Shown here piece by piece: positions 1 to 64,000 of a stretch of 64,000 bases of DNA. The translations under genes and the position numbers were made by a program. Below the pieces are notes generated by a model. The model did no database searches and was not told the DNA's origin. It saw only the letters and a list, made by a program, of their open reading frames with translations. The DNA is from Halosolutus gelatinilyticus (GTDB lineage Archaea; Halobacteriota; Halobacteria; Halobacteriales; Natrialbaceae), in the NCBI RefSeq assembly GCF_023028105.1, contig NZ_CP095492.1, positions 310,001 to 374,000 on the forward strand, given 5' to 3'. Each line of letters begins with the position of its first letter. The first letter of the stretch is position 1.

Positions 1-612
1 CTCGGCGGTATTGAGTCCCGCTGCGGGCTCGTCGAACAGAATCACGTCCGCGTCGAGTCCGAGGACGAGACCGATGTCCAGAAATCGCTTCTCCCCGTGC
101 GAGAGGTCTTTCGCGACGTCGTCGAGTCGATCCGTCAAGTGAACCCGTTCCGCTATCTCTTCGATGCGGTCAGTGTGATCGGTACTCCGATCGAAGACGC
201 TCGTTATCGTCCTCGTAGGATCGCGCACGGCCAAATGAAAGTGCTTCCTGACGGTCATCTCGGGAAAGTACTGGACGACCTGAAAGGAGCGGCCGATACC
301 GCGTCGTCCAATCTCAGACGGCGACAGACCGGCGATGTCTTCTCCTTTGAATTCGATCGTCCCGTCAGTCGGTTGCAACTTGCCCGTGATGAGGTTGACG
401 AGCGTTGTTTTTCCGGCGCCGTTGGGACCGATGAGCCCGTGAATCTCCTGCGACTCGAGCGCGAAATTCACGTCGTTGACGGCGAGTAACGAGTCGAACT
501 CTTTCGTGAGACCGCTCGTCTCTAATACCGTGTTTTGACTCTGGTTCGGACCGGCCGCCGCCTCGGTCGTTCCGCCTGGGTTCGAATCGAACGACGATGT
601 CACGCGATCCAT
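1..612 (-). CDS. livG: Branched-chain amino acid-type ABC transporter ATP-binding protein, partial
   Basis: Cytoplasmic ATPase of a Liv-type importer; the C-terminus runs off the left edge. Read from the ATG at 612, it shows a Walker A motif (GPNGAGKTT), a Q-loop region (GRSFQVVQYFPEMT), an ABC signature (LSHGEKRFLDIG) and a Walker B motif (VILFDEPAAGL). It lies downstream of the binding-protein gene at 1134-2330 on the same strand, so the two probably serve one importer; permeases and a second ATPase would lie beyond the edge. The substrate is not shown: Liv-type systems carry amino acids, amides or aromatic acids. The reading frame stays open upstream of 612 as far as 861, where it encodes a FolD-like N-terminus (separate entry), so the true translation start is uncertain. 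Confidence 0.85.
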   Translation of the reverse strand, partial: MDRVTSSFDSNPGGTTEAAAGPNQSQNTVLETSGLTKEFDSLLAVNDVNFALESQEIHGLIGPNGAGKTTLVNLITGKLQPTDGTIEFKGEDIAGLSPSEIGRRGIGRSFQVVQYFPEMTVRKHFHLAVRDPTRTITSVFDRSTDHTDRIEEIAERVHLTDRLDDVAKDLSHGEKRFLDIGLVLGLDADVILFDEPAAGLNTAE

Positions 613-861
613 GGTGTCGTATATCGGTACGTCTCTCCTAGGCGGGTTAATGTTTTCGGGAGTATCGATACGCGTACACTCGATTCCGACGTCAGCACAG
701 GCCTGCTGTTTTATCGAGACGTACGTCTCGCTCGCGTCGTCGTTCGTGAGAACGGTCGCTAGCCCCGGCATTACGCCGACGCCTCCGAGCGTCTCGATGC
801 TCGCTGTCAGTTGCCGTTTGATGCGATCTCTGATATCGTCGCCGTCAATGACGTGGATCAT
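613..861 (-). pseudogene. FolD N-terminal fragment, in frame with livG
   Basis: From the ATG at 861 the frame reads MIHVIDGDDIRDRIKRQL, then PGLATVLTNDDASETYVS, then KQQACADVGIE. It matches the start of the intact FolD at 4714-5613 (MAHVIDGNEVGVRIQNEL, PGLATVLMSDDGASETYVS, KQRACEQIGIE) over roughly 62 residues. After that the match is lost in about 20 residues and the frame continues without a stop into the LivG start at 612. Nothing of the FolD catalytic core remains beyond the N-terminal lobe, so it cannot be an active dehydrogenase. It is either a decayed, recombined folD copy whose frame happens to be open, or an N-terminal extension translated on the ATPase. Confidence 0.75.
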
Positions 862-1133
862 GGCTGAATACTCTCTCGGTTGTCCGGCCGAATGCGGCAT
901 CGAGACTCGCGAGGGACTGGCCGAACCGCTATCCCGGTCATCACTGCCCGTCCGCCGAGCCGAACTACTCCATCTCGCTGCTCGTGAGCGATCGGATATC
1001 AGCGAACAGAGAACATTTCGATTCGCTGTGCCGTGATCGTGCGGGAAATTCGGATAGTAGTACTGAGGACGATTCCCTCGATCGGGTCGGCGCCGCGCCG
1101 ACGAGACCGAACGACCGTTCGCAGCGTGTCGAG

Positions 1134-2330
1134 TCAACAACTGTTCTCCGGGATAACGTTGTTGTACTCCTCCAGCGATAGGAACTCCGTCCCGTCTCTC
1201 GCTGCGCCGGTGAAGTTCAGTTCGATCTGTCCGTCGCCCTCTCGGAACATCGCAGGTCCGAAGATCGAATCCCACTCGAGACCACTGAGCTCGTCGGTCA
1301 GATCGTCAGCATCCGTCGATCCGGTCTGCTCGACCGCGGTCGCGACGGCCCGGACCGGTTCGAACCCGCTGCCGCAGGAGGTGTTCGGGAGGAGGTCCGA
1401 GTCAGACGGATACAGGTCCTGGAAGGCCTGATTGATCTCCGAGTCGCTCGTCGGATCGTAAAACGTCGTTCCGAACCAGCCGCTGGCCGTTTCGCCGACG
1501 CTAGCCTGCGTGAGTTGGTCGACCGGCTTCCCCGAGTTGAACATCAGTATCTTCTCCTCGGCGAGGCCGAAGTCGGCCGCTTGATTGATCAGCCGGGTTG
1601 CCATGTCCGGGGTTAGCACGCCCGTCACGACGTCCGCATCGCTGTCCTGAATCTCGGCGAGATAGGACGACAGGTCCTGTGTGCCGATCGGCACGAGCGT
1701 CGAGCCGGTGACTTCCCCTCCCTGGGCGGCCATCTCTTCCTCGACCAACTCCTGGTTGTTCTGCCCGAGCGCGTAATCGGGCGAGACGAAGTGCACTTCG
1801 TCCGGATTGAAGTCCCGATCGATGTGGCCGGGAAGGTCGTAGATGAACTCGACGCCGACTGGTGCCGTGTGTCGGTTGCTCGGCCAGATAAAAAACGAGT
1901 ACTCGGTACAGTTATCCCCCGTGCGAGCGTCGACGCTGGACGCCTGCGTCGGGAGGATCGGGACCTGCGCTTGGTCGTGGATGTACGGGAGGACCGACTG
2001 CGCGGAGGCGCTCGAGGAGGGTCCGATGATCGCGTCGACATTCTCCTCTCGAACCAGTTCCCGTGCACCCTCGAGGGCGCCGTCGGGCTCCGATCCGGTG
2101 TCTCGCTCGATGAATCCGAGATCCATGCCGTCGATCTCTCCGCCGAGGTGCTTGCTCGCCATCTCCGCCCCGCGACGAACCTCCTGTCCGGTGAGCGAAA
2201 ACGACCCGCTGCTCGGAATCAGCAGTCCGAGGGTAACACCGCTATTGGACGTCCCGGAGCAGCCGGCGAGTCCGGCGATCCCGACCGTCGCGCCGACGGT
2301 CCCCAGAAAATTCCGCCTCTTGACACCCAT
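1134..2330 (-). CDS. livK: ABC transporter substrate-binding protein, Liv type (TAT lipoprotein)
   Basis: Extracellular periplasmic-binding-protein-like lipoprotein of 398 residues (peripla_BP_6 type). The start at 2330 gives MGVKRRNFLGTVGATVGIAG then LAGC: a twin-arginine signal and a lipobox, as expected for haloarchaeal secreted lipoproteins. The upstream in-frame start at 2408 would bury that signal behind 26 residues and is rejected. Body motifs fit the family: GLLIPSSGSFSLTGQEVRRG at the start of the mature protein, then DAIIGPSSSASAQSVLPYI. It is the first gene before the livG-like ATPase. Its upstream region carries two copies of the TCCGA-N5-TCGGA type element. The ligand is unknown; an aromatic or amino acid is possible given the neighbours. 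Confidence 0.88.
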   Translation of the reverse strand: MGVKRRNFLGTVGATVGIAGLAGCSGTSNSGVTLGLLIPSSGSFSLTGQEVRRGAEMASKHLGGEIDGMDLGFIERDTGSEPDGALEGARELVREENVDAIIGPSSSASAQSVLPYIHDQAQVPILPTQASSVDARTGDNCTEYSFFIWPSNRHTAPVGVEFIYDLPGHIDRDFNPDEVHFVSPDYALGQNNQELVEEEMAAQGGEVTGSTLVPIGTQDLSSYLAEIQDSDADVVTGVLTPDMATRLINQAADFGLAEEKILMFNSGKPVDQLTQASVGETASGWFGTTFYDPTSDSEINQAFQDLYPSDSDLLPNTSCGSGFEPVRAVATAVEQTGSTDADDLTDELSGLEWDSIFGPAMFREGDGQIELNFTGAARDGTEFLSLEEYNNVIPENSC

Positions 2331-3119
2331 GGTTGGCTCTGCGTTCTTGTTTACCATGTCAATACGAACCATATTGGGGGTGCCATACAAATAGTTTTTC
2401 GTCGTCATTCGAGGCCGCTCTCGTCAAGAACGGGACCACGACCGACGAATTGGATCCCGGTCGATCGCGTGGCTGGTGTTATCATCCTGCTATCTGCGTC
2501 CGAAATACTCGAACCAGCTACTATCATCCGTGCTCGAAAAATCATTAAAATGACACCCCGTTACAACCGTACTTCTGCAATAAGACGACGGTGACGCCAA
2601 TCTGTCTCCGATATACTCGGAAACACTGCGCGGCGTTACCGAGTGGCTGGATATCAATGCGTCCGAACGGCGTTAGATAGTGCCATTGTCTCGGCACCTT
2701 CTATAAGGCGGCCGTCGAACGCGACCGGACGGACCGCTACGGAACGATGGTTCGAGCTTCTCGAAGAGGGGTTACCGCTCGAAGCGAATCTCGAGCGGTA
2801 CCGATACCGGTGCAGGCCGCTCTGACCGCGTCAGTGGGGCGCTACGGGATCCGACGGCGGCAGATAGGGAACCGCATGATGATTCATGCTGTTCTTCTAT
2901 CGATCACGTAACGCGCTAAAAATTTCCGTGACATTTATTCTTTCCGGGCGCAACAAATACAGTCGGAGGGGAACGGTAACACACAGCCAACCTCAGCCTC
3001 TGATTGTCAGCCGTGTTTCTGCTCCCCCTCCGCAGCTCATCTCAGTGCAGCATGCTCCGGAATGGCAGCGTCCCCGCGACCACCGGTGATCGGTAGAAAC
3101 CGGCTCGCGAACAGATTCG
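2331..3119. other. Intergenic region, no supported gene
   Basis: This stretch holds the promoter side of livK and the downstream side of the dioxygenase gene. Its open frames are short and do not look like haloarchaeal proteins. Two elements of the TCCGA-N5-TCGGA kind lie at 2499-2513 and 2607-2621. The sequence around 2630-2870 has coding-like GC content but I recognise no family in it; it may be an old decayed gene. Confidence 0.5.
2499..2621. promoter_or_regulatory. Pair of palindromic elements upstream of livK
   Basis: TCCGAAATACTCGAA (2499-2513) and TCCGATATACTCGGA (2607-2621) lie 108 bases apart. The second has perfect 5-base inverted arms around a TATAC spacer. The same 15-mer recurs exactly at 11474-11488, and a one-mismatch-arm variant lies at 14721-14735. 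They are candidate binding sites of a shared regulator, with the IclR protein at 10662 the nearest candidate. This is inference from pattern and position only. Confidence 0.45.
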
Positions 3120-4052
3120 TCAGTACCGAACGGACTCCAAGCCGTCGAACCCGCCGATCCACTGCCGCTCTTCTAGATCGGTCTCGTTCCACGCGATCGG
3201 TTCCCAGTTGGGATCGAAGACGACGTATCCGCCGTCGCTGAACTCGATCCGGTGGTCGGTAACGGGATCCCTCGTGTAGCAGAATTTCCCCCTCGAGACG
3301 GAGTGCTGACCGAGACCGTCGACGGGGAGCTCCCGCTCTTTCATCGCATCGTACGCGTCGAACAGCGCGTTCGCATTGTCAACGGTGTAGGCGACGTGGT
3401 TGAACGACGCGACGTCTGCGTCGTCGTCCCGGATAATCGCGACGTCGATCTTACAACCCCCGGCGCTGAGCCATGTCCCCCACCGCGACCCGTCCTCGAG
3501 GTCGTAGTACTCGTGGACCTCGAACCCGAGAGTCTCCTGCAGCCACTCCGAGATCCGGACCACATCTGGGTCCCATATCTGGACGTGATCGATATCCCGT
3601 GGTGCGATCGGATTCGTTTCCGTAGGCGAGTATACGCGATTTCTGAGGCGCGATCGCCGCTCTTCCGGCGGATCGGGTTTTTCCATCTCGTAATAGATCT
3701 CAAACTCGTGTCCGTTTCGCGTTCGAAACCGGATCGCTTCTCCCTGACCGAGTTCGTCACCTGCGCCGATCCAAGTCACGTCGATCCCCTGCTCGGTGAG
3801 TCGGTCGGCGAACGCGCTCACGTGTTCCGGTTCCCGAGTCTGCCATCCTATGTGACTCACCCCCGCTGACTCGCTCTCGGAGAGGATCAGCGAGTGATGA
3901 TCGAACTCGTCGGCTGCGCGGAGATACGCCGTTGTCTCCTCCCGATCGACCACTTCGAGGCCGACCGCGTCGTGGAAGAACGCCATCGATTCGTCGAGGT
4001 CCGGTGTCTCGAGCGCGACGTGGCCTAGTCGAGCCAGTTCTGGTTCCGACAT
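3120..4052 (-). CDS. Extradiol ring-cleavage dioxygenase (catechol 2,3-dioxygenase type, VOC fold)
   Basis: Predicted Fe(II)-dependent meta-cleavage of a catechol-type ring. The start at 4052 (MSEPELARLGHVALETPDLD) gives 310 residues, the usual length for the two-domain enzymes; the longer frame to 4190 adds low-quality sequence. The two VOC domains span about 8-125 and 152-285. The metal triad is visible in domain 2: His156 (RDIDHVQIW), His219 (SFNHVAYTV) and Glu270 (DHRIEFSDGGY). It lies on the minus strand downstream of the small VOC gene and folD. Ring cleavage next to a C1-folate route would fit degradation of methoxylated aromatics, but the exact substrate cannot be read from the sequence. 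Confidence 0.85.
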   Translation of the reverse strand: MSEPELARLGHVALETPDLDESMAFFHDAVGLEVVDREETTAYLRAADEFDHHSLILSESESAGVSHIGWQTREPEHVSAFADRLTEQGIDVTWIGAGDELGQGEAIRFRTRNGHEFEIYYEMEKPDPPEERRSRLRNRVYSPTETNPIAPRDIDHVQIWDPDVVRISEWLQETLGFEVHEYYDLEDGSRWGTWLSAGGCKIDVAIIRDDDADVASFNHVAYTVDNANALFDAYDAMKERELPVDGLGQHSVSRGKFCYTRDPVTDHRIEFSDGGYVVFDPNWEPIAWNETDLEERQWIGGFDGLESVRY

Positions 4053-4204
4053 AGAAGCCCCTTCATTTCCGACTGACTTAATTTCTTCGCCGATCACGAT
4101 TCGTGGCCGGAATCCTGCGGCTCCCCGTGCGATTTGTCTCGAGCAATACCGCGCTGCTTGACGTCCCGCTCGAAGGGGAGAACTGACCAAAACGCAGGTT
4201 CGCC

Positions 4205-4570
4205 TCAGTCGTTGTCCGCGACGACCTGGAAGCGACGCCCGTCGGGATCGCGGAAGTTCGTGATCGTGCGACCGGTTGCTTCGACGTCGTAGGGACCCAC
4301 GATCGAATCGACGTCGGCTTCTTCGAGCCGGTCAGTCACATCCTCGATGTCGTCGACGGCGAACGCGATGTGGTTGATCCCGGGCACCTCTTCGCCTTCG
4401 ACGGTGTGGATCTCGAAGATCGGACCGTCGCCGGCCGCAGGTTCGAGTTCGAACGATTCCCCGTGGTGTTCCGTCGTTCGAAGCTCCTCGTATCCGAGCT
4501 TCTTCAGGAAGTCCGCTATTTCTTCGGCGTCACTCGCTTCTATCTCGATGTGATCGATTTCCCCAAGCAC
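4205..4570 (-). CDS. Small VOC-fold (glyoxalase/bleomycin-resistance family) protein
   Basis: A single VOC domain of 121 residues: GEIDHIEIEASDAEEIADFL at the N-terminus, PGINHIAFAVDDIEDVTDRL in the middle and TNFRDPDGRRFQVVAD at the end, the standard beta-alpha-beta-beta-beta pattern. The putative metal ligands His (DHIEIE), His (NHIAFAV) and a late acidic position are compatible with an enzyme of the methylmalonyl-CoA epimerase/glyoxalase kind, but the reaction cannot be assigned. It appears to start with GTG at 4570, since no suitable ATG follows. It lies between folD and the dioxygenase on the same strand and may be co-transcribed with the dioxygenase. Confidence 0.8.
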   Translation of the reverse strand: MLGEIDHIEIEASDAEEIADFLKKLGYEELRTTEHHGESFELEPAAGDGPIFEIHTVEGEEVPGINHIAFAVDDIEDVTDRLEEADVDSIVGPYDVEATGRTITNFRDPDGRRFQVVADND

Positions 4571-4713
4571 ACGTCAAGAGACCTTTCAGAACTTGATAAA
4601 TGTTTCGACCCGGGCCCCGTCGCTCCGTTCGGAACGCCTCGAGGGACTCGATTACCGCCGCTAAAGGCAGCGCCTGACTCGAGACGAGATCGAGGGCGGA
4701 CTCCGCCCAACGT

Positions 4714-5613
4714 CTACTGGCCTGGCAACTCGATCGCGACGCCTTCCTGCAGGCTCGCGGCTTTGACCGTATTATAGAGGAGCATCGCGATCGTCATCGG
4801 TCCAACGCCGCCCGGAACGGGGGTGATCGCCTCGGCCTTCTCCTCGACGTCCTCGAAGTCGACATCACCGGCGAGCTCATACCCCTTCTCGTTGTCCGCG
4901 TCGACTCGGTTCACGCCGACGTCGATCACGGTGGTTCCATCCGTGATCATCTCCGCGTCGATCAGTTCGGGAACGCCGGCGGCCGCGACGACGATGTCCG
5001 CCTCGAGGGTCTTCGCCGCTATATCGTCGGTTCGCGAGTGGCAGACGGTGACCGTCGCGTTTCCGCCGTCGGCCTTCTGCACCAAGAGGTTCGCGAGCGG
5101 TTTCCCGACGATATTCGAACGGCCTACCACGACGACGTCTTTTCCCGCCGGATCGGCGTCCGCTGCCGCAAGCAGCCTCTGGACGCCGTGCGGCGTGCAG
5201 GGTTTGTATCGCGGATCACCGGCCACGAGTCGGCCGACGTTTTCGGGGTGGAACCCGTCGACGTCCTTCAGTGGATCGATCCGGCGCAGGACGCGCTGTT
5301 CGTCGACGTGGTCGGGGACCGGCATCTGGACGAGAATCCCGTGAACGGACGGATCCTCGTTGAGTTCACCGATGCGGTCGAACAACTCGTCGGCCGGTTC
5401 GTCCGGACCGATCTCGTAATGATACCCCTCGATCCCGATCTGTTCGCACGCGCGTTGCTTCATCGAGACGTACGTCTCACTCGCGCCGTCGTCACTCATC
5501 AGAACGGTGGCGAGACCGGGCGTCACGCCCGAGTCGGAAAGCCGTTCGACGCTCGCGGACAGTTCGTTCTGTATTCGGACACCGACTTCGTTACCGTCGA
5601 TAACGTGTGCCAT
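4714..5613 (-). CDS. folD: Methylene-THF dehydrogenase / methenyl-THF cyclohydrolase
   Basis: Bifunctional cytoplasmic enzyme interconverting 5,10-methylene-, methenyl- and 10-formyl-tetrahydrofolate with NAD(P). The start at 5613 (MAHVIDGNEVGVRIQNEL) gives 299 residues, normal for FolD. The signatures are present: the ETYVSMKQRACEQIGIE block with the catalytic Lys, GILVQMPVPDHVDEQRVLRRI, PCTPHGVQRLL, VVVGRSNIVGKPLANLL and PVPGGVGPMTIAMLLYNT near the end. It follows pabA with a wide gap on the same strand, at the end of the folate set. A fragment of a second folD copy is joined to livG at the left edge of the window. Confidence 0.95.
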   Translation of the reverse strand: MAHVIDGNEVGVRIQNELSASVERLSDSGVTPGLATVLMSDDGASETYVSMKQRACEQIGIEGYHYEIGPDEPADELFDRIGELNEDPSVHGILVQMPVPDHVDEQRVLRRIDPLKDVDGFHPENVGRLVAGDPRYKPCTPHGVQRLLAAADADPAGKDVVVVGRSNIVGKPLANLLVQKADGGNATVTVCHSRTDDIAAKTLEADIVVAAAGVPELIDAEMITDGTTVIDVGVNRVDADNEKGYELAGDVDFEDVEEKAEAITPVPGGVGPMTIAMLLYNTVKAASLQEGVAIELPGQ

Positions 5614-5798
5614 CTCGTGGTGAACACCTCTCGTTGAGCGGGCGATTCGGGGGCGGAATACGCCGGCTATCCTGTGACCGAATCCGGCTCCAGTTTCACG
5701 TCGCGTCCGATCCGAATCCCCATCACGACGTGCGAAACAACACATCCGATATGGAAAATAATTTCGGTGAACGGAGCGCCCGGTCTGCAGCGTCACAG

Positions 5799-6440
5799 CT
5801 ACTCCGTAGTGACTGCCGGCCGATCGGTTGCGATCCGTTCACAGAAATTTTCGATCATCTGTTTCCCGCCGTCGGTGAGAATGCTCTCCGGATGGAACTG
5901 GACGCCGACGTGTGGCTTCTCGTCGTGACGAACGCCCATGAGGACGTTCCGGTCGTCGGTCGTCCGCGCCGTCGGGACGAGGCATTCCGGGAGATCGGTT
6001 TCGGCCGAGGCCAGCGAGTGGTATCGACCGACCTCGACGGTCTCCGGAAGTCCCGCGAACAGTCCTTTCCCGTCGTGCGTTACCGCCGACGGCTTTCCGT
6101 GAATCACTTCCGGAGCGTGGCCGACCGAAGCGCCGTAAGCTGCACAGAGCGCCTGATGACCGAGGCAGACACCGAGCGTCGGATACTCGGTCTCTTCGAA
6201 GATGGCCATTGACACACCGGCTTCCTCGGGCGTTCCCGGTCCCGGCGAGATGACGATTCCGTCGGGATCCAGTTCACAGATCGCGTCCACGCTGATCTCA
6301 TCGTTTCGTCGGACCACAAGCGACGACGCGTCGTCCGTATGGGGCCCAGTCGCGATGGAGCCCTCGAACGAAACGACTTCGCCCACGTACTGAACGAGGT
6401 TGTACGCGAACGAGTCGTAATTGTCGATGATCAGTATCAT
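5799..6440 (-). CDS. pabA: Aminodeoxychorismate (or anthranilate) synthase glutamine amidotransferase subunit
   Basis: Class I glutamine amidotransferase of 213 residues that supplies ammonia to the chorismate-using partner encoded just upstream. It opens with [20 protein letters not shown], typical of TrpG/PabA. The catalytic cysteine is in [14 protein letters not shown] and the His-Glu pair is in [14 protein letters not shown]. Its start overlaps the end of pabB by four bases (6437-6440), so the two are translationally coupled. TrpG and PabA cannot be separated on sequence alone; the folate genes on both sides favour the PabA role. Confidence 0.88.
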
Positions 6441-7942
6441 TGTGATCCCTCAAGCGTCTCCGCGGACGTCTCTACGGAGAGCGACGCGCAATCGCCCAGC
6501 GCAGAATCGACGGCGGTAATGAGCGCGGCGGCCTTGTCCAAGGTCTCCTCGTACTCGCGTTCCGGTTCGGAGTCGTGGACGATCCCCGCACCGACCCGGA
6601 GATGATACTGGTCTTTGTATCCGACAAGTGTTCGGATGACGATGTTCAGGGTAGCACGCCCGTCGAACCCGAGAGCGGCGATGCTACCGGTATACGGACC
6701 CCGGCGTGTCGATTCGACCTCGTCGATTATTTCCATCGTCCGCGGTTTCGGAGCCCCGGTGATCGTTCCCCCTGGGAAGACGGCGCTGATGGCGTCAGCG
6801 ATCGAAGCCTCCGAACCGAGTCGACCCTCGACGAGCGAGACGAGATGCATCACTTCGGAGTACCGGTCGACGCGCCGGTACTCCGAGACATCGACCGTTC
6901 CGTATTCGCAGACTTTCCCGAGATCGTTCCGTTCGAGGTCGACGAGCATCGCGTGTTCCGCGCGCTCTTTCTCGTCGGAGCGGAGGTCGGTCTCGAGTTT
7001 GTCGTCCACCGTCGGCGTTTCTCCGCGAGGTCGCGTTCCGGCGATCGGCTCGGTCGCCAGTCTATCGCCCGCTACGTCGAGGAGTAGCTCCGGGCTTGCA
7101 CTTATGAGATCTACGCCCGGAAACTCGAGCAGCCCCGAGTACGGTGCCGGATTGACGTCGCGCAGCGCCGCGTAGGCGTTCACGGGATGGACAGCTGCTG
7201 GCGCTGTGAGTCGATGAGAGACGTTCGCTTGGAACGTCTCACCGTCGCGGATATACCGCTTTACGGTCTCGACCCGATCGGCGAACCCGCTGGAGCCGCA
7301 CTCGCTTTCAAACTCTGCGGTGCCCGCCGCCCGAGGCGGTGACGAGACATCCGTCGTACCCGTAGTTGCAGCCGACGCGAGGTCCAACGCGGCTTTCAGC
7401 CCGCGTTGGTAGGCCACCTCCATGTCGTTGACTACGGGGCAGGCAGTAATACAAAGCGTGACATCGCTATCGTGAGGTTCTTGCCATGCGGCCACGCAGT
7501 CGAAGACGCCCAACTGGAGCCGCGGAAGTCGCCGCTCGTTTCGCGTCCGCTCCGAGATGTCCTCAAGTTCGCGAGCGATATCATAGGAGAGCCAGCCGAA
7601 GGCGCCGCACGGATACGGGACGTTGCAGTCGCCTCGAACGAGTCGTTCCCTTTCGAGCAGGCCGTCGACGGCGGCCAGCGACGATTCGCGCTCGCACAAC
7701 GATGTCGCGTTCGCTCCGACCTGAATACGCTCGCTCGGTTCGATACCGAAATAGCCCCACCCCTCTTGGCCCCCGGTCGTCTCGAGATAGAACCCGCCGG
7801 AACCGTCTCGCGCCCGCCGATACGCTTCGAACGGGTCCGAAACAGTGACCCGGACTTCGACTGGGACTCGAGCACCTGCGGGCGCTTGGGCAGCTGTACG
7901 CGCAAACGAGTTGAACGTCGTTTCGATTTCTGGATCTGACAT
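6437..7942 (-). CDS. pabB: Aminodeoxychorismate synthase component I (or TrpE-like paralogue)
   Basis: Chorismate-binding enzyme of 501 residues from the ATG at 7942. Conserved blocks are [84 protein letters not shown] and [20 protein letters not shown]. With PabA it would make aminodeoxychorismate for p-aminobenzoate. In well-studied PabB enzymes the PIxGT motif carries a lysine (PIKGT); here it is alanine, as in anthranilate synthase. The assignment therefore rests on the folCP-pabB-pabA order rather than on the active site. No aminodeoxychorismate lyase (pabC) follows. The frame open to 8296 overlaps folCP and is rejected as the start. Confidence 0.8.
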
Positions 7943-8100
7943 GGTCCGCTGTCGTCTATCTACTGCACCCGGTGCACGAGCGCAGCATTGTTCCTGTAGA
8001 TATCCCGAGGTCGTAAACGTTACCACCGAAACAGCCGTCGCGAGCGCGGAGTGCGGCTCGTAGCCGTAGTTCGAACGCCCTGATCGCTTTGGATACGCCT

Positions 8101-10503
8101 TCACGTCCAGTCCGGCATCGCCTCGGCCGTTCGCATCGCCGCGACGTTCTCGGCGACGTCGTGGACGCGGATGATATCGGCGCCGCGGTCGGCGGCGAGA
8201 GCGGTCGCAGCGATTGTCGGCGCGAGGCGATCGTCCAGTCCGCAGGAGACCCGATCGAACATCGATTTGTGAGAGTGACCGATTAGAATCGGACACTCCA
8301 GCGCGTGGAACTCATCCAGTCGATTGATCAGTTCGAACGATTCCGCGGCGCTCTTTCCGAACCCGACTCCCGGATCAACGACGATTCGCTCCCGATCGAC
8401 CCCGGCGCGTTCGGCGAGCAGAATCCGCTCCGTGAGTTCTCCGATGACGTCCTCGACCACGTCGTCGTAGGTAACCGATCGGTCCGGGTTCACCGGCGCG
8501 TCTATGCTGTGCATCACAATGACGGGAACATCGTGGTCAGCGATCACGCGACGCATATCGGGATCCGAGAGTCCCGTCACGTCGTTGATCGCGTCGGCAC
8601 CGGCCTCGATTGCGGCCTCGGCTACGGCGGCCTTTCGTGTGTCTACCGCGATCGAGACCGATCGATCCGCGAGTCGTTCGACGACGGGAACGACGCGGTC
8701 GATCTCCCGTTCGGCAGACACCGGGTCCGCGCCTGGCCGAGTACTCTCACCGCCGACGTCGACGATGCTCGCTCCCTCCGCGGCGAGCCGGTTCGCTCTG
8801 GCCACGGCGTCCTCGACGCAGTCGTACTGGCCGCCGTCGTGAAAACTGTCCGGGGTGACGTTCAAGATCCCCATGATCGCCGGGTGGTCCCACGGGAACG
8901 CACTACTGGTCTCCCGCTCGTCGTCGAAGTTGAGGATGGCTCTGAGCTGAGCGGCGATATGGGAGAGCTCTCCCGCCCTAACTTCGAGGAGATCGATGAG
9001 ACGGCGGAACTCAGCGGCAGATCCATTCAAAACCACGTCAACGTGCTGGTGGACGCCGTCGATGTCCGAAACGGCCGCCGTCCCGCCGAGCGAGAGCATG
9101 AGGGCCTTGAGTCGCTCGGCCCGGATGGGTCGGCAGTAGGTTTTGACGGTGTATTCGGAGACGTCGACTTCCGCTAACTGCTCGCCGAAAGACGACAGTT
9201 CAGTAACGCTCGTTGGATCTGCCATTCGTTTCGGGATTACCGGTCTCGTCCACCGATCGCGGGCTTCGGAGACGGTGTACAGCGATCCCGTTACGAGCAC
9301 GAGATCGTCGGGATCCGCCCTATGAATCGCCCGTTCGACGGCGTCGAGAACCGACGGTATGATGTCGATGGGTGCGCCGGTTCGGCGCGCGAGAATCCGT
9401 CTGATCGAGTCGAGATTCGCTGCGCGATCGACGGCCGGTCGACAGAGTACGACGCCGTCGACCGACGGGAGATTCTTGGCCATTTCTTTGTGATCCTTGT
9501 CCTGCAGAACACCGAAAACCAGGTGGAGGTCGTCGTAGTCGTACCGTTCGACGAGCGTCGCTAGCTTCGAACAGGCGTCCGGGTTGTGCGCGCCGTCGAG
9601 TACGACGCAGGGATCTGAATCTACGATCTCGAATCGACCGGGCCAGTGCGCCTTTCGGAGGCCTCGAGCCAGTGTTCGTTCGTCGATGTCCGCAAATTGG
9701 CGCGCGAGCGTCGCTGCGATGCCGGCATTGACCGCCTGATGGCGGCCGAGCAACGAAAGTTGCGTTTCGACGCGCCAGTCAGCACTTTCGATCGCGATCG
9801 ATTCCTCCGTTCGCGACGTGAGCCCGTTTGGCTCCACGAGGACGTCCGCGTCCTCTTCTCCCACGGTTACGACGTTGGTCTCCTCGCGAATCGCTGAGAG
9901 CGCCTCGCCCGTCGTACCGGTTACCAGCGGTCGATCCGTCGGCGCGACCTGTGCCTTATCGCGAGCGATCTCGTCGGTGGTATCCCCCAAGATGTCCGTG
10001 TGTTCGAGACTGACAGACGTCACGCCGGAAGCGACGGGATCGACGACGCTCGTTGCATCGTGGCGGCCGCCGATTCCGACCTCGAGCACCGCCACGTCGA
10101 CATCTCGCCGGCCGAAGTACGCCAGTCCGAGCGCAGTCACAACCTCGAACTGGGTCGGTGCATCATCAGCGGCGGCCCGGTCCGCTACGTGGGGACGTAT
10201 CCGCTCAACGAGCGCTGTCAGTTCCCGTTTCGGGATCTTTCGCCCGTTGACTTGAATTCGCTCTCGGAGGCCGTTCAAGTCCGGCGACGTGTACAGTCCG
10301 ACATCGAACCCGGCTTCCCGGAGAACGCGTGCGAGCATACACGCTGTACTCCCTTTTCCGTTAGATCCCGCGATTTGGACGTACCGAGGGCCGTCGTGCG
10401 GGTTTCCAAGGGCGTCTAACATCTCCGCGGTCGTTCCCGTTCCGAATTTCGGTCGAGTATCCTGTAAACCGGCTAGATAGTTGACTGCCTCGAAATACTC
10501 CAT
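8101..10503 (-). CDS. folCP: Fused folylpolyglutamate synthase / dihydropteroate synthase
   Basis: An 800-residue fusion of two folate enzymes, an arrangement known from haloarchaea. The N-terminal Mur-ligase-like FolC part (about 1-420) has the P-loop region [35 protein letters not shown] and [19 protein letters not shown]. The C-terminal dihydropteroate synthase (about 540-800) has [46 protein letters not shown] and [14 protein letters not shown]. The ~110-residue linker between them resembles neither enzyme. ATG at 10503 is preferred over the in-frame TTG at 10515. It is followed on the same strand by pabB with a 158-base gap. Divergent from the IclR gene. Confidence 0.93.
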
Positions 10504-10607
10504 ATCCGTTTTCAACGGTTCCGAATTATTAATCTATCGCCGATCCTTCGGTGAGTTCGTTCGCATCTTCGAGAGAAAGGAAAATGAGGAGACGAAGTGC
10601 GGGGATA

Positions 10608-10620
10608 GTCGGCGTCCGAC
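10608..10620. promoter_or_regulatory. Small palindrome upstream of the IclR gene
   Basis: GTCGG-CGT-CCGAC, perfect 5-base arms, lies just upstream of the TATA-like GAATATACAA (10628-10637) that precedes the IclR start at 10662. It contains the TCGG and TCCGA half-sites of the element found near livK and metF, in the opposite (everted) arrangement. An autoregulatory site is possible; chance is also possible for so short a repeat. Confidence 0.35.
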
Positions 10621-10661
10621 ATAATCAGAATATACAAAGGATATCACCGCATAGCTAGAGT

Positions 10662-11423
10662 ATGAACCAAGATCCGCCCACTCTCAGCACGATTCAACGA
10701 GCGTTCGAGATTATGGACCTCCTCTGGGAGTTAGATGGTGCCGGACCGACCGAACTCGCCGAGCGTATGGACGTCCCGAACAGCACGGTGTACGACTACC
10801 TTCGGACACTGAGTAATACGAAGTACGTGACCCGCGAGAGCGGCGAGTATCGTCTCAGTACGTATTTCCTCACGATTGGCGGCGAGATGAAACATCGCAA
10901 CCGACTCTTCCAAGTAGCGAAACCGGAGATGAAGCGAGTCGCGGCGGAGACGGACGAACTGGTCGGGCTCACCATCGAGAACGGTGGAGTCGGCGTGGTC
11001 TTTCACCAAGAAGAGGGACAACAGGCGCTGAGCGTCGGGACCTATCCCGGAGCCGCTCATCCGCTGCATACGATCGCGACGGGAAAAGTGATCTTAGCGC
11101 ATCTCCCCGAAAAGCGACTCGACGAGATCATTACCACGCGGGGATTGGAACAACGGACGGAGCACTCGATTACAGATCCGGATCGACTGAAGGCCGAACT
11201 CGAGGAAATTCACGAACAAGGGTACGCGATCGATTCGAACGAACAGGTCATCGGCCTCGGAATGCTGGCGGTCCCCATCCTCATCGACGACCGAGTAATC
11301 GGCTCGTTCGGCCTTGCCGTCCCCACGGAACGGCTCCAGAACGAGCCGTACAGAGAAACGCTTCTGCAGGAATTACGCGAAATGGAGAATACGGTCACGT
11401 TGAACTATCAGTACGGGACCTGA
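10662..11423 (+). CDS. IclR family transcriptional regulator
   Basis: DNA-binding regulator of 253 residues: an N-terminal winged helix-turn-helix (STIQRAFEIMDLLWELDGAG, TELAERMDVPNSTVYDYLRT) and a C-terminal IclR ligand-binding domain (PLHTIATGKVILAHLPEKRL, GLGMLAVPILIDDRVIGSFG). Haloarchaeal IclR proteins usually sense a catabolic substrate and control the adjacent pathway. It is divergent from folCP and upstream of the metF-like gene. Repeats of the TCCGA-N5-TCGGA type flank it at both sides in the liv and metF intergenic regions, so it is the likeliest local regulator of that set. A TATA-like element sits about 30 bases before the ATG. Confidence 0.9.
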   Translation: MNQDPPTLSTIQRAFEIMDLLWELDGAGPTELAERMDVPNSTVYDYLRTLSNTKYVTRESGEYRLSTYFLTIGGEMKHRNRLFQVAKPEMKRVAAETDELVGLTIENGGVGVVFHQEEGQQALSVGTYPGAAHPLHTIATGKVILAHLPEKRLDEIITTRGLEQRTEHSITDPDRLKAELEEIHEQGYAIDSNEQVIGLGMLAVPILIDDRVIGSFGLAVPTERLQNEPYRETLLQELREMENTVTLNYQYGT

Positions 11424-12144
11424 CCGGAGCTGACCTGGTTAAAAATCGGTGTCGGCGGCTGATTCGTACTGTTTCCGATATACTCGGATTCGGACGTGGC
11501 GCGTCAGATTTACGATCATATTATTGTAAATACACGGCTTCGGAGCAGCCGTTGACTCTTGCTCCGAGCAGTATTCATCCGGAGCCGCGAGTTGCGACCC
11601 CCCGCTGCAGCCGGTTATCACTCATCACCCAATACCGATCGCTACCGGGGCAAATGTCGTCTCCCCGGCCCGAATCTTTGCAGAGTTGGCGGCTTACTAT
11701 CCGACGAGATCGTTTCTTCGTATCGCATTTCTTCGTCCGCCTCTCAAGTGTACCTGTCGTCCATAGCATCCGAATATGTCGGACAAAAATTCGATTTTGA
11801 CGCCGCGTGAGGCGAACATTCGGGCTGGGTAACTAATTTTGCGACCTTGCTCGCGTTCGATCCGGTCACACTGCGTAGGTGGTGGAACGCACCGTCGCGC
11901 GAGACGCCCGTCGATCCGCGGATCGGCGACTGGAACCGATAGGCGATTCCAGCGACCGTCTCCCGCACCTCTCGGCGAGCTGGATCGCGAAGAGACAACC
12001 AGACCCAGATAACCGTGCTATGAAAATGTTTATCATCCCGAAGCCGTTTGTAACGAATACAAGGATCCGAATCGGCCTGTCGCTCGCCGGAGATGGACGT
12101 TCCGAACGGATCCGGAGAATCCCGTAACAAGAGGTAATACGATA
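11424..12144. other. Intergenic region before the metF-like gene
   Basis: No supported gene. It holds the exact palindrome TCCGATATACTCGGA at 11474-11488 (separate entry). Short open frames on both strands are arginine- and serine-rich shadows. The 200 bases before 12145 have no sharp TATA element; AACAAGAGGTAATACGATA before the ATG has a weak purine-rich ribosome-binding stretch (AGAGGT). Confidence 0.5.
11474..11488. promoter_or_regulatory. Palindromic element TCCGATATACTCGGA
   Basis: Identical to the 15-mer at 2607-2621, and the 20 bases ending with it differ at only one position between the two loci (CTGT then C or T, then the 15-mer). The arms TCCGA/TCGGA are a perfect inverted repeat. 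It lies about 50 bases after the IclR stop and 650 bases before the metF-like gene. Confidence 0.45.
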
Positions 12145-13005
12145 ATGAAAGCCGGAACTTCAAGTGAAAAGACGCCTACTAGTTCTCCGTTGCTCCGTAA
12201 TCCGCGATACGAACTGATGCCGTTCGAGAGCTTCGGCGACCAGATCGAGCACCTGCCGAACGATGCGACGGTTACGATCACCGCTTCACCGCAGCTCGAA
12301 CTCGAGGCGACCATCGAGTGGGCCGAGAAAGCGGCAGAGCGCGGCTTCGAGGTCGTTCCACACGTTTCGGCTCGGTACGTACGCAATAGAGATCACCTCA
12401 CGGAGATTTCAGAACGCCTCCGAAGCGTCGGTATCACGGACATTTTCGTCCCGGGCGGCGACCGAGAGGAGCCGATCGGTGAGTTCGAGTCGGCCTACGA
12501 TCTCCTCATAGCGCTCAAGGACATCGAATACGAGTTCGACGACATCGGAATTACCGGCTATCCAGAGGGTCACGAGTTCCTCTCGGACGAGACGCTCGCC
12601 GAATCGATGAAGAAGAAGGCGCCGTACGCGACCTACATCACGACGCAGCTCTGCTACGATCCGCACACGATTCTGGATTGGATTGGCGAGGTCCGCGACC
12701 GCGGTGCCGAACTTCCGGTCGAGGTCGGCATCCCGGGCGTGATGAAATATCAGAAATTAGTGAATATTTCCCAGAAAGTCGGCGTCGGTGATTCCGTCAG
12801 GTTCCTCAAGAAGACGACCGGGATCTTCGGGTTCGTCAAGCAGTTCGTCGGATCCCGCGGAAAGTACGAACCGGACGACCTCGTCGATGGCCTCGAACCG
12901 TACGCCGACGATTCCGACTACGGTATTCGAGGGCTGCATATTTACACGTTCAACCGAGTCCCAGACACTGAATCGTGGCGGAAAGAGCGGCTACAGACGC
13001 GATAG
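12145..13005 (+). CDS. Methylenetetrahydrofolate reductase family protein
   Basis: A 286-residue TIM-barrel protein of the MetF family, which interconverts 5,10-methylene-THF and 5-methyl-THF with FAD. Visible family features are TITASPQLELEATIEWAEKA, VVPHVSARYVRNRDHLTEI, ITDIFVPGGDREEPIGEF, IGITGYPEGHEFLSDETL, YITTQLCYDPHTILDWI and the late GIRGLHIYTFNRV. Its place between an IclR gene and purU, with folD nearby, suggests a catabolic role: oxidising methyl groups carried on THF rather than making methionine. No methyltransferase is seen in the window. Direction of the reaction is inference. Confidence 0.8.
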   Translation: MKAGTSSEKTPTSSPLLRNPRYELMPFESFGDQIEHLPNDATVTITASPQLELEATIEWAEKAAERGFEVVPHVSARYVRNRDHLTEISERLRSVGITDIFVPGGDREEPIGEFESAYDLLIALKDIEYEFDDIGITGYPEGHEFLSDETLAESMKKKAPYATYITTQLCYDPHTILDWIGEVRDRGAELPVEVGIPGVMKYQKLVNISQKVGVGDSVRFLKKTTGIFGFVKQFVGSRGKYEPDDLVDGLEPYADDSDYGIRGLHIYTFNRVPDTESWRKERLQTR

Positions 13006-13218
13006 TCGTCCTTATTTCGTTTGATCACGACAGCTCTTCGTTGTACCTGTACCGATACCACTATGGTACAGTCGATTCCCAGCCGGGTTGTGATGCGATC
13101 AGACGATGTCGCAACCGTTAGAACGGCAGTAGAACGTTCGTAGATAACGCGACACTCACCTTTCAGCGCTTCGTCCCGAAGCGATCATCTGCTCTCGGAA
13201 CTTGCCGACGCCTGTCGG

Positions 13219-14172
13219 TCAATCACCGGCCACCTTCGTCGATCCCGGCGCGCTCTCGACATCGACCGGTTCTTCGGGATTCAGCCGATCGATCTCTTCT
13301 GGGAGGCCGAGCTGGGCATCGGTCCCATCGCGGACGTGAGTCCGGCCGCGACCGGCGATGAGTTCTCCATCCAGGTGGAGTTCGATGGCCTCGAGCAGCG
13401 CCTCGGCTTCGAGGGGTTGTCCGATCTCTCGGAGCTGCACTTCCGTTGTGTTGTCGGGCACGTTGAACGCTCGCTGTGTGATGATCGGCCCTTGATCGAG
13501 ATCGGGCGTCACGTAATGGGCGGTGACCCCGCCGATACGAACGCCTTCTTCGACGGCCTGCATGTACGCCCGGGCGCCAGGGAACGCTGGTAGCAGAGAG
13601 GGGTGCACGTTGATGATTCGATTCTGGTACCGGAAGACCACGTCGGGACTGAGGATCCGAATGTATCGCGCGAGGGCGATCAGATCGATACCATACCCCT
13701 CCAATAAGTCGAGCAGTTCGGCCTCATCCGGTTTGCCGTCTTCATCTCCGATGTCGTGGAAGGGGACGCCGTACTCCCTCGCTAGAGGTTCCAGATCGGA
13801 GTGGTTCCCGATGACGACGTCGATGTCTGCCTCGAGCTCGCCGCTATCGGCCTCTTCGAGTAAGGTCTCGAGGCAGTGACTCTCCTTCGTCACGAGGACG
13901 GCAAGGGATTGCGGCTCTTCCGCAGGGAACCGGACGCGTACGTCGACGCCTAACTCGTCGCAGAGCGTCTCCAAGTCGTTTCGAAGTTCGGACTGCGAAC
14001 AGTCCATGTCGCTCACATCGACGTGCATGGTCATTCGGAACAACTCGTCGCGCACGGCCTGATCTAACTCCTCGATATTGATCTCGTGTTCGAACAGAAG
14101 GGTCGTGATCTCTGCCAAGAGGCCGGCGTCGTCGTCACCGACGACTGTGATTTCAGTTAAGTCTGTATTCAT
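13219..14172 (-). CDS. purU: Formyltetrahydrofolate deformylase
   Basis: Hydrolyses 10-formyl-THF to formate and THF. The start at 14172 (MNTDLTEITVVGDDDAGLLA) is chosen; ATG at 14184 would add four residues. It has an N-terminal ACT domain pair (about 1-95) and a C-terminal formyl transferase-like domain with IDVVIGNHSDLEPLAREYGV, GIDLIALARYIRILSP, RIINVHPSLLPAFPGARAYM and IGGVTAHYVTPDLDQGPII. Asn-His-Asp active-site residues of the family (NVHPSLLP, the HY in TAHYV, the D in DLDQGPI) are present. The C-terminal tail is about 30 residues longer than in typical bacterial PurU. It is convergent with the metF-like gene. Confidence 0.92.
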   Translation of the reverse strand: MNTDLTEITVVGDDDAGLLAEITTLLFEHEINIEELDQAVRDELFRMTMHVDVSDMDCSQSELRNDLETLCDELGVDVRVRFPAEEPQSLAVLVTKESHCLETLLEEADSGELEADIDVVIGNHSDLEPLAREYGVPFHDIGDEDGKPDEAELLDLLEGYGIDLIALARYIRILSPDVVFRYQNRIINVHPSLLPAFPGARAYMQAVEEGVRIGGVTAHYVTPDLDQGPIITQRAFNVPDNTTEVQLREIGQPLEAEALLEAIELHLDGELIAGRGRTHVRDGTDAQLGLPEEIDRLNPEEPVDVESAPGSTKVAGD

Positions 14173-15128
14173 CTCTAACACCACGCTTTGATCGGGGTCG
14201 TCGTTTATCCACTCGGCATCCAGCCACTAAAATCTACCGTCTCTTGGACACTCACGACTTCTATGAGTATCTCGGACTACTTCCGGAATTCGGAGTGACG
14301 AACCGGTGGGAGAATTCCTTTGCAACTCGTCTCTTGAGAGCGAAGCATTACTAATAACGAGAGATAACGGTAGAATCAGAATGCGAGCGGGAGTAGCGGC
14401 CGAACTCTCCGATCCGTTGCCTTCTGCTTTCGTTCATGATTCAATTTCTTGCGCCGAGACGGGGCAATGAAATACGGTCTTCAATACTAGCGGGCGTTTC
14501 AGAGCCCTCATATCCGAAATACCCGCATTATCCCGATATTCCGCGTTCTTTGGGTTTTATTCCGAGCTGAATTCGCAACAGAACCCGACTCCATACCATT
14601 CCCGTACCATGGGATTGAAATTATACGATACAAATTTTAAAAATACAATTTATTAAAAGGTATTTAATGCTATTACATACATACTATCGTAAAGAACAGG
14701 AAAAGACGGATCGGGCTTCATCTGAAATACTCGGACCCACACCCTTTCTCGTGAATTGTTGAGTGCTACGTATTTAAACGCAATCTGATTCAATCTCAAG
14801 AGCACCCGTAAGATTCGCTTGGGATTCTGCCGTCACTGAGCATCCAGATACAAAAACGTGGAGGGACGGTGCCATCACTAACACCGGTGTGGGGAGCAGC
14901 CTGGCCTCCGCATACGGGCGTATGTACGCTCGCTACGGCCAATACTACTATGACGAATACGAGCAGTGTCGCGATAGCGATGACGGCTCCGAACCAGATC
15001 GCGACCGTCTAACCCATGCTGGCGGTGAACCGACGACATCCATAGAGACTGCCGATGCGGATTCCTCTTCATAATAATTATACGACGAGATGGAAACGCT
15101 TTTCCACCGTTTCCTGCTATAAGTTAGC
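14173..15128. other. Long AT-rich intergenic region with regulatory-looking repeats
   Basis: Nearly 1 kb without a gene that starts properly. About 14620-14700 is strikingly AT-rich for this genome and may hold promoters. TCTGAAATACTCGGA at 14721-14735 matches the liv/metF element. On the minus strand, 14796-15008 keeps a 70-codon open frame with a strong hydrophobic segment (FGAVIAIATLLVFVIVVLAV) but no ATG and a TAG just upstream. This is perhaps the remnant of a membrane protein. Confidence 0.45.
14721..14735. promoter_or_regulatory. Palindromic element, variant copy
   Basis: TCTGAAATACTCGGA: same spacing and right arm as the perfect copies at 2607 and 11474, with one change in the left arm. 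It lies between purU and maoC. Confidence 0.35.
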
Positions 15129-15566
15129 ATGCAATATTATGATGACATCACGGTCGGTGAGATTCGAGAGTGCGGAGACTACCACATTACAAAAACGGAA
15201 ATTATCGAGTTTGCAGAACAGTACGATCCGCAGCCGTTTCACACGGACGAGGAAGCTGCAAGGGATTCAGTATTCGGAGAATTGGTTGCGTCGGGATGGC
15301 ACGTCGCGGCGATATGTATGCGACTGAGCGCCGACGAAATGGGGGATGAGTACGCGACCATAGCTGGTATCGGAGTCGATGAACTCCGGTGGAAAAACCC
15401 AGTCACACCCGACGACATGCTGTCACTCCGCGTTGAAGTCGTCGATAAACAGCCATCTGAAAGCAAACCGGATCGTGGCCACATTAAGACGCGGAGGGAA
15501 GTCACGAATCAAGATGGTGAAATCGTGCTCTCGATGATTGCGATCTCGCTGGTTGCGCGGAGGTGA
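15129..15566 (+). CDS. MaoC family dehydratase
   Basis: Hot-dog-fold enoyl-CoA hydratase-type protein of 145 residues. The hydratase 2 motif is present as YDPQPFHTDEEAA, with the Asp and His that bind the thioester and water. The rest follows the family: SVFGELVASGWHVAAICMRL, GIGVDELRWKNPVTPDDML. A TATA-like ATAATTATACG lies about 50 bases upstream of the ATG. It stands alone, convergent with the Opp/Dpp operon. It may act in acyl-CoA or mesaconyl-type hydration; the substrate is not predictable. Confidence 0.88.
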   Translation: MQYYDDITVGEIRECGDYHITKTEIIEFAEQYDPQPFHTDEEAARDSVFGELVASGWHVAAICMRLSADEMGDEYATIAGIGVDELRWKNPVTPDDMLSLRVEVVDKQPSESKPDRGHIKTRREVTNQDGEIVLSMIAISLVARR

Positions 15567-15713
15567 GTCCGCTGAACCGAGTAACGATCGATCTCCCATC
15601 TGTAGAACGCTTGTCGGCGCCTCAATTAGACGCCGTCCCCTTGAGAGACTGCTAATCCGTTCGCGTCGTCGCTGAATTTGAACGCATCGGTACCGAGGGA
15701 TGTATCGAAGACG

Positions 15714-16697
15714 TTAGTCTTCGATCGTAATTCTCGGATCGATTACCGTATAGAAGATATCGACGATTAGGTTTCCGACGATAATCCAGACTGCGACAAT
15801 GATGAAGAGGAATTGAATCGTCGGTGTATCCCGTGAGAGAACCGATTCGAACAGAAGCGTTCCGATGCCGGGCCAGTTGAAGACGGTTTCAATGAGGACG
15901 AGTCCGCTGATCGCGGTCGCTGTCTGAGCGGGAAGAAGCGTGATGACTGGGAGCGAGGAGTGCTTCATGAGGTGTTTGAATCGGGTCTTACTTGGCAACC
16001 CCGCAATACGCTGGAAGTACGTATACTCCTGACCCTTGACATCGATAACGCTCCCTCGCATTATCAGCGCTGGATAGTACAAGAACGTCAAAACGATCGT
16101 CGAGAACGGAAGTACGTAATGCTTCCAGAAATCGCGTGTTAGATAGACCTCGTAGTGTGAATCGATAGCGGCGTACGTCTCGTACGTCGCCATCCCTCCG
16201 ACGGGGAACAGCTCGAACACTGATGAGAACACGAGCAGAAGCACGATTCCGATGAAGAAGTTCGGCGTCGTTCCGATGACCGTGGGCGGGAGGATCCCAT
16301 AGCGCTCGAATGCCGTCCCCGACTTCGTTCCCAGCAGTGCTCCGTAAACCGATCCGATAACGAAAGCGACGAGGACGGCCGGGATAACGAGTATAAGCGA
16401 GTTCATGAGCGGCTCGCGAACGTAGCTCCAGACCGGTTCGTTCGAGACGCGGGAAGTACCGGGGTTTCCGGTCACCAGGTTGCTCATGAACTGATAGTAC
16501 TGAACGTGCAGCGGCTCATTCAGTCCCCACGATTCCCGGATCTCTTCTAACTCGCCGGGTGAGGCGCCACCGCCTGCCAGCACCGTCGCGTAGTCTCCCG
16601 GCATGAGCCGGAACGCGATGAACAGGAAGGATGCGACAGCGAATATTAAGAATACCGTCACGACGAGGCGTCGGATGTAGTATTGGATTTTGCTCAT
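15714..16697 (-). CDS. Oligopeptide/dipeptide-type ABC transporter permease (DppB-like)
   Basis: Membrane permease of 327 residues with six predicted helices, starting with YYIRRLVVTVFLIFAVASFL. Family marks are RLMPGDYATVL, GLNEPLHVQYYQFMSNLVTG with GNPGTS (the usual DLGTS region), the EAA loop ARG-type segment VKGQEYTYFQRIAGLPSKTR and ETVFNWPGIGTLLFESVLSRD. Its ATG overlaps the end of the preceding ATPase gene by four bases. It is the last gene of the operon, which is unusual, because DppB normally comes right after the binding protein and before DppC. Confidence 0.92.
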   Translation of the reverse strand: MSKIQYYIRRLVVTVFLIFAVASFLFIAFRLMPGDYATVLAGGGASPGELEEIRESWGLNEPLHVQYYQFMSNLVTGNPGTSRVSNEPVWSYVREPLMNSLILVIPAVLVAFVIGSVYGALLGTKSGTAFERYGILPPTVIGTTPNFFIGIVLLLVFSSVFELFPVGGMATYETYAAIDSHYEVYLTRDFWKHYVLPFSTIVLTFLYYPALIMRGSVIDVKGQEYTYFQRIAGLPSKTRFKHLMKHSSLPVITLLPAQTATAISGLVLIETVFNWPGIGTLLFESVLSRDTPTIQFLFIIVAVWIIVGNLIVDIFYTVIDPRITIED

Positions 16698-17761
16698 GAC
16701 TCCGACACCTCCGTTTTGTTGATCTCGCCTGGAGATCCACCGATAGGATCACCGTCGTAAAGGTGGCAGGCGACCTGATGCGTGGTTTCGTCGTCGTGTA
16801 CTTCGAATGCAGGTCGCTGATCACAGACGTCCATCCGTTCCGGACAACGATCCTTGAAACGACAACCTGTCGGCAGGTTCTGCGGATCTCCCGGTGTTCC
16901 GTCGAGTTCGGTCCGGGCCCGATCGTGGAACGGATCGGGTACCGGTATCGCGTCGATCAACGCTCGCGTGTACGGATGCTTCGGATCGGAGAGGATTTTC
17001 CGCGTCGGCGCGCTTTCGACGATCCGACCGAGATACATGACGTTTACTCTATCACACACGTACGACACTGTGGATAGGTCGTGGGAGACATAAAACATCG
17101 CGACGTCGTACTCGTCGGTGAGTTCGCTCAAGAGCTTTAGAATCGACGCTTGGGTGGAGACATCGAGCATGGACACCGGTTCGTCGGCGAGAACGACATC
17201 GGGTTCGAGGATCAGCGCTCGAGCGATTGATACGCGTTGCTTCTCGCCACCTGACAGCTGTGACTCACGGCGATCGATATACTCCTCGGCCGGCGTTAGC
17301 CTGACCGTTTCGAGCATATCGAGGAGTTCCTCCTCGTCGGCCTCGATGCCGTGTATCTTGAACGGCTCTTTGAGAGTTTCTCGGACGGAGAAATGTGGAT
17401 TCATCGTGTTAAACGGGTCCTGAAATATCACCTGAATCTTCCGACGGAGTTCTTTCCAATCTGCTTTGTCAAACTCCGATATCGGCTGCCCATTGTACAG
17501 GATCTCCCCGGACGTCGGGTTGTGTTCTCCCATAAGCGTCATGAGAAGCGTCGACTTTCCACATCCGCTCTCCCCAATGATACCGTGGACTTGGTTTTCC
17601 GCCAACTCAAGGTTGACGCCGTCGACCGCACGGACTGGCTCTTGGGGCCCACCTCCGACGATTATTTGGCGAATGGTTTCCGCGATATTCGTTGACTGTT
17701 CGAAATGTTTTTCGACATCTTGGAGTTCCAGTATCGGTCCCGTCTCGTTGTCAGTCGTCAT
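16694..17761 (-). CDS. Oligopeptide-type ABC transporter ATP-binding protein (OppF-like)
   Basis: Cytoplasmic ATPase of about 355 residues. Walker A (GESGCGKSTLL), Q-loop (VIFQDPFNTMNPHFSVRETL), signature (QLSGGEKQRVSIARAL), Walker B (VVLADEPVSMLDVSTQ) and switch His (FYVSHDL) are all present. The C-terminal oligo_HPY extension carries a cysteine cluster (CRFKDRCPERMDVC). The start at 17761 (MTTDNETGPILELQDVEKHF) overlaps the preceding ATPase gene by a few bases; the alternative ATG at 17782 adds seven residues. Confidence 0.92.
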   Translation of the reverse strand: MTTDNETGPILELQDVEKHFEQSTNIAETIRQIIVGGGPQEPVRAVDGVNLELAENQVHGIIGESGCGKSTLLMTLMGEHNPTSGEILYNGQPISEFDKADWKELRRKIQVIFQDPFNTMNPHFSVRETLKEPFKIHGIEADEEELLDMLETVRLTPAEEYIDRRESQLSGGEKQRVSIARALILEPDVVLADEPVSMLDVSTQASILKLLSELTDEYDVAMFYVSHDLSTVSYVCDRVNVMYLGRIVESAPTRKILSDPKHPYTRALIDAIPVPDPFHDRARTELDGTPGDPQNLPTGCRFKDRCPERMDVCDQRPAFEVHDDETTHQVACHLYDGDPIGGSPGEINKTEVSES

Positions 17762-18809
17762 TTTCGTATCCCTCGTTTTCAATAGCGTTTGTCTGTGGTC
17801 TCTCGATTTTGTTCAAGTGCTCGCTTGCCAGCGATTCCATCTCGTTGCTTCGGAAACAAGAGACGGCATGGCTGCTGTTCCCGTTTAGTGAATCAACTGA
17901 AGGGAGTGACTTTCGGCACTTCTGTTCGGCCCACGGGCACCTACTCGCGAACGTACAATAGTCTACCTCGTCGCGCAACGCGGGCGGGCTTCCCTCGATA
18001 ACCTCGAGTTCGCGATCGGGGTATCGAGCATCGGGGAACGACTCTTGGAGGAGTATCGTATACGGATGTCTCGGCGTAGAGAATATCTCCTTAGTAGTTC
18101 CTCTCTCTGCGATCTGCCCTCCGTGCATTACCGCCATCGAATCACAGGTTTCGAAGACGACCGCGATATCGTGTGTAATGAGAAGCAGCCCAAGCTCTTG
18201 CTCGTCACGTAGGCCATCGATATGCTTGAGGAACTGATCCTGCATGATCACGTCCAGTGCCGTTGTGGGTTCATCAGCAATGATGAGAGAGGGATTCAGC
18301 AGCAATGACATTGCAATTATCGCGCGCTGTTTCATCCCTCCCGAGAATTGATGCGGGTAGTCGGTGGCCCTCGACTGCGGAAGGCCGACGATATCGAACA
18401 ATTCCTTGAGCCGATCCACTGCTTTCTCACCTGACCAATCGGTGTGTACTTGTGCAATTTCGATCGCTTGATCGCTCAACTTTGCGAGGGGGTTGAGACT
18501 GTTCATCGCCGCTTGTGGAATCACTGCGATTTCTTTCCAGCGAATTTCTTCGTTGTACTCTCTTTCTGAGAGATCCTGAATTTCGCGACCCTTGTACCGA
18601 ATCGTCCCTGAAGAAATTTCGCCGTTTGAATCGAGCCCTCGAATCACTGATTTAGCGAGCGTACTCTTTCCACAGCCACTTTCACCCACGAGTCCAAAGT
18701 ATTCGTTTGGTCCGATCGTGAACGACGCATTGGTCACAGCGTGAACATCTTCACTGTTCATCCGATACGTGATGTCTATGTTCTCAACTTCGAGTAGTGG
18801 TTCTGTCAT
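17751..18809 (-). CDS. Oligopeptide-type ABC transporter ATP-binding protein (OppD-like)
   Basis: The second ATPase of the same importer, 352 residues. Walker A is GESGCGKSTLAKSV, the Q-loop is VIPQAAMNSLNPLAKL, the signature is FSGGMKQRAIIAMSL, Walker B is LIIADEPTTALDVIMQ and the switch is LITHDIAVVFE. The C-terminus has the CTFASRCPWAEQKC cysteine motif of the OppD/OppF tail. ATG at 18809 (MTEPLLEVENIDITYRM) lies four bases after the stop of the permease gene and is preferred to ATG at 18854. Base composition here is visibly lower in GC than in the folate or thiolase regions. Confidence 0.92.
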   Translation of the reverse strand: MTEPLLEVENIDITYRMNSEDVHAVTNASFTIGPNEYFGLVGESGCGKSTLAKSVIRGLDSNGEISSGTIRYKGREIQDLSEREYNEEIRWKEIAVIPQAAMNSLNPLAKLSDQAIEIAQVHTDWSGEKAVDRLKELFDIVGLPQSRATDYPHQFSGGMKQRAIIAMSLLLNPSLIIADEPTTALDVIMQDQFLKHIDGLRDEQELGLLLITHDIAVVFETCDSMAVMHGGQIAERGTTKEIFSTPRHPYTILLQESFPDARYPDRELEVIEGSPPALRDEVDYCTFASRCPWAEQKCRKSLPSVDSLNGNSSHAVSCFRSNEMESLASEHLNKIERPQTNAIENEGYENDD

Positions 18810-18813
18810 TGTC

Positions 18814-19734
18814 TCAGGCAACCTGATTGACTTGCTCTTCGTTGACTCGCTCATAGCTCCGTCCGAGAAGAAAAACCGCGAGTACTGTCAAGGAAATCAT
18901 CGCTCCCGGGGGAATTGCCCACCACCAGGCTTCGGTCATATTTCCGGATGAGTATGCGTTTCGAAGCATCACGCCCCACGATGGAATGTACGGATCCATG
19001 AATCCTAGGAAGGCAAGCCCAGCACTAATCAAAATGGTTATCCCGGTCCCAAGTGCTAGGAAAAGCACTACCATTCCCATCATATTCGGCAGAATATGAC
19101 GCGTGATGACGTACCAGTCACTTGCACCCAGCATTTTTGCGGCTTTGATATGTTCACGTTCTTTGATCTGTAACACTTGTGACCGGAAGACGCGCGCATT
19201 TCCTCGCCACAGTAATAGTCCGATTATGAGGACCGAACTCCAGAAACCCATCCCAAAGTAGGCGACGAGCACGATTGCAGTCGGGATAATCGGAATCCCG
19301 TACGCGAAATCAGTCGCTCGCATGAGTAAGCTATCAACCTTTCCACCATAGTAGCCTGATAACGTTCCAATGGTGAGACCAACGCTGACGATAATCAAAC
19401 CACCGACTATGCCAGTGAGTAAGGTCGAACTCGCCCCGTAAATTAACCGAGAGAGAACATCCTCTCCGGACGCAGTCGTGCCAAGCGGATGTTCCATCGA
19501 CGGTGGTGCTAGTCTGGCTATTTCACCGTCCAGACTACGATGGACCGTCGTGTGTTCGTACGGCATTAAGCTTTGATCGAACACGCTGATGAATACTAGC
19601 ATCGCCAGAAAAATGAGACAGACTATTGTTATCCGATCTGAAAGATACCTTTTGATACTTATTCTGAACGATTCAATATAACTGTTCTCGAACAAAGAAT
19701 TAAGCCGAATTCGTACTTTGGTGGATTCACTCAT
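18814..19734 (-). CDS. Oligopeptide/dipeptide-type ABC transporter permease (DppC-like)
   Basis: Membrane permease of 306 residues. One helix (ITIVCLIFLAMLVFISVF) is followed by the DppC N-terminal motif (EHPLGTTASGEDVLSRLIYG), five further helices and the EAA loop (LQIKEREHIKAAKMLGASDW). The end, AWWWAIPPGAMISLTVLAVF, is typical. It directly precedes the two ATPase genes. A sampled 60-base block inside it has about 45% GC, well below the flanking folate genes, hinting at a different origin for the operon. Confidence 0.92.
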   Translation of the reverse strand: MSESTKVRIRLNSLFENSYIESFRISIKRYLSDRITIVCLIFLAMLVFISVFDQSLMPYEHTTVHRSLDGEIARLAPPSMEHPLGTTASGEDVLSRLIYGASSTLLTGIVGGLIIVSVGLTIGTLSGYYGGKVDSLLMRATDFAYGIPIIPTAIVLVAYFGMGFWSSVLIIGLLLWRGNARVFRSQVLQIKEREHIKAAKMLGASDWYVITRHILPNMMGMVVLFLALGTGITILISAGLAFLGFMDPYIPSWGVMLRNAYSSGNMTEAWWWAIPPGAMISLTVLAVFLLGRSYERVNEEQVNQVA

Positions 19735-19950
19735 CTTTGGATATGTGTTAGAATGTCATGCAGGGGACCCACATAAAAGTTTTCTTCAATTGCATTCATC
19801 AGAACCCCACCCGGTGTCAGTAGCATTGCATTCTGACCTCCCGTCAAACTCAGTCAAAATGATGTACCGGATTATCGAGTATATTTAGTTGTTTTTGTAT
19901 CATGCCGTATCGGGGCTCGTCAAAGGAACCACGAGAGCAGTTCGAGTGCG
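19735..19950. other. Gap between binding protein and permease genes
   Basis: This 216-base gap is wide for an operon and contains AAATATACTCG on the minus strand near 19870-19885, which could be an internal TATA element for the permease-ATPase genes. No gene is seen. Confidence 0.35.
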
Positions 19951-21717
19951 TTACTCAACGCAGGGATACTCATCAGGGTGATCGGTCGGAGCGTCGCCTG
20001 CCGGCCAACGTGGGTCCGTGTCGATGTCATCCGGATAGACTAACCGATCATCATCATTCCAGGTCCAACCTGCTTCTTTGAGGATCTCTCGTGCTCTTTC
20101 AGTATTCCCACTCGGGGATTGAGCGATTTGCGTTAATCCTTCCGCGTCGTCGGGATAGAACGGATGCCGTTCTCCCCACGGCGACGAGTAAAGGTGGATC
20201 TCCCCATCACCTCTCGTCAAGAGATCCGCGAGGTACTTCCGATCGATGGCTTCCGAGAGTGCAAGCCGGAACTCGCGGAACTGAGTAACAGGGAAACTAT
20301 GTTGTGGCTGAAGCCACCAATCGCCAAATCCTGGAACTCCTTCGAGCTCAGCGTAGTCTTCGTCTTCAAGTTTGGCCGCGAGGTCGCTACCGATGCTGAA
20401 TATGACGTCGAGGTCACCGGCTTCGAACGCTCGGACGGCACCGGTCTGGTCCTCGAACGCTCGCATGACGAGTTCTCCTTCAGTGTCGACCCAGTGATCG
20501 TCGTACGGCTTGAGATGGAGGAGTTCGTCTCGTCTCCAGTTGGTCACTTGGTAGGCGCCGGATCCAACAACGGGGTCTAGATCGACGTTAGACGGATTCT
20601 CTTCTGCCCCGCCATCCAGCCAGACGTCCTTTGGCACGATACCCCACGTTGTTGCTGTTCCTCGAAGGAAGGGTGCGTAAGATTCTTCGAAATTGAATTC
20701 GACGGTGTGATCGTCGATAACTTCGATCGATTTGTAAGGGACTTCACTGGCCTCTTGGAAGTGAGCCGTGTTCTCGTTGACGAACTCCATCGTCCACTGG
20801 ACGTCCTCGGCAGTGATGGGATCACCGTTATGGAACGTGGCCTCTTCGCGGAGTTCGAACGTGAATGTCGTTGCCTCGTCCTCGATTTCCCAATCCGTCG
20901 CAAGATAGGGCTGGAGCTCGTTGTTCTTATCGAAGTACACCAACGGAGAGTGAACAACGGTCCCCCAAATCGTCGACGGCGTATTCACCATGTAGGTGGA
21001 AGACTGCATCGCCGTGCTCGTTATGTTGGTGTTGATCGTGTTCCCGTCCGACGGAGCCATGTCCCTGATGAACAGATCCGTATTCCGGTCGGCGATACCC
21101 TGTGCACCAGTATCGTCGGCGATATCCACTCCATCCGGCCGATACACAGATCGAACGTACATCGAGAACAGATTGATCGAAGCCACATCCTCCGACCAGA
21201 CACTCGCCGCTTCGTGGATGACTGATTCGCGTTCGTCGGGGTCAGAGATGCTGACTTGCTCCTCGACGAGATTAGTGAACTCACAGTTTGCGTACTGGTT
21301 TACGTTGCCCAATCCGTTCGCGCCCGCCCGTTGGGCCTGGAACGACCGGAGGATATTGTGCGGCTCTAGGAGTTGTGGCATGTCCGGATTGACGTCGAGG
21401 TGGAGGTGACGCGATCGGTCGTCGTTAAAAAGCTCGGACCACATCGTGTTTATTTCTTTCGTCGAAACATCCGCTGGAACTCCCAGTTCTTTCTCGAGCA
21501 CGTCGGCGAGGTGAAGGTGCGCTTGTTCGATCGCTGATTCTGACGTCACACCCGTCATCGATTCCAGGTACACGGTAGGTACCGGTTCGCCTGGCTCGTG
21601 TTCTTCGGAGCCTCCACCCATACACCCTGCCAGAGTCATCCCAGCAGCCGCCGAGAGCGCACCTAAACACGTTCGTCTATCAATACTTCGCTCGTGGTTT
21701 GCGTCTTCGTTACTCAT
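19951..21717 (-). CDS. Family 5 solute-binding lipoprotein with apparent circular permutation
   Basis: Secreted binding protein of the Opp/Dpp importer, 588 residues from ATG at 21717. It has a twin-arginine signal (DRRTCLGALSAAAG) and a lipobox LAGC with Cys32. The family blocks are in an unusual order. Residues about 46-200 (ADVLEKELGVPADVSTKEIN, NVNQYANCEFTNLVEEQVSI, DPDERESVIHEAASVW, LFSMYVRSVYRPDGVDI) look like the normal C-terminal part. Residues about 220-588 (PLVYFDKNNELQPYLATDWE, TFHNGDPITAEDVQW, GSGAYQVTNWRRD, AFEAGDLDVIF, LALSEAIDRKYL, AREILKEAGWTWNDDDRLVY) look like the normal N-terminal and middle parts, and the protein stops where the C-terminal block would follow. The ligand is unknown. 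Confidence 0.88.
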   Translation of the reverse strand: MSNEDANHERSIDRRTCLGALSAAAGMTLAGCMGGGSEEHEPGEPVPTVYLESMTGVTSESAIEQAHLHLADVLEKELGVPADVSTKEINTMWSELFNDDRSRHLHLDVNPDMPQLLEPHNILRSFQAQRAGANGLGNVNQYANCEFTNLVEEQVSISDPDERESVIHEAASVWSEDVASINLFSMYVRSVYRPDGVDIADDTGAQGIADRNTDLFIRDMAPSDGNTINTNITSTAMQSSTYMVNTPSTIWGTVVHSPLVYFDKNNELQPYLATDWEIEDEATTFTFELREEATFHNGDPITAEDVQWTMEFVNENTAHFQEASEVPYKSIEVIDDHTVEFNFEESYAPFLRGTATTWGIVPKDVWLDGGAEENPSNVDLDPVVGSGAYQVTNWRRDELLHLKPYDDHWVDTEGELVMRAFEDQTGAVRAFEAGDLDVIFSIGSDLAAKLEDEDYAELEGVPGFGDWWLQPQHSFPVTQFREFRLALSEAIDRKYLADLLTRGDGEIHLYSSPWGERHPFYPDDAEGLTQIAQSPSGNTERAREILKEAGWTWNDDDRLVYPDDIDTDPRWPAGDAPTDHPDEYPCVE

Positions 21718-21747
21718 TATAATCCAGATGGCACCTGTTCCCATTTG

Positions 21748-21794
21748 TGCATGTGTAGCACACGCATGTGTTATTCATCACTATATATATAAGT
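21748..21794 (-). promoter_or_regulatory. Promoter of the Opp/Dpp-type operon with start-site repeats
   Basis: On the minus strand CTTATATATATAG (21781-21793) is a strong TATA box, about 70 bases before the ATG at 21717. Around the expected transcription start (near 21760) CATGTGT occurs twice (21750-21756 and 21765-21771), separated by AGCACACG, which forms an imperfect dyad. It may be an operator. Confidence 0.55.
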
Positions 21795-22761
21795 TTCTAA
21801 CTTCATGATGAAATGTGATGAACAAACGCTGAAAGAGTTACCGGCACAGTTTGGGCGATCGGCTGAACCGATGACTGAAACGGAACATCGCTTCGAACTC
21901 AACACCTGTTCGGCGGCGTTTCTTGTGATGATTCGTCGGATTCGGGCGCGGCAATTTTCGCTCGAGTCCCGACGCGACTTCCAGGGTTAGTATCCCTGGA
22001 AATCAGCACATCGATCGATCCGTTCGCCAGGTATTTGGTAATGTCAAACACACGTCTTTCGATCCGGATTGCGCGTGATAGCGTACTTCATCCCCTCGTC
22101 TACTCCTAGTTATGCATCTGGGCGGTTCGTTCGTTGATGGGGACCGCACGAGCTCTTGGCATTTGGTCCGATACTGTACGATAATCCCCTAGTCTGTCGC
22201 AATAGATGGAGAATACCCAAGGTTGAAAGTTATTATTTTACAACCACAAATTCATTTTGTGTATAATGTCGTTCCTCACATGGGACCTACCCAGTATTGT
22301 TACAACAGTACGCGTGTAAATAGCCCTGCTCTGTCGTCGGAGTCTGATTTTGAAGCTGACAAAACACCTCGTTCTCATGGTGTCATGAGGACGTTCGCAA
22401 CCGACCGTTTGCCTCTTCGAGATGCCGTCGATACCGTCCGTTCTCATCCTCTATTACGGCCATTGTTCACACCGAAATTCGGGGTCGTCAAATAAGACTC
22501 CGTCTCCGCGGCTGTCCCGCTCTGTTCTCTGTCCAGCGTGTTCTATCTATAGCCGTGAATCGTTTCCTTGGACGTCCTTGGACCGAGTGGTTGGTATTCG
22601 GTATGTCGATAGCCGGTTTCCGCGATCGACCTTTCGCTGAAGAAGCGCCTAAATCCCGTTACAGTCCTGCATCAGCAATGATGAGATATGATTCACGAAA
22701 CGGCCCGCTGCCGAGTCTGGACGTCAGCGAACGAGCGGTAACAGAAACCCAAATCCGCGGT
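21795..22761. other. Intergenic region, no supported gene
   Basis: About 970 bases with only short frames (for example 21805-21990 and 22223-22495 on the plus strand) that lack family resemblance and acidic haloarchaeal composition. Sequence near 22230-22340 is AT-rich. I see no transposase, RNA gene or clear promoter. Confidence 0.4.
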
Positions 22762-23043
22762 ATGTACATTGAAGTCCGGACCTTCGGACCAGTTCGTGAG
22801 ACTATCGAAAGAAAGTTTTATCGATACACGCTCGAGTCGAATGCGACCGTCGGCGACCTGCTGGAGCAGTCGTACCCGGAGTTAGATGATGTTCGAGCCG
22901 TTCTTGACGGGCAAGCTGAGGGCGACGTGATATCCGTGAACATCACCGTCAACAAGCGGAGCCTCAAGACGCTGGAGGACAACGAGACGGCGTTGTATGA
23001 TGGGACTGTCGTGCGGCTCTCTCCGCCGATTCACAGCGGCTGA
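22762..23043 (+). CDS. MoaD/ThiS-family ubiquitin-like protein (SAMP-like)
   Basis: Beta-grasp protein of 93 residues from the ATG at 22762 (MYIEVRTFGPVRETI); the open frame upstream is not protein-like. Features of the family: TVGDLLEQSYPELDDV, then DGQAEGDVISVNITVNKRSL, then ALYDGTVVRLSPPIHSG at the end. Relatives are sulfur carriers for molybdopterin/tungstopterin or small archaeal modifiers and end in Gly-Gly for adenylation. This one ends Ser-Gly. No aldehyde:ferredoxin oxidoreductase or E1-like gene is adjacent. It is convergent with the flavoprotein gene at 23077. Confidence 0.8.
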   Translation: MYIEVRTFGPVRETIERKFYRYTLESNATVGDLLEQSYPELDDVRAVLDGQAEGDVISVNITVNKRSLKTLEDNETALYDGTVVRLSPPIHSG

Positions 23044-23076
23044 GAAGCGGTTCTCGGACTTCTACCGGCGACTCCG

Positions 23077-24000
23077 CTATGAACTCGAGTTCGTCTCGAG
23101 ATGCGTTCGTGCCGACCGGACGGCAGTAACGCCATCGCCCACCGCTGCGGCAACTTCCAGCGGACTATCCATCCGGACGTCTCCAGCTGCGTAGATCCCT
23201 TTGACGGACGTCTCCATATCCGGGCCGACGATCACGCTTCCGTCGTCGTCGAGGTCGACGGTGTCCTCGAGGAACGACGCGTTCGGAACGGCGCCGATGT
23301 TGACGTTTAATCCGCCGACTGACTCGGTGCTCGTCTCGTCACTTTCGAGGTCCCGCAGTTGTATCGAGGTGACGACGCCATCGTCGCCTTGGATTTCCGT
23401 TACCGACATACCGGTCAGAACCTTGATCTGCTGGTTAGTTCGAGCGTCGGCCGCAAGCGACTCGTCGGCGGTCAATTCTTCCGCTCGTTCGATTAACAGC
23501 ACCTCTGATGCGTGGTTCGTCAAGAATAGTGCGTCGATAATGGCGTGGTTTCGGCCTCCAATGATGGCGATTCGTTCGCCAGCGTAGAGCGGGCCGTCAC
23601 AGGTCGCACAGTCGAACACGCCCCGTCCCCAGTAGTCCGACTCTCCGGGAACGCCGAGTCGCTTCGGACTGCTTCCGGTCGCGATGACGACAGCCGAGGC
23701 CTGAAACTGCCCGTGTTGCGTGTGGAGTTCGTGCGGTGCTCCGGGGTCGACGTCTTCGACGGCGGCCATTTCGACGTCTGGATCGTACGTTTCAGCGGTA
23801 TTCACGAGCTGTGACCGGAGCTCCGTACCGGCTATTCCGTCCGGAAACCCTGGGTACGATTGTATCTCGTGTCGGTTCACGAGTTCTCCGCCTATCGACT
23901 CGTCCTCGAAGAACAACGTGTCGTACCCTCTCCGTCCCGCATAGGCGCCCGCGCTGAGCCCGGCCGGTCCGGTACCGATAATTGCGATATCGTAAACCAT
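23077..24000 (-). CDS. Thioredoxin reductase-like FAD/disulfide oxidoreductase
   Basis: A 307-residue two-domain flavoprotein. The FAD site is GTGPAG (9-14), the redox pair is Cys131-Cys134 in FDCATCDGP, and the second FAD motif is GIYAAGDVR near the end. The NADPH domain is unusual: in place of the usual GGGDSA and HRRDEFR (both conserved in form in the paralogue at 49772) it has GGRNHA (148-153) and IERAEEL. It probably does not use NADPH in the normal way; another donor such as ferredoxin or NADH is conceivable. It is convergent with the SAMP-like gene. Confidence 0.85.
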   Translation of the reverse strand: MVYDIAIIGTGPAGLSAGAYAGRRGYDTLFFEDESIGGELVNRHEIQSYPGFPDGIAGTELRSQLVNTAETYDPDVEMAAVEDVDPGAPHELHTQHGQFQASAVVIATGSSPKRLGVPGESDYWGRGVFDCATCDGPLYAGERIAIIGGRNHAIIDALFLTNHASEVLLIERAEELTADESLAADARTNQQIKVLTGMSVTEIQGDDGVVTSIQLRDLESDETSTESVGGLNVNIGAVPNASFLEDTVDLDDDGSVIVGPDMETSVKGIYAAGDVRMDSPLEVAAAVGDGVTAVRSARTHLETNSSS

Positions 24001-24185
24001 TGTCTAGCAGTAGTTGCTATCTTCCCAATAAAAAACGTTCCCCTCTATTCGGCCGACAACCGTCGTTCGGCGCTCGTCGGTTCCTGATCTCTGTGTTGTC
24101 CTTTTCTGTCTATTCGATAGTGCCTCGTTTGATCTTCGATACCATTTCTTAAGTGTATGGTCCGTGATAGGGAACCAGAGAGGTC

Positions 24186-25937
24186 ATGGCAGATCATAAG
24201 ACACAAGAAGCCAATGGAGAGCCAGACGATCACGCCGCTAAGCACTGGACCGCCCAGGGCAACGGCGGAACCGAAACGGGGACAGAATCTGGCGACGTTT
24301 GGGAGTCGTCGGTCGAAGGAGTCGCGACGGGAATCGCCAAGGAGACCGACATTCCGATTCCGATGCGCGATGGATTAGAGTTGGCCAGTAACATCTACCG
24401 GCCCGTGGAACCCGGCGAAACATTCGGCGAGGTTCCCGGCGAATACCCGGTGATTATGGAGTTTACCGGATGGGGGAAAGATATCTATTGGGGCGAAGCC
24501 GAGGAACTGTTCGGGGAGCAGTGGCCGGGAACGGGAGTCGGATATGAACCGTGGAGCCCGCCGATCGCATACTCGTGTACATTCGAATCGGAGAACCACA
24601 ACTTCTGGGTCCCTCAGGGATACGTAAACATCGTCGTCGACGGGAGAGGATTCGGTCGCTCGCCGGGAGAATTCAACGGATTCGAATCGTGGGGACGGGA
24701 CATGTACGATGCCATTGAGTGGGCAGCGAACCAGGAGTGGAGCAACGGAAACGTCGGCATGAGCGGCGTTTCTATTTTTTCTATCCTCCAATATTATGCA
24801 GCCGAAATGAACCCCCCTCATTTACGGGCGATTTGCCCCTGGCAGGGCACCCCGGATGATTTGTACAGACACGGTGGGATCGGTCCTGTTACCTCTCCGA
24901 CGTCAACCGAAGACTTTCCCGTCCCACACGACCCCGTCTGGCCTGCGCCGGAAGACACGAACCCGCCAACGCCCGAAAATAGGCCCGAAGACGAGATATA
25001 CGAGGAGATTACCCAACCCGCCCTTATCTGTGGCTCCTGGTCGAGCCACGGCCTCTTTAGCCGAGGCGATTTCAGGGCGTTTCGGAATATCGCCTCCAAG
25101 CACAAGTGGCTCTACAACCACGGCAGGGAGAAATGGGCCACGTTCTACGAAACGGAAGCGCAGGCGCTCCGAAAGCGGTTCTTCGATCACTTCTTGAAGT
25201 GTACCGATACGAGAATCCTACACGAAAAGCCGGTCAGGGCGGAAGTTCGTGACTCGCTCCGCAATTGGTCCGTTCGGACAGCAGACGACTTTCCGCTGCC
25301 CGAAACGCAGTATCGGACGCTTCACCTCGATGCGACAGACGGATCTCTTATTGACGGAAACCCGGACCGAGAGAGCACGATCAGCTACGATGCAACTACT
25401 ACAGACAGCGTAACGTTCGAGGTCACCTTCGACGAGGAGACCTCGTTGATCGGGTATCAGGGCTTGAAGCTGTGGGTGACGCCTGAAGATGCGACTGATG
25501 GCGATCTATTCGTTACCGTCCGGAAGCTCGATCGGAGCGATAACGAAGTAAAATTTCACGGATACGCAGCGCCGTTGTCACACCCGGCCGCACTCGGGTT
25601 CCTTCGGCTTTCACACCGGAGTCTGAACGAGGAGAAATCGACTCAGTGGGAGCCCGTCCTTGAGCGAGAAGCAGACCCTGATCCGGTGAATCCGGGGGAA
25701 ACCGTCGAGTGTCAGATTCCAATCCGGCCGTCGGGCACCTACTATCGAGAAGGGGAGACGCTGCAAGTCGAGGTTTCGGGGACGCTGTTCGGACACGAAG
25801 ACCTGACAGAGAAATACCCCGCCAGGAAACGAGGAGAAACAGCACTCGGGCTAGAAACGATTAATGAAGGAAAACACACGATTCATACAGGTGGAGAGTG
25901 CGATTCTCGACTCGTGATACCCGAAGTACCACGATGA
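24186..25937 (+). CDS. CocE/NonD family hydrolase
   Basis: Alpha/beta-hydrolase of 583 residues, from the X-Pro dipeptidyl-peptidase-like family that cleaves esters or amides. Domain order: N-terminal sheet with RDGLELASNIYRP, the core with WVPQGYVNIVVDGRGFGRSPG, the nucleophile elbow GNVGMSGVSIFSIL, a cap region with NPPHLRAICPWQGTPDD, and a C-terminal jelly-roll (about 360-583). The catalytic His is in YNHGREKWATFY. The usual catalytic Asp position in the GSWSSHGLFSRG segment appears to be Ser. There is no signal peptide, so it acts in the cytoplasm. A purine-rich AGAGAGG stretch precedes the ATG. It may be co-transcribed with the thiolase 187 bases downstream. Confidence 0.85.
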   Translation: MADHKTQEANGEPDDHAAKHWTAQGNGGTETGTESGDVWESSVEGVATGIAKETDIPIPMRDGLELASNIYRPVEPGETFGEVPGEYPVIMEFTGWGKDIYWGEAEELFGEQWPGTGVGYEPWSPPIAYSCTFESENHNFWVPQGYVNIVVDGRGFGRSPGEFNGFESWGRDMYDAIEWAANQEWSNGNVGMSGVSIFSILQYYAAEMNPPHLRAICPWQGTPDDLYRHGGIGPVTSPTSTEDFPVPHDPVWPAPEDTNPPTPENRPEDEIYEEITQPALICGSWSSHGLFSRGDFRAFRNIASKHKWLYNHGREKWATFYETEAQALRKRFFDHFLKCTDTRILHEKPVRAEVRDSLRNWSVRTADDFPLPETQYRTLHLDATDGSLIDGNPDRESTISYDATTTDSVTFEVTFDEETSLIGYQGLKLWVTPEDATDGDLFVTVRKLDRSDNEVKFHGYAAPLSHPAALGFLRLSHRSLNEEKSTQWEPVLEREADPDPVNPGETVECQIPIRPSGTYYREGETLQVEVSGTLFGHEDLTEKYPARKRGETALGLETINEGKHTIHTGGECDSRLVIPEVPR

Positions 25938-26124
25938 AAGTCCAGCAGCGAGACGACAGAGGCGGGCATTCGTGCGTTGTAGCGCAAACACTAATAGCGA
26001 TCATCCTGAACTCGAAAGCGATGCTGAATCACAGCGGCGTACACGTACCCGAGTCCTTTCTATCCGCGGACGAGCAGGCACTAGATGCGCGAGGGGACTG
26101 TAAGAATAGCCGGGTGAGGAACTG

Positions 26125-27315
26125 ATGACGCAGACTGCAGCGATCGTCGGTGGTGGACATACTCGCTGGGGCAAGCGACAGGCGACGTGGAAGGATCTCG
26201 CCCAAGAGGCCGGGAAAGAAGCATTCGATGACGCTCCTATCACTCCTGACGACGTAGAGGGACTGTTCGTCAGCTCCGTACAGCCTGAGCGGTTCGCTTT
26301 CCAGTCGCACGTGGCGCCGCTCGTCGCAGAGTTGCTCGGGATCGACGTCGACTCGATGATCGCTCGGACGGAACTCGCCTGCGCGAGTGGACAGGCAGCA
26401 CTCCGCTACGCGTGGCTCGCTATCGCCGCCGGGAAACTAGACGTCGCACTCGTCGTCGGCGTCGAAAAGATGAATCTCCCGGACGAGCATACCGAGGAAA
26501 TGCAATCGAGCATGACGAACGTTGTCGACAGGGAGTTCGACGGTGCGAACGGATTGAACGCCCCGTCGTATTTCTCGCTCATCGCCCAGCGCCATATGCA
26601 CGAGTACGGGACGACTCAGGAACAGCTCGCGGCGGTGAGTGAGAAAAACAAGACTCACGCGGCCAATAACCCCTACGCACAGTTTCAGAAGGAAATCGAT
26701 GTCGACGACGTGCTCGAGTCCTATCCGATCGCGCCTCCGCTCAATCTGTTCGACTGTAGCGGGATCACCGACGGCGCGGCAGCACTTGTGCTCGTAAGCG
26801 AGGAGAAGGCTCGCGAACTCACCGACACGGCCGCCTACATCACGGGAAGCGGTCAATCGTGCATGGCGAGCAACTCCATCAACAATCTCCCGTCACTGTC
26901 AGCATGGCCGCAGGCAACCGTCGCAGCCGAAAAAGCGTACGAGCAGGCCGGCATCGATGATCCCGTAAAAGAGCTCGACGTCGCCGAGATACACGATTGC
27001 TTCTCTATCAGCGAAATCATCGAGTACGAGGATCTCGGCTGGGTCGAAAAGGGTAAGGGAGGGCGCTTTGTCGAAGAGGGCCGAAGCGCCCTCGACGGTG
27101 ACATTGCCGTCAATCCTCGCGGCGGGCTACTCGGTTGCGGACATCCGCTCGGTGCGACTGGCATCTCCCAGGCGTTGGAAATCTACCGTCAGTTCATCGG
27201 CGACATTCCGCCCGAAAGACGGGTTCCGGGAAGTCCGGAAACCGGGCTCATTCACAATCTCAGCGGCAGTGCGTCCGTACACAGCGTTATGACGCTCGCG
27301 AGGGATCCACAATGA
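26125..27315 (+). CDS. Thiolase family protein (SCP2-type)
   Basis: Acetyl-CoA acyltransferase-like enzyme of 396 residues. The acylated cysteine lies in TELACASGQAALRYAWLAI, and the catalytic His/Asn region is in VAEIHDCFSISEIIEYEDLG and GCGHPLGATGISQALEIYRQ; the end is NLSGSASVHSVMTLARD. Such archaeal thiolases usually need a separate zinc-ribbon/OB-fold partner, and one is encoded immediately downstream, overlapping by the ATGA at 27312-27315. It could split a beta-ketoacyl-CoA in ring or fatty-acid degradation. Confidence 0.92.
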   Translation: MTQTAAIVGGGHTRWGKRQATWKDLAQEAGKEAFDDAPITPDDVEGLFVSSVQPERFAFQSHVAPLVAELLGIDVDSMIARTELACASGQAALRYAWLAIAAGKLDVALVVGVEKMNLPDEHTEEMQSSMTNVVDREFDGANGLNAPSYFSLIAQRHMHEYGTTQEQLAAVSEKNKTHAANNPYAQFQKEIDVDDVLESYPIAPPLNLFDCSGITDGAAALVLVSEEKARELTDTAAYITGSGQSCMASNSINNLPSLSAWPQATVAAEKAYEQAGIDDPVKELDVAEIHDCFSISEIIEYEDLGWVEKGKGGRFVEEGRSALDGDIAVNPRGGLLGCGHPLGATGISQALEIYRQFIGDIPPERRVPGSPETGLIHNLSGSASVHSVMTLARDPQ

Positions 27316-27815
27316 ACGATGACTCAGTGCCGCCACGAGATACCGTTTACGTCCCGGAACGAATCGAATTTCCACGATTACTCGATTTCTACGAGCTCCA
27401 ATCCGAGGAAGAGACGCGCATACACGGATTCTATGACCGGCTTCGTGAGGGTGTACTATCGACGACGCGCTGTGAAAACTGCGACGCGATCCACTTCCCG
27501 CCGCGTGTGGTCTGTCCGAAGTGTATGAGTGACGATCTTTCTTATACGGCACTCCCGCATGACGGGACGCTATTTGCCTTCTCCGTTGTCCGCGGAAGCG
27601 CGCCGATCGGCATGGCGGAAGATGTCCCGTTCGTCATAGGTATCGTCGATCTCGAGGGGATCGACGTTCGTCTCTCGGCTCGTATCGACGGAGCTGCATA
27701 CGAAGATCTCTCGATCGGAGATCGAGTGACGCTGAAAATCGTGGATATCGACGGGCCGCGTGATGAGGACCGCGTTTTTTACCGGTTCGAGCCCGTCGGA
27801 CACGAATCGGAGTAG
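27312..27815 (+). CDS. Zinc-ribbon OB-fold protein (DUF35 type), thiolase partner
   Basis: A 167-residue protein with an N-terminal helix, a zinc ribbon with four cysteines (CENCDAIHFPPRVVCPKC) and a C-terminal OB-fold (LFAFSVVRGSAPIGMAED, VDLEGIDVRLSARIDG, LSIGDRVTLKIVDID). DUF35 proteins bind CoA substrates and bridge thiolase with HMG-CoA synthase in archaea. The ATG at 27312 overlaps the thiolase stop, so the pair is translationally coupled. The frame open to 27135 is only a shadow of the thiolase. Confidence 0.9.
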   Translation: MNDDSVPPRDTVYVPERIEFPRLLDFYELQSEEETRIHGFYDRLREGVLSTTRCENCDAIHFPPRVVCPKCMSDDLSYTALPHDGTLFAFSVVRGSAPIGMAEDVPFVIGIVDLEGIDVRLSARIDGAAYEDLSIGDRVTLKIVDIDGPRDEDRVFYRFEPVGHESE

Positions 27816-27997
27816 CGGCCGTCGGTGCCGTCATCACGGATCACGTGACCGGCAGTTGGAGTGTCCCTCGAAGCCTTCGAGCGAGGGGCGAAGACTCTCA
27901 GACACGCGCAGTAATCCTCGATCGCCGTGAGAACCAGTACGAGTTCGCTCGTTCATTACGACCGCTTGAGAAACGAAACCCAGTGTCCGACGCAGCC

Positions 27998-28759
27998 TTA
28001 CTGGTCCTGGAGGAACTCGGGCCACTCTTCGGGTGGCTTCTCGAGATAGTCAGGCCGCTCATTGAGATTCCCGCCGCCGTCGACCTCGAGCACCGTCCCG
28101 GTGATGTAGCCGGCGAGATCGGACACGAGGAACAGAACGCTATCCGCGATATCCTCAGACGTGACGCCACGCTCAAGCGGTCCGCTCGGACCGCCGCCGG
28201 GACAAACCGCGTTCACTCGAACGTCAGGCCCGAGATCTCGAGCCGTATGCTTCGAGAGGCCGATGAGACCCCACTTCGAGGCGGTATAACTAGGGTCTCC
28301 GTGGACGGTAACATTTCGACCCGCCATCGAAGAGATGTTGACGATTCGTCCTCGTCCGTGCTTTTGCATCTCTGAAGCGACGGCTTTCGAGCAGTTGAAC
28401 GGTCCCGAGAGATTTAGCCCGATTCCATCGGACCACGTATCGAAAGCGAGTTCGCTGAAGTGGTCAGACGTGCTACCACCGGCGTTGTTGACGAGGATTT
28501 CCACGCTTTCGAACCGATCGACTGTGGCCTCAACGAGTGCCTCTGCAGACGCTGGGGCGGTCACGTCGCAGTCGACGACCTCCACCGCGATATCGCCATT
28601 TCGCAGTTCCTCAGCTGTCTCCTCGGCTTTTTCGACCTGAATATCGGCGATCACGACGTTGCTTCCGGCCTCGCCGAGGCGTTTGGCGATTCCGCGTCCG
28701 AATCCCTGTGCTCCACCGGTGACGATCGCAGTCTCGTCTGTCAGATCGATATCGATCAT
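27998..28759 (-). CDS. Short-chain dehydrogenase/reductase
   Basis: NAD(P)-dependent oxidoreductase of 253 residues from ATG at 28759 (MIDIDLTDETAIVTGGAQGF); ATG at 28774 is also possible. Classical SDR motifs are the nucleotide-binding TGGAQGFGRG, NNAGG, the catalytic Ser in NISSMAGR and Tyr-x-x-x-Lys in SYTASKWGL. An acidic residue after the second strand (VIADIQ) suggests NAD. The C-terminus ends WPEFLQDQ. It lies downstream of the PaaK-like ligase on the same strand and may act on its CoA-linked or free product. Confidence 0.9.
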   Translation of the reverse strand: MIDIDLTDETAIVTGGAQGFGRGIAKRLGEAGSNVVIADIQVEKAEETAEELRNGDIAVEVVDCDVTAPASAEALVEATVDRFESVEILVNNAGGSTSDHFSELAFDTWSDGIGLNLSGPFNCSKAVASEMQKHGRGRIVNISSMAGRNVTVHGDPSYTASKWGLIGLSKHTARDLGPDVRVNAVCPGGGPSGPLERGVTSEDIADSVLFLVSDLAGYITGTVLEVDGGGNLNERPDYLEKPPEEWPEFLQDQ

Positions 28760-28957
28760 GTATTCTGCTCTCATGGAACAAGGAAAAGCGTACCGAATTG
28801 TCTCGGAAGTTGGCACCTCCTTGAGGCTGGTTTAGGACGCGCGTCGTCTCATTAGCTCGAGAAGAGCCGTAATCCGACGGCTCGAATCCGACCGTTAGAT
28901 GACGATCGCGGTGTGGGCTATAGCTGCGCCTCCGGACACGGTGTTACTTCCACTGAA

Positions 28958-30289
28958 TCAGTTGCGGACTTCGATGAGGTCCGTCTTATACTCGTCCGTT
29001 GGGAGCTCGTCAATATCGACGACCGTCGGATCGACGCGGACTTTGAGCTGGCCGCGAACGACATCGACGACCTCATTGATGAGCTCCGATTCGGTCCGGG
29101 AGGTGCCCGGTTCGGAAGCGATCTCGATCGAGATCGGATTTTCAAAGTGGACTTTCTTTTCGTCGGGGACAATCATTCGGACGCGAGGTGCGACGCCCTC
29201 TACCTCGGAGATGACGTCGCGAACCGCTGACGGGAACACGTTCATTCCCTTGTAGATGAGCATCTCATCGGTCCGTCCGATGCAGTGAATCTTCGGCGAT
29301 GTTCGACCACAATCACAGTCAGTTCCGGTTACGCGAGCGTAGTCACCCGATCGGAATCGAACCAGTGGCGTCGCTTCTCGGCGCAGATGTGTGTAAACGA
29401 GTTCGCCCTCTGCTCCTTCTTCGAAGGGCCTGGTATCGCCTGTCTCCGGATTAATCAATTCGACGTGGACATACCCTTGAGCATGAAAGTGCATACCCGA
29501 TTCCTCCTCACACTCAGCCCACATACAGCCGACGACGTCACCTAATCCCATCGCCTCGCGGACTAAGCTCGCGTCCCACGCGTCGTAAAATTCGGATCGG
29601 ATTTCCGGATTAGAAATCCCGGGGCCGCCTCCGCCGATAACCTTCGTCATGGGCAAGTCTGCTGGCGAAATACCACACACTTCCTCTGCCTGTTCGGAGA
29701 GGTATCGAATATGAGACGTGGTCGTCCAGAGGACATCCGGATGGATGTCGGTCGCGACAGAAAGCAATCGATCGGTGCTTTCACCTCCCGCAGGGACGAC
29801 ATTCGCACCCAATTTCGTTAGCGATTCGAAATACGGTGTTCCGCCCGTGATCATCGTTTGTCCCGCTCCGAACAACACGATATCTGCGGAGCGTACCCCT
29901 GTGGTGTAAAACGCGCGCTCTTGGACGGTGTTCCAGTCGCGCCGATCCTGGGACGTGAGGCCGAAGTAGGTGGGTTTGCCCGTTGTTCCGGACGACGAGA
30001 TGACACGGTTGAGTGCCGAGGTAGGGGCAGTCTGATGTTCGCCGAGGGGTTTAGCTGGCGTCTGAGACACTTGACTGTCACGTTCGTCCTGTTTCGTCAT
30101 GAACGGAAGTTCAGTGAACTCGTCCAACGTATCGATAGTTGCGGGTCTGACGTCCCACTCCTCGAACAGACGGCGATAATACGCTGATTGCTCCGTGAGA
30201 TATTCAAGTTGGTTGGGTAGAAGTCGCTCGTGTTTAACAAGCACCTCTTCCCATGGTTCGATCTCAATTAGGTCGTAGACGTCAACCAT
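28958..30289 (-). CDS. Phenylacetate-CoA ligase-like AMP-forming enzyme
   Basis: Adenylate-forming CoA ligase of 443 residues, PaaK branch. The phosphate-binding loop is VISSSGTTGKPTYFGLTSQD, the adenine motif region is REAMGLGDVVGCMWAECEE, then EGELVYTHLRREATPLVRFR, CDCGRTSPKIHCIGRTDEML and IYKGMNVFPSAVRDV mark the hinge and C-terminal domain. Relatives activate phenylacetate, benzoate, anthranilate or other aryl acids. It is divergent from an IclR gene, with an inverted repeat in between, so it is probably induced by its substrate. Confidence 0.9.
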   Translation of the reverse strand: MVDVYDLIEIEPWEEVLVKHERLLPNQLEYLTEQSAYYRRLFEEWDVRPATIDTLDEFTELPFMTKQDERDSQVSQTPAKPLGEHQTAPTSALNRVISSSGTTGKPTYFGLTSQDRRDWNTVQERAFYTTGVRSADIVLFGAGQTMITGGTPYFESLTKLGANVVPAGGESTDRLLSVATDIHPDVLWTTTSHIRYLSEQAEEVCGISPADLPMTKVIGGGGPGISNPEIRSEFYDAWDASLVREAMGLGDVVGCMWAECEEESGMHFHAQGYVHVELINPETGDTRPFEEGAEGELVYTHLRREATPLVRFRSGDYARVTGTDCDCGRTSPKIHCIGRTDEMLIYKGMNVFPSAVRDVISEVEGVAPRVRMIVPDEKKVHFENPISIEIASEPGTSRTESELINEVVDVVRGQLKVRVDPTVVDIDELPTDEYKTDLIEVRN

Positions 30290-30339
30290 GATATGCTAAC
30301 TCACTGCCTATCTAATTCAGTCTATCGGTTCGTGCCTTT

Positions 30340-30403
30340 GCAAACAACCGGATACAAACGCAAGCGAACGGCCGACACCGCTATTGAATGAACGGTTGTT
30401 TGC
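30340..30403. promoter_or_regulatory. Perfect 11-base inverted repeat between the PaaK-like and IclR genes
   Basis: GCAAACAACCG at 30340-30350 and its exact reverse complement CGGTTGTTTGC at 30393-30403 have centres 53 bases apart, about five helical turns. They lie in the divergent promoter region. The left half-site is some 50 bases before the PaaK-like start. They are a plausible pair of IclR binding half-sites allowing looping or tetramer binding. Confidence 0.6.
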
Positions 30404-30535
30404 CCAAAGTTGAAGATGCATATCTTTGATCGACTGCTCCTACTGAGGCCTCCATTGCACACGGCCCCTACACGTCAAACATCGAACTAATATAGGGAGA
30501 GGTGAAAATGCATCTTATTTGATCCTCGCAAAAGA

Positions 30536-30564
30536 ATATATACTCCCTTTGTGTATTAGAATCC
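30536..30564 (+). promoter_or_regulatory. TATA box of the IclR gene, leaderless start
   Basis: AATATATACT (30535-30544) lies about 25 bases before the ATG at 30565, so transcription is expected to start at or next to the start codon. Confidence 0.6.
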
Positions 30565-31350
30565 ATGTCAGATGAAACACGCCGAATTCAATCGGTTGAT
30601 CGGGCGTTTCAGATACTTCGTCAGATCAGCGAAAACGGCTGTAGCAGTATCTTGGAGATCTCTGAAGAGGTCGGACTCTCACCAGGGACTGTACATACTC
30701 ATTTGGCAACCCTCAAGTCGAAAGGATTCGTTCAGCAAGAGGGGAAAAAATACAAGTTGGGAATGGAATTTATTCCTTTCAGCGAGCGGGCCCGGAGCCA
30801 GACAGATCTCTTCCGAGCTGGAAAGACGGAAATCGAGAAATTGGCTCACGAATACGACGCCGTTGCACACTTGATAACTGAATATCAGGGAAAGACACTC
30901 ATTCTTTACGAAATGTTTGGTAAAGACGCTATCGGAAAGGAGGTTCACACCAAGAAACGAGACGCGCCGCAAGTGCACACCCACTGTACAGCCGGTGGAA
31001 AGGCGATACTCGCACACTTGCCCGAATCGAGGGTCGATCAAATCATCGAGCAGCAGGGATTACCCGCATATACGTCGCACACGATAACGGATAAGAACGC
31101 GCTGTATGAAGAGCTCGAGCAGATCCGCGATCAGCGATACGCGGTCAACAACGAGGAAGTCGTCTACGGCAATCAGGGGATCGGCGCGCCGATTATCGAT
31201 GAGCACGAGTCGGTCATCGGCGCGATCAGTATCTCTGGACCGGCCAATAACTGGCAGGGAAAACAACTCGAGGACGAACTCGCTAAGGCAGTTATCCGAT
31301 CGGCGAACAATATCGAAATCAACATCCATACGGAAACTGGCTTCCTATGA
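30565..31350 (+). CDS. IclR family transcriptional regulator
   Basis: Regulator of 261 residues: winged HTH (RIQSVDRAFQILRQISENGC, ILEISEEVGLSPGTVHTHLA) and the IclR ligand domain (VHTHCTAGGKAILAHLPESR, EEVVYGNQGIGAPIIDEHES, ISGPANNWQGKQLEDELAKA). It is divergent from the PaaK-like gene and upstream of a decayed GMC oxidoreductase and a zinc alcohol dehydrogenase. The inverted repeat at 30340-30403 is its likely operator. A fragment of another IclR protein remains at 51347. Confidence 0.92.
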   Translation: MSDETRRIQSVDRAFQILRQISENGCSSILEISEEVGLSPGTVHTHLATLKSKGFVQQEGKKYKLGMEFIPFSERARSQTDLFRAGKTEIEKLAHEYDAVAHLITEYQGKTLILYEMFGKDAIGKEVHTKKRDAPQVHTHCTAGGKAILAHLPESRVDQIIEQQGLPAYTSHTITDKNALYEELEQIRDQRYAVNNEEVVYGNQGIGAPIIDEHESVIGAISISGPANNWQGKQLEDELAKAVIRSANNIEINIHTETGFL

Positions 31351-31554
31351 GATTCGACCTTCTCAAATGACAGGTACAGGTTCCTCGTGATTTTATACAC
31401 TCGTACTACTGTAAAGGAACTGATTTGCGTTTGCTAATGAGATAACAGTCAGAGTCGACCAGAAAGAGTGATAAAATAGGCATAATGGGCCACACATTGG
31501 GGATAGTGCACTGAAAAAGAGGAAAATCGACTGTCTATTCAAGATAGCATCCTC
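31351..31554. other. AT-rich gap after the IclR gene
   Basis: AT-rich sequence with no gene; the T-rich runs shortly after the IclR stop could act as a terminator. Confidence 0.35.
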
Positions 31555-31845
31555 CGCATCAGCCGGCGTTTCTGGCATCGGACGTATTGTGAGTCTACAA
31601 TAAATCGATGCGGGAACGGGGATCGGTCGCATCGATCGTGATCTTTGATAGCATCAAACAAACCCAGGGCGATTTGAGGGTTTTCGCGTACATGGGTGTC
31701 GGACCTCCGTGTCATCGACGCGTCGATTATGCCGAAGATTTCGAGTGGGGATACAAATGCGCCGACGATCGCTATCGCCGAGAAAGGGGCGGGTCTACTC
31801 AAAAACGCCAGTCGATTGGAACTGGAATCGCCGAAAAGGCCGTAA
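31555..31845 (+). pseudogene. Decayed C-terminal remnant of a GMC oxidoreductase
   Basis: From 31696 the plus frame reads [20 protein letters not shown] then [18 protein letters not shown] to a stop at 31843. It matches the C-terminus of the intact GMC enzyme at 43582 ([37 protein letters not shown]). Just upstream GDLRVF is in another frame, showing a frameshift, and further upstream (AGVSG near 31560) only scraps with a stop remain. The FAD domain is gone. It lies directly before the zinc alcohol dehydrogenase, as expected for a lost gene of that operon. Confidence 0.75.
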
Positions 31846-31921
31846 TCTGAACGCGATCGAAGCTTGATCCGGTTTTAGTCCCTGTATTTTATGTCGGATC
31901 GGTTCGTACTCGTCATCGGTC

Positions 31922-32956
31922 ATGCAAGCAGCTCAATATTACGGGAACAGAGATATCAGAGTTACGGATATGGACGAACCGTCCCCGGATGAAGGCGAGG
32001 TATTGATCGACGTGACAGCTTGCGGCATTTGCGGCTCTGATCTCGGAGAATACCTCCACGGGCCACGGTCCGATGACAGAGTGCCGTATACGATGGGCCA
32101 CGAAGCGGGTGGAACGATCGCAGAGACCGGCGAGAATGTTGATGTCGAGGTTGGTACCGAGATCGTGTTGAATCCGCTTGTCGCCTGCGAAGAGTGCTGG
32201 TGTTGCGACGAAGCAAAGTACAACATCTGTGAAAACTTGGAAGTTATCGGGGCGCAACGACCCGGGGCCTATGCCGAACGAGTCACGGCGCCAGTCGGGA
32301 ACGTGGTTCCTCTTCCGGCCGGCGTTTCGCCGGAGATGGCCGCGGTTTCCGAACCGGTGGCAGTGGCCTTCCACGCCCTCATGCGATCCCCACTTTGCCC
32401 GGGTCAGTCTGTTGCGGTCGTCGGGCTCGGCCCCATCGGGCTTGGACTGATTCAGCTCGTAAAGGCTGCCGGTGCAGGCCCTATTTACGCCTCAGGACAC
32501 CGGGAAGCACGACGAGCGATCGCTCACGAGTGTGGTGCAGACGTTGTGATCGATTCGAGAAACACGGATCCAATCGAGCGAATTCGCGACGAGACAAATG
32601 GCGGCGTCGATGTCGCGTTCGAAGTGGCCGGCAGAGAATCCGCGCTTAACGACGCGATCAAGGCCACCAAACCAAGTGGACACACCACTCTCATTGGCGT
32701 GTTCAAGGGAGCGGTCGAGTTCGAGCCGATGGACCTCATCAACAAGGAACGATCCGTCAATGCCTCGGCGGCCTATCGGACGGGGCCGCTTGCCGACCGA
32801 GACTTTGGCGCAGTTCTCCAGAAGTTCGCCACCGGCGCGGTGGATCCGGAACTTCTCGTTACATCGCGGATCGGCCTTCAGGGCATCGTCGACGATGGAT
32901 TTGAAGCACTTGCCGATGGTGACAGCGAGGAGGTAAAGGTCTTGGTCCGTCCGTAA
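31922..32956 (+). CDS. Zinc-dependent alcohol dehydrogenase (MDR family)
   Basis: A 344-residue medium-chain dehydrogenase of the threonine/butanediol/sorbitol branch. The catalytic zinc site is in TACGICGSDLGEY and GHEAGGTI; the structural-zinc loop is CEECWCCDEAKYNIC with four Cys. The NAD-binding motif is GLGPIGLGLIQLVKAAG. It is roughly half identical to the enzyme at 48575 by eye. It sits after the GMC remnant and the IclR gene, so the two dehydrogenases may once have formed one alcohol-oxidation operon. Confidence 0.9.
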   Translation: MQAAQYYGNRDIRVTDMDEPSPDEGEVLIDVTACGICGSDLGEYLHGPRSDDRVPYTMGHEAGGTIAETGENVDVEVGTEIVLNPLVACEECWCCDEAKYNICENLEVIGAQRPGAYAERVTAPVGNVVPLPAGVSPEMAAVSEPVAVAFHALMRSPLCPGQSVAVVGLGPIGLGLIQLVKAAGAGPIYASGHREARRAIAHECGADVVIDSRNTDPIERIRDETNGGVDVAFEVAGRESALNDAIKATKPSGHTTLIGVFKGAVEFEPMDLINKERSVNASAAYRTGPLADRDFGAVLQKFATGAVDPELLVTSRIGLQGIVDDGFEALADGDSEEVKVLVRP

Positions 32957-33059
32957 CCGGAGAAAATCGGTGCGGTGCGTTGAGCGGCTATTTTTTCGCG
33001 CCCGGAAAGCCTGTACTGTCGGACGATGCGGAATATCTACCGGATGAACCCGGAGGCGT
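32957..33059. terminator. Convergent gap with T-run
   Basis: Between the stops of the plus-strand dehydrogenase and the minus-strand ALDH lies GGCTATTTTTTCGCG near 32985-33000; such T-runs end archaeal transcripts. Confidence 0.4.
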
Positions 33060-34505
33060 CTACCCGTCCAGCGTGAGGTCTATACAGACGTTCTTCGTCT
33101 GGAGGTACGAATCGAGTGATTCGAGCCCCATCTCGCGACCGATTCCGCTTTTCTTCATCCCGCCGAACGGCGTCGCCGTCGATCCGCCGAACCACTGATT
33201 AACGTAGATCGTTCCAGCCTCGATATCGCGTGCTGTCTGAAGCGTCTGTTTGACATCGTACGAGAAGATCCCACCAGTGAGTCCAAGCTCGACATCGTTC
33301 GCGATTTCGACGGCTTCTTTCCGGTCCGAGAACGGTATCACGGTAAGCACCGGACCGAAAATTTCCTCCTGAGCGATCCGCATCTCGTTACGGACATCCG
33401 AGAACACGGTCGGCTGAACGAAGTATCCCTCCCTATCGAGCGCTTCTCCGCCCGTCTCGAGCGTCGCTCCTTCTTCGAGGCCAATGTCGATATAGTTGAG
33501 CACTTTCTCGTAGTGTTCCGCGTGGTTGAGGGGGCCCATATCCGGGTTTTCGATGCCCGCGCCCAGCGTGTAGGCCTCCGCCCGTTCGACAATTTTCTCG
33601 ACGAACTCGTCATAGATAGACTCGTGGACGATGGCCCGATCGGCAGCGGCACAGATCTGTCCTGTATTGCTGAAAATCCCTATCGAGATCGCGGTTACGG
33701 CCTCGTCGATATCGGCGTCGGGCATCACGATCGCCGGGTTCTTGCCGCCGAGTTCGAGCGTGACCGGCGTGATGTGCTCCGCTGCGGACTCCATCACCGC
33801 TTGCCCCGTGGGTACGCTTCCGGTAAACGAGATCGTGTCGACACCTTCGTGCGAAGACAACGCAGCCCCAGGCTCTGTCGCCCCAGTAACCACGTTAATG
33901 ACGCCGTCAGGGACGCCCACCTCTTCACAGATCTCCGCGAGGTGGAGAGACGAAAGCGGCGTCGTCGGTGCAGGTTTGATAACGACCGCATTTCCCGCGA
34001 CGAGTGCTGGTGCGGTTCCCTGCGCACTGAGGTTGAGCGGGGCGTTCCACGGGATGATCTGGGCGCTTACCCCGTAGGGCTCTCGAAGCGTGAAATCCAG
34101 CGTATCTTCACCTACTGGGATGCTTTTACCTTCGAGTTTGTCCGCCGCGCCCGCGTAGTACTCGAAACACTTGGCTGCCCCCTCGACGGCTCTCCGGGAT
34201 GCGGTCAACGGCTTTCCCTGATCGAGTGTTTCGACTTCTGCGAGTGTCTCGGCGTGCTCGCGGATGCCGTGTGCGATTCGCTGGACTATCTCTCCTCGCT
34301 CATCGGGTTTTTTCGCTTGCCACTCCTCGAGCGAATCTTGTGCGGCCGTGACCGCCTTGTCAACATCTTCGGCGGTCCCTGCCGCGAACTCCGCGATCGG
34401 TTCCTCGGTTGCGGGATCTTCCGTCGTGAGATAATCGTTGTTCGAGGCCTCTACCGTTTCGCCATCGATAAACAACTCGTACGTGTCATCTATTGAATCG
34501 GACAT
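33060..34505 (-). CDS. Aldehyde dehydrogenase (NAD(P)-dependent)
   Basis: ALDH-superfamily enzyme of 481 residues oxidising an aldehyde to the acid. Motifs: IIPWNAPLNLSAQGTAPAL, the coenzyme loop FTGSVPTGQAVM, the general base Glu in LELGGKNPAIV, the catalytic Cys in NTGQICAAADR and EEIFGPVLTVIPF. The length is standard. It is convergent with the zinc alcohol dehydrogenase and may act on its product. The substrate cannot be specified. Confidence 0.93.
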   Translation of the reverse strand: MSDSIDDTYELFIDGETVEASNNDYLTTEDPATEEPIAEFAAGTAEDVDKAVTAAQDSLEEWQAKKPDERGEIVQRIAHGIREHAETLAEVETLDQGKPLTASRRAVEGAAKCFEYYAGAADKLEGKSIPVGEDTLDFTLREPYGVSAQIIPWNAPLNLSAQGTAPALVAGNAVVIKPAPTTPLSSLHLAEICEEVGVPDGVINVVTGATEPGAALSSHEGVDTISFTGSVPTGQAVMESAAEHITPVTLELGGKNPAIVMPDADIDEAVTAISIGIFSNTGQICAAADRAIVHESIYDEFVEKIVERAEAYTLGAGIENPDMGPLNHAEHYEKVLNYIDIGLEEGATLETGGEALDREGYFVQPTVFSDVRNEMRIAQEEIFGPVLTVIPFSDRKEAVEIANDVELGLTGGIFSYDVKQTLQTARDIEAGTIYVNQWFGGSTATPFGGMKKSGIGREMGLESLDSYLQTKNVCIDLTLDG

Positions 34506-34666
34506 AGTATATCAACAACGGTGTTTCGGTGAACCGCTGTAGAAAGTTACAATAGCCTCATGATTAATAATTTTACCGATGCTCAGTCCGCGGCGAGGAG
34601 CCCGGCGGGCAGCAGGCGGCCAGAACGAGCAAGAACTATACCCGTGTTCGACGACATCCGCGATAG

Positions 34667-35626
34667 ATGCTGGAGAGTAGTGTGACGATTTCGTGCATCG
34701 AATTCCCGATCGAGTTCCCGCCCGGACACGTCGCTGCGTACGTCCTAGATGGAGACGAGGTGATTCTGTTCGATAGCGGCCCCGCCTCGAGGTCGATGGA
34801 ACAGCCGATTACGTTCGCCGATCAGTGCGGCTACGCCCTCGAGGAAATCGACCACGTCTTCCTGACTCACCCCCACCCCGACCATATCGGTCGTCTTCGG
34901 GAACTGGTCGAGGGAAGCGACGCGGACGTGTACGCCCCGCTCATGGCGCGCGATAGGCTCAATCGACCTCTCGAGAGTGTTACCGACCGGATCCGGAACA
35001 CGATCGCGGAGAGCGGGTTCGATCAGTCCAAACAGGAACAGTTGTTCGACGACGAAACGCGCTTACAGCGGTGGATGCGGACGAACTTCCCCTTCGATGC
35101 CGTCGACCACTGGCTCGTCGACGATCAGCGCATCACCGTCGGCGAACGGACTATCGATGCGATCTGGACGCCCGGCCACCAAGCCGACCACCACTGCTAT
35201 GCGACGACGGTTGACGGCGAGTCGGTCCTCTTCTCCGGCGACATGGCCATCGAACCGTTCCGTGCGGTTCTCCTCAACAACCGCCTGGACCGCGAGTACC
35301 ACAACGCCGTCGTGAGCTACCAGCGCTCCCTCGACCGTCTCGAGGAGCGCGACTTCGATCGGGTCTTCCCGGGCCACGGCCCCGTCCACGAGGATCCGAC
35401 CGAATCGTTCCGGAACGATCGTACCAGTCTCGACCGCCGGATTGAGGGCGTAGCCGACGCACTCGCCGCCGGGCCGATGACGGCAGCCGAAGTCGCTGAA
35501 AACGTTCTGGATGACGCTCACGCGATGCACTTTTTCCCCGAGATCCTCAGTACGCTTGCCTATCTGGTCAATCGCGGGCGAGCGTCCCGCGAGCGCGCCG
35601 GGGGCCTCGTCTACTACTCCGGCTGA
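34667..35626 (+). CDS. Metallo-beta-lactamase-fold hydrolase
   Basis: A 319-residue MBL protein with the metal motif THPHPDHIGRL (HxHxDH), later His in IWTPGHQADHHCYA, Asp in LFSGDMAIEP and His in FPGHGPVHEDP: a two-metal site. The C-terminal ~60 residues (PMTAAEVAENVLDDAHAMHF, LAYLVNRGRASRERAGGLVY) form the winged-helix-like tail seen in LACTB2/glyoxalase II-like hydrolases. Likely a thioester or lactone hydrolase. It precedes an alcohol and an aldehyde dehydrogenase on the same strand. Confidence 0.88.
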   Translation: MLESSVTISCIEFPIEFPPGHVAAYVLDGDEVILFDSGPASRSMEQPITFADQCGYALEEIDHVFLTHPHPDHIGRLRELVEGSDADVYAPLMARDRLNRPLESVTDRIRNTIAESGFDQSKQEQLFDDETRLQRWMRTNFPFDAVDHWLVDDQRITVGERTIDAIWTPGHQADHHCYATTVDGESVLFSGDMAIEPFRAVLLNNRLDREYHNAVVSYQRSLDRLEERDFDRVFPGHGPVHEDPTESFRNDRTSLDRRIEGVADALAAGPMTAAEVAENVLDDAHAMHFFPEILSTLAYLVNRGRASRERAGGLVYYSG

Positions 35627-35667
35627 ACACCTCGAACCTCCTGAACACCAATCTGTACGTTAACAGG

Positions 35668-35717
35668 TATATTTATTGACCGATGTGTCTATAATAGTCT
35701 TATGACACATAGTGTCA
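35668..35717 (+). promoter_or_regulatory. Promoter and start-codon palindrome of the alcohol dehydrogenase gene
   Basis: TATATTTA (35668-35675) lies about 27 bases before the ATG at 35702, so the mRNA should be leaderless. TGACACATAGTGTCA (35703-35717) is a perfect 6-base palindrome around ATA and overlaps the start codon. In addition ATGTGTC at 35683-35689 pairs with GACACAT at 35704-35710, centres 21 bases apart. A repressor bound here would block initiation. Confidence 0.55.
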
Positions 35718-36817
35718 AGGCTGCGGTCGTCGAAGCGCCGGAGACGGACGGCTTCACGGTGACGGATGTCGAACTGGACGATCCGAAACCCGGTGAGGTA
35801 CGCCTCGAGATCGAGTATGCGGGCGCTTGCCACACGGACTGGCACGCCGTTGAAGGTGCATTACAGAGGAACTATCCGGTGGTCGCGGGTCATGAAGGTG
35901 CTGGACGCGTCGTCGAGATCGGTGAGGGTGTCACGAGCGTCGAACCTGGCGACCGCGCTCTCACCCTTTGGGTTCCCTCGTGTGGCGCCTGTGAGATGTG
36001 CGTCCAGGGTCACCAACACCTCTGTGTTCGCGGCGGTGAGAGTCTCTACGAAGGCTACCTTCTCGACGGAACGTGCCGATTCCACCGCGGTGACGAGGAT
36101 CTAGCGCAGTTCCTGACCCTCGGGACATTCGCCGAAGAGATCGTCGTTCCGGAATCCGAAGTGTACCCGATTCCGAACGTTCTCCCCACCGACGTCGCGT
36201 CGATCATCGGCTGTGGCGTCGTGACCGGATACGGGTCTGCGGCCCACCGCGCGGACATCCAGCCCAACGACACGGTGGTCGTCATCGGGGCGGGGAACGT
36301 CGGACTGAACGCCATTCAGGGAGCCACCCACGCCGGCGCAGGGACGGTCATCGCGAGCGATCTCGTGGACCTGAAACGCGAGAAGTCACTCGAGTTCGGC
36401 GCGGACTACGCCATCGACCCAGACGTTACCGACCCGGTCGAGTTCGTCCACGATATCGCTCCGCTAGGCGCGGACGTCGTCGTGCTCTCCGTAGGCGTAG
36501 CTAGCGGTGAGCTCATCGCGGATACGGTTCCGCTCCTCGGTCCTCGTGGAGAACTGATCATCACGGCCGGGTCGCCGAGTCGGAACATTCCCATCTCGCC
36601 ACAGCAACTCCTTGACGGCGAGACGGAGATCAAAGGCTGTCTTTACGGCGGAGCCAGCCCCCGGCGGACGACGGCGGAGGTCATTGATCGGTATCTCAAC
36701 GACGATTACCTGCTCGACGAACTGATCACGCAGGAATACTGCTTGGACGACGTCGACAAGGCGTACGCAAACCTCCTCGACGGAGAGGATGTCCACAGCG
36801 TCCTGAAATTACGCTGA
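35702..36817 (+). CDS. Zinc-dependent alcohol dehydrogenase (class III-like MDR)
   Basis: A 371-residue medium-chain dehydrogenase. Catalytic zinc: Cys and His in EYAGACHTDWHAVEG and GHEGAGRVVEIG; structural zinc: CGACEMCVQGHQHLC; nucleotide fold: VVIGAGNVGLNAIQGATHAG with Asp in IASDLVDLKRE, favouring NAD. It is closer to AdhC/FrmA-type enzymes than to the dehydrogenases at 31922 and 48575. It is followed by an aldehyde dehydrogenase with its own promoter; together they could take an alcohol to an acid. Confidence 0.92.
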   Translation: MTHSVKAAVVEAPETDGFTVTDVELDDPKPGEVRLEIEYAGACHTDWHAVEGALQRNYPVVAGHEGAGRVVEIGEGVTSVEPGDRALTLWVPSCGACEMCVQGHQHLCVRGGESLYEGYLLDGTCRFHRGDEDLAQFLTLGTFAEEIVVPESEVYPIPNVLPTDVASIIGCGVVTGYGSAAHRADIQPNDTVVVIGAGNVGLNAIQGATHAGAGTVIASDLVDLKREKSLEFGADYAIDPDVTDPVEFVHDIAPLGADVVVLSVGVASGELIADTVPLLGPRGELIITAGSPSRNIPISPQQLLDGETEIKGCLYGGASPRRTTAEVIDRYLNDDYLLDELITQEYCLDDVDKAYANLLDGEDVHSVLKLR

Positions 36818-36885
36818 GTCCTCGAGCCTTCCGCCGCTCTCTGCGCAGTCTCTGTGTTCCGACGGAACCGATCACCACGAAAACA

Positions 36886-36894
36886 CATATAATC
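36886..36894 (+). promoter_or_regulatory. TATA box of the second ALDH gene
   Basis: CATATAATC lies about 27 bases before the ATG at 36919, indicating a leaderless transcript separate from the alcohol dehydrogenase. Confidence 0.5.
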
Positions 36895-36918
36895 GACACT
36901 GACGTATTCGGAGTTTGT

Positions 36919-38406
36919 ATGACACCAACTATCGCGGACGATGATTGGTCCCGGATGTTTCTCGACGGCAAGTGGGTCCCATCCCCGAGCGGGGAGACGC
37001 TCGCCGTCGCTGATCCGTCCACGAGAGATCGCCTCTTCGACGTCCCGGCCGCGACCGAGGACGACGTCAACGCGGCGTTCGAGGCCGCGGCGGCGGCGCA
37101 GGACGAGTGGGCGGACGCGAGTCCGAGCAGACGACAGGGAGCCATTCTCGACGGGATGGACGCCCTCGAAGAATCGTTCGACGACGTCGTCGACCTCCTG
37201 ATCTCGGAAGGTGGTTCGTCGACGGCGAAGGCTACCATCGAGACCCAGAACACGCTGGCGACGATGGGCGAAGCCGCGACGTTCCCGGCGCGAATGAAGG
37301 GCGAACACGCTGGCTCGAACATCCCGAACAAGGAGAACATCGTCGAACGGAGGCCGGAGGGGGTTATCTCGGTCATTACGCCATGGAACTTCCCACTCGT
37401 CCTCACGATGCGGGCCGTCGCACCTGCTATCGCGACGGGGAATTCCGTCGTCCTCAAACCCTCCTCGGAGACACCGGTCACGGGCGGACTCCTCGTCGCC
37501 AAACTCTTCGAGGAGGCGGCGCTCCCGGACGGAGTCCTGAACGTCGTCACCGGCAGCGGTTCGGATATCGGCGACAACATGGCCGGCCATCCCGTCGCGG
37601 ACGTCGTCGCGTTCACGGGGTCGACGAGCGTCGGCCGCGAAGTCGCCGCGACCGCCGGCCGGAACCTCGCCATCGCCGCGATGGAACTCGGCGGGAACAA
37701 CGCACACATCGTCACCGCGGACGCTGACATCGACGAGGCGGTCGAAGCGGGGACGTTCGGCTCGTTCATCCATTCCGGGCAGGTGTGTCTCTCCATCAAC
37801 CGCCACGTCGTTCACGAGGACATCTACGACGAGTACGTCGGAAAACTCGCGACCAGGGCAGAAGAGATAGCGACCGGCAGCGTCCACGATCCGGCGACCA
37901 TCGTCGGCCCAATCATCAACGAGTCTCAACGCGAGCAGATACTCCGCTTCATCGACGACACGGTCGACGCCGGTGCGACGCTCGAGACGGGCGGCGAGGT
38001 CGTCTCCCTCAACGGCGTCGAAGACTCCCTCGTCGTCGCGCCGACCGTGCTCTCCGGCGTGACGAGCGACATGCCGACGGCCTGCAACGAGCACTTCGGC
38101 CCCATCGCGCCCGTCATTCCGGCCGGCGATGTGGACGAGGCGGTCGAGATCGCTAACGATACCGAGTACGGTCTCTCCGGGAGCGTCTACGCCGGCGACG
38201 TCGGTCGCGGTCGGGAAATCGCACAGCGGATCGACACCGGGATGATTCACGTCAACGATCAACCAGTGAACGAGGAACCACACATGCCCTTCGGCGGCGT
38301 CGGGGCGTCCGGTATCGGCCGCTACAACGGCGACGAGGTGCTCCAGGAGTTCACGCAGACGAAGTGGACGAGCGTGCAACACGAACCGCGCGATTACGGG
38401 CTCTGA
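36919..38406 (+). CDS. Aldehyde dehydrogenase
   Basis: ALDH-superfamily protein of 495 residues. Key motifs: VITPWNFPLVLTMRAVAPAI, FTGSTSVGREVAATAGRN, catalytic Glu in AMELGGNNAHIV, catalytic Cys in HSGQVCLSINRHVVHED, and EHFGPIAPVIPAGDVDEAV. It resembles the vanillin/benzaldehyde-type ALDHs in the NNAHIV and SGQVC regions, but this is not decisive. It forms an alcohol-to-acid pair with the dehydrogenase upstream. Confidence 0.92.
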   Translation: MTPTIADDDWSRMFLDGKWVPSPSGETLAVADPSTRDRLFDVPAATEDDVNAAFEAAAAAQDEWADASPSRRQGAILDGMDALEESFDDVVDLLISEGGSSTAKATIETQNTLATMGEAATFPARMKGEHAGSNIPNKENIVERRPEGVISVITPWNFPLVLTMRAVAPAIATGNSVVLKPSSETPVTGGLLVAKLFEEAALPDGVLNVVTGSGSDIGDNMAGHPVADVVAFTGSTSVGREVAATAGRNLAIAAMELGGNNAHIVTADADIDEAVEAGTFGSFIHSGQVCLSINRHVVHEDIYDEYVGKLATRAEEIATGSVHDPATIVGPIINESQREQILRFIDDTVDAGATLETGGEVVSLNGVEDSLVVAPTVLSGVTSDMPTACNEHFGPIAPVIPAGDVDEAVEIANDTEYGLSGSVYAGDVGRGREIAQRIDTGMIHVNDQPVNEEPHMPFGGVGASGIGRYNGDEVLQEFTQTKWTSVQHEPRDYGL

Positions 38407-38451
38407 GGGGGCCGCCGTTCGCAACACCACTCCCCACCCCATCGAGGCCGT

Positions 38452-39600
38452 CTACGTGTGGCGGTAGATCAGGTCGCGCTGGATTTCGTTGACGCCCTCG
38501 TATATGATCGGGAGGCGCGCGTCGCGGTAGAGTCGAGAGATTCGTCGCTCGTTTAGGATGCCGCGTCCGCCGTGGAGTCGCATCCCGGTTTCGGTACACT
38601 CAACGGCGGTCTCGGTCGCCTTCATCTTCGCCATCGCGGCCCAGTCGGTTGCATCCTTCGTCCCTTTTACGCGCTCTGCGGCGCGCCACGTTAGCGCGCG
38701 TGCGCTCTCGAACTCCGTCCGAGCGTCCGCGAGGTCGTGTCGGACAGACTGGAATTCGCTTACCGACCGGCCGAATTCCTCGCGCTCCTCGACGAATTTC
38801 CACGTTTCCTCGAGGGACGCGGCCGCGATTCCGATGCCGTGCCCGCTCGTGGAGACGCGGCCGTGATCGAAAAACTCGGCGACCATTCGGAACCCCTCTC
38901 CCTCCTCGCCGACGAGGTTCTCTTCCCGAACGCGGCAGTCGTCGAACTCGATGCGGGCCTGCTGGGACGCTCGCATTCCGATCTTCTCGGGGATGTGTTC
39001 TGCGGTGTACCCCGACGTATTCGTCGGGACGATGAACAGCGAGTGGTTCCCGTGTCGATCCTCGGGGTTGGACCCGGTCTTCGCGTACACGAGAACCCAA
39101 TCAGCGTCGATCCCGTTTCCGATCCAGTACTTCTCGCCGTCGATCACCCATTCGTCGCCGTCGCGCTCCGCGGCGGTCGTCATCCCCGCGAGGTCGCTCC
39201 CGGTCTCCGGTTCCGATATTGCCATCCCGGCGAACTCCTCGCCCGACGCGATCAGCGGTAGGCGCGTTCGCTTCTGTCGGTCCGTCCCGTATCGCTCGAG
39301 GATATTCGTGCCGAAACTCCGCCCCCGAATCGCCATCCCGATCCCGGCGTCCGCGCGGAAAAACTCCTCCGTGATCGCCAGGCTCTCGAGGAGCGACGCG
39401 CCGCGCCCACCGTACTCCTCGCTGATCTCGATCCCGACGAAGCCGGCGTCGCTCGCTGCGTCGACGACCGCCGTCGGGTACGTCCCGTCGTTGAAGTGTC
39501 GCTCGGCGTTCGGCTCGATGTACTTGCGTGCGAACGCTCGAGCCTCGTGTTTGGCGGTCCGAACTGACTCCGGAACCAGTAACTCGTTCAGTAATTCCAT
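38452..39600 (-). CDS. Acyl-CoA dehydrogenase
   Basis: FAD-dependent acyl-CoA dehydrogenase of 382 residues from ATG at 39600 (MELLNELLVPESVRTAKHEA). Signatures: GMAISEPETGSDLAGMTT (FAD/substrate), the second motif WKFVEEREEFGRSVSEFQSV and the C-terminal RLHGGRGILNERRISRLYRD, ending with IIYEGVNEIQRDLIYRHT. It is the last gene of a minus-strand set with acyl-CoA synthetase, HCD/ECH fusion and GMC oxidoreductase, giving activation, dehydrogenation, hydration and oxidation steps. The frame to 39702 overlaps the ligase gene and is rejected. Confidence 0.92.
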   Translation of the reverse strand: MELLNELLVPESVRTAKHEARAFARKYIEPNAERHFNDGTYPTAVVDAASDAGFVGIEISEEYGGRGASLLESLAITEEFFRADAGIGMAIRGRSFGTNILERYGTDRQKRTRLPLIASGEEFAGMAISEPETGSDLAGMTTAAERDGDEWVIDGEKYWIGNGIDADWVLVYAKTGSNPEDRHGNHSLFIVPTNTSGYTAEHIPEKIGMRASQQARIEFDDCRVREENLVGEEGEGFRMVAEFFDHGRVSTSGHGIGIAAASLEETWKFVEEREEFGRSVSEFQSVRHDLADARTEFESARALTWRAAERVKGTKDATDWAAMAKMKATETAVECTETGMRLHGGRGILNERRISRLYRDARLPIIYEGVNEIQRDLIYRHT

Positions 39601-39676
39601 GCCGAATGGTCGAAAAACGATGATAAAACTCTTTCGTCGCGGAATGACCGTAGCCCGGGTCGCTCCTCGACGACCC

Positions 39677-41362
39677 CTACTCGGCGACGCCCTCGCGCCC
39701 ACGGAGTGCCGTTCGGCGGATCTTCCCGGTCGAAGTACGAGGAAGCTTCTCGACGAATTCGAGTTCGCGCGGGTACTCGTACTTCGCCAGCCGGTCCTTG
39801 ACGTGTTGCTGGAGGTCCGAGCGTCGCTCCTCGGTCGGCTCGCGCCCCTCGCTCAGGACGACGAACGCCTTGGGAATCTCGCCGCGCGTCTCGTGGGGCA
39901 CACCGATGACGCCCGCCTCCGCCACGGCCTCGTGGGTGACCAGCGCCTCCTCGATCTCGTCCGGGCCGAACCGATAGCCGGAGCTGATGATCAGATCGTC
40001 GTCGCGGGCGTGAAATCGGAAGTAGCCGTCCTCGTCGATCGATACGAGGTCCTCAGAGAGGAGCCAGCCGTTTTGAACCTTCTCTGCCGTCTTTTCGGGC
40101 TTGTCGAGGTAGCCTACGAACAGCATCGGGTCGTCCTCGTACCGAACCGCAAGCTCACCGATTTTGCCAGGCGCCTCGATCGGCTCCCCTGTATCGAGGT
40201 CGAGGATCGCGACCTCGTGTCCGAGCGACGGAATCCCGAAGTAGCCGGTTCGGTGAGCGATACCGAAAGCGGGGTCGTCGCAGATGAGCCCTCCAATCTC
40301 GGTCGTTCCGTAGCCTTCAACGAACGCCGCGTTCTCGAAGGTGCTGGTCGCCCAGTCGATGATGCTCTCTCCCGCGGACTCCCCGCCGGTCGAGAACGAT
40401 CGGAGACTGCTCAGATCGTGTTTCTCCGCCGCGTCGTCCACTTGCATCATCTTGCGCACCGCGGTCGGCGGGAGATTCAGGTGCGTGATGCCGAACCGGT
40501 CGACGAGTTCGAACTCCTTCTCGGCCTCGAACTTCCCTCTCGGGGAGCCGACGACCGGTATCCCGTAGAAAAGCGGCGGGAGGACCATCTGATTCAGGGA
40601 CATAATCCACGACCACTCGGAGATCGTCCGCGCGACCTGATCGCCTCCCGTGTTGTGTCGCTGTAGACTGATGAACTGCGGAAGGAGGCCCAAGAGATGT
40701 CTGTGCGCGTGGACCGCGCCTTTGGGCTTGCCAGTCGTCCCGCTCGTGTAGATGATACAGGCGTCGTCCTCCGAGTCCGTCCGCCGCGTTTCGAAGTCCG
40801 CCGCGTAGCCCTCGATGACCTCCCAGAAGCTGACTTCGCCCTCTTTGTCGAACCCCTCGGTCGTCACGACTAGCTCGAGGGCGTCGAGATCGTCGCGAAT
40901 CTCTCGGAACGTTTCAATTGCATCTCGAGCGACCACGAACGCGGTGGATCCCGAGTTTGCGAGTCGATATCGCAGCCCGTCGGTGCCGAGGAGGACGCTA
41001 AGCGGGACGGTGACAGCACCGAGTTTGAATGCGGCGAGGTGGGCGACGAGCGACTGCAGGCACTGCGTGCCGTTAACGGCGACCCGGTCGCCCGGTCCGA
41101 TGTGCCGGTCCTCGAGAGCGTTCGCGAACCGATTCGCGTAGTGCCGGAGCTGGCGAAACGTGTACGCGCTCCGTCGCTCGCCTTCCGCGTCGATATATAG
41201 GGCAACGTCGTTCTTCTTCGCCTCGGCCCACCGGTCGCAGACGTAGTGAGCGATGTTGAACGTCTCGGGGATTTCCCACTCGAACCACTCCTCCGCCGCT
41301 TCGATCGTGTCGAACCCTTGCTCGTGAAAATAGTAGTTCTCGAGCCGGTCGGTCTCGTCCAT
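39677..41362 (-). CDS. AMP-forming acyl-CoA synthetase
   Basis: Adenylate-forming ligase of 561 residues activating a carboxylic acid with ATP and CoA. The P-loop is IIYTSGTTGKPKGAVHAHRH, then VEGYGTTEIGGLICDD, the hinge region WLLSEDLVSIDEDGYFRFHA, DDLIISSGYRFGPDEIEEAL and the catalytic Lys near the end in PRTSTGKIRRTALRGRE. Closest in style to acetyl/propionyl- or benzoate-CoA ligases of haloarchaea; the acid is not predictable. It lies 76 bases before the acyl-CoA dehydrogenase on the same strand. Confidence 0.92.
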   Translation of the reverse strand: MDETDRLENYYFHEQGFDTIEAAEEWFEWEIPETFNIAHYVCDRWAEAKKNDVALYIDAEGERRSAYTFRQLRHYANRFANALEDRHIGPGDRVAVNGTQCLQSLVAHLAAFKLGAVTVPLSVLLGTDGLRYRLANSGSTAFVVARDAIETFREIRDDLDALELVVTTEGFDKEGEVSFWEVIEGYAADFETRRTDSEDDACIIYTSGTTGKPKGAVHAHRHLLGLLPQFISLQRHNTGGDQVARTISEWSWIMSLNQMVLPPLFYGIPVVGSPRGKFEAEKEFELVDRFGITHLNLPPTAVRKMMQVDDAAEKHDLSSLRSFSTGGESAGESIIDWATSTFENAAFVEGYGTTEIGGLICDDPAFGIAHRTGYFGIPSLGHEVAILDLDTGEPIEAPGKIGELAVRYEDDPMLFVGYLDKPEKTAEKVQNGWLLSEDLVSIDEDGYFRFHARDDDLIISSGYRFGPDEIEEALVTHEAVAEAGVIGVPHETRGEIPKAFVVLSEGREPTEERRSDLQQHVKDRLAKYEYPRELEFVEKLPRTSTGKIRRTALRGREGVAE

Positions 41363-41472
41363 TCCACTGAGAAAATTACGACTGCGGGCATTAAACGTTA
41401 TTTCATTTGTACTAGATATTCGTGTCGGTGGTGAGGAGTCTGGAGGACCGATATCGAGGGTACCGATCGAGG

Positions 41473-43407
41473 CTAGTCGAACTGCGGGTCGCGGTCGTGT
41501 GTGAACGCCTCGACGCCTTCAAGCATGTCGTCGGTCGTGGCCAGGAGGCCAAACGCTTGACTTTCCATCGCGATCGCCGTATTCAGACTCGCGTTCTGCC
41601 CCCCGTTGATGACCTGTTTCGCCGCTTTGAGTGCCGTTTGCGGGCCGTTCGCGATCGTCGTCACGAACTCGTTGACCGTCTCTTCGAACTCGTCGTCCGG
41701 TACCGCACGGTTCAGGATACCCCAGTCGGCCGCGCGTTCGGCGCTGATCTGCTCGCCCTTGAAGATGAGCTCCTTCGTGCGCGCTTCGCCCACGAGGCGA
41801 ACGAGCCGCTGAGTCCCGCCGCCACCTGGGATGAGCCCTAGATTGATCTCTGGACTCCCCAGTTTGGATCCCTTGGTCGCGATACGGATGTCGCAAGCGA
41901 GGATGATCTCGAAGCCACCACCCAGACAGAGCCCGTCGACCTTCGCGACTGTCGGTCGTTCGAACTCGTAGATCGTTTCGACGGCCTCGTCGACGTCCAT
42001 CAGGTCAGTCGGCTCGGCGATCGTGAAGCCGGTGATGTCGGCGCCGGCGCTAAACGCCCTGTCGCCGGCCCCCTCGAAGGTGACGCAGGCCACCTCGTTC
42101 GTGTCTACGGACTCGAGCAGCCGCTGGACCTCGTCGAGCATGTCCGTCGAGAGCGCGTTCAGGCGCTCCTCGCGATCAAAGGTTACCTCGAGTACGCCGT
42201 CATCAAGGGTGTGCGTGACGTAGTGATAGGGGCCGCCGTCGGCGTAATCGTAGAATCCTTTGCCGGCGTCTTCCCCAGTGTGACCGGCTTCAACGAGTTC
42301 GACGAGGTGATCGGCCGGCTCGTAGCGCGCCGCGCCGGTCTCCTCGTAGAGCGACTCGACTGTCTCGAGCGCCCGATCGAGGCCGAGCTTGTCGCCCGTC
42401 CGGCAGGTTCCCTCCGGGAGACCGCCGCCGAGACGCATCGCGATGTCGACGTCCTCGGGGTCCGCCACGTCCTGACCGACGAGACGCGCCGCCTCGTTCA
42501 CCATCCGCGCCTCGACGCGAAGCGTGTCGAAGCCGTCGCCGTCGCCGGGTTCGTAGTCGACGCCGCCGTCCTCGTAGTCGTAGAATCCCAATCCGGTCTT
42601 CCGGCCGAGTTCGTCGTTCTCGACGCGCGTTTCAACGCAATCGGGGAGGGATTTCTTCCACTGCTCGCGACTGTGTGCGAGCACGTCGAGGCCGCCGAAG
42701 TCAGCGAGTTCGAACGGTCCCATCGGGTAGCCCCGCCGGAACACCATGGCTGCGTCGGCCTGTCGGGCCTCTGCTTCACCCTCGTCGAACATCCACGCGG
42801 CCTCCTCCATGAAGGGAACCAACACGTTGTTCACGACGAACTCGGGGACGTCCTTTCGGACGAGAACGGACCTCTTGTCCAGCGACTCGACGAACTTGTC
42901 GGCCGCATCGACGACATCGTCGGCGGTCCGCTCCCCGGAGACGACTTCGACGAGGTCCATCTTCACCGGCGGGTTGAAAAAGTGGAGCCCGCAGAACCGC
43001 TCCGGGTTCTCGAGGGGTTCCGCGATGTCACTGACCCTGAGACTCGACGTGTTCGTCGCGAGGATCGCGTCGTCTTCGGTAGCGTCCTCGACATCTTCGA
43101 ATAGATTCCGCTTCATCCCGAGGTCCTCCGGGATAGCCTCGATGACGATGTCCGCGTCGCTGACAGCCTCGTCGAGGTCGGTCGTCGTGCGGACGCGCTC
43201 GAGGACGGCGACAGGATCGTCACCGAGTTGTCCCTTTTCGGTGAGTTTCTCGACGCTCCACTCGAGCTGTTCGTAGCCGTCTTCGACGTACGGTTCCTCG
43301 ATGTCACGGAGGGAGACCTCGTAACCTGCGATCGCCGATAGTTCGGCGATTCCGTGACCCATACTCCCCGCTCCAAGCACTGCAACGCGCTCTATCTCAC
43401 GTAGCAT
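41473..43407 (-). CDS. 3-hydroxyacyl-CoA dehydrogenase / enoyl-CoA hydratase fusion
   Basis: Bifunctional beta-oxidation protein of 644 residues. The order is dehydrogenase first, hydratase second, the archaeal arrangement and the reverse of bacterial FadB. N-terminal NAD site VAVLGAGSMGHGIAELSA, catalytic His-Glu region FCGLHFFNPPVKMDLVEVV, two C-terminal dimerisation repeats, then from about 390 the crotonase domain: FDREERLNALSTDML, GGGFEIILACDIRIATKGSK, and LGSPEINLGLIPGGGGTQRL with the catalytic Glu. ATG at 43407 (MLREIERVAVLG) is preferred over 43422. Confidence 0.94.
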   Translation of the reverse strand: MLREIERVAVLGAGSMGHGIAELSAIAGYEVSLRDIEEPYVEDGYEQLEWSVEKLTEKGQLGDDPVAVLERVRTTTDLDEAVSDADIVIEAIPEDLGMKRNLFEDVEDATEDDAILATNTSSLRVSDIAEPLENPERFCGLHFFNPPVKMDLVEVVSGERTADDVVDAADKFVESLDKRSVLVRKDVPEFVVNNVLVPFMEEAAWMFDEGEAEARQADAAMVFRRGYPMGPFELADFGGLDVLAHSREQWKKSLPDCVETRVENDELGRKTGLGFYDYEDGGVDYEPGDGDGFDTLRVEARMVNEAARLVGQDVADPEDVDIAMRLGGGLPEGTCRTGDKLGLDRALETVESLYEETGAARYEPADHLVELVEAGHTGEDAGKGFYDYADGGPYHYVTHTLDDGVLEVTFDREERLNALSTDMLDEVQRLLESVDTNEVACVTFEGAGDRAFSAGADITGFTIAEPTDLMDVDEAVETIYEFERPTVAKVDGLCLGGGFEIILACDIRIATKGSKLGSPEINLGLIPGGGGTQRLVRLVGEARTKELIFKGEQISAERAADWGILNRAVPDDEFEETVNEFVTTIANGPQTALKAAKQVINGGQNASLNTAIAMESQAFGLLATTDDMLEGVEAFTHDRDPQFD

Positions 43408-43581
43408 CGCGTATATGATCACGATAGCAGGTATTCAAACTGACGGTTAGCTGGAAACCGGCTGCTCGTGATACGCGAGCGGGTTCCGTCTTCCGTTGAT
43501 CGGCGGTACTACGCCGAGTAGCGCCTCACTCGTCACAGACGCGCTCAGACGGGAAGGTACGATCCCGACCGGAGATGCCGG

Positions 43582-45132
43582 TCATCCGTTCTTGATGAGA
43601 TCCGCGCCCTTCTCGGCGATAGCGATCGTCGGCGCGTTCGTGTTTCCTCTCGGAACCTGTGGCATCACCGACGCGTCGACGACTCGAAGACCGCCGATGC
43701 CGCGTAAACGTAGATCGCTGTCGACGACGGACAGTTTGTCGGTTCCCATCTTACACGTACAGGTCGGATGATACCCTGACACGGCGTTGTTTCGAATGTA
43801 CTCCGCGATTCCCTCGTCGCTTTGGACATCCTCACCGGGTTTTATCTCTCGTTCCCGGTACTCCGAGAGGGTGTCCGTCGTTCCGATGCGCCGTGCTCGA
43901 CGGATTCCCCTGATGAAGTCGTCGACGTCTTTTTCGTCGACCATGTATTCGGGATCGAGTTTGGGGTCGTCGTACGGGTCGTTCGATCGGAGCATAACGC
44001 GCCCGCGAGCGACCGGATTAAGCGGGAGGACCATAATCGAAAACCCTGCCTGCGGATTCTCTTCCGATCCAGGTGAAAGCCCGTACTGGAGATCTGGCGC
44101 GGGCAAAGAGGGATCGGACCGTTCAAACGCGCCAACCAGAACGCGGTCATATCGGGTTCCGCGTTGGTCACCGTCCTCCGCCTCGATTGGTTCCGGTGCC
44201 GAGTCGATCTGTTTTGAACTTTCGAAGACGACTGGCACGCGGAGGTGATCCTGCAAGTTGCGGCCGACGCCGGGGAGATCGCGTTTCACGTCGATGCCGT
44301 GCTCCTCGAGGTGTTCGGCTGGGCCGATACCCGAAAGCATGAGCAACTGTGGAGACTGAATCGCTCCTGCAGAGAGGATCACCTCACCGGTGTCGGTTAC
44401 CTTCGCCTCGTGTCTCTCATCGTTCTGCTCGTACACCACACCCGCTGCTCGATCGCCGTCAAACGTGATTCTGGTGACGTGCGCACTCGTCTCAACGTGG
44501 AGGTTCGATCGATCGAGAATCGGCTTAATGAACGCCGCCGCGGCGCTGTGACGGTGGCCGTCTTTGGTCGTGGTGTGATAGTAGCCGATTCCTTCCTGCT
44601 GCGCACCGTTGAAGTCCATGTTACCCTCCAATCCAGCTTCCGTCCCGGCCTCGACGAGCGTCTTCGAGAAGTCGCTAGGCATCCCACGGGACACGCTCAG
44701 CGGACCGTCGTTGCCGTGAAAGTCCGTGTCCCCGTCGGCGTTCAGGGTTTCGGACTTCTTGAAGTATGGAAGCAGGTCATCGTAACTCCAGTCGCTGTTC
44801 CCCATGTCAGCCCAATTGTCGTAATCGTAGGGGTGGCCGCGGACATACGCCATCCCGTTGATCACGCTCGAGCCGCCGAGCGCTTTACCCCGCGGCCAGT
44901 CGATGGTTCGACCGTTCATCCCCGGCTGAGGTTCCGTCTCGAACTTCCAATCGAGTTCGGAGCCCATGACATCCCACACTCGAGTAGGATCTTTCACCAT
45001 ATCCTTGTCTCCCGCTGGTTCGCCTGCTTCAAGCAGTAGTACGTCGACGTCTTCGGATTCGGTTAATCGGTGGGCAAGCACACACCCTGCACTCCCGCCA
45101 CCGACGATCAGGTAGTCGTACATGATAGACAT
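43582..45132 (-). CDS. GMC family FAD-dependent oxidoreductase (choline dehydrogenase-like)
   Basis: Glucose-methanol-choline oxidoreductase of 516 residues from ATG at 45132; ATG at 45123 is equally possible. FAD site YLIVGGGSAGCVLAHRL, GMC signature 1 in RGKALGGSSVINGMAYVRGH, signature 2 in GAIQSPQLLMLSGIGPAEHL, and the active-site His/Asn pair in SGYHPTCTCKMGTD and [18 protein letters not shown]. It oxidises an alcohol to an aldehyde. It is divergent from the UGSC trio and upstream of the beta-oxidation fusion on the same strand. A decayed relative lies at 31555-31845. Confidence 0.92.
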   Translation of the reverse strand: MSIMYDYLIVGGGSAGCVLAHRLTESEDVDVLLLEAGEPAGDKDMVKDPTRVWDVMGSELDWKFETEPQPGMNGRTIDWPRGKALGGSSVINGMAYVRGHPYDYDNWADMGNSDWSYDDLLPYFKKSETLNADGDTDFHGNDGPLSVSRGMPSDFSKTLVEAGTEAGLEGNMDFNGAQQEGIGYYHTTTKDGHRHSAAAAFIKPILDRSNLHVETSAHVTRITFDGDRAAGVVYEQNDERHEAKVTDTGEVILSAGAIQSPQLLMLSGIGPAEHLEEHGIDVKRDLPGVGRNLQDHLRVPVVFESSKQIDSAPEPIEAEDGDQRGTRYDRVLVGAFERSDPSLPAPDLQYGLSPGSEENPQAGFSIMVLPLNPVARGRVMLRSNDPYDDPKLDPEYMVDEKDVDDFIRGIRRARRIGTTDTLSEYREREIKPGEDVQSDEGIAEYIRNNAVSGYHPTCTCKMGTDKLSVVDSDLRLRGIGGLRVVDASVMPQVPRGNTNAPTIAIAEKGADLIKNG

Positions 45133-45244
45133 TCTCACTCTTCTCGGAAAAGAAACTAATGGTTTTCGGTGTAAACCATCGCCGGACCCAGGTATCTGCG
45201 TTCCGAGGCGTATGACGCCCCATCTAGGGCAAAGTACCAAGTCA

Positions 45245-45273
45245 CTCCAGTAGATATCGTATACGTACTGGAG
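45245..45273. promoter_or_regulatory. Inverted repeat before the UGSC-associated operon
   Basis: CTCCAGTA (45245-45252) and TACTGGAG (45266-45273) form a perfect 8-base inverted repeat, centres 21 bases apart (two helical turns), ending six bases before the ATG at 45280. It lies between the GMC and trio genes and could be an operator or, if transcribed, a hairpin over the start. Confidence 0.5.
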
Positions 45274-45279
45274 AAATCG

Positions 45280-46362
45280 ATGTCCGAACACAAGCTACAC
45301 AACGACTCAACGAGCACAGTTTCTCGTTCGTTCTATCGAGAGGGGATGACGGACGGACTGCCCATTGTCCCACCAACAGATGAGCGCATCGAGGAGATGC
45401 TACGGGGTACCGATAATCCGCGCGATTACGTCCTCGGTCGACTCGGCAACGACGACACTCCGATCACTGTCGAACAGTTGGCGTCGAACGCGGTGATGGC
45501 GGGCTGTCTGCCGACGTACATGCCGGTACTGGAAGCCGGAGTGCGAGCGCTCGCCGATCCGCAATCCAACTCCATTCAGTTCTCCGTCAGTACGGGCGGC
45601 TGGGCGTACCAGTGGGTCCTGAACGGCCCCGTTCTCAGAGATCTCGGTATTACTCACGGTAGCGGGCCGTTCGGACGAAATGCCCGCGTGAACCGAGCAA
45701 CCGCAAGGGCGCTCGGTATCGCCTATCGAAATACGGCAAAGATCTATCCCGGGGAAAAAGACATGGGAGTGACGGGTAATCCGCTCAAATTCAGTTTGTT
45801 CCTCGCTGAGAACGAATCGGGTGGCCCGTGGAAACCATACCACGTCACAAACGGCTTCGACGAGGAAGACAGCACAATCACGCTTGCTGGCCCGAATAGT
45901 TTCATCCAGTGGAAATCCGAGCCGAACAGTCCCGAGGACGTTCTCCACGGAATGATCAAGAACACCCCGCCGTCAATGGTCGGCGGGGAACAGCAAGGTG
46001 GAGACTTTGATCAAACAATTTTCCACGTACTCAACCCAAAAGCCCTCGAGACGCTCGCTGACGCCAATCTCACCAAACAGGGAGTCAAAGAGTACATCTC
46101 CGAGAACTCCTATATCCCGATTGAGGAGTTCCAGAAGGGCGTTCTTTGGGATAATGCCTTGAACGACTACCACGGTAAAGTAGATAGTAGACAGGTCCCA
46201 CAGATCAGCGGGCCCGAATACGTGAAAGTCGTCGCAGGCGAGTACGGAGAGAGTCAAACAAACGTAGTCCTCGGTCCGTCCATTGGCGGACCAGTCACGA
46301 AGAAAATCCAGTTCCCGTCCGAGTGGGATACCCTGGCAACGGAGTACGCCGTCGAGGAGTAA
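45280..46362 (+). CDS. UGSC-associated protein, first paralogue (family not recognised)
   Basis: A 360-residue soluble protein without signal peptide or membrane segment. I cannot name its family. It is closely related to the gene at 47042: both have YREGMTDGLPIVPPTDERIE (or near variant), EQLASNAVMAGCLPTYMPVL, ALADPQSNSIQFSVSTG, GIAYRNTAKIYPGEKDMGV, YHVTNGFDEEDSTI and SIGGPVTKKI. Cys76, in MAGCLPTYMP, is the only cysteine in either protein and is conserved, so it is a candidate active-site residue. The gene starts a cluster with a UGSC-family protein between the two paralogues, suggesting subunits of one enzyme. The frame overlaps the 5' extension of the divergent GMC frame, but that extension is not coding. 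Confidence 0.85.
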   Translation: MSEHKLHNDSTSTVSRSFYREGMTDGLPIVPPTDERIEEMLRGTDNPRDYVLGRLGNDDTPITVEQLASNAVMAGCLPTYMPVLEAGVRALADPQSNSIQFSVSTGGWAYQWVLNGPVLRDLGITHGSGPFGRNARVNRATARALGIAYRNTAKIYPGEKDMGVTGNPLKFSLFLAENESGGPWKPYHVTNGFDEEDSTITLAGPNSFIQWKSEPNSPEDVLHGMIKNTPPSMVGGEQQGGDFDQTIFHVLNPKALETLADANLTKQGVKEYISENSYIPIEEFQKGVLWDNALNDYHGKVDSRQVPQISGPEYVKVVAGEYGESQTNVVLGPSIGGPVTKKIQFPSEWDTLATEYAVEE

Positions 46363-46416
46363 AACCGTCATCGGTGGTGATCTCGTGTCGTAAAAGCCGT
46401 TTCGACTTGTCACCAA

Positions 46417-46445
46417 AAACTATATGCCCCGTGCGAGTGTCACTC
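46417..46445 (+). promoter_or_regulatory. Internal promoter and palindrome before the UGSC gene
   Basis: AAACTATATG (46417-46426) is a TATA-like element about 28 bases before the ATG at 46452. GAGTGTCACTC (46435-46445), perfect 5-base arms around T, covers the expected start-site area. The UGSC gene may therefore also be transcribed on its own, leaderless. Confidence 0.45.
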
Positions 46446-46451
46446 ACCCAT

Positions 46452-47021
46452 ATGGGACTCATAACACCCTCTTCGACGGGTAATGATACCGAGCAGAAAC
46501 CGCTTGTCCCTCGAGTCGACTCCCTCGAAGGAAAACATATTGGACTGTACGACAACGGGAAGCCGGCTGCCGAACCGCTACTGACTGCCGTCCAGGAGAA
46601 ACTCGCAGAGCAGTATCCTGACGCGACGTTCGAATGGTACCACGTTGAACACCTAAACCAGATCAAAAACGATGACGAACAGAAGCGCGTCGTCGACTGG
46701 GCTGAAAACGTTGACACCGCCATCGGCGCGATCGGCGATTGCGGCTCTTGTACCAAGTTCCTCGCATGGGGTATCGAACTCGTTGAGGATGCCGGCACAC
46801 CAGGCGTGGGTCTAATCGACGAAGGGTTCGAGCTCGACTACCAGTCGAATGCCATCGAGCGCGGCCGTCCGCTTCGGTACAAGAAGACGCCCGTCCGATG
46901 CGAGACGACGGATCTCGATCGGGTTCGCGAGGAAGTAAGTGAAGAAGTTGTGGACGGAATCGTCGAGGAGGTCACGCGGTCGCTGAACGACAAAGAACGC
47001 GCAGAGCAAGCAGCGCAGTGA
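46452..47021 (+). CDS. UGSC-family (CGSC-containing) protein
   Basis: A 189-residue cytoplasmic protein with the family motif as DCGSCT (Cys97, Cys100); relatives in bacteria and metagenomes can carry selenocysteine at the first position (UGSC). A third cysteine is at 150. Other blocks: SLEGKHIGLYDNGKPAAEPL, FEWYHVEHLNQIKND and GTPGVGLIDEGFELDYQSNA. The function is, to my knowledge, not established; the motif suggests thiol/selenol redox chemistry. It sits between two paralogous genes, 89 bases after the first and 20 bases before the second. ATG at 46452 is preferred because the frame upstream is not protein-like and a TATA box precedes it. Confidence 0.82.
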   Translation: MGLITPSSTGNDTEQKPLVPRVDSLEGKHIGLYDNGKPAAEPLLTAVQEKLAEQYPDATFEWYHVEHLNQIKNDDEQKRVVDWAENVDTAIGAIGDCGSCTKFLAWGIELVEDAGTPGVGLIDEGFELDYQSNAIERGRPLRYKKTPVRCETTDLDRVREEVSEEVVDGIVEEVTRSLNDKERAEQAAQ

Positions 47022-47041
47022 ACCAGCCCTGAAGGGAGACA

Positions 47042-48124
47042 ATGTCCAATCAAACACAGCAAGAGCAGTCGTTAGAAGAGATCAACCAATCACTGTATCG
47101 AGAAGGGCTGACCGACGGCTTGCCCGTCATCCCCCCAACGGATGAGCGAGTGGAAGAAATGCTCCGGGGGACCGACAAACCCCGCGACCACGTTCTCGGA
47201 GAACTCGGAAACAACGAAAATCCCCTCACTATCGAGCAGTTGGCGTCGAACGCGGTGATGGCGGGTTGTCTGCCGACGTACATGCCGGTACTGGAAGCCG
47301 GAGTGCGAGCGCTCGCCGATCCGCAATCCAACTCCATCCAGTTCTCTGTCAGCACCGGGTCGTGGGCGTACCAGTGGATCGTCAACGGTCCCGTTCAAGA
47401 CAATCTCGACATCGAGAGCGGGTCCGGCGCGTTCGGCCCGAGCTTCCACGCCAACCAGACTATCCCACGCGCCCTTGGGATCGCTTACCGAAACACCGCG
47501 GAGATCTACCCCGGCGAAAAGGATATGGGCGTGATGGGGAATCCTGCCAAGTTTAGTTTCCTCGCCGGCGAAAACGAAGAGACGAGTCCATGGGAACCCT
47601 ACCACGTCACAAACGGCTTCGACGAGGAGGACAGTACGATTTCCCTCTCCGGTCCGAACAGTTGGGTCCAGTGGTTCCCGCACGAAAACAGTGCGGAAGA
47701 CGTCCTTCGCGGGATGATCGATAACACGCCGGAGTCGATGCGCGCTCGTACTGGCGAAGATTTGAACGCCACGATCACTCACTTCGTCAATCCCTACAAT
47801 GCGGAAGAACTCGAGAAGGCGGACCTGAGCAAGGAAGAGATCAAGGAATACATCGTCGAGAACTCCTACCGGAAGACCGACGGGACGTCCAACTCGATGC
47901 TCGAGACCGATAAGGTCGTTCCGCGACAGGTCAAGCAGTATGCCGACACCGAATCCATCAATATCGTAGCCGTCGGCGGGGCCGGTCGCGTCAACGCCAT
48001 TGCAGGAACATCAATTGGCGGACCAGTCACGAAGAAAATCGAGTTCCCGGATAACTGGGAGTCGCTGTTAGAGGAGTACTCGATCGAACGCGAATGGGTC
48101 CCCACCGAAGGATTCTACGATTAA
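47042..48124 (+). CDS. UGSC-associated protein, second paralogue (family not recognised)
   Basis: Also 360 residues, and paralogous to the protein at 45280 along most of its length, with the single cysteine Cys76 conserved. Differences concentrate in 130-150, 225-310 and the last 25 residues (EREWVPTEGFYD is absent from the first copy). AGGGAGA lies a few bases before the ATG, a reasonable ribosome-binding site, and the gene follows the UGSC gene by 20 bases. A tract of over 100 bases is almost identical in DNA between the two paralogues, in contrast to the rest (see findings). Likely partner subunit of the same complex; no reaction can be assigned. Confidence 0.85.
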   Translation: MSNQTQQEQSLEEINQSLYREGLTDGLPVIPPTDERVEEMLRGTDKPRDHVLGELGNNENPLTIEQLASNAVMAGCLPTYMPVLEAGVRALADPQSNSIQFSVSTGSWAYQWIVNGPVQDNLDIESGSGAFGPSFHANQTIPRALGIAYRNTAEIYPGEKDMGVMGNPAKFSFLAGENEETSPWEPYHVTNGFDEEDSTISLSGPNSWVQWFPHENSAEDVLRGMIDNTPESMRARTGEDLNATITHFVNPYNAEELEKADLSKEEIKEYIVENSYRKTDGTSNSMLETDKVVPRQVKQYADTESINIVAVGGAGRVNAIAGTSIGGPVTKKIEFPDNWESLLEEYSIEREWVPTEGFYD

Positions 48125-48574
48125 CCGCCAGCGACTCTCGAGGATTGGCTGTACCTCATAACAAGATATGAACGGATGCCAGCCTGTAACCCAAACGATC
48201 ATCTCGTCTCCGCTCCTTCGAAACGATATTCGTTTCAATCACATCGGTTTCCTAGCTTAATTGAGACGCTGAGCCCACATCCTCAGCGAGCGCCGAAAGG
48301 GAATGCGAGCGGGAAGAGGATACAGCGGTAGAAACCAGGTGCCTACGGAACACAAATCGACTGCTTTCACCGCCTTCTTTGCCGTATAACGATGGCTGGC
48401 TGAACGCCATTTCGTCGACGCACACCGAACTCGAGTTGACTGATGAGATCCGGGATCACGCATTGACGACCGATGCACAGTCCGTCGCAACGTCATCGGC
48501 GATGACGCTCACGTCGGTACGATCGAACGACAGCGAGAGATCGAAGTCCAGGCCTGACACCATTACATCCGTCT
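48125..48574. other. Intergenic region, perhaps decayed coding sequence
   Basis: No intact gene. On the minus strand about 48475-48575 reads GLDFDLSLSFDRTDVSVIAD then DVATDCASVVNA to a stop; other frames carry on for short distances. It looks like degraded coding sequence, but I recognise no family and see no terminal repeats. Confidence 0.35.
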
Positions 48575-49606
48575 TCAGGGGCAGACAAGGATTTTGCGTT
48601 CCTTGCTATCCTCGCTGAGGAGTGTTTCGAATCCTCTGTCGACGACGTCTTCAAGGTCTATACGTGAAGTAACATATTGATCGGCGTCAAGTTTACCGGT
48701 CTCTAGCTGACGGAGTACCGCGTTGTACTCCTTGGTGACTCGTGGTCCCAACTGATGAGATGTCGATCCCGACACCGACCGCTGATGGCCAACAAGACTT
48801 TGTGGGGAGATCTCGACCTCGTCGCTGAACACGCCGATGACGGTAGTGTGGCCGTTTGCTCGCGTTGATTCGATGGCTTGATTGAGCGTTGTCTGATGGC
48901 CCACGGCTTCGAAGGCGACATCGACGCCGGTTCCAGTCTGTTCGCGGACGCGTTCGACTGGATCCTCGTCCGTCGGATCGATTACAACGTCTGCTCCGAA
49001 CTCCCTTGCGACCTCCCGACGTGACTCTTGAGGCTCCGAGACGTAGATCGGGCCCGCGCCCGCTGACTTCGCGAACTGGATCACACCCAACCCGATCGGC
49101 CCCGCGCCGACCACCATTGCACTGTCACCAATTCCTAACGGAGACTCGCGGACAGCATGTAGACCGACGCTGACCGGTTGGGCGATCGCCGCATCTTCCG
49201 GCGAGACGCCCTCCGGGAGCACGATCGCATTGTCGGCGTTCTCTACCGCCTTCTCCGCGTACCCACCCGGCCGCGCGGAGGTTGCATTCAGGTTCGTACA
49301 AAGATTGTAAAGCCCGTCTTCGCAATACCAACACTCCATACAGGGAGTGTGCGGACTGAGGACGACGTCTGTCCCCACCTCTATATCGACATCTTCACCG
49401 GTTTCGATAACCGTTCCGCCGACCTCGTGACCAAGCGTTACGGGTAGTTCCGCGTTTCCGTGCAACCCTTCTGTATAAAAGTGGAGATCGGATCCACAGA
49501 TCCCACACGCCGCTATATCCACCAGTATTTCACCGGCGTTAGGAGTCGGTTCGTCGATATTTTCAACTTTCATATCTTCTATACCGTAGAAGAGTGCAGC
49601 TCTCAT
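48575..49606 (-). CDS. Zinc-dependent alcohol dehydrogenase (MDR family)
   Basis: A 343-residue relative of the enzyme at 31922. Catalytic zinc in AACGICGSDLHFYTEG and GHEVGGTVIETGED, structural zinc in CMECWYCEDGLYNLC, nucleotide fold in VVGAGPIGLGVIQFAKSAG. The minus-strand start at 49606 is preceded by CAATAAATAATG (about 49621-49632), a likely TATA element giving a leaderless mRNA. It lies near the intact GMC oxidoreductase and UGSC trio and may oxidise the same class of alcohol. Confidence 0.9.
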   Translation of the reverse strand: MRAALFYGIEDMKVENIDEPTPNAGEILVDIAACGICGSDLHFYTEGLHGNAELPVTLGHEVGGTVIETGEDVDIEVGTDVVLSPHTPCMECWYCEDGLYNLCTNLNATSARPGGYAEKAVENADNAIVLPEGVSPEDAAIAQPVSVGLHAVRESPLGIGDSAMVVGAGPIGLGVIQFAKSAGAGPIYVSEPQESRREVAREFGADVVIDPTDEDPVERVREQTGTGVDVAFEAVGHQTTLNQAIESTRANGHTTVIGVFSDEVEISPQSLVGHQRSVSGSTSHQLGPRVTKEYNAVLRQLETGKLDADQYVTSRIDLEDVVDRGFETLLSEDSKERKILVCP

Positions 49607-49750
49607 GCATGATAGACTACATTATTTATTGTTAAATGTGTTGGTCAGGGCAACCCTCGCATTGATCCCTCGTTGCTATCGCGTCTAATGTAGCGTTCCT
49701 TTTTCAAAGGAATCCGGATAGGATTCGCCTTTTGGAGAACGCTTTTAATC

Positions 49751-49766
49751 GTTGTTCGCGAGCAAC
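49751..49766. promoter_or_regulatory. Palindrome before the thioredoxin reductase start
   Basis: GTTGTTCGCGAGCAAC is a 16-base palindrome with one mismatched pair, ending five bases before the ATG at 49772. It lies just after the TATA-like CTTTTAATC (49742-49750). The position is that of a repressor site over the transcription start. Confidence 0.45.
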
Positions 49767-49771
49767 TACAT

Positions 49772-50932
49772 ATGAGCGATCGCCGGAATACTCACAGTTT
49801 TCTCCGACAAGCCAGTGGCGACCGGTCATTCCGCGATATGATCGACTGCCGAGACATCGAGGCGAGAACAACCGCGGTCACGGATGGCGGACAGCAGGAC
49901 GCGAGGGAACACTGGAAACTCATCATCGCTGGCACCGGCATCGCCGGGCTGACGGCCGCGATCTATGCCGGCCGCGCGAACAACGATCCGTTAGTCATCG
50001 AAGGCGACGAACCGGGCGGTCAACTCACCCTCACCACGGACGTTGCTAATTACCCCGGCTTCCCGGACGGTATCAGCGGTCCTGAGTTAGTCAACAACAT
50101 GAAAGAGCAGGCCAAGCGGTTCGGAGCCGAACTGAAAAACGGCGTCATCGCCGGTATCGACGACTCAAGTCATCCGTTCCATATTGAGATGACTAACGGC
50201 GACGTCTATACCGCCGACGCCATCATCGCCGCCTCCGGCGCGAGCGCCCGCACGCTGGGCATCCCCGGCGAAGACGAACTCATGGGCTACGGCCTCTCGA
50301 CGTGTGCGACCTGTGACGGCGCGTTCTTCCGCGGCGAGGACATGCTCATCGTCGGCGGCGGCGACGCCGCCATGGAGGAAGCCACCTTCCTAACGAAGTT
50401 CGCCGACACCGTCTACATTGCCCATCGTCGCGACGAGTTCCGCGCCGAACAGTACTGGATCGACCGCGTCTACGAACAGGTCGAGAACGGCGATATTGAG
50501 ATCATGAAGAACACCGAACTGATCGAAATCCACGGCTCTCAGGAGGAGGGTGTCGACCGCGTCACCCTCGTCCACAACGAGCAGGGCCATCCGACCGATC
50601 GAATCGCCGATCCCGAAACCGAGGAGTTCGAGTTCGACGTCGGCGCCGTCTTCTTTGCAATCGGCCACACGCCGAATACGGAGTATCTTGAGGGGACCGG
50701 CGCCGAAATAGACGATGAGGGCTACCTCAAAATCAAAGGCGGCGACGGCGGCGATCAGACCGAAACCGCTGTCCCCGGCATCTTCGGCGCCGGCGATATC
50801 GTCGACTACTACTATCAACAGGCCGTCACCGCCGCCGGAATGGGCTCAAAAGCCGCACTCGACGCCGACAAATACCTCGAAGGCCAGGATCAGATCGCTG
50901 ACATGGATACTCTTGAGACGATGAATAACTAA
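49772..50932 (+). CDS. Thioredoxin reductase family protein
   Basis: A 386-residue flavoprotein with an N-terminal extension of about 48 residues before the FAD motif GTGIAG (54-59). The redox pair is Cys178-Cys181 in STCATCDGA. The NADPH site is canonical: VGGGDAAMEEATFL and HRRDEFRAEQ. The end has GIFGAGDIVDYYYQQAVTAA, with GD for FAD. It could reduce a thioredoxin or directly a thiol protein; the nearby CGSC protein is a conceivable partner, but this is only proximity. Contrast the degenerate paralogue at 23077. Confidence 0.9.
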   Translation: MSDRRNTHSFLRQASGDRSFRDMIDCRDIEARTTAVTDGGQQDAREHWKLIIAGTGIAGLTAAIYAGRANNDPLVIEGDEPGGQLTLTTDVANYPGFPDGISGPELVNNMKEQAKRFGAELKNGVIAGIDDSSHPFHIEMTNGDVYTADAIIAASGASARTLGIPGEDELMGYGLSTCATCDGAFFRGEDMLIVGGGDAAMEEATFLTKFADTVYIAHRRDEFRAEQYWIDRVYEQVENGDIEIMKNTELIEIHGSQEEGVDRVTLVHNEQGHPTDRIADPETEEFEFDVGAVFFAIGHTPNTEYLEGTGAEIDDEGYLKIKGGDGGDQTETAVPGIFGAGDIVDYYYQQAVTAAGMGSKAALDADKYLEGQDQIADMDTLETMNN

Positions 50933-51346
50933 ATACAGGCTACAGAGCCGATCTCTTACGGTTCAGGCTTTGAGAATGCTGTAGTTCCATTCATTAAGTT
51001 AATTCTCCTCACGTAATCGCCAGCGGTAGTTGTAATCTAGGATTCAGCGGAACATTCTCTAGTAAAACGCCTATTCGAAGTATTTGAAGCAATCAAATCA
51101 TTTGCGTAAGTGCTCCGTACTCGTTATCCGATCTATAGCTATTATTTACAATTGTACTTCTGTAATGTGCGTGTTGATACGAAGTGCTCCGCTTTCACAC
51201 ACCCATATGATGTGTTAAATACGTATTCATAATACTGTATTTTATATCGTAGTAGCTCTACATATGATGATGTCAAATAGTGTTCCTCTCACGGCTCACT
51301 GAGAAACAACGAGTAAGTTCTGTCGTTTAAACCATAGAGAGCATGA
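50933..51346. other. AT-rich intergenic region
   Basis: AT-rich, with many short A/T runs around 51060-51270, and no gene. It ends at the IclR remnant. Confidence 0.4.
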
Positions 51347-51544
51347 ATGGAGGAGTTTCGTCCGTTTCTGGCCGACAGCAGTGTACAGCCAGTTGCGCCG
51401 ATCGTCGTCAACGATCGGTTGGAGGGCGCCATCGGCATCGTCGGTCCGACGGGCCGGATCACGGACGAGGACTACCAGCGCGCCCTCGTCAAAACGTCGC
51501 AGGAGACGATCGACGCGATCATGATCAAGTGCCGGTACGGGCTT
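51347..51544 (+). pseudogene. IclR-type regulator, C-terminal remnant
   Basis: The plus frame from 51347 reads VAPIVVNDRLEGAIGIVGPT then GRITDEDYQRALVKTSQETI, the last part of an IclR ligand-binding domain (compare GAPIIDEHESVIGAISISGP in the intact regulator at 30565). A TGA lies immediately upstream, and there is no HTH domain or the His-Thr-Gly-Lys block. After about 51545 the frame continues as unrelated sequence. It is a relic of a second IclR gene beside the GMC/alcohol dehydrogenase set. Confidence 0.6.
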
Positions 51545-52217
51545 GATCGCCCGCTCGGCGGATCCGCTCGCCTCGACGGACGGCGTCATCCCCTCACGTT
51601 GAGAGATGTACTAAACATATTGTGTGGATTATGTGTGAGGGAGACTAGCTATAATATGACATGTGGTTGATTGCTCGTTTCCTGATCGGCGATCTTTTTC
51701 CCAGGGGCTGTCCAGTGTAGCGCTGCTGGTAGCGTTCGACCGTCGAATGACTGCGCTTTTCGATCGGCGTTCGCTCGGTGTCGCTGATGTAGCCGATCGA
51801 TTCTATCCGGGAAGGGAAGAACGATAGTCGAATTGATCGACGAGAGTTCCGATACGCGGGCGATCGCGTTCCCCTCGAGTCGATGTGGAACCACCAACCG
51901 CCGGATCAGTGTCGTGTCGTTCGAGTAACGCCGCGTCGAGAATCATTCTCGTCTCGGTTCCTTCTGCAGCATACGATCGAGATCACTCATTGGATATCTT
52001 GACAGGAATAGTATAGGTGTTATTTCACCAAACATACCTTTGGATCCACACCTGAAGTACTGCGGAGAACGGTGGTCCAGACAGCGTTCCTCCGAGAGTC
52101 GTCGAGGTCGAACCGCTGCTGATTGCGACAGCGTACGACGGATATCCGACGTCTCTCGAATACGTGCGAGTCAACAACCGGTGCGCCGCTCAAACGGAAG
52201 ACGAGGGCAGTCGCTAC
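51545..52217. other. Intergenic region with possible coding scraps
   Basis: No supported gene. On the minus strand around 51660-51810 a frame reads GYISDTERTPIEKRS and STVERYQQRYTGQPL, which is protein-like but not recognised. The remainder up to the multicopper oxidase end has only shadows. Confidence 0.35.
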
Positions 52218-54092
52218 CTACCGATTCCGTGGCCGTCCAGTGCTGTCGTGCTTTCGAGACTCGTTGGCGCTGTCGCTATCGGTATTCTCGGCGGCGTTCG
52301 GCACGACTCTGAACGGTCGCATCATGTCGTGATCTTCGTGCTCGATCATGTGGCAGTGCCACATGTACGTTCCCGTTTGATCGTTGAACAGCCCTTCGTA
52401 CTCCCCGAAGTGGGCAATTACGTGGACTACCTCGCCTGGGTCGACGGTGACCACGTCGTTCCATCCTCGTTCGTACGGTTCGGGCGCCTCGAGCGCGTCC
52501 GGTTCGATATCATCCTCGGCCGGATCGTAGTCCCCGATCGGCTGTCGTCCCAGCACCTGGAAGTGCACGAGGTGGAGATGGATCGGATGGGACATCCCGC
52601 TGTGGTTAGCGAAACTCCAGATCTCTGTATTGCCGAGCGCGGGTTCCTCGGTCACGGGGTCGGTGATCTTGAGACCGTCCTGCGCTTGGGCCGTTCCGAG
52701 CAAGTGTAGCCGCCGTCCGTACTCGTCGGTTTGTCCGCTAGTGAGCGTGAGGTATCGTTCGTTGTCGACCGAATCGACGGGGAGTTCCGGAACCCGGGTC
52801 AGTTCGTCGGGGAGTCGATCGACGTCTCGTGGATCCCCCGCATCGCTCACGTCCACGAGCATGATCTCGGACAGCGGTACGATGTCGTCGTCGGCCGAAC
52901 TCAGCTTACCACGATACTGCGCGGGCGCGTCGTTGTGGAGAAGCAGGGTCTCTCCGGCGTACTCGGTGAAGTCGACGACGACGTCGGCACGCTGGCTCGA
53001 GCCGAGTTCGAGGCGGCCGTCGATCTCGATCGGCGTCGAGAGGAGACCGCCGTCGTTCCCGATCTGGACGAACGGCGGTCCATCGCGCCCGGTCTCGCCC
53101 GACGACTCGTCGTACCGGAGGAGCTTGAGAGTATAAAAGCGACTGTTCGCGCCGTTGAGCAGCCGGAGCCGGTACGGTCTGGGTTCGACGGACAGCCTGG
53201 GCCAGGCCGTCCCGTTGACGACCGACGTGTCGCCGTAGAACTGCGGAACGATACTCGGATCGGGATGCGAACCGTCTCCGCCGCCGTGCTCGTCCGAGAC
53301 GGCCGTCGGATAGAACAACGATCCATCCTCGTTGAAACTCCGATCCTGGAGCACGAGCGGAATCTCATACTCGCCGTCGGGAAGGCCGAGATTCCGTTCA
53401 TGGGCGTTCCGCAGCAGATAGAACCCCGCGAGGCCGGCGTACACGTTTAGGCGCGTGATACCGAGCGAGTGGTCGTGGTACCACAGCGTCGCCGGCGGCT
53501 GGTCGTTCACGTAGTAGTAGTCTTTGTTCTCGAATTCGGGTCCCGTCTCCTGAAAATCCCGAGTGAACCACGCTTGCGCGTTGCCGTCGCTCTCGGCTTC
53601 GACGTTCCCGCCGTGGAGGTGCGTTACGACCCGAACACCCGTCGTATCGTACGGGAGTATGTCGCCGTGGATCGTCGCGTCTTCGGGCAGGAGATGCTCG
53701 TCCGGGAGGGCGTTCTTCCACCGGACGTAGATCGGTTCGCCCTGCTCGGCTTCGATCGTCGGCCCGGGATACTGACCGTCGTACCCCCAGACGGTCGTCG
53801 CCGGGAGATCGTGGTGTATCTTCCGCTCGAACTCGCGCATTTCTACCTCGTAGCGGGGCCGCCCGTTCTTCGTTCCGGACGCCTCCACGACGTCCGGACG
53901 GGGAAGCTCGTCGACCCACTTTTCGAGGTCGGGAGACGAGTGGTCCGTTATCGTCTTTGCGCTCTCGGCTGCCGGTGGAGTCGTATTCCTCGCCGAACAG
54001 CCCGCGAGAGCCGAGATACCCGTGATGCCGGCTACTGCGCATACTTCACGGCGCGATACTCTCGGTCCGGACGTCTCAGTGCGGTTTCCCAT
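52218..54092 (-). CDS. Multicopper oxidase (TAT lipoprotein)
   Basis: Secreted, copper-dependent oxidase of 624 residues, of the CotA/bilirubin oxidase-like group. The start at 54092 gives VSRREVCAVAGITGISALAG and lipobox LAGC: a twin-arginine lipoprotein signal. Copper ligands: HLHGGNVE and WYHDHSLGITRLN (first and second sites), then HPIHLHLVHFQVLG and MWHCHMIEHEDHDMMRPF (type 1 plus trinuclear cluster, with Met as axial ligand). It may oxidise phenols, bilirubin-like substrates or metal ions outside the cell. The longer frame to 54164 would hide the signal. It is flanked by non-coding stretches. Confidence 0.93.
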   Translation of the reverse strand: MGNRTETSGPRVSRREVCAVAGITGISALAGCSARNTTPPAAESAKTITDHSSPDLEKWVDELPRPDVVEASGTKNGRPRYEVEMREFERKIHHDLPATTVWGYDGQYPGPTIEAEQGEPIYVRWKNALPDEHLLPEDATIHGDILPYDTTGVRVVTHLHGGNVEAESDGNAQAWFTRDFQETGPEFENKDYYYVNDQPPATLWYHDHSLGITRLNVYAGLAGFYLLRNAHERNLGLPDGEYEIPLVLQDRSFNEDGSLFYPTAVSDEHGGGDGSHPDPSIVPQFYGDTSVVNGTAWPRLSVEPRPYRLRLLNGANSRFYTLKLLRYDESSGETGRDGPPFVQIGNDGGLLSTPIEIDGRLELGSSQRADVVVDFTEYAGETLLLHNDAPAQYRGKLSSADDDIVPLSEIMLVDVSDAGDPRDVDRLPDELTRVPELPVDSVDNERYLTLTSGQTDEYGRRLHLLGTAQAQDGLKITDPVTEEPALGNTEIWSFANHSGMSHPIHLHLVHFQVLGRQPIGDYDPAEDDIEPDALEAPEPYERGWNDVVTVDPGEVVHVIAHFGEYEGLFNDQTGTYMWHCHMIEHEDHDMMRPFRVVPNAAENTDSDSANESRKHDSTGRPRNR

Positions 54093-55035
54093 GGTACATG
54101 TAAATCTATGAAGACTCCGTATATGCGGGTCCGGCCGATTCCTACCGAGCCGGAATCCGAGCAAGGTACATCCTCGTTACGTCCCTAGTGGCGCGACCCG
54201 ATCTCGGTCTCCGACGCGCGTCTCATCGATGCGCTGTTCGCCACGTTCGTCGGGTGGGCGGAACTCCGGTTCGGCGAGAGCAAGCGCTATGCGCCTTAGA
54301 AGATGCGAGTAGCGCGGAATTCCATCTGACGGATCGTCGAGCGGCGGAGCCGTCGGACGACGGTGAACCCGCGAAAACGCCGAATACGCGTCTGGAGATT
54401 GGCACGACTGCGCGCTGCCGTCTAAGATATCGTCTGGGTTCGCGATCGATTACGGATGCCTCCAACCAAACCGGTATCGCTCGTTATTTACGCCTGTACA
54501 AGCGTAATTTCACGTTGGCCCGCTCGATAGGATCGTGCAGCGATCAGTCATCCCGATACGCTATGGCGCTTCCCTGTATTCGGAATGGGTATACGATCGA
54601 GGGCAATATTACTAGTGCCGCGGTAGTCGTCTCGAGGAACGGTCGCGAACGCCAGGAGACGTCGTCGGAAGCCGTTCACAGGCATCCGAATAGTGTCATC
54701 GGTATACGAGATGAGTATACGCCGCCTGAGCGGTCGCGTCACCGTTTCAGATGCACGGTTTCGATCGATCAATGCTACGGAGCGAACAGAACGGGCACGA
54801 CTCCTCAGCGAATCAGACGAGGAGGGCCCCAGTAAGGGATGATTCTAAACGGTGGGAGTTCGCTGCCCGAACTGATCGGACCGTTTCGGTTTCTCTCAGA
54901 GAGCTGACGCCCTCTGAGTTCCTTCTGTCTCGGCCGACGGAAACGGGTATCGTGCTCTCTGGGAACAGTGCGTTCGGGTTTCAACTAGCCGCGCCGTCCG
55001 ATTTCACCGAAACGAACGGGGGGTTGTCCGATGGT
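54093..55035. other. Intergenic region, no supported gene
   Basis: About 940 bases. The 215-codon plus frame at 54188-54835 is rich in Arg, Ser and Cys and lacks the acidic composition of the real proteins here, so it is rejected. A frame near 54207-54300 (DARLIDALFATFVGWAELRF) is more protein-like but stops soon; it could be a gene relic. No family is recognised. Confidence 0.4.
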
Positions 55036-56190
55036 CTAGAGGCCAAGCGCCTCGCTCGCGACCGTCGTCTTTTGAATCTCCGTCGTCCCACCGATGATAC
55101 TCAGAATTTTCGCATCTCGGTAGTACCGCTCGAGCGGCAGATCGGTCCGATACCCTTTGCCCCCGTGGACCTGTATTGCGTTTCGGGTGACGAACTCGGC
55201 TGCGTCGCTCGCGACGTACTTCGCTTTGCTGGACTGACGTGTACTCCCGTCCCTGGACGCGATCGCGATTGCTGAATTGTAGACGAGGTGTCGCGCCCCG
55301 TCGAGTCGCGCGTCCATGTCGGCGATGAGAACCTGCACCGCCTGGTATTCGCCGACTGGTTGTCCGCCTTGTTCGCGATCCCTGGCGTAGTCGACGGCCT
55401 CCTCGAAGGCGGCGGTCGCGATGCCGGTCCCGATCGCGCCCAGACCGGTTCTCGCCATGTCGATTGTTCCCATCGCGATCCGAAACCCTTGACCGATCTC
55501 CCCGAGTACCGCGGAGTCGTCGACGGCGACATTCTCGAGCGTCGAATCGCCCGTCACGTGGCCGCGCATACCCATGAACTCCGTTCGATCGAACGTGAAT
55601 CCCTCACGGTCGTCGACGCCGGGCGCGAGAAACGCGCTCACGCCGTGGCCCTCCTCGGGCGCGGGTCGCTTTCGCGCAACGATCAGATGGACATCCGCGA
55701 CGCCGGCGTTCGTCCCGAACGCTTTCTCACCGTCGAGGAGGTATCCGTCTTCGGTCGCTTCCGCGACCGTCGATAACTTGCTCGGCGAACTCCCGGCGTC
55801 CGGCTCTGTTAGCAGCATCGAGCCGACGATATTGCCTCGAGCCATGGGTTCGAGGTATTCCGCCTTCTGGGCCTCCGTCCCGAAGTTCGCGATGGGAAGC
55901 GCCGCGAACGTGTGTCCCTGTATCGTCTCGGCGACGGCACCGCTCGCCTGTGCGATCCGTTCGATCGCCAGACAGTAGGAGACAAAGTCCGATCCCTCGC
56001 CGCCGTACTCCTCGGGAAGCAAAATCCCCAACAGCCCTCGTTCACCCGCCGCTTCGAGTACCGCACGCGGAAACTCGTCTCCTCGTTCGATTCGGTCGAC
56101 TTCCGGTTCGATGACTTCGTCCGCGAACGTTGCCGCTCGCTCGCGGAACTCGCGGTGCTCGTCGGAAAGCGCGTTCTCGATGAGGCTCAT
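55036..56190 (-). CDS. Acyl-CoA dehydrogenase
   Basis: FAD enzyme of 384 residues from ATG at 56190 (MSLIENALSDEHREFRERAA). Signatures: SMLLTEPDAGSSPSKLSTVA, MGMRGHVTGDSTLENVAVDD, FEEAVDYARDREQGGQPVGE and the C-terminal QVHGGKGYRTDLPLERYYRD, then IIGGTTEIQKTTVASEALGL. The catalytic Glu is expected in the late segment. It is a different branch from the enzyme at 38452. It precedes no obvious partner; the ALDH 180 bases upstream is on the same strand. Confidence 0.92.
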   Translation of the reverse strand: MSLIENALSDEHREFRERAATFADEVIEPEVDRIERGDEFPRAVLEAAGERGLLGILLPEEYGGEGSDFVSYCLAIERIAQASGAVAETIQGHTFAALPIANFGTEAQKAEYLEPMARGNIVGSMLLTEPDAGSSPSKLSTVAEATEDGYLLDGEKAFGTNAGVADVHLIVARKRPAPEEGHGVSAFLAPGVDDREGFTFDRTEFMGMRGHVTGDSTLENVAVDDSAVLGEIGQGFRIAMGTIDMARTGLGAIGTGIATAAFEEAVDYARDREQGGQPVGEYQAVQVLIADMDARLDGARHLVYNSAIAIASRDGSTRQSSKAKYVASDAAEFVTRNAIQVHGGKGYRTDLPLERYYRDAKILSIIGGTTEIQKTTVASEALGL

Positions 56191-56373
56191 TACAGTACTA
56201 CAGCCGGAGCACACCACTATAAAAGTTCTCGACCGAGCAGCCGGGCAAGCGCGTGACGAACTCTGGTCCGGGGCGTCCGGCTCGGTTCCTCGTCGACTCT
56301 CACCGCGGACGGATGGACGATATGCTGTGCGATGCCTTCCAGCGCCTCCGCTGTTCTTCGGACTCGAGCGTCG

Positions 56374-57825
56374 CTATTCGAGATTAACGTTGACGTTTTT
56401 CGTCTGGGTGTACTCGCGGAGCGCCTCGGTGCCCTGTTCGCGGCCGTGGCCGCTCTGTTTGAACCCGCCGAACGGCGTCTGGGGCTGGGTCACGGGGTAC
56501 TCGTTGATCGTCACCATCCCGTAGTCGAGGTACTCGGCGGTCTTGTGGGCGGTTTTCAGATCGGACGTCCAGATGCCCGCCATCAGCCCGTACGGTGAGT
56601 CGTTGGCAATCTGGATGGCTTCCTCCCCGTCGGCGAACTCGATGACCGAGAGCACCGGGCCGAAGATCTCCTCCCGGGCGATCGTCATGTCGTTCGTCAC
56701 GTCGGTGAAGACGGTCGGTTCGACGAAGTAGCCCCGCTCCTTGTTCGCGGGGGCGCCGCCGCCCGTTGCGACGGTCGCGCCCTCTGCCTTTCCAGTCTCG
56801 ATGTAGTCAAGGACTTCCTGCTGCTGACCCTCGCTGACCGTCGGTCCCATCTGCCCGTCATCGTCGATTCCGCCCCCGAGCGGCGTCGCTTCCGCACGTT
56901 CGACGACGCGATCGACGACCGTATCGTGGACCGACTCGTGGACGAGCAGTCGCGATCCCGCCCAGCACATCTGGCCGGCGTTCATGAAGATGCCGTAGTG
57001 GCAGCCGGCGGCGGCGGCGTCGAGGTCCGCGTCCGGAAAGATGATGTTCGGACCCTTCCCGCCGAGTTCGAGCGTCACGCCGGTGACGTTCTGCGAGGCA
57101 CGCTCCATGACGCCTTTGCCGACGCCCGTACTCCCTGTGAACGCAACGTGGTCGACGTCGGGATGTTCGACGAGCCTGTCGCCAGCGGTGCTCCCGCGAC
57201 CGGGGATGACGTTTACCACGCCGTCGGGAATCCCCGCATCTTCGGCCGCGACGGCGTAGTACAGCGCCGACAGCGGGGTCGTACTGGACGGCTTGAGGAT
57301 CGCCGCGTTCCCGCAGGCCAGCGCCGGTGCGAGACTCCGCCCAGCGAGCTGAAAGGGATAGTTCCACGGGATCACATGACCGGTGACGCCGACCGGTTCG
57401 CGCATGGTGTAGTTCAATCGGTTTCCGGGGACCGGTACCTCGTCTCCCTCGATCTTGTCGGTCCAGCCGGCGTAGTACCGGAACGTGTCGATCACCATGT
57501 CGACGTCGAGGGTCGCCTCGAACGGTGTCTTTCCGTTGTCCCGGGACTCGATGCGAACGATCTCCTCCTTTTGGTCTTCGATCGCGTCCGCCATCACGTG
57601 CAGGTACGAGCCGCGTTCTCGTGGCTCGAGCGAGCGCCACTCGCCGTCGCGCTCGACGGCCGCCGCCGCGGCTTCGACGGCACGGTCGACGTCTCCTTCC
57701 GACCCCGCTGCGACTTCGGCGTAGGTCTCTTCGGTCGCCGGATCTTCGGTCGTGAGCGTTTCGCCGTTCGTCGCCGCAATCCACTCTCCGCCGATATACA
57801 GCTCTGTCGGACCGGTGTAACTCAT
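56374..57825 (-). CDS. Aldehyde dehydrogenase (betaine aldehyde dehydrogenase-like)
   Basis: ALDH of 483 residues. Motifs: VIPWNYPFQLAGRSLAPALA, FTGSTGVGKGVMERASQNV, catalytic Glu in LELGGKGPNIIFPDADL, catalytic Cys in MNAGQMCWAGSRLLVHES, and EEIFGPVLSVIEFADGEEAI. It resembles betaine-aldehyde/retinal-type ALDHs. It is divergent from the thiolase gene at 57937; the 111-base gap contains the small palindrome GGTATTTGATACC (57858-57870). Confidence 0.92.
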   Translation of the reverse strand: MSYTGPTELYIGGEWIAATNGETLTTEDPATEETYAEVAAGSEGDVDRAVEAAAAAVERDGEWRSLEPRERGSYLHVMADAIEDQKEEIVRIESRDNGKTPFEATLDVDMVIDTFRYYAGWTDKIEGDEVPVPGNRLNYTMREPVGVTGHVIPWNYPFQLAGRSLAPALACGNAAILKPSSTTPLSALYYAVAAEDAGIPDGVVNVIPGRGSTAGDRLVEHPDVDHVAFTGSTGVGKGVMERASQNVTGVTLELGGKGPNIIFPDADLDAAAAGCHYGIFMNAGQMCWAGSRLLVHESVHDTVVDRVVERAEATPLGGGIDDDGQMGPTVSEGQQQEVLDYIETGKAEGATVATGGGAPANKERGYFVEPTVFTDVTNDMTIAREEIFGPVLSVIEFADGEEAIQIANDSPYGLMAGIWTSDLKTAHKTAEYLDYGMVTINEYPVTQPQTPFGGFKQSGHGREQGTEALREYTQTKNVNVNLE

Positions 57826-57904
57826 ACACTCACGCCTTCCTGACGGATCGATAAAAAGGTATTTGATACCGGCCGTATCGGAGCCGATCGTCGCCGTGGG
57901 ACAT

Positions 57905-57911
57905 CTATAAG
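57905..57911 (+). promoter_or_regulatory. TATA box of the thiolase/HMGS-like operon
   Basis: CTATAAG lies about 28 bases before the ATG at 57937, giving a leaderless transcript for the two-gene operon. Confidence 0.5.
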
Positions 57912-57936
57912 TCTCCCCGGTAGGATACTTCGGCCC

Positions 57937-59109
57937 ATGCGAGACGCATACATCCTGGGAGCTGGACAGTCGTCGTTCGGGTCGTTCTCGAATCGAACGT
58001 ACCTCTCGCTGTTCGATGACGCGTTCGACGCGGCGATCGACAGCGTCGACGGGGATCTCTCACCGGACGCGATCGACGAGGCGTTCCTCGGGACGCTCGG
58101 CGTGGGCGGCCGACAGATCGGCCTCTCCGGACCGGCGGTGACCGAACACGTCGGACTCCACGGCGTGCCAGCGACTCGAATCGAAAACGCCTGCGCCGCG
58201 AGCGGCTACGCGTTTCGGCAAGCGGTGACCGCGGTCCGTTCGGGGTCGGTCGACGTCGCGCTGGCCGGCGGCTATGAAGTGATGACCGACGCGAGCTCCG
58301 ATCACACCCGCTGGTGGCTCGGCGTCAGCGGCGAGACCGAGTGGGAGCGCCTGAGCGGCACGACCTTCGCGGGTGTCTACGCGCAGATGGCCAGCGCGTA
58401 CATGGACGAATACAACGCCTCCGTCGAGGACCTGAGCCGCGTCGCAGTGAAAAACCACGGCAACGGTGCGCGGAATCCGAAGGCCCACCTTGGCTTCGAG
58501 TGCTCGCTCGAAGACGCGGTTTCCGCACCGACAGTCGCGGACCCGCTCAACCTCTATCACTGCTGTCCGACGACCGACGGCGCCAGCGCGGTCCTCGTCG
58601 CGAGCGAGGACGTCGCTCGAGAGCACGCGGACGCGCTGGTTCGTGTCGCGGGCAGCGGCGCCTCGAGCGGTCGCGTCGGTCTTTTTCAGCGCGGCTCGTT
58701 GACGTCCATTCCGGCGTCGGTCCGCGCGGGCGAGGACGCCTACGAGGAAGCCGGCATCGAGCCGTCGGACCTCGACTTCGCGGAGGTCCACGACTGCTTC
58801 GCGATCGCCGAACTGCTGGCCTACGAGGACCTCGGCTTCTGTGACCGCGGCGAGGCCGGCCGACTGCTCCGGGAAGGAGTCACCGGTCCCGACGGCGAGC
58901 TCCCGACGAACACCAGCGGCGGACTGAAGTCGAAGGGACATCCGATCGGCGCGACCGGCACCGGACAGATCGTCGAGGCGTTCGATCAGTTACGCGGTGA
59001 GGCGCACGTTCAGGTCGACGACCCCCGATACGGGCTCACGCACAACGTCGGCGGGAGCGGCGGCGGCGTCACCGTTCACGTCTTCGAAAAGGAGGAGGTG
59101 ATCGCATGA
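57937..59109 (+). CDS. Thiolase family protein (SCP2-type)
   Basis: A 390-residue thiolase. The nucleophilic Cys lies in RIENACAASGYAFRQAVTAV, the catalytic His is in KGHPIGATGTGQIVEAFDQ, and the end is HNVGGSGGGVTVHVFEK. VHDCFAIAELLAYEDLGFCD is shared with the thiolase at 26125. Its stop overlaps the start of the HMGS-like/OB-fold gene by ATGA, so the products are made together and likely form a complex like the archaeal thiolase-HMG-CoA synthase assembly. Confidence 0.92.
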   Translation: MRDAYILGAGQSSFGSFSNRTYLSLFDDAFDAAIDSVDGDLSPDAIDEAFLGTLGVGGRQIGLSGPAVTEHVGLHGVPATRIENACAASGYAFRQAVTAVRSGSVDVALAGGYEVMTDASSDHTRWWLGVSGETEWERLSGTTFAGVYAQMASAYMDEYNASVEDLSRVAVKNHGNGARNPKAHLGFECSLEDAVSAPTVADPLNLYHCCPTTDGASAVLVASEDVAREHADALVRVAGSGASSGRVGLFQRGSLTSIPASVRAGEDAYEEAGIEPSDLDFAEVHDCFAIAELLAYEDLGFCDRGEAGRLLREGVTGPDGELPTNTSGGLKSKGHPIGATGTGQIVEAFDQLRGEAHVQVDDPRYGLTHNVGGSGGGVTVHVFEKEEVIA

Positions 59110-60521
59110 GAGGGCTCGTCGCCGCCGGCGTCTACGTTCCCCGATTTCGACTCGAGACCGACGAACTCGAGAGGGCCTGGGGAACGAACCGCGCCGCGGG
59201 CGTCGAACGAAAGGCCGTCCCGGCCGCCGACGAGGATTCGCTGACGATGGCCATCGCGGCGGCTCGACGAGCGCTCGAGGATGCGCCGCTCGAGCGCGGT
59301 GCGATCGAGACCGTCGCGGCCGCGACGACCACGCCGCCGCTCGAGGAAGGGGACTTCGTCTCGCGGCTCGTCCGAGCGCTCGATTTGCCTGCGGCCGTCG
59401 CGACTGCGACCGCGACCCAGCACACCGCGGCCGGGGCAGAGGCACTCGCACGCGCGCTCGACGCCGATGGCCCCGCGCTCGTGGCCGTCGCCGACTGTCC
59501 GGAGGGAACGCCGGCCGACGCGGACCACCCCTTCGGCGCCGCGGGAGCGGCGTTCGTGATCGACGACGACGCAGTCGTTCCGGTCGTCGACGTCGCGTGG
59601 CACAGCGACGAGACGTCAGGGATTCGATTCCGAGAGCGCGGTGACCGTGGTGTCGACTCGCTGGGGATCACGACCTACGAACGGGACGCCGTTCGCGAGG
59701 CGGTAACCGCCGCGGTGTCGTCGCTCGACGTCGACGCGGCTGATGCCGTCGGCGCAGCGGTCCACCAGCGCGACGGGAGCTTCCCCTACCGGATTACGAA
59801 CGAGCTCTCGCTTTCGTCCGAGTCCGTCGCGACGGGGACCGTCGCTGATCACATCGGCGACGTCGGCGCGGCGACCGTCCCGATCGGCCTGCTCTCGGCG
59901 CTCGACGAAGTCGGCGACGACCTGACGGTCGCCGGCTTCTTCGGCGGTGGGAGTGCAGCGGCACTCGCCTGCGAGGGATCACTTTCGGTCCGCGGTGTTA
60001 CCGATATCGAGTCGGCAGAGACGATCGATTATTCGACGTATCTCCGCGAACGCGGATACATCGTCGACGGCGAGGTTGCCGGCGGCGGTGCGAACGTGAG
60101 CGTCCCGAACTGGCAGCGGGGACTCGATCGCCGATACCGCCTCGTCGCCGGTGCGTGTCCGAACTGTGGCGGCGTCACGTTCCCGCCCGACGGAGCCTGC
60201 CAGGAGTGCCACGCACGCGTCGAGTTCGACGAGTTCGAAGCGCCTCGGACGGGGACGATTCGAGCGGTGACCGTCATCGGGCGCGGCGGCGCTCCCCCGG
60301 AATTCGCCTCGCTCCAGCAGCGGGATGGAGCGTACGCCGTCGCAATCGTCTCCCTCGAAACTGACTACGGGTCCGTCACGCTTCCCGCCCAGATCGCGGA
60401 CGCCGATCCGCAGTCCGTAGCCGTCGGTAACACCGTCGTGGCGACGGTCCGGCGGATATACACGCAGGAAGGGGTCCCGCGGTACGGTGTCAAGTTCGAG
60501 CCGGTTGCGGATACCGACTAA
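59106..60521 (+). CDS. HMG-CoA synthase-like protein fused to a zinc-ribbon OB-fold (DUF35) domain
   Basis: A 471-residue fusion. Residues 1 to about 325 are HMG-CoA synthase-like (GLVAAGVYVPRFRLETDEL, SLTMAIAAARRALEDAPLER, FGAAGAAFVIDDDAVVPVVD, HQRDGSFPYRITNELSLS). About 335-471 are a zinc ribbon with four Cys (CPNCGGVTFPPDGACQECH) and an OB-fold. The usual catalytic Cys segment (ACKAGT-like) is replaced by TATATQHTAAGAEALARAL and the Glu of the active site is not evident, so it is probably not an active HMG-CoA synthase. It is more likely a structural or substrate-binding partner of the coupled thiolase. Confidence 0.88.
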   Translation: MRGLVAAGVYVPRFRLETDELERAWGTNRAAGVERKAVPAADEDSLTMAIAAARRALEDAPLERGAIETVAAATTTPPLEEGDFVSRLVRALDLPAAVATATATQHTAAGAEALARALDADGPALVAVADCPEGTPADADHPFGAAGAAFVIDDDAVVPVVDVAWHSDETSGIRFRERGDRGVDSLGITTYERDAVREAVTAAVSSLDVDAADAVGAAVHQRDGSFPYRITNELSLSSESVATGTVADHIGDVGAATVPIGLLSALDEVGDDLTVAGFFGGGSAAALACEGSLSVRGVTDIESAETIDYSTYLRERGYIVDGEVAGGGANVSVPNWQRGLDRRYRLVAGACPNCGGVTFPPDGACQECHARVEFDEFEAPRTGTIRAVTVIGRGGAPPEFASLQQRDGAYAVAIVSLETDYGSVTLPAQIADADPQSVAVGNTVVATVRRIYTQEGVPRYGVKFEPVADTD

Positions 60522-60610
60522 CGGTATCGTCCGTCGCCCGTTCCTGTCGCTGTCCGGTCGAGCACGACTGAACCATCGTGATTATCGCCCCTGATAACCT
60601 GAGCCAGTCA

Positions 60611-60629
60611 TTTATATGATAGTATATTA
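60611..60629 (+). promoter_or_regulatory. TATA region of the transducer gene
   Basis: TTTATATGATAGTATATTA (60611-60629) lies 16-34 bases before ATG at 60645, which supports that start over the in-frame ATG at 60630 that adjoins the TATA region. Confidence 0.5.
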
Positions 60630-60644
60630 ATGGTATCCCATACC

Positions 60645-63098
60645 ATGAATTCGCCGCGGGAGCTAGTACCGACGGTCATCCGTCGTAGATACGGCATCAA
60701 GTTCGGTATCGTGTTGCTGATTCTCGGGCTTTCGATCAGCCTGATCGGATACGGTGCGACCGCCGAAATCACCGATCAGGTCGAAGACCGCGTTCAGGCG
60801 GACCACGCGGACGCTGCCAGCCAGGACGCACAGAACTTCCAGCTGTGGCACGATCGGAACGAACACACCGTCGGGATGATCGCGCAATCCGAGGTCGTCG
60901 CTGACGGCGATCCAGAGGCGATCGAAGAGCAGTTTTCCGGATGGAAATCGGGCCTCGACGCCGATACGTTCGAGATTTCGCACGTCGATCTCGAGAACGA
61001 GACGGTGCTCGCGAGTACCAACGAATCGCTTCGCGGAGCCCCGATGTCCGAATTCGAGGGCGTTCCCGGGAGCGTCTACGCTGCCAGCACGCGAATTTAC
61101 GCCTCGAACACCGAGCCGTACCGCGCCACGGACGAGTACGGGCAGAAGAGGGTCGTGATGAGCTACGTCCAGCGATCGACTACGGACGAGAACCGGGCGA
61201 TCGTCTACACCGTCGATCTCGAGGCGTATTCGAGTCGGCTTCACGGCAAGCGGGGCGCGGTGACGATGATCGTCGACGGCGACGACGAGATCGCCCTTGA
61301 CAACGCCGTCTACGGCGACGACTACGAGGCGTTCGGTCTCACGTACGAGGGTGCGACCGGGCTCGTGCAGGCGGCGCGAAACGGAGGCACACACACCGAG
61401 CGCGTCTCGAGTTCGTCGCTCGTCTTCGGGACCGATCCCTACGGCTTCGGCAATGATAGCCACGACGAGTACGTTACGAGTTCGGCGCGCGTGTTCGGCA
61501 CCGACTGGGTCGTCGTGACCCACGAGCCCGCCGATCAGGCCCTCGGATTCGTCAATTCGGTCAATCAGTACGGGATCTATGCGACGATCCTCGGCGTCCT
61601 CCTGATCGGCGCGATCGGAGCCGTCCTCGGACGGAACACCGCCGTCTCGATCGATCGGCTGACCGACAAGGCCAGCCAGATGGAGGAGGGCGACCTCGAC
61701 GTCGACCTCGAGACGAAGCGGATCGACAACATCGGGCGGCTCTACGACGGCTTCGACTCGATGCGCGACGCTTTGCGCGAACAGATCAGCGAAGCCGAAG
61801 CCGCCCGCGAGGAAGCCGAACGCGAACGCGAACGCGTCGAAGAGATCAACGACGACCTCGAGCAGGCCGCCGACGAGTACAGCGACGTGTTTCAGGCGGC
61901 CGCCGGCGGCAACCTCACCGCCCGCGCGGACGTCACGAGCGACAACGAGCAGATGCAACTGATCGGAGAGTACGGGAACGACATGCTCGACGCGTTCGAG
62001 CAAACCATCGCCGAACTCAACCGATTCGCAACCGATGTCGCGACCGCCTCCGAACAAGTGACCGCCTCGAGCGAGGAGGTTCGCTCCGCATCCCAGCAGG
62101 TTACCGAGTCGATCCAGGAGATTTCCGACGGTGCGGATCGACAGAACGAGTCGCTGCAGTCGGTCAACCGGGAGATGAGCGGCCTCTCGACGACGACCGA
62201 GGGGATCGCCGCCTCCTCGAACGAGGTCGCCGACATCGCCGAACGGACGGTCACCACCGGGCGAGAGGGGCAGGAAGCCGCCCGAGAGGCGATCACCGCC
62301 ATGGAGGAGATCGAGACCGAGGCCGGCGACGCCGTCGCCGAGATCCGCCGGCTTGAGGACGAAGTCCAGCAGATCGACGAACTGATCAACACGATCTCCG
62401 AGATCGCTCGCCAGACCAACATGCTGGCACTGAACGCCAACATCGAGGCCTCCCGCTCTGCGGGCGACAGCAGCGACGACGAAGGGTTCTCCGTGGTCGC
62501 CAGGGAGGTCAAGGTCCTCTCGGAGGACGTCGCCGAGGCCGCCGACGAGGCCGAGGACCGCCTCGAGGCGATCCGCGGACGGACCGAGGAATCGGCCGCC
62601 GAAGTCGAGAACACGAGCGAAGAGATCGACGACGCCAGCGAACAGGTCCAAAAAGCGGTTAGCGCGCTCCAGGAAATCACCGACCTCGCCAAGGAAACCA
62701 ACGTCGGCGTCCAAAAGATCTCCGCGGCGACCGAAGAACAGGCGGCCTCGACTCAGGAGGTCGTTGCGATGGTCGACGACGCGGCGACGGTCTCCGAGGA
62801 GACGACCTCCGAGGCCGAAAACGTCGCCGCAGCGGCCGAAGAGCAGACCACGGCGCTGACCGAAGTGACGAGATCCGCCTCGAGTCTCTCCCAGCAGGCC
62901 ACGCGGCTGTCCGAAGCGCTCGATCAATTCAACACCGACACGGAGCCGGCGAAATCCGAGTCGGCGTTCGACTTCGACGGCGACGGAGACGATGGCGCGA
63001 CCGAACACGTCGACGATGCCGAGAGCGGTGAAGAATCCGACGGTGCCGACATCGGGAACGATGACGTGTTCACGTTCGGAACGGCCGACGAGGAGTGA
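60645..63098 (+). CDS. Methyl-accepting chemotaxis protein (haloarchaeal transducer)
   Basis: Membrane receptor of 817 residues. A first helix (IVLLILGLSISLIGYGA) is followed by an extracellular sensory domain of about 250 residues (dCache-like by length and position), a second helix (GIYATILGVLLIGAIGAVLG), HAMP (about 325-375), a coiled coil and the signalling tip EIARQTNMLALNANIEASRS. The Glu/Gln-rich adaptation segments flank it. The C-terminal tail is long and very acidic, ending FTFGTADEE. No che genes are adjacent, so it is an orphan receptor; its stimulus could be a substrate of the neighbouring catabolic genes. Confidence 0.93.
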   Translation: MNSPRELVPTVIRRRYGIKFGIVLLILGLSISLIGYGATAEITDQVEDRVQADHADAASQDAQNFQLWHDRNEHTVGMIAQSEVVADGDPEAIEEQFSGWKSGLDADTFEISHVDLENETVLASTNESLRGAPMSEFEGVPGSVYAASTRIYASNTEPYRATDEYGQKRVVMSYVQRSTTDENRAIVYTVDLEAYSSRLHGKRGAVTMIVDGDDEIALDNAVYGDDYEAFGLTYEGATGLVQAARNGGTHTERVSSSSLVFGTDPYGFGNDSHDEYVTSSARVFGTDWVVVTHEPADQALGFVNSVNQYGIYATILGVLLIGAIGAVLGRNTAVSIDRLTDKASQMEEGDLDVDLETKRIDNIGRLYDGFDSMRDALREQISEAEAAREEAERERERVEEINDDLEQAADEYSDVFQAAAGGNLTARADVTSDNEQMQLIGEYGNDMLDAFEQTIAELNRFATDVATASEQVTASSEEVRSASQQVTESIQEISDGADRQNESLQSVNREMSGLSTTTEGIAASSNEVADIAERTVTTGREGQEAAREAITAMEEIETEAGDAVAEIRRLEDEVQQIDELINTISEIARQTNMLALNANIEASRSAGDSSDDEGFSVVAREVKVLSEDVAEAADEAEDRLEAIRGRTEESAAEVENTSEEIDDASEQVQKAVSALQEITDLAKETNVGVQKISAATEEQAASTQEVVAMVDDAATVSEETTSEAENVAAAAEEQTTALTEVTRSASSLSQQATRLSEALDQFNTDTEPAKSESAFDFDGDGDDGATEHVDDAESGEESDGADIGNDDVFTFGTADEE

Positions 63099-63335
63099 GA
63101 ACTGGATCGTCGGGACAATTCACTTTGAACGCCGGTCCTCGAACCGCCGACGGTCTCCCACTATTGCGGTTCCAGTTTATCGTCTCGAGTTCTCGGACGC
63201 GAGCGAACGCGACCGTTGTCCGTACCGACCGCGGCTTGCGAGTTACACGCGGCCGACCGCGCTCGCGTCGATTCGCCGCTGTCTCCGCTCGCGGCGATAG
63301 GAACCTTTTTCGTCGACACCCGAGTCCACTCGTCC

Positions 63336-64000
63336 ATGTCCGTAACGGTCCTCGGAGCGGGGAGTATGGGACGTGGAATCGCACAGGTCTCGGCGATGGC
63401 GGGCCACGACGTGGTCCTGCGGGATATCGAGGACGGCCTCGTCCGGGACGGCCTCGAGGGGATTCGGCAGAACCTCCAGGGCGGCGTCGATCGCGATAAG
63501 CTGACCGAATCCGAGGTGGCGGAGACGCTCGACCGAATCGAGGGCACGACCGATCTAGAGACGGCCGTTGCGGACGCCGACCTCGTGATTGAGGCTGTCC
63601 CCGAGGACATGGCCCTCAAGCAGGACGTGTTCTCGGACGTCGAGGCCGCGACGGGCGCCGAGACGGTCATCGCCTCGAACACCTCCTCGCTGTCGGTGAC
63701 CGAGATGGCAAGCGTCCTCGAGAACCCCGAGCGGGCGGTGGGACTGCACTTTTTCAACCCGCCGCACATCATGGACCTCGTCGAGATCGTCGTCGCCGAA
63801 CAAACCGACGAGCGCACCGAGGCGGTCGCCGTCGACTACGTGCAGAGCCTCGAGAAGGAGGACGTGGTCGTCCGGGATACGGCCGGCTTCGCGACCTCGC
63901 GGCTGGGACTCGCGCTCGGGTTGGAGGCGATCCGGATGGTCGAGCAGGGCGTCGCCAGCCCCGCGGATATCGATGAAGGGATGGAGATCGGCTACGGCCA
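63336..64000 (+). CDS. 3-hydroxyacyl-CoA dehydrogenase, partial
   Basis: NAD-dependent dehydrogenase cut by the right edge after 221 codons. The start MSVTVLGAGSMGRGIAQVSA has the Rossmann motif GAGSMG; ADLVIEAVPEDMALKQDVF, TVIASNTSSLSVTEM and the catalytic GLHFFNPPHIMDLVEIVVAE follow, then DTAGFATSRLGLALGLEAIR at the start of the C-terminal domain. It resembles the N-terminal half of the fusion at 41473 but is a separate gene; whether a crotonase domain follows cannot be seen. Confidence 0.93.
   Translation, partial: MSVTVLGAGSMGRGIAQVSAMAGHDVVLRDIEDGLVRDGLEGIRQNLQGGVDRDKLTESEVAETLDRIEGTTDLETAVADADLVIEAVPEDMALKQDVFSDVEAATGAETVIASNTSSLSVTEMASVLENPERAVGLHFFNPPHIMDLVEIVVAEQTDERTEAVAVDYVQSLEKEDVVVRDTAGFATSRLGLALGLEAIRMVEQGVASPADIDEGMEIGYG

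Follow-up and report, generated by a model that had tools for sequence, protein, structure and literature searches.

A UGSC-family protein and its undescribed partner family in haloarchaea and bacteria: a candidate GrdB-like redox unit with a linked thioredoxin reductase

Enzymes that combine a small or GrdB-type selenocysteine (Sec) subunit with a substrate-binding partner for reductive cleavage include D-proline reductase (PrdA/PrdB) and fluoroacetate reductase (FarB/FarE, PMC10838667). In glycine reductase, electrons are passed from NADPH through thioredoxin reductase and thioredoxin to GrdA and GrdB (PMC3091704). The UGSC proteins are placed among the most abundant selenoproteins of aquatic metagenomes by the 2008 Global Ocean Sampling paper (PMC2398784), whose passages on them guess at a thioredoxin-like fold and note a fusion of UGSC to a conserved domain, ‘Unknown_1’, that has a conserved Cys and is given no function there. 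The idea of a UGSC partner is thus not entirely new, and, going by those passages, Unknown_1 is probably the same as the partner family described below, here termed P; they report no family-wide linkage, no haloarchaeal form and no link to GrdB or thioredoxin reductase. In the literature searched we found no published function for the trio of genes considered here, in agreement with the original prediction, made from the DNA sequence. That prediction also held the system to be undescribed, which is borne out for its function but not for the UGSC fusion to an unnamed domain, already on record in the 2008 paper.

The window, a stretch of 64,000 nucleotides from Halosolutus gelatinilyticus that was analysed as a whole, carries the trio on the + strand in the order P1-U-P2 (45280-48124). 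A CGSC protein had been predicted to lie between two paralogous 360-residue proteins, and the open reading frames, their coordinates and their lengths are all confirmed, the paralogues being 61% identical. P1 (45280..46362, +) and P2 (47042..48124, +) are the undescribed large partners. Each contains exactly one cysteine, Cys76, within the motif MAGCLPTYMP (codons 45505-45507 and 47267-47269), also as predicted. The small UGSC-family subunit, U (46452..47021, +), is 189 residues long from its ATG and has a putative GrdB-like redox domain, assigned from its PF24696 score and the GrdB profile match. Its cysteines are Cys97, Cys100 and Cys150, and its CGSC motif (TGC GGC TCT TGT; 46740..46751, +) occupies residues 97-100. 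Because the first codon of the motif is TGC, U of the window is the Cys and not the Sec form, and no in-frame UGA is found at its active site. The neighbours named in the original prediction are likewise real: a divergent GMC oxidoreductase (43582..45126, −), a Zn-dependent alcohol dehydrogenase (48575..49606, −) and a thioredoxin-reductase-like flavoprotein, TrxB, with a CATC active site (49772..50932, +).

U and P are found together far more consistently than chance would give. Among 292 haloarchaeal genomes P is present in 16 and U in the identical 16, and among 201 genomes from the bacterial family to which Xenophilus azovorans belongs P is present in 7 and U in the identical 7; the original prediction had hung on co-occurrence of the families in other genomes, and this is what we observe. 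The chance of identical sets is 1/C(292,16), about 1e-26, for the haloarchaea and about 4e-13 for the 7 of 201 if genomes are taken as independent, which, given shared ancestry, they are not fully, the haloarchaeal set spanning 12 genera. Across 90 loci taken from plasmids and genome contigs, U adjoins 101 of 115 P copies on the same strand and in either order, usually with 50-300 bases between the domain ends. About 30 of these are in-frame U-P fusions, mostly with U first and usually broken only by the UGA of UGSC. The AlphaFold2 model of one natural fusion (L091; pLDDT 93.2, pTM 0.93) suggests a confident mutual arrangement of the U and P domains. As judged from identical genome sets, adjacency and fusions, the UGSC protein and P are one functional unit. 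The original prediction had envisaged a redox enzyme with a small thiol/selenol subunit and two large subunits; the pairing of small with large survives on these three counts, the two large subunits do not, since in most relatives U has a single P, and the redox role is one that we infer.

P itself belongs to no described family that we could identify: no Pfam or NCBIfam family matched P1 or P2, and 46 diverse P relatives yielded no convincing Pfam family. The AlphaFold2 model of P2 (pLDDT 87.8, pTM 0.89) gave no significant PDB match, the best being to cyanuric acid hydrolase (E 0.13, TM 0.21), and a known PDB fold was rejected; judged against the PDB alone, the fold predicted for P may be new. 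Profile comparison gave E 0.34 against GrdE, with P not recognised as a GrdE/PrdA-type proprotein (PF09338), and was negative against GrdB, so that P was rejected as a homologue of either. A phage or viral origin was also discarded, as the pattern matches in viral contigs included no relative. More than 570 P relatives, at the least, were confirmed in genome contigs. The 80 relatives listed represent Betaproteobacteria, Chloroflexi including SAR202, Rokubacteria, Binatia, Deltaproteobacteria, Poribacteria, Bacillota and haloarchaea, among others, and single genomes may carry many copies. The near-invariant residues of the family (P2 numbering) are Asp25, Gly75, Gly116, Asn138, Arg143, Glu177 and Trp184.

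U of the window is a member of the UGSC family, scoring 87 bits against PF24696 (cut-off 25) over residues 3-175, and its CGSC has the family's placement between a strand and a helix with Sec or Cys as the first residue. Against the NCBIfam equivalog NF041046 it scores 65.7 bits, below the cut-off of 125; this model matches 28 of the 53 members of our U alignment (A3) at E <= 0.01. Several U members are matched in single-sequence scans by the NCBIfam GrdB/GrdF/GrdH models, which describe selenoprotein B of glycine, sarcosine and betaine reductase (best E 2.1e-6). When the UGSC family was aligned by hhalign with GrdB sequences from the same genomes, the E-value was 5.9e-10 with Sec/Cys in register, compared with a best value of 4.4e-4 among about 37 unrelated control alignments. 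GrdB can itself read UGSC, as in LTSTUGSCTRCG (L120). U of the window has no match to PF07355 (GrdB) at E 1, and its 189 residues compare with about 430 in full-length GrdB, the N-terminal half of which is absent from U. On this profile evidence U shares homology with GrdB in the Sec domain, and in that domain only, and is not a GrdB member. The predicted model of U shows an alternating β/α order in which the motif opens a helix that follows a strand, and its weak fold matches are flavodoxin-, azoreductase- and receiver-like. The thioredoxin fold was rejected on account of this order, which is not β-α-β-α-β-β-α, and of the weak flavodoxin/receiver-like matches.

The two P genes of the window are 67% identical in DNA overall and 92-98% identical over residues 61-100, with 23 consecutive identical codons at residues 76-98. 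The near-identical stretch, 45460-45579 in P1 and 47222..47341 (+) in P2, lies around Cys76, and the shared region is in part a probable gene-conversion-like tract. In the P tree, P1 and P2 fall into sister groups within one haloarchaeal clade in which the earlier branches carry a single P, while tree and layout indicate that a second haloarchaeal clade (Halorientalis, Halalkalicoccus) acquired its own P-U-P through a separate duplication. The twin arrangement is therefore a repeated, lineage-specific elaboration. With duplication arising twice in haloarchaea and a single P per U in most relatives, we rejected it as the key feature of the system; the two P proteins perhaps form a heteromer or provide two substrate specificities.

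In the haloarchaeal clade of the window, 9 of the 10 U-P loci with complete surroundings have a TrxB-like gene with a CxxC motif no more than 2.2 kb away, and the whole window genome holds only about ten TrxB-like genes or fragments. The search near loci was made in six frames, because simple gene calling in the GC-rich bacterial loci often picked the wrong strand. The linked TrxB proteins come from at least two non-orthologous families that are about 32% identical to each other, those of the window and of Halostagnicola larsenii forming one family and those of the other genomes another, and the link has thus arisen, or been re-established, at least twice. Among bacteria, trxB is close to P-U in Roseovarius and Variovorax, and in Arthrobacter sp. 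ERGS1:01 trxB-trxA-P-U form one run or operon. TrxB was found in 0 of 8 loci of the second haloarchaeal clade, and as a neighbour of Sec-type loci it is rare (2 of about 82). Gene neighbourhoods thus place thioredoxin reductase within the locus in the window's lineage, where it is the probable electron donor.

The remaining neighbours are catabolic. On the − strand of the window, the GMC oxidoreductase and the alcohol dehydrogenase, both kept in several related loci, are accompanied by a 3-hydroxyacyl-CoA dehydrogenase/enoyl-CoA hydratase fusion (41473..43422) and an AMP-binding acyl-CoA synthetase (39677..41362). GMC, alcohol dehydrogenase, aldehyde dehydrogenase and 3-hydroxyacyl-CoA dehydrogenase genes recur in the related haloarchaeal loci. 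In the bacterial loci, tripartite-tricarboxylate substrate-binding proteins are present in at least 28 of 90, and acyl-CoA dehydrogenases, CoA-transferases and MmgE/PrpD proteins are also abundant; these counts are lower bounds because gene calling often chose the wrong strand in GC-rich DNA, and the names given to these clusters derive in part from reading of the sequences and in part from annotated records. Such neighbours point to the breakdown of carboxylates or similar compounds and to a substrate that varies by copy.

A small thiol/selenol subunit that is constantly paired with P, and here with a thioredoxin reductase, suggests that the enzyme of the window probably performs a reductive step in the degradation of some organic compound. 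We moderately favour the reading that U-P is a GrdB-like reductive selenol/thiol enzyme with a dedicated thioredoxin reductase. With the U-P unit, its use of Sec, the relation of U to GrdB and the association with TrxB as observations, we infer the direction of the chemistry, the type of bond, the substrate and the geometry of the complex as follows. The locus would encode one enzyme composed of U and P, together with its thioredoxin reductase. U would be a flavodoxin-like α/β domain with CGSC, or UGSC in Sec-using bacteria, at the start of a helix, and P the substrate-binding and catalytic partner, acting through Asp25, Asn138, Arg143, Glu177, Trp184 and usually Cys76. NADPH would reduce TrxB, which, directly or via thioredoxin, would reduce the CGSC/UGSC pair. 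The thiolate or selenolate would then attack the substrate, a small compound of carboxylate or carbonyl type bound by P; reductive cleavage of a polarised bond would follow, leaving a disulfide or selenenylsulfide to be re-reduced. The glycine reductase mechanism is not transferable whole, since P is unrelated in profile to both GrdE and GrdB, and the rarity of TrxB beside Sec-type loci and its absence from the loci of the second haloarchaeal clade also weigh against this reading. Different U-P copies would serve different catabolic pathways, the copy in the window acting in an alcohol/acyl-CoA degradation cluster with P1 and P2 as specialised copies, either in a heteromer or for two substrates. 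More tentatively, and with rather less confidence than we attach to the GrdB-like enzyme itself, U-P might constitute a new class of selenol/thiol-dependent reductase in which a GrdB-type Sec domain joins a substrate subunit of novel fold, distributed over bacteria and haloarchaea in many paralogues with different substrates and used in aerobic catabolism rather than in anaerobic Stickland fermentation.

The conservation of the redox residues bears on an alternative that we consider unlikely but deserving of weight, namely that U-P is a non-redox Cys/Sec-dependent lyase, hydrolase or isomerase in which Asp, Asn, Arg and Glu of P catalyse and the CGSC of U is a mere nucleophile or a structural element that needs the reduced state. 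The first position of UGSC is encoded by TGA in 86 of 97 U sequences, by a Cys codon in 8 and by a codon for another residue in 3; the haloarchaeal form, as in the window, is Cys only. Full-length SelA is present in 14 of 14 Sec-type genomes tested, Cys-type genomes giving weak partial matches or none. In Paracoccus ferrooxidans, selB lies a few kilobases from the P-U locus, and two short hypothetical genes are annotated at the expected position of the UGSC gene, as expected if UGA was read as a stop. Most sampled bacterial U copies, judged by their codons and by SelA, are selenoproteins, in keeping with the original prediction that relatives of the CGSC protein can be. The second Cys of UxxC is nearly always retained among U relatives. 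Retention of costly Sec in most sampled bacterial copies, persistence of this second Cys and the strong association of Cys-type loci with TrxB all argue against a non-redox enzyme. In its favour, some U members lack UGSC altogether, with MGTS in fused Sporomusa and Vibrio proteins, both adjoining aconitase X, a dehydratase family, and QG-V in another locus (L046); the U fold is thus usable without the redox pair. The Cys of P is dispensable in a subgroup: of 151 distinct P sequences 146 retain Cys76, and Ala replaces it in five distinct proteins of a Comamonadaceae subgroup, so that strict invariance was rejected, and the polar residues of P are better conserved than Cys76. The Cys76 and Sec fractions of the genome-contig set are moreover inflated, because its loci were found with patterns that included VMAGC and were ranked by comparison with a Paracoccus query of the Sec type; in the Comamonadaceae set, where the bias is smaller, an in-frame UGA is reported in only 3 of 8 copies and Cys76 is absent in 5 of 8. 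Members free of redox residues, together with P proteins having Ala for Cys76, suggest that some members of the family may work without thiol redox chemistry.

It is improbable that U-P is instead a thiol/selenol peroxidase or a system for repair of oxidative damage, reducing peroxides or sulfoxides with TrxB as the reductant and P presenting the damaged substrate. The UxxC/CxxC motif and the TrxB/TrxA neighbours would suit such a role, and peroxidase activity has been reported for GrdB, according to the title of a reference in PMC3091704, but it is transporters and catabolic enzymes, not stress genes, that surround the loci, several diverged copies can occupy different clusters of one genome, and the distribution is patchy (16 of 292 haloarchaea). 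The least probable of the alternatives, that U serves P as a thioredoxin-like redox chaperone or carrier and keeps a cysteine of this otherwise ordinary enzyme reduced or metallated, could draw on the thioredoxin-like fold guessed in PMC2398784 and on a NifU-like CxxC module that is attached to U, attached to P or encoded beside P in three loci, but it sits poorly with the alternating β/α model and its flavodoxin/receiver-like resemblance and with a fused, seemingly obligate pairing that would be unusual for a general carrier.

On the preferred reading of U-P as a GrdB-like reductive enzyme, the UGSC proteins, hitherto without an assigned function, gain an obligate partner in P, a likely ancestry in GrdB and a likely electron donor in TrxB. 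The Cys-only haloarchaeal form is tractable, its expression needing no selenium machinery. As the P family counts well over 500 members in public genomes but lacks both a Pfam entry and a recognisable PDB fold, one crystal structure or knock-out could open a class of catabolic enzymes, a class that includes enzymes expanded in SAR202-like Chloroflexi.

Set beside the UGSC family (PF24696/NF041046), U of the window shares its Pfam membership, its motif and the occurrence of Sec in its relatives but falls under the NCBIfam equivalog cut-off, and a family previously without known function, fold or stable partner is here tied to P, TrxB and GrdB. The resemblance of U to GrdB (PF07355) is to its C-terminal domain, which contains the Sec, with Sec aligned to Sec, and the delivery of electrons by thioredoxin reductase in the system of GrdB and GrdE follows the same principle as that proposed for U-P. 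Unlike that system, U lacks the N-terminal part of GrdB and may carry Cys or no Cys in place of Sec, P is not GrdE, and U-P occurs in haloarchaea and in many bacteria outside the classical amino-acid fermenters. D-proline reductase and fluoroacetate reductase share with U-P the coupling of a Sec subunit to a substrate-binding partner, but their partners are GrdE/PrdA-type proproteins, whereas P belongs to another family, one with no known pyruvoyl site.

Across residues 61-100 (window positions 45460-45579 in P1 and 47222-47341 in P2), the DNA identity of P1 and P2, the paralogous large partner proteins of the UGSC-family subunit U, reaches 92-98%, compared with 67% overall. Within this tract, 23 consecutive codons, those of residues 76-98, are identical in the two genes, a pattern in the aligned DNA that suggests gene conversion with its centre around Cys76. 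A comparable high-identity tract is found in Halostagnicola larsenii and in genome G222, and a weaker one in G272.

The redox residues themselves are not universal among relatives in which U is fused to P, the partner family. In three fused proteins (L035:6323-8047, L037:6374-8059 and L046:5006-6724) the redox pair is absent because the UGSC position reads MGTS or QG-V, and the Cys of P is kept; aconitase X genes adjoin the Sporomusa and Vibrio members of this group. In a fused Comamonadaceae subfamily (L157, L158, L160 and L161) Ala replaces Cys76 of P, and L158 has CSTC where UGSC is expected. As a separate observation, one Chloroflexi MAG (JACPQD01; loci L046-L050, L062, L063, L077 and L088) carries well over 10 U-P copies, a large paralogue expansion.

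A small CxxC module, putatively NifU-like as its sequence reads, occurs at three U-P loci: fused to P in Bacillus dakarensis (ACLDCIMP, L073:8970-9215), fused to U in Arthrobacter (ACSDCVMP, L187:7576-7794), and as its own gene directly after P in a deltaproteobacterial MAG (TCQECLLP, L070:1479-1805). The window holds two different genes for thioredoxin-reductase-like proteins, at 23077-24000 and 49772-50932; the latter adjoins P1-U-P2, and a second contig of this genome bears a copy with 85% identity to it.

In Xenophilus azovorans a second selA (G299:C16:90792-91892, within the L051 region) is separated from the U-P pair by ~1.5 kb, as if selenocysteine machinery were travelling with the pair, and Paracoccus ferrooxidans has selB near its own. 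Glycine-reductase-type genes, with whose GrdB selenocysteine domain U is related, show an unusual expansion in deltaproteobacterial MAG G303 (L120, L130 and L133), with ~20 full-length GrdB and 27 GrdE-family matches.
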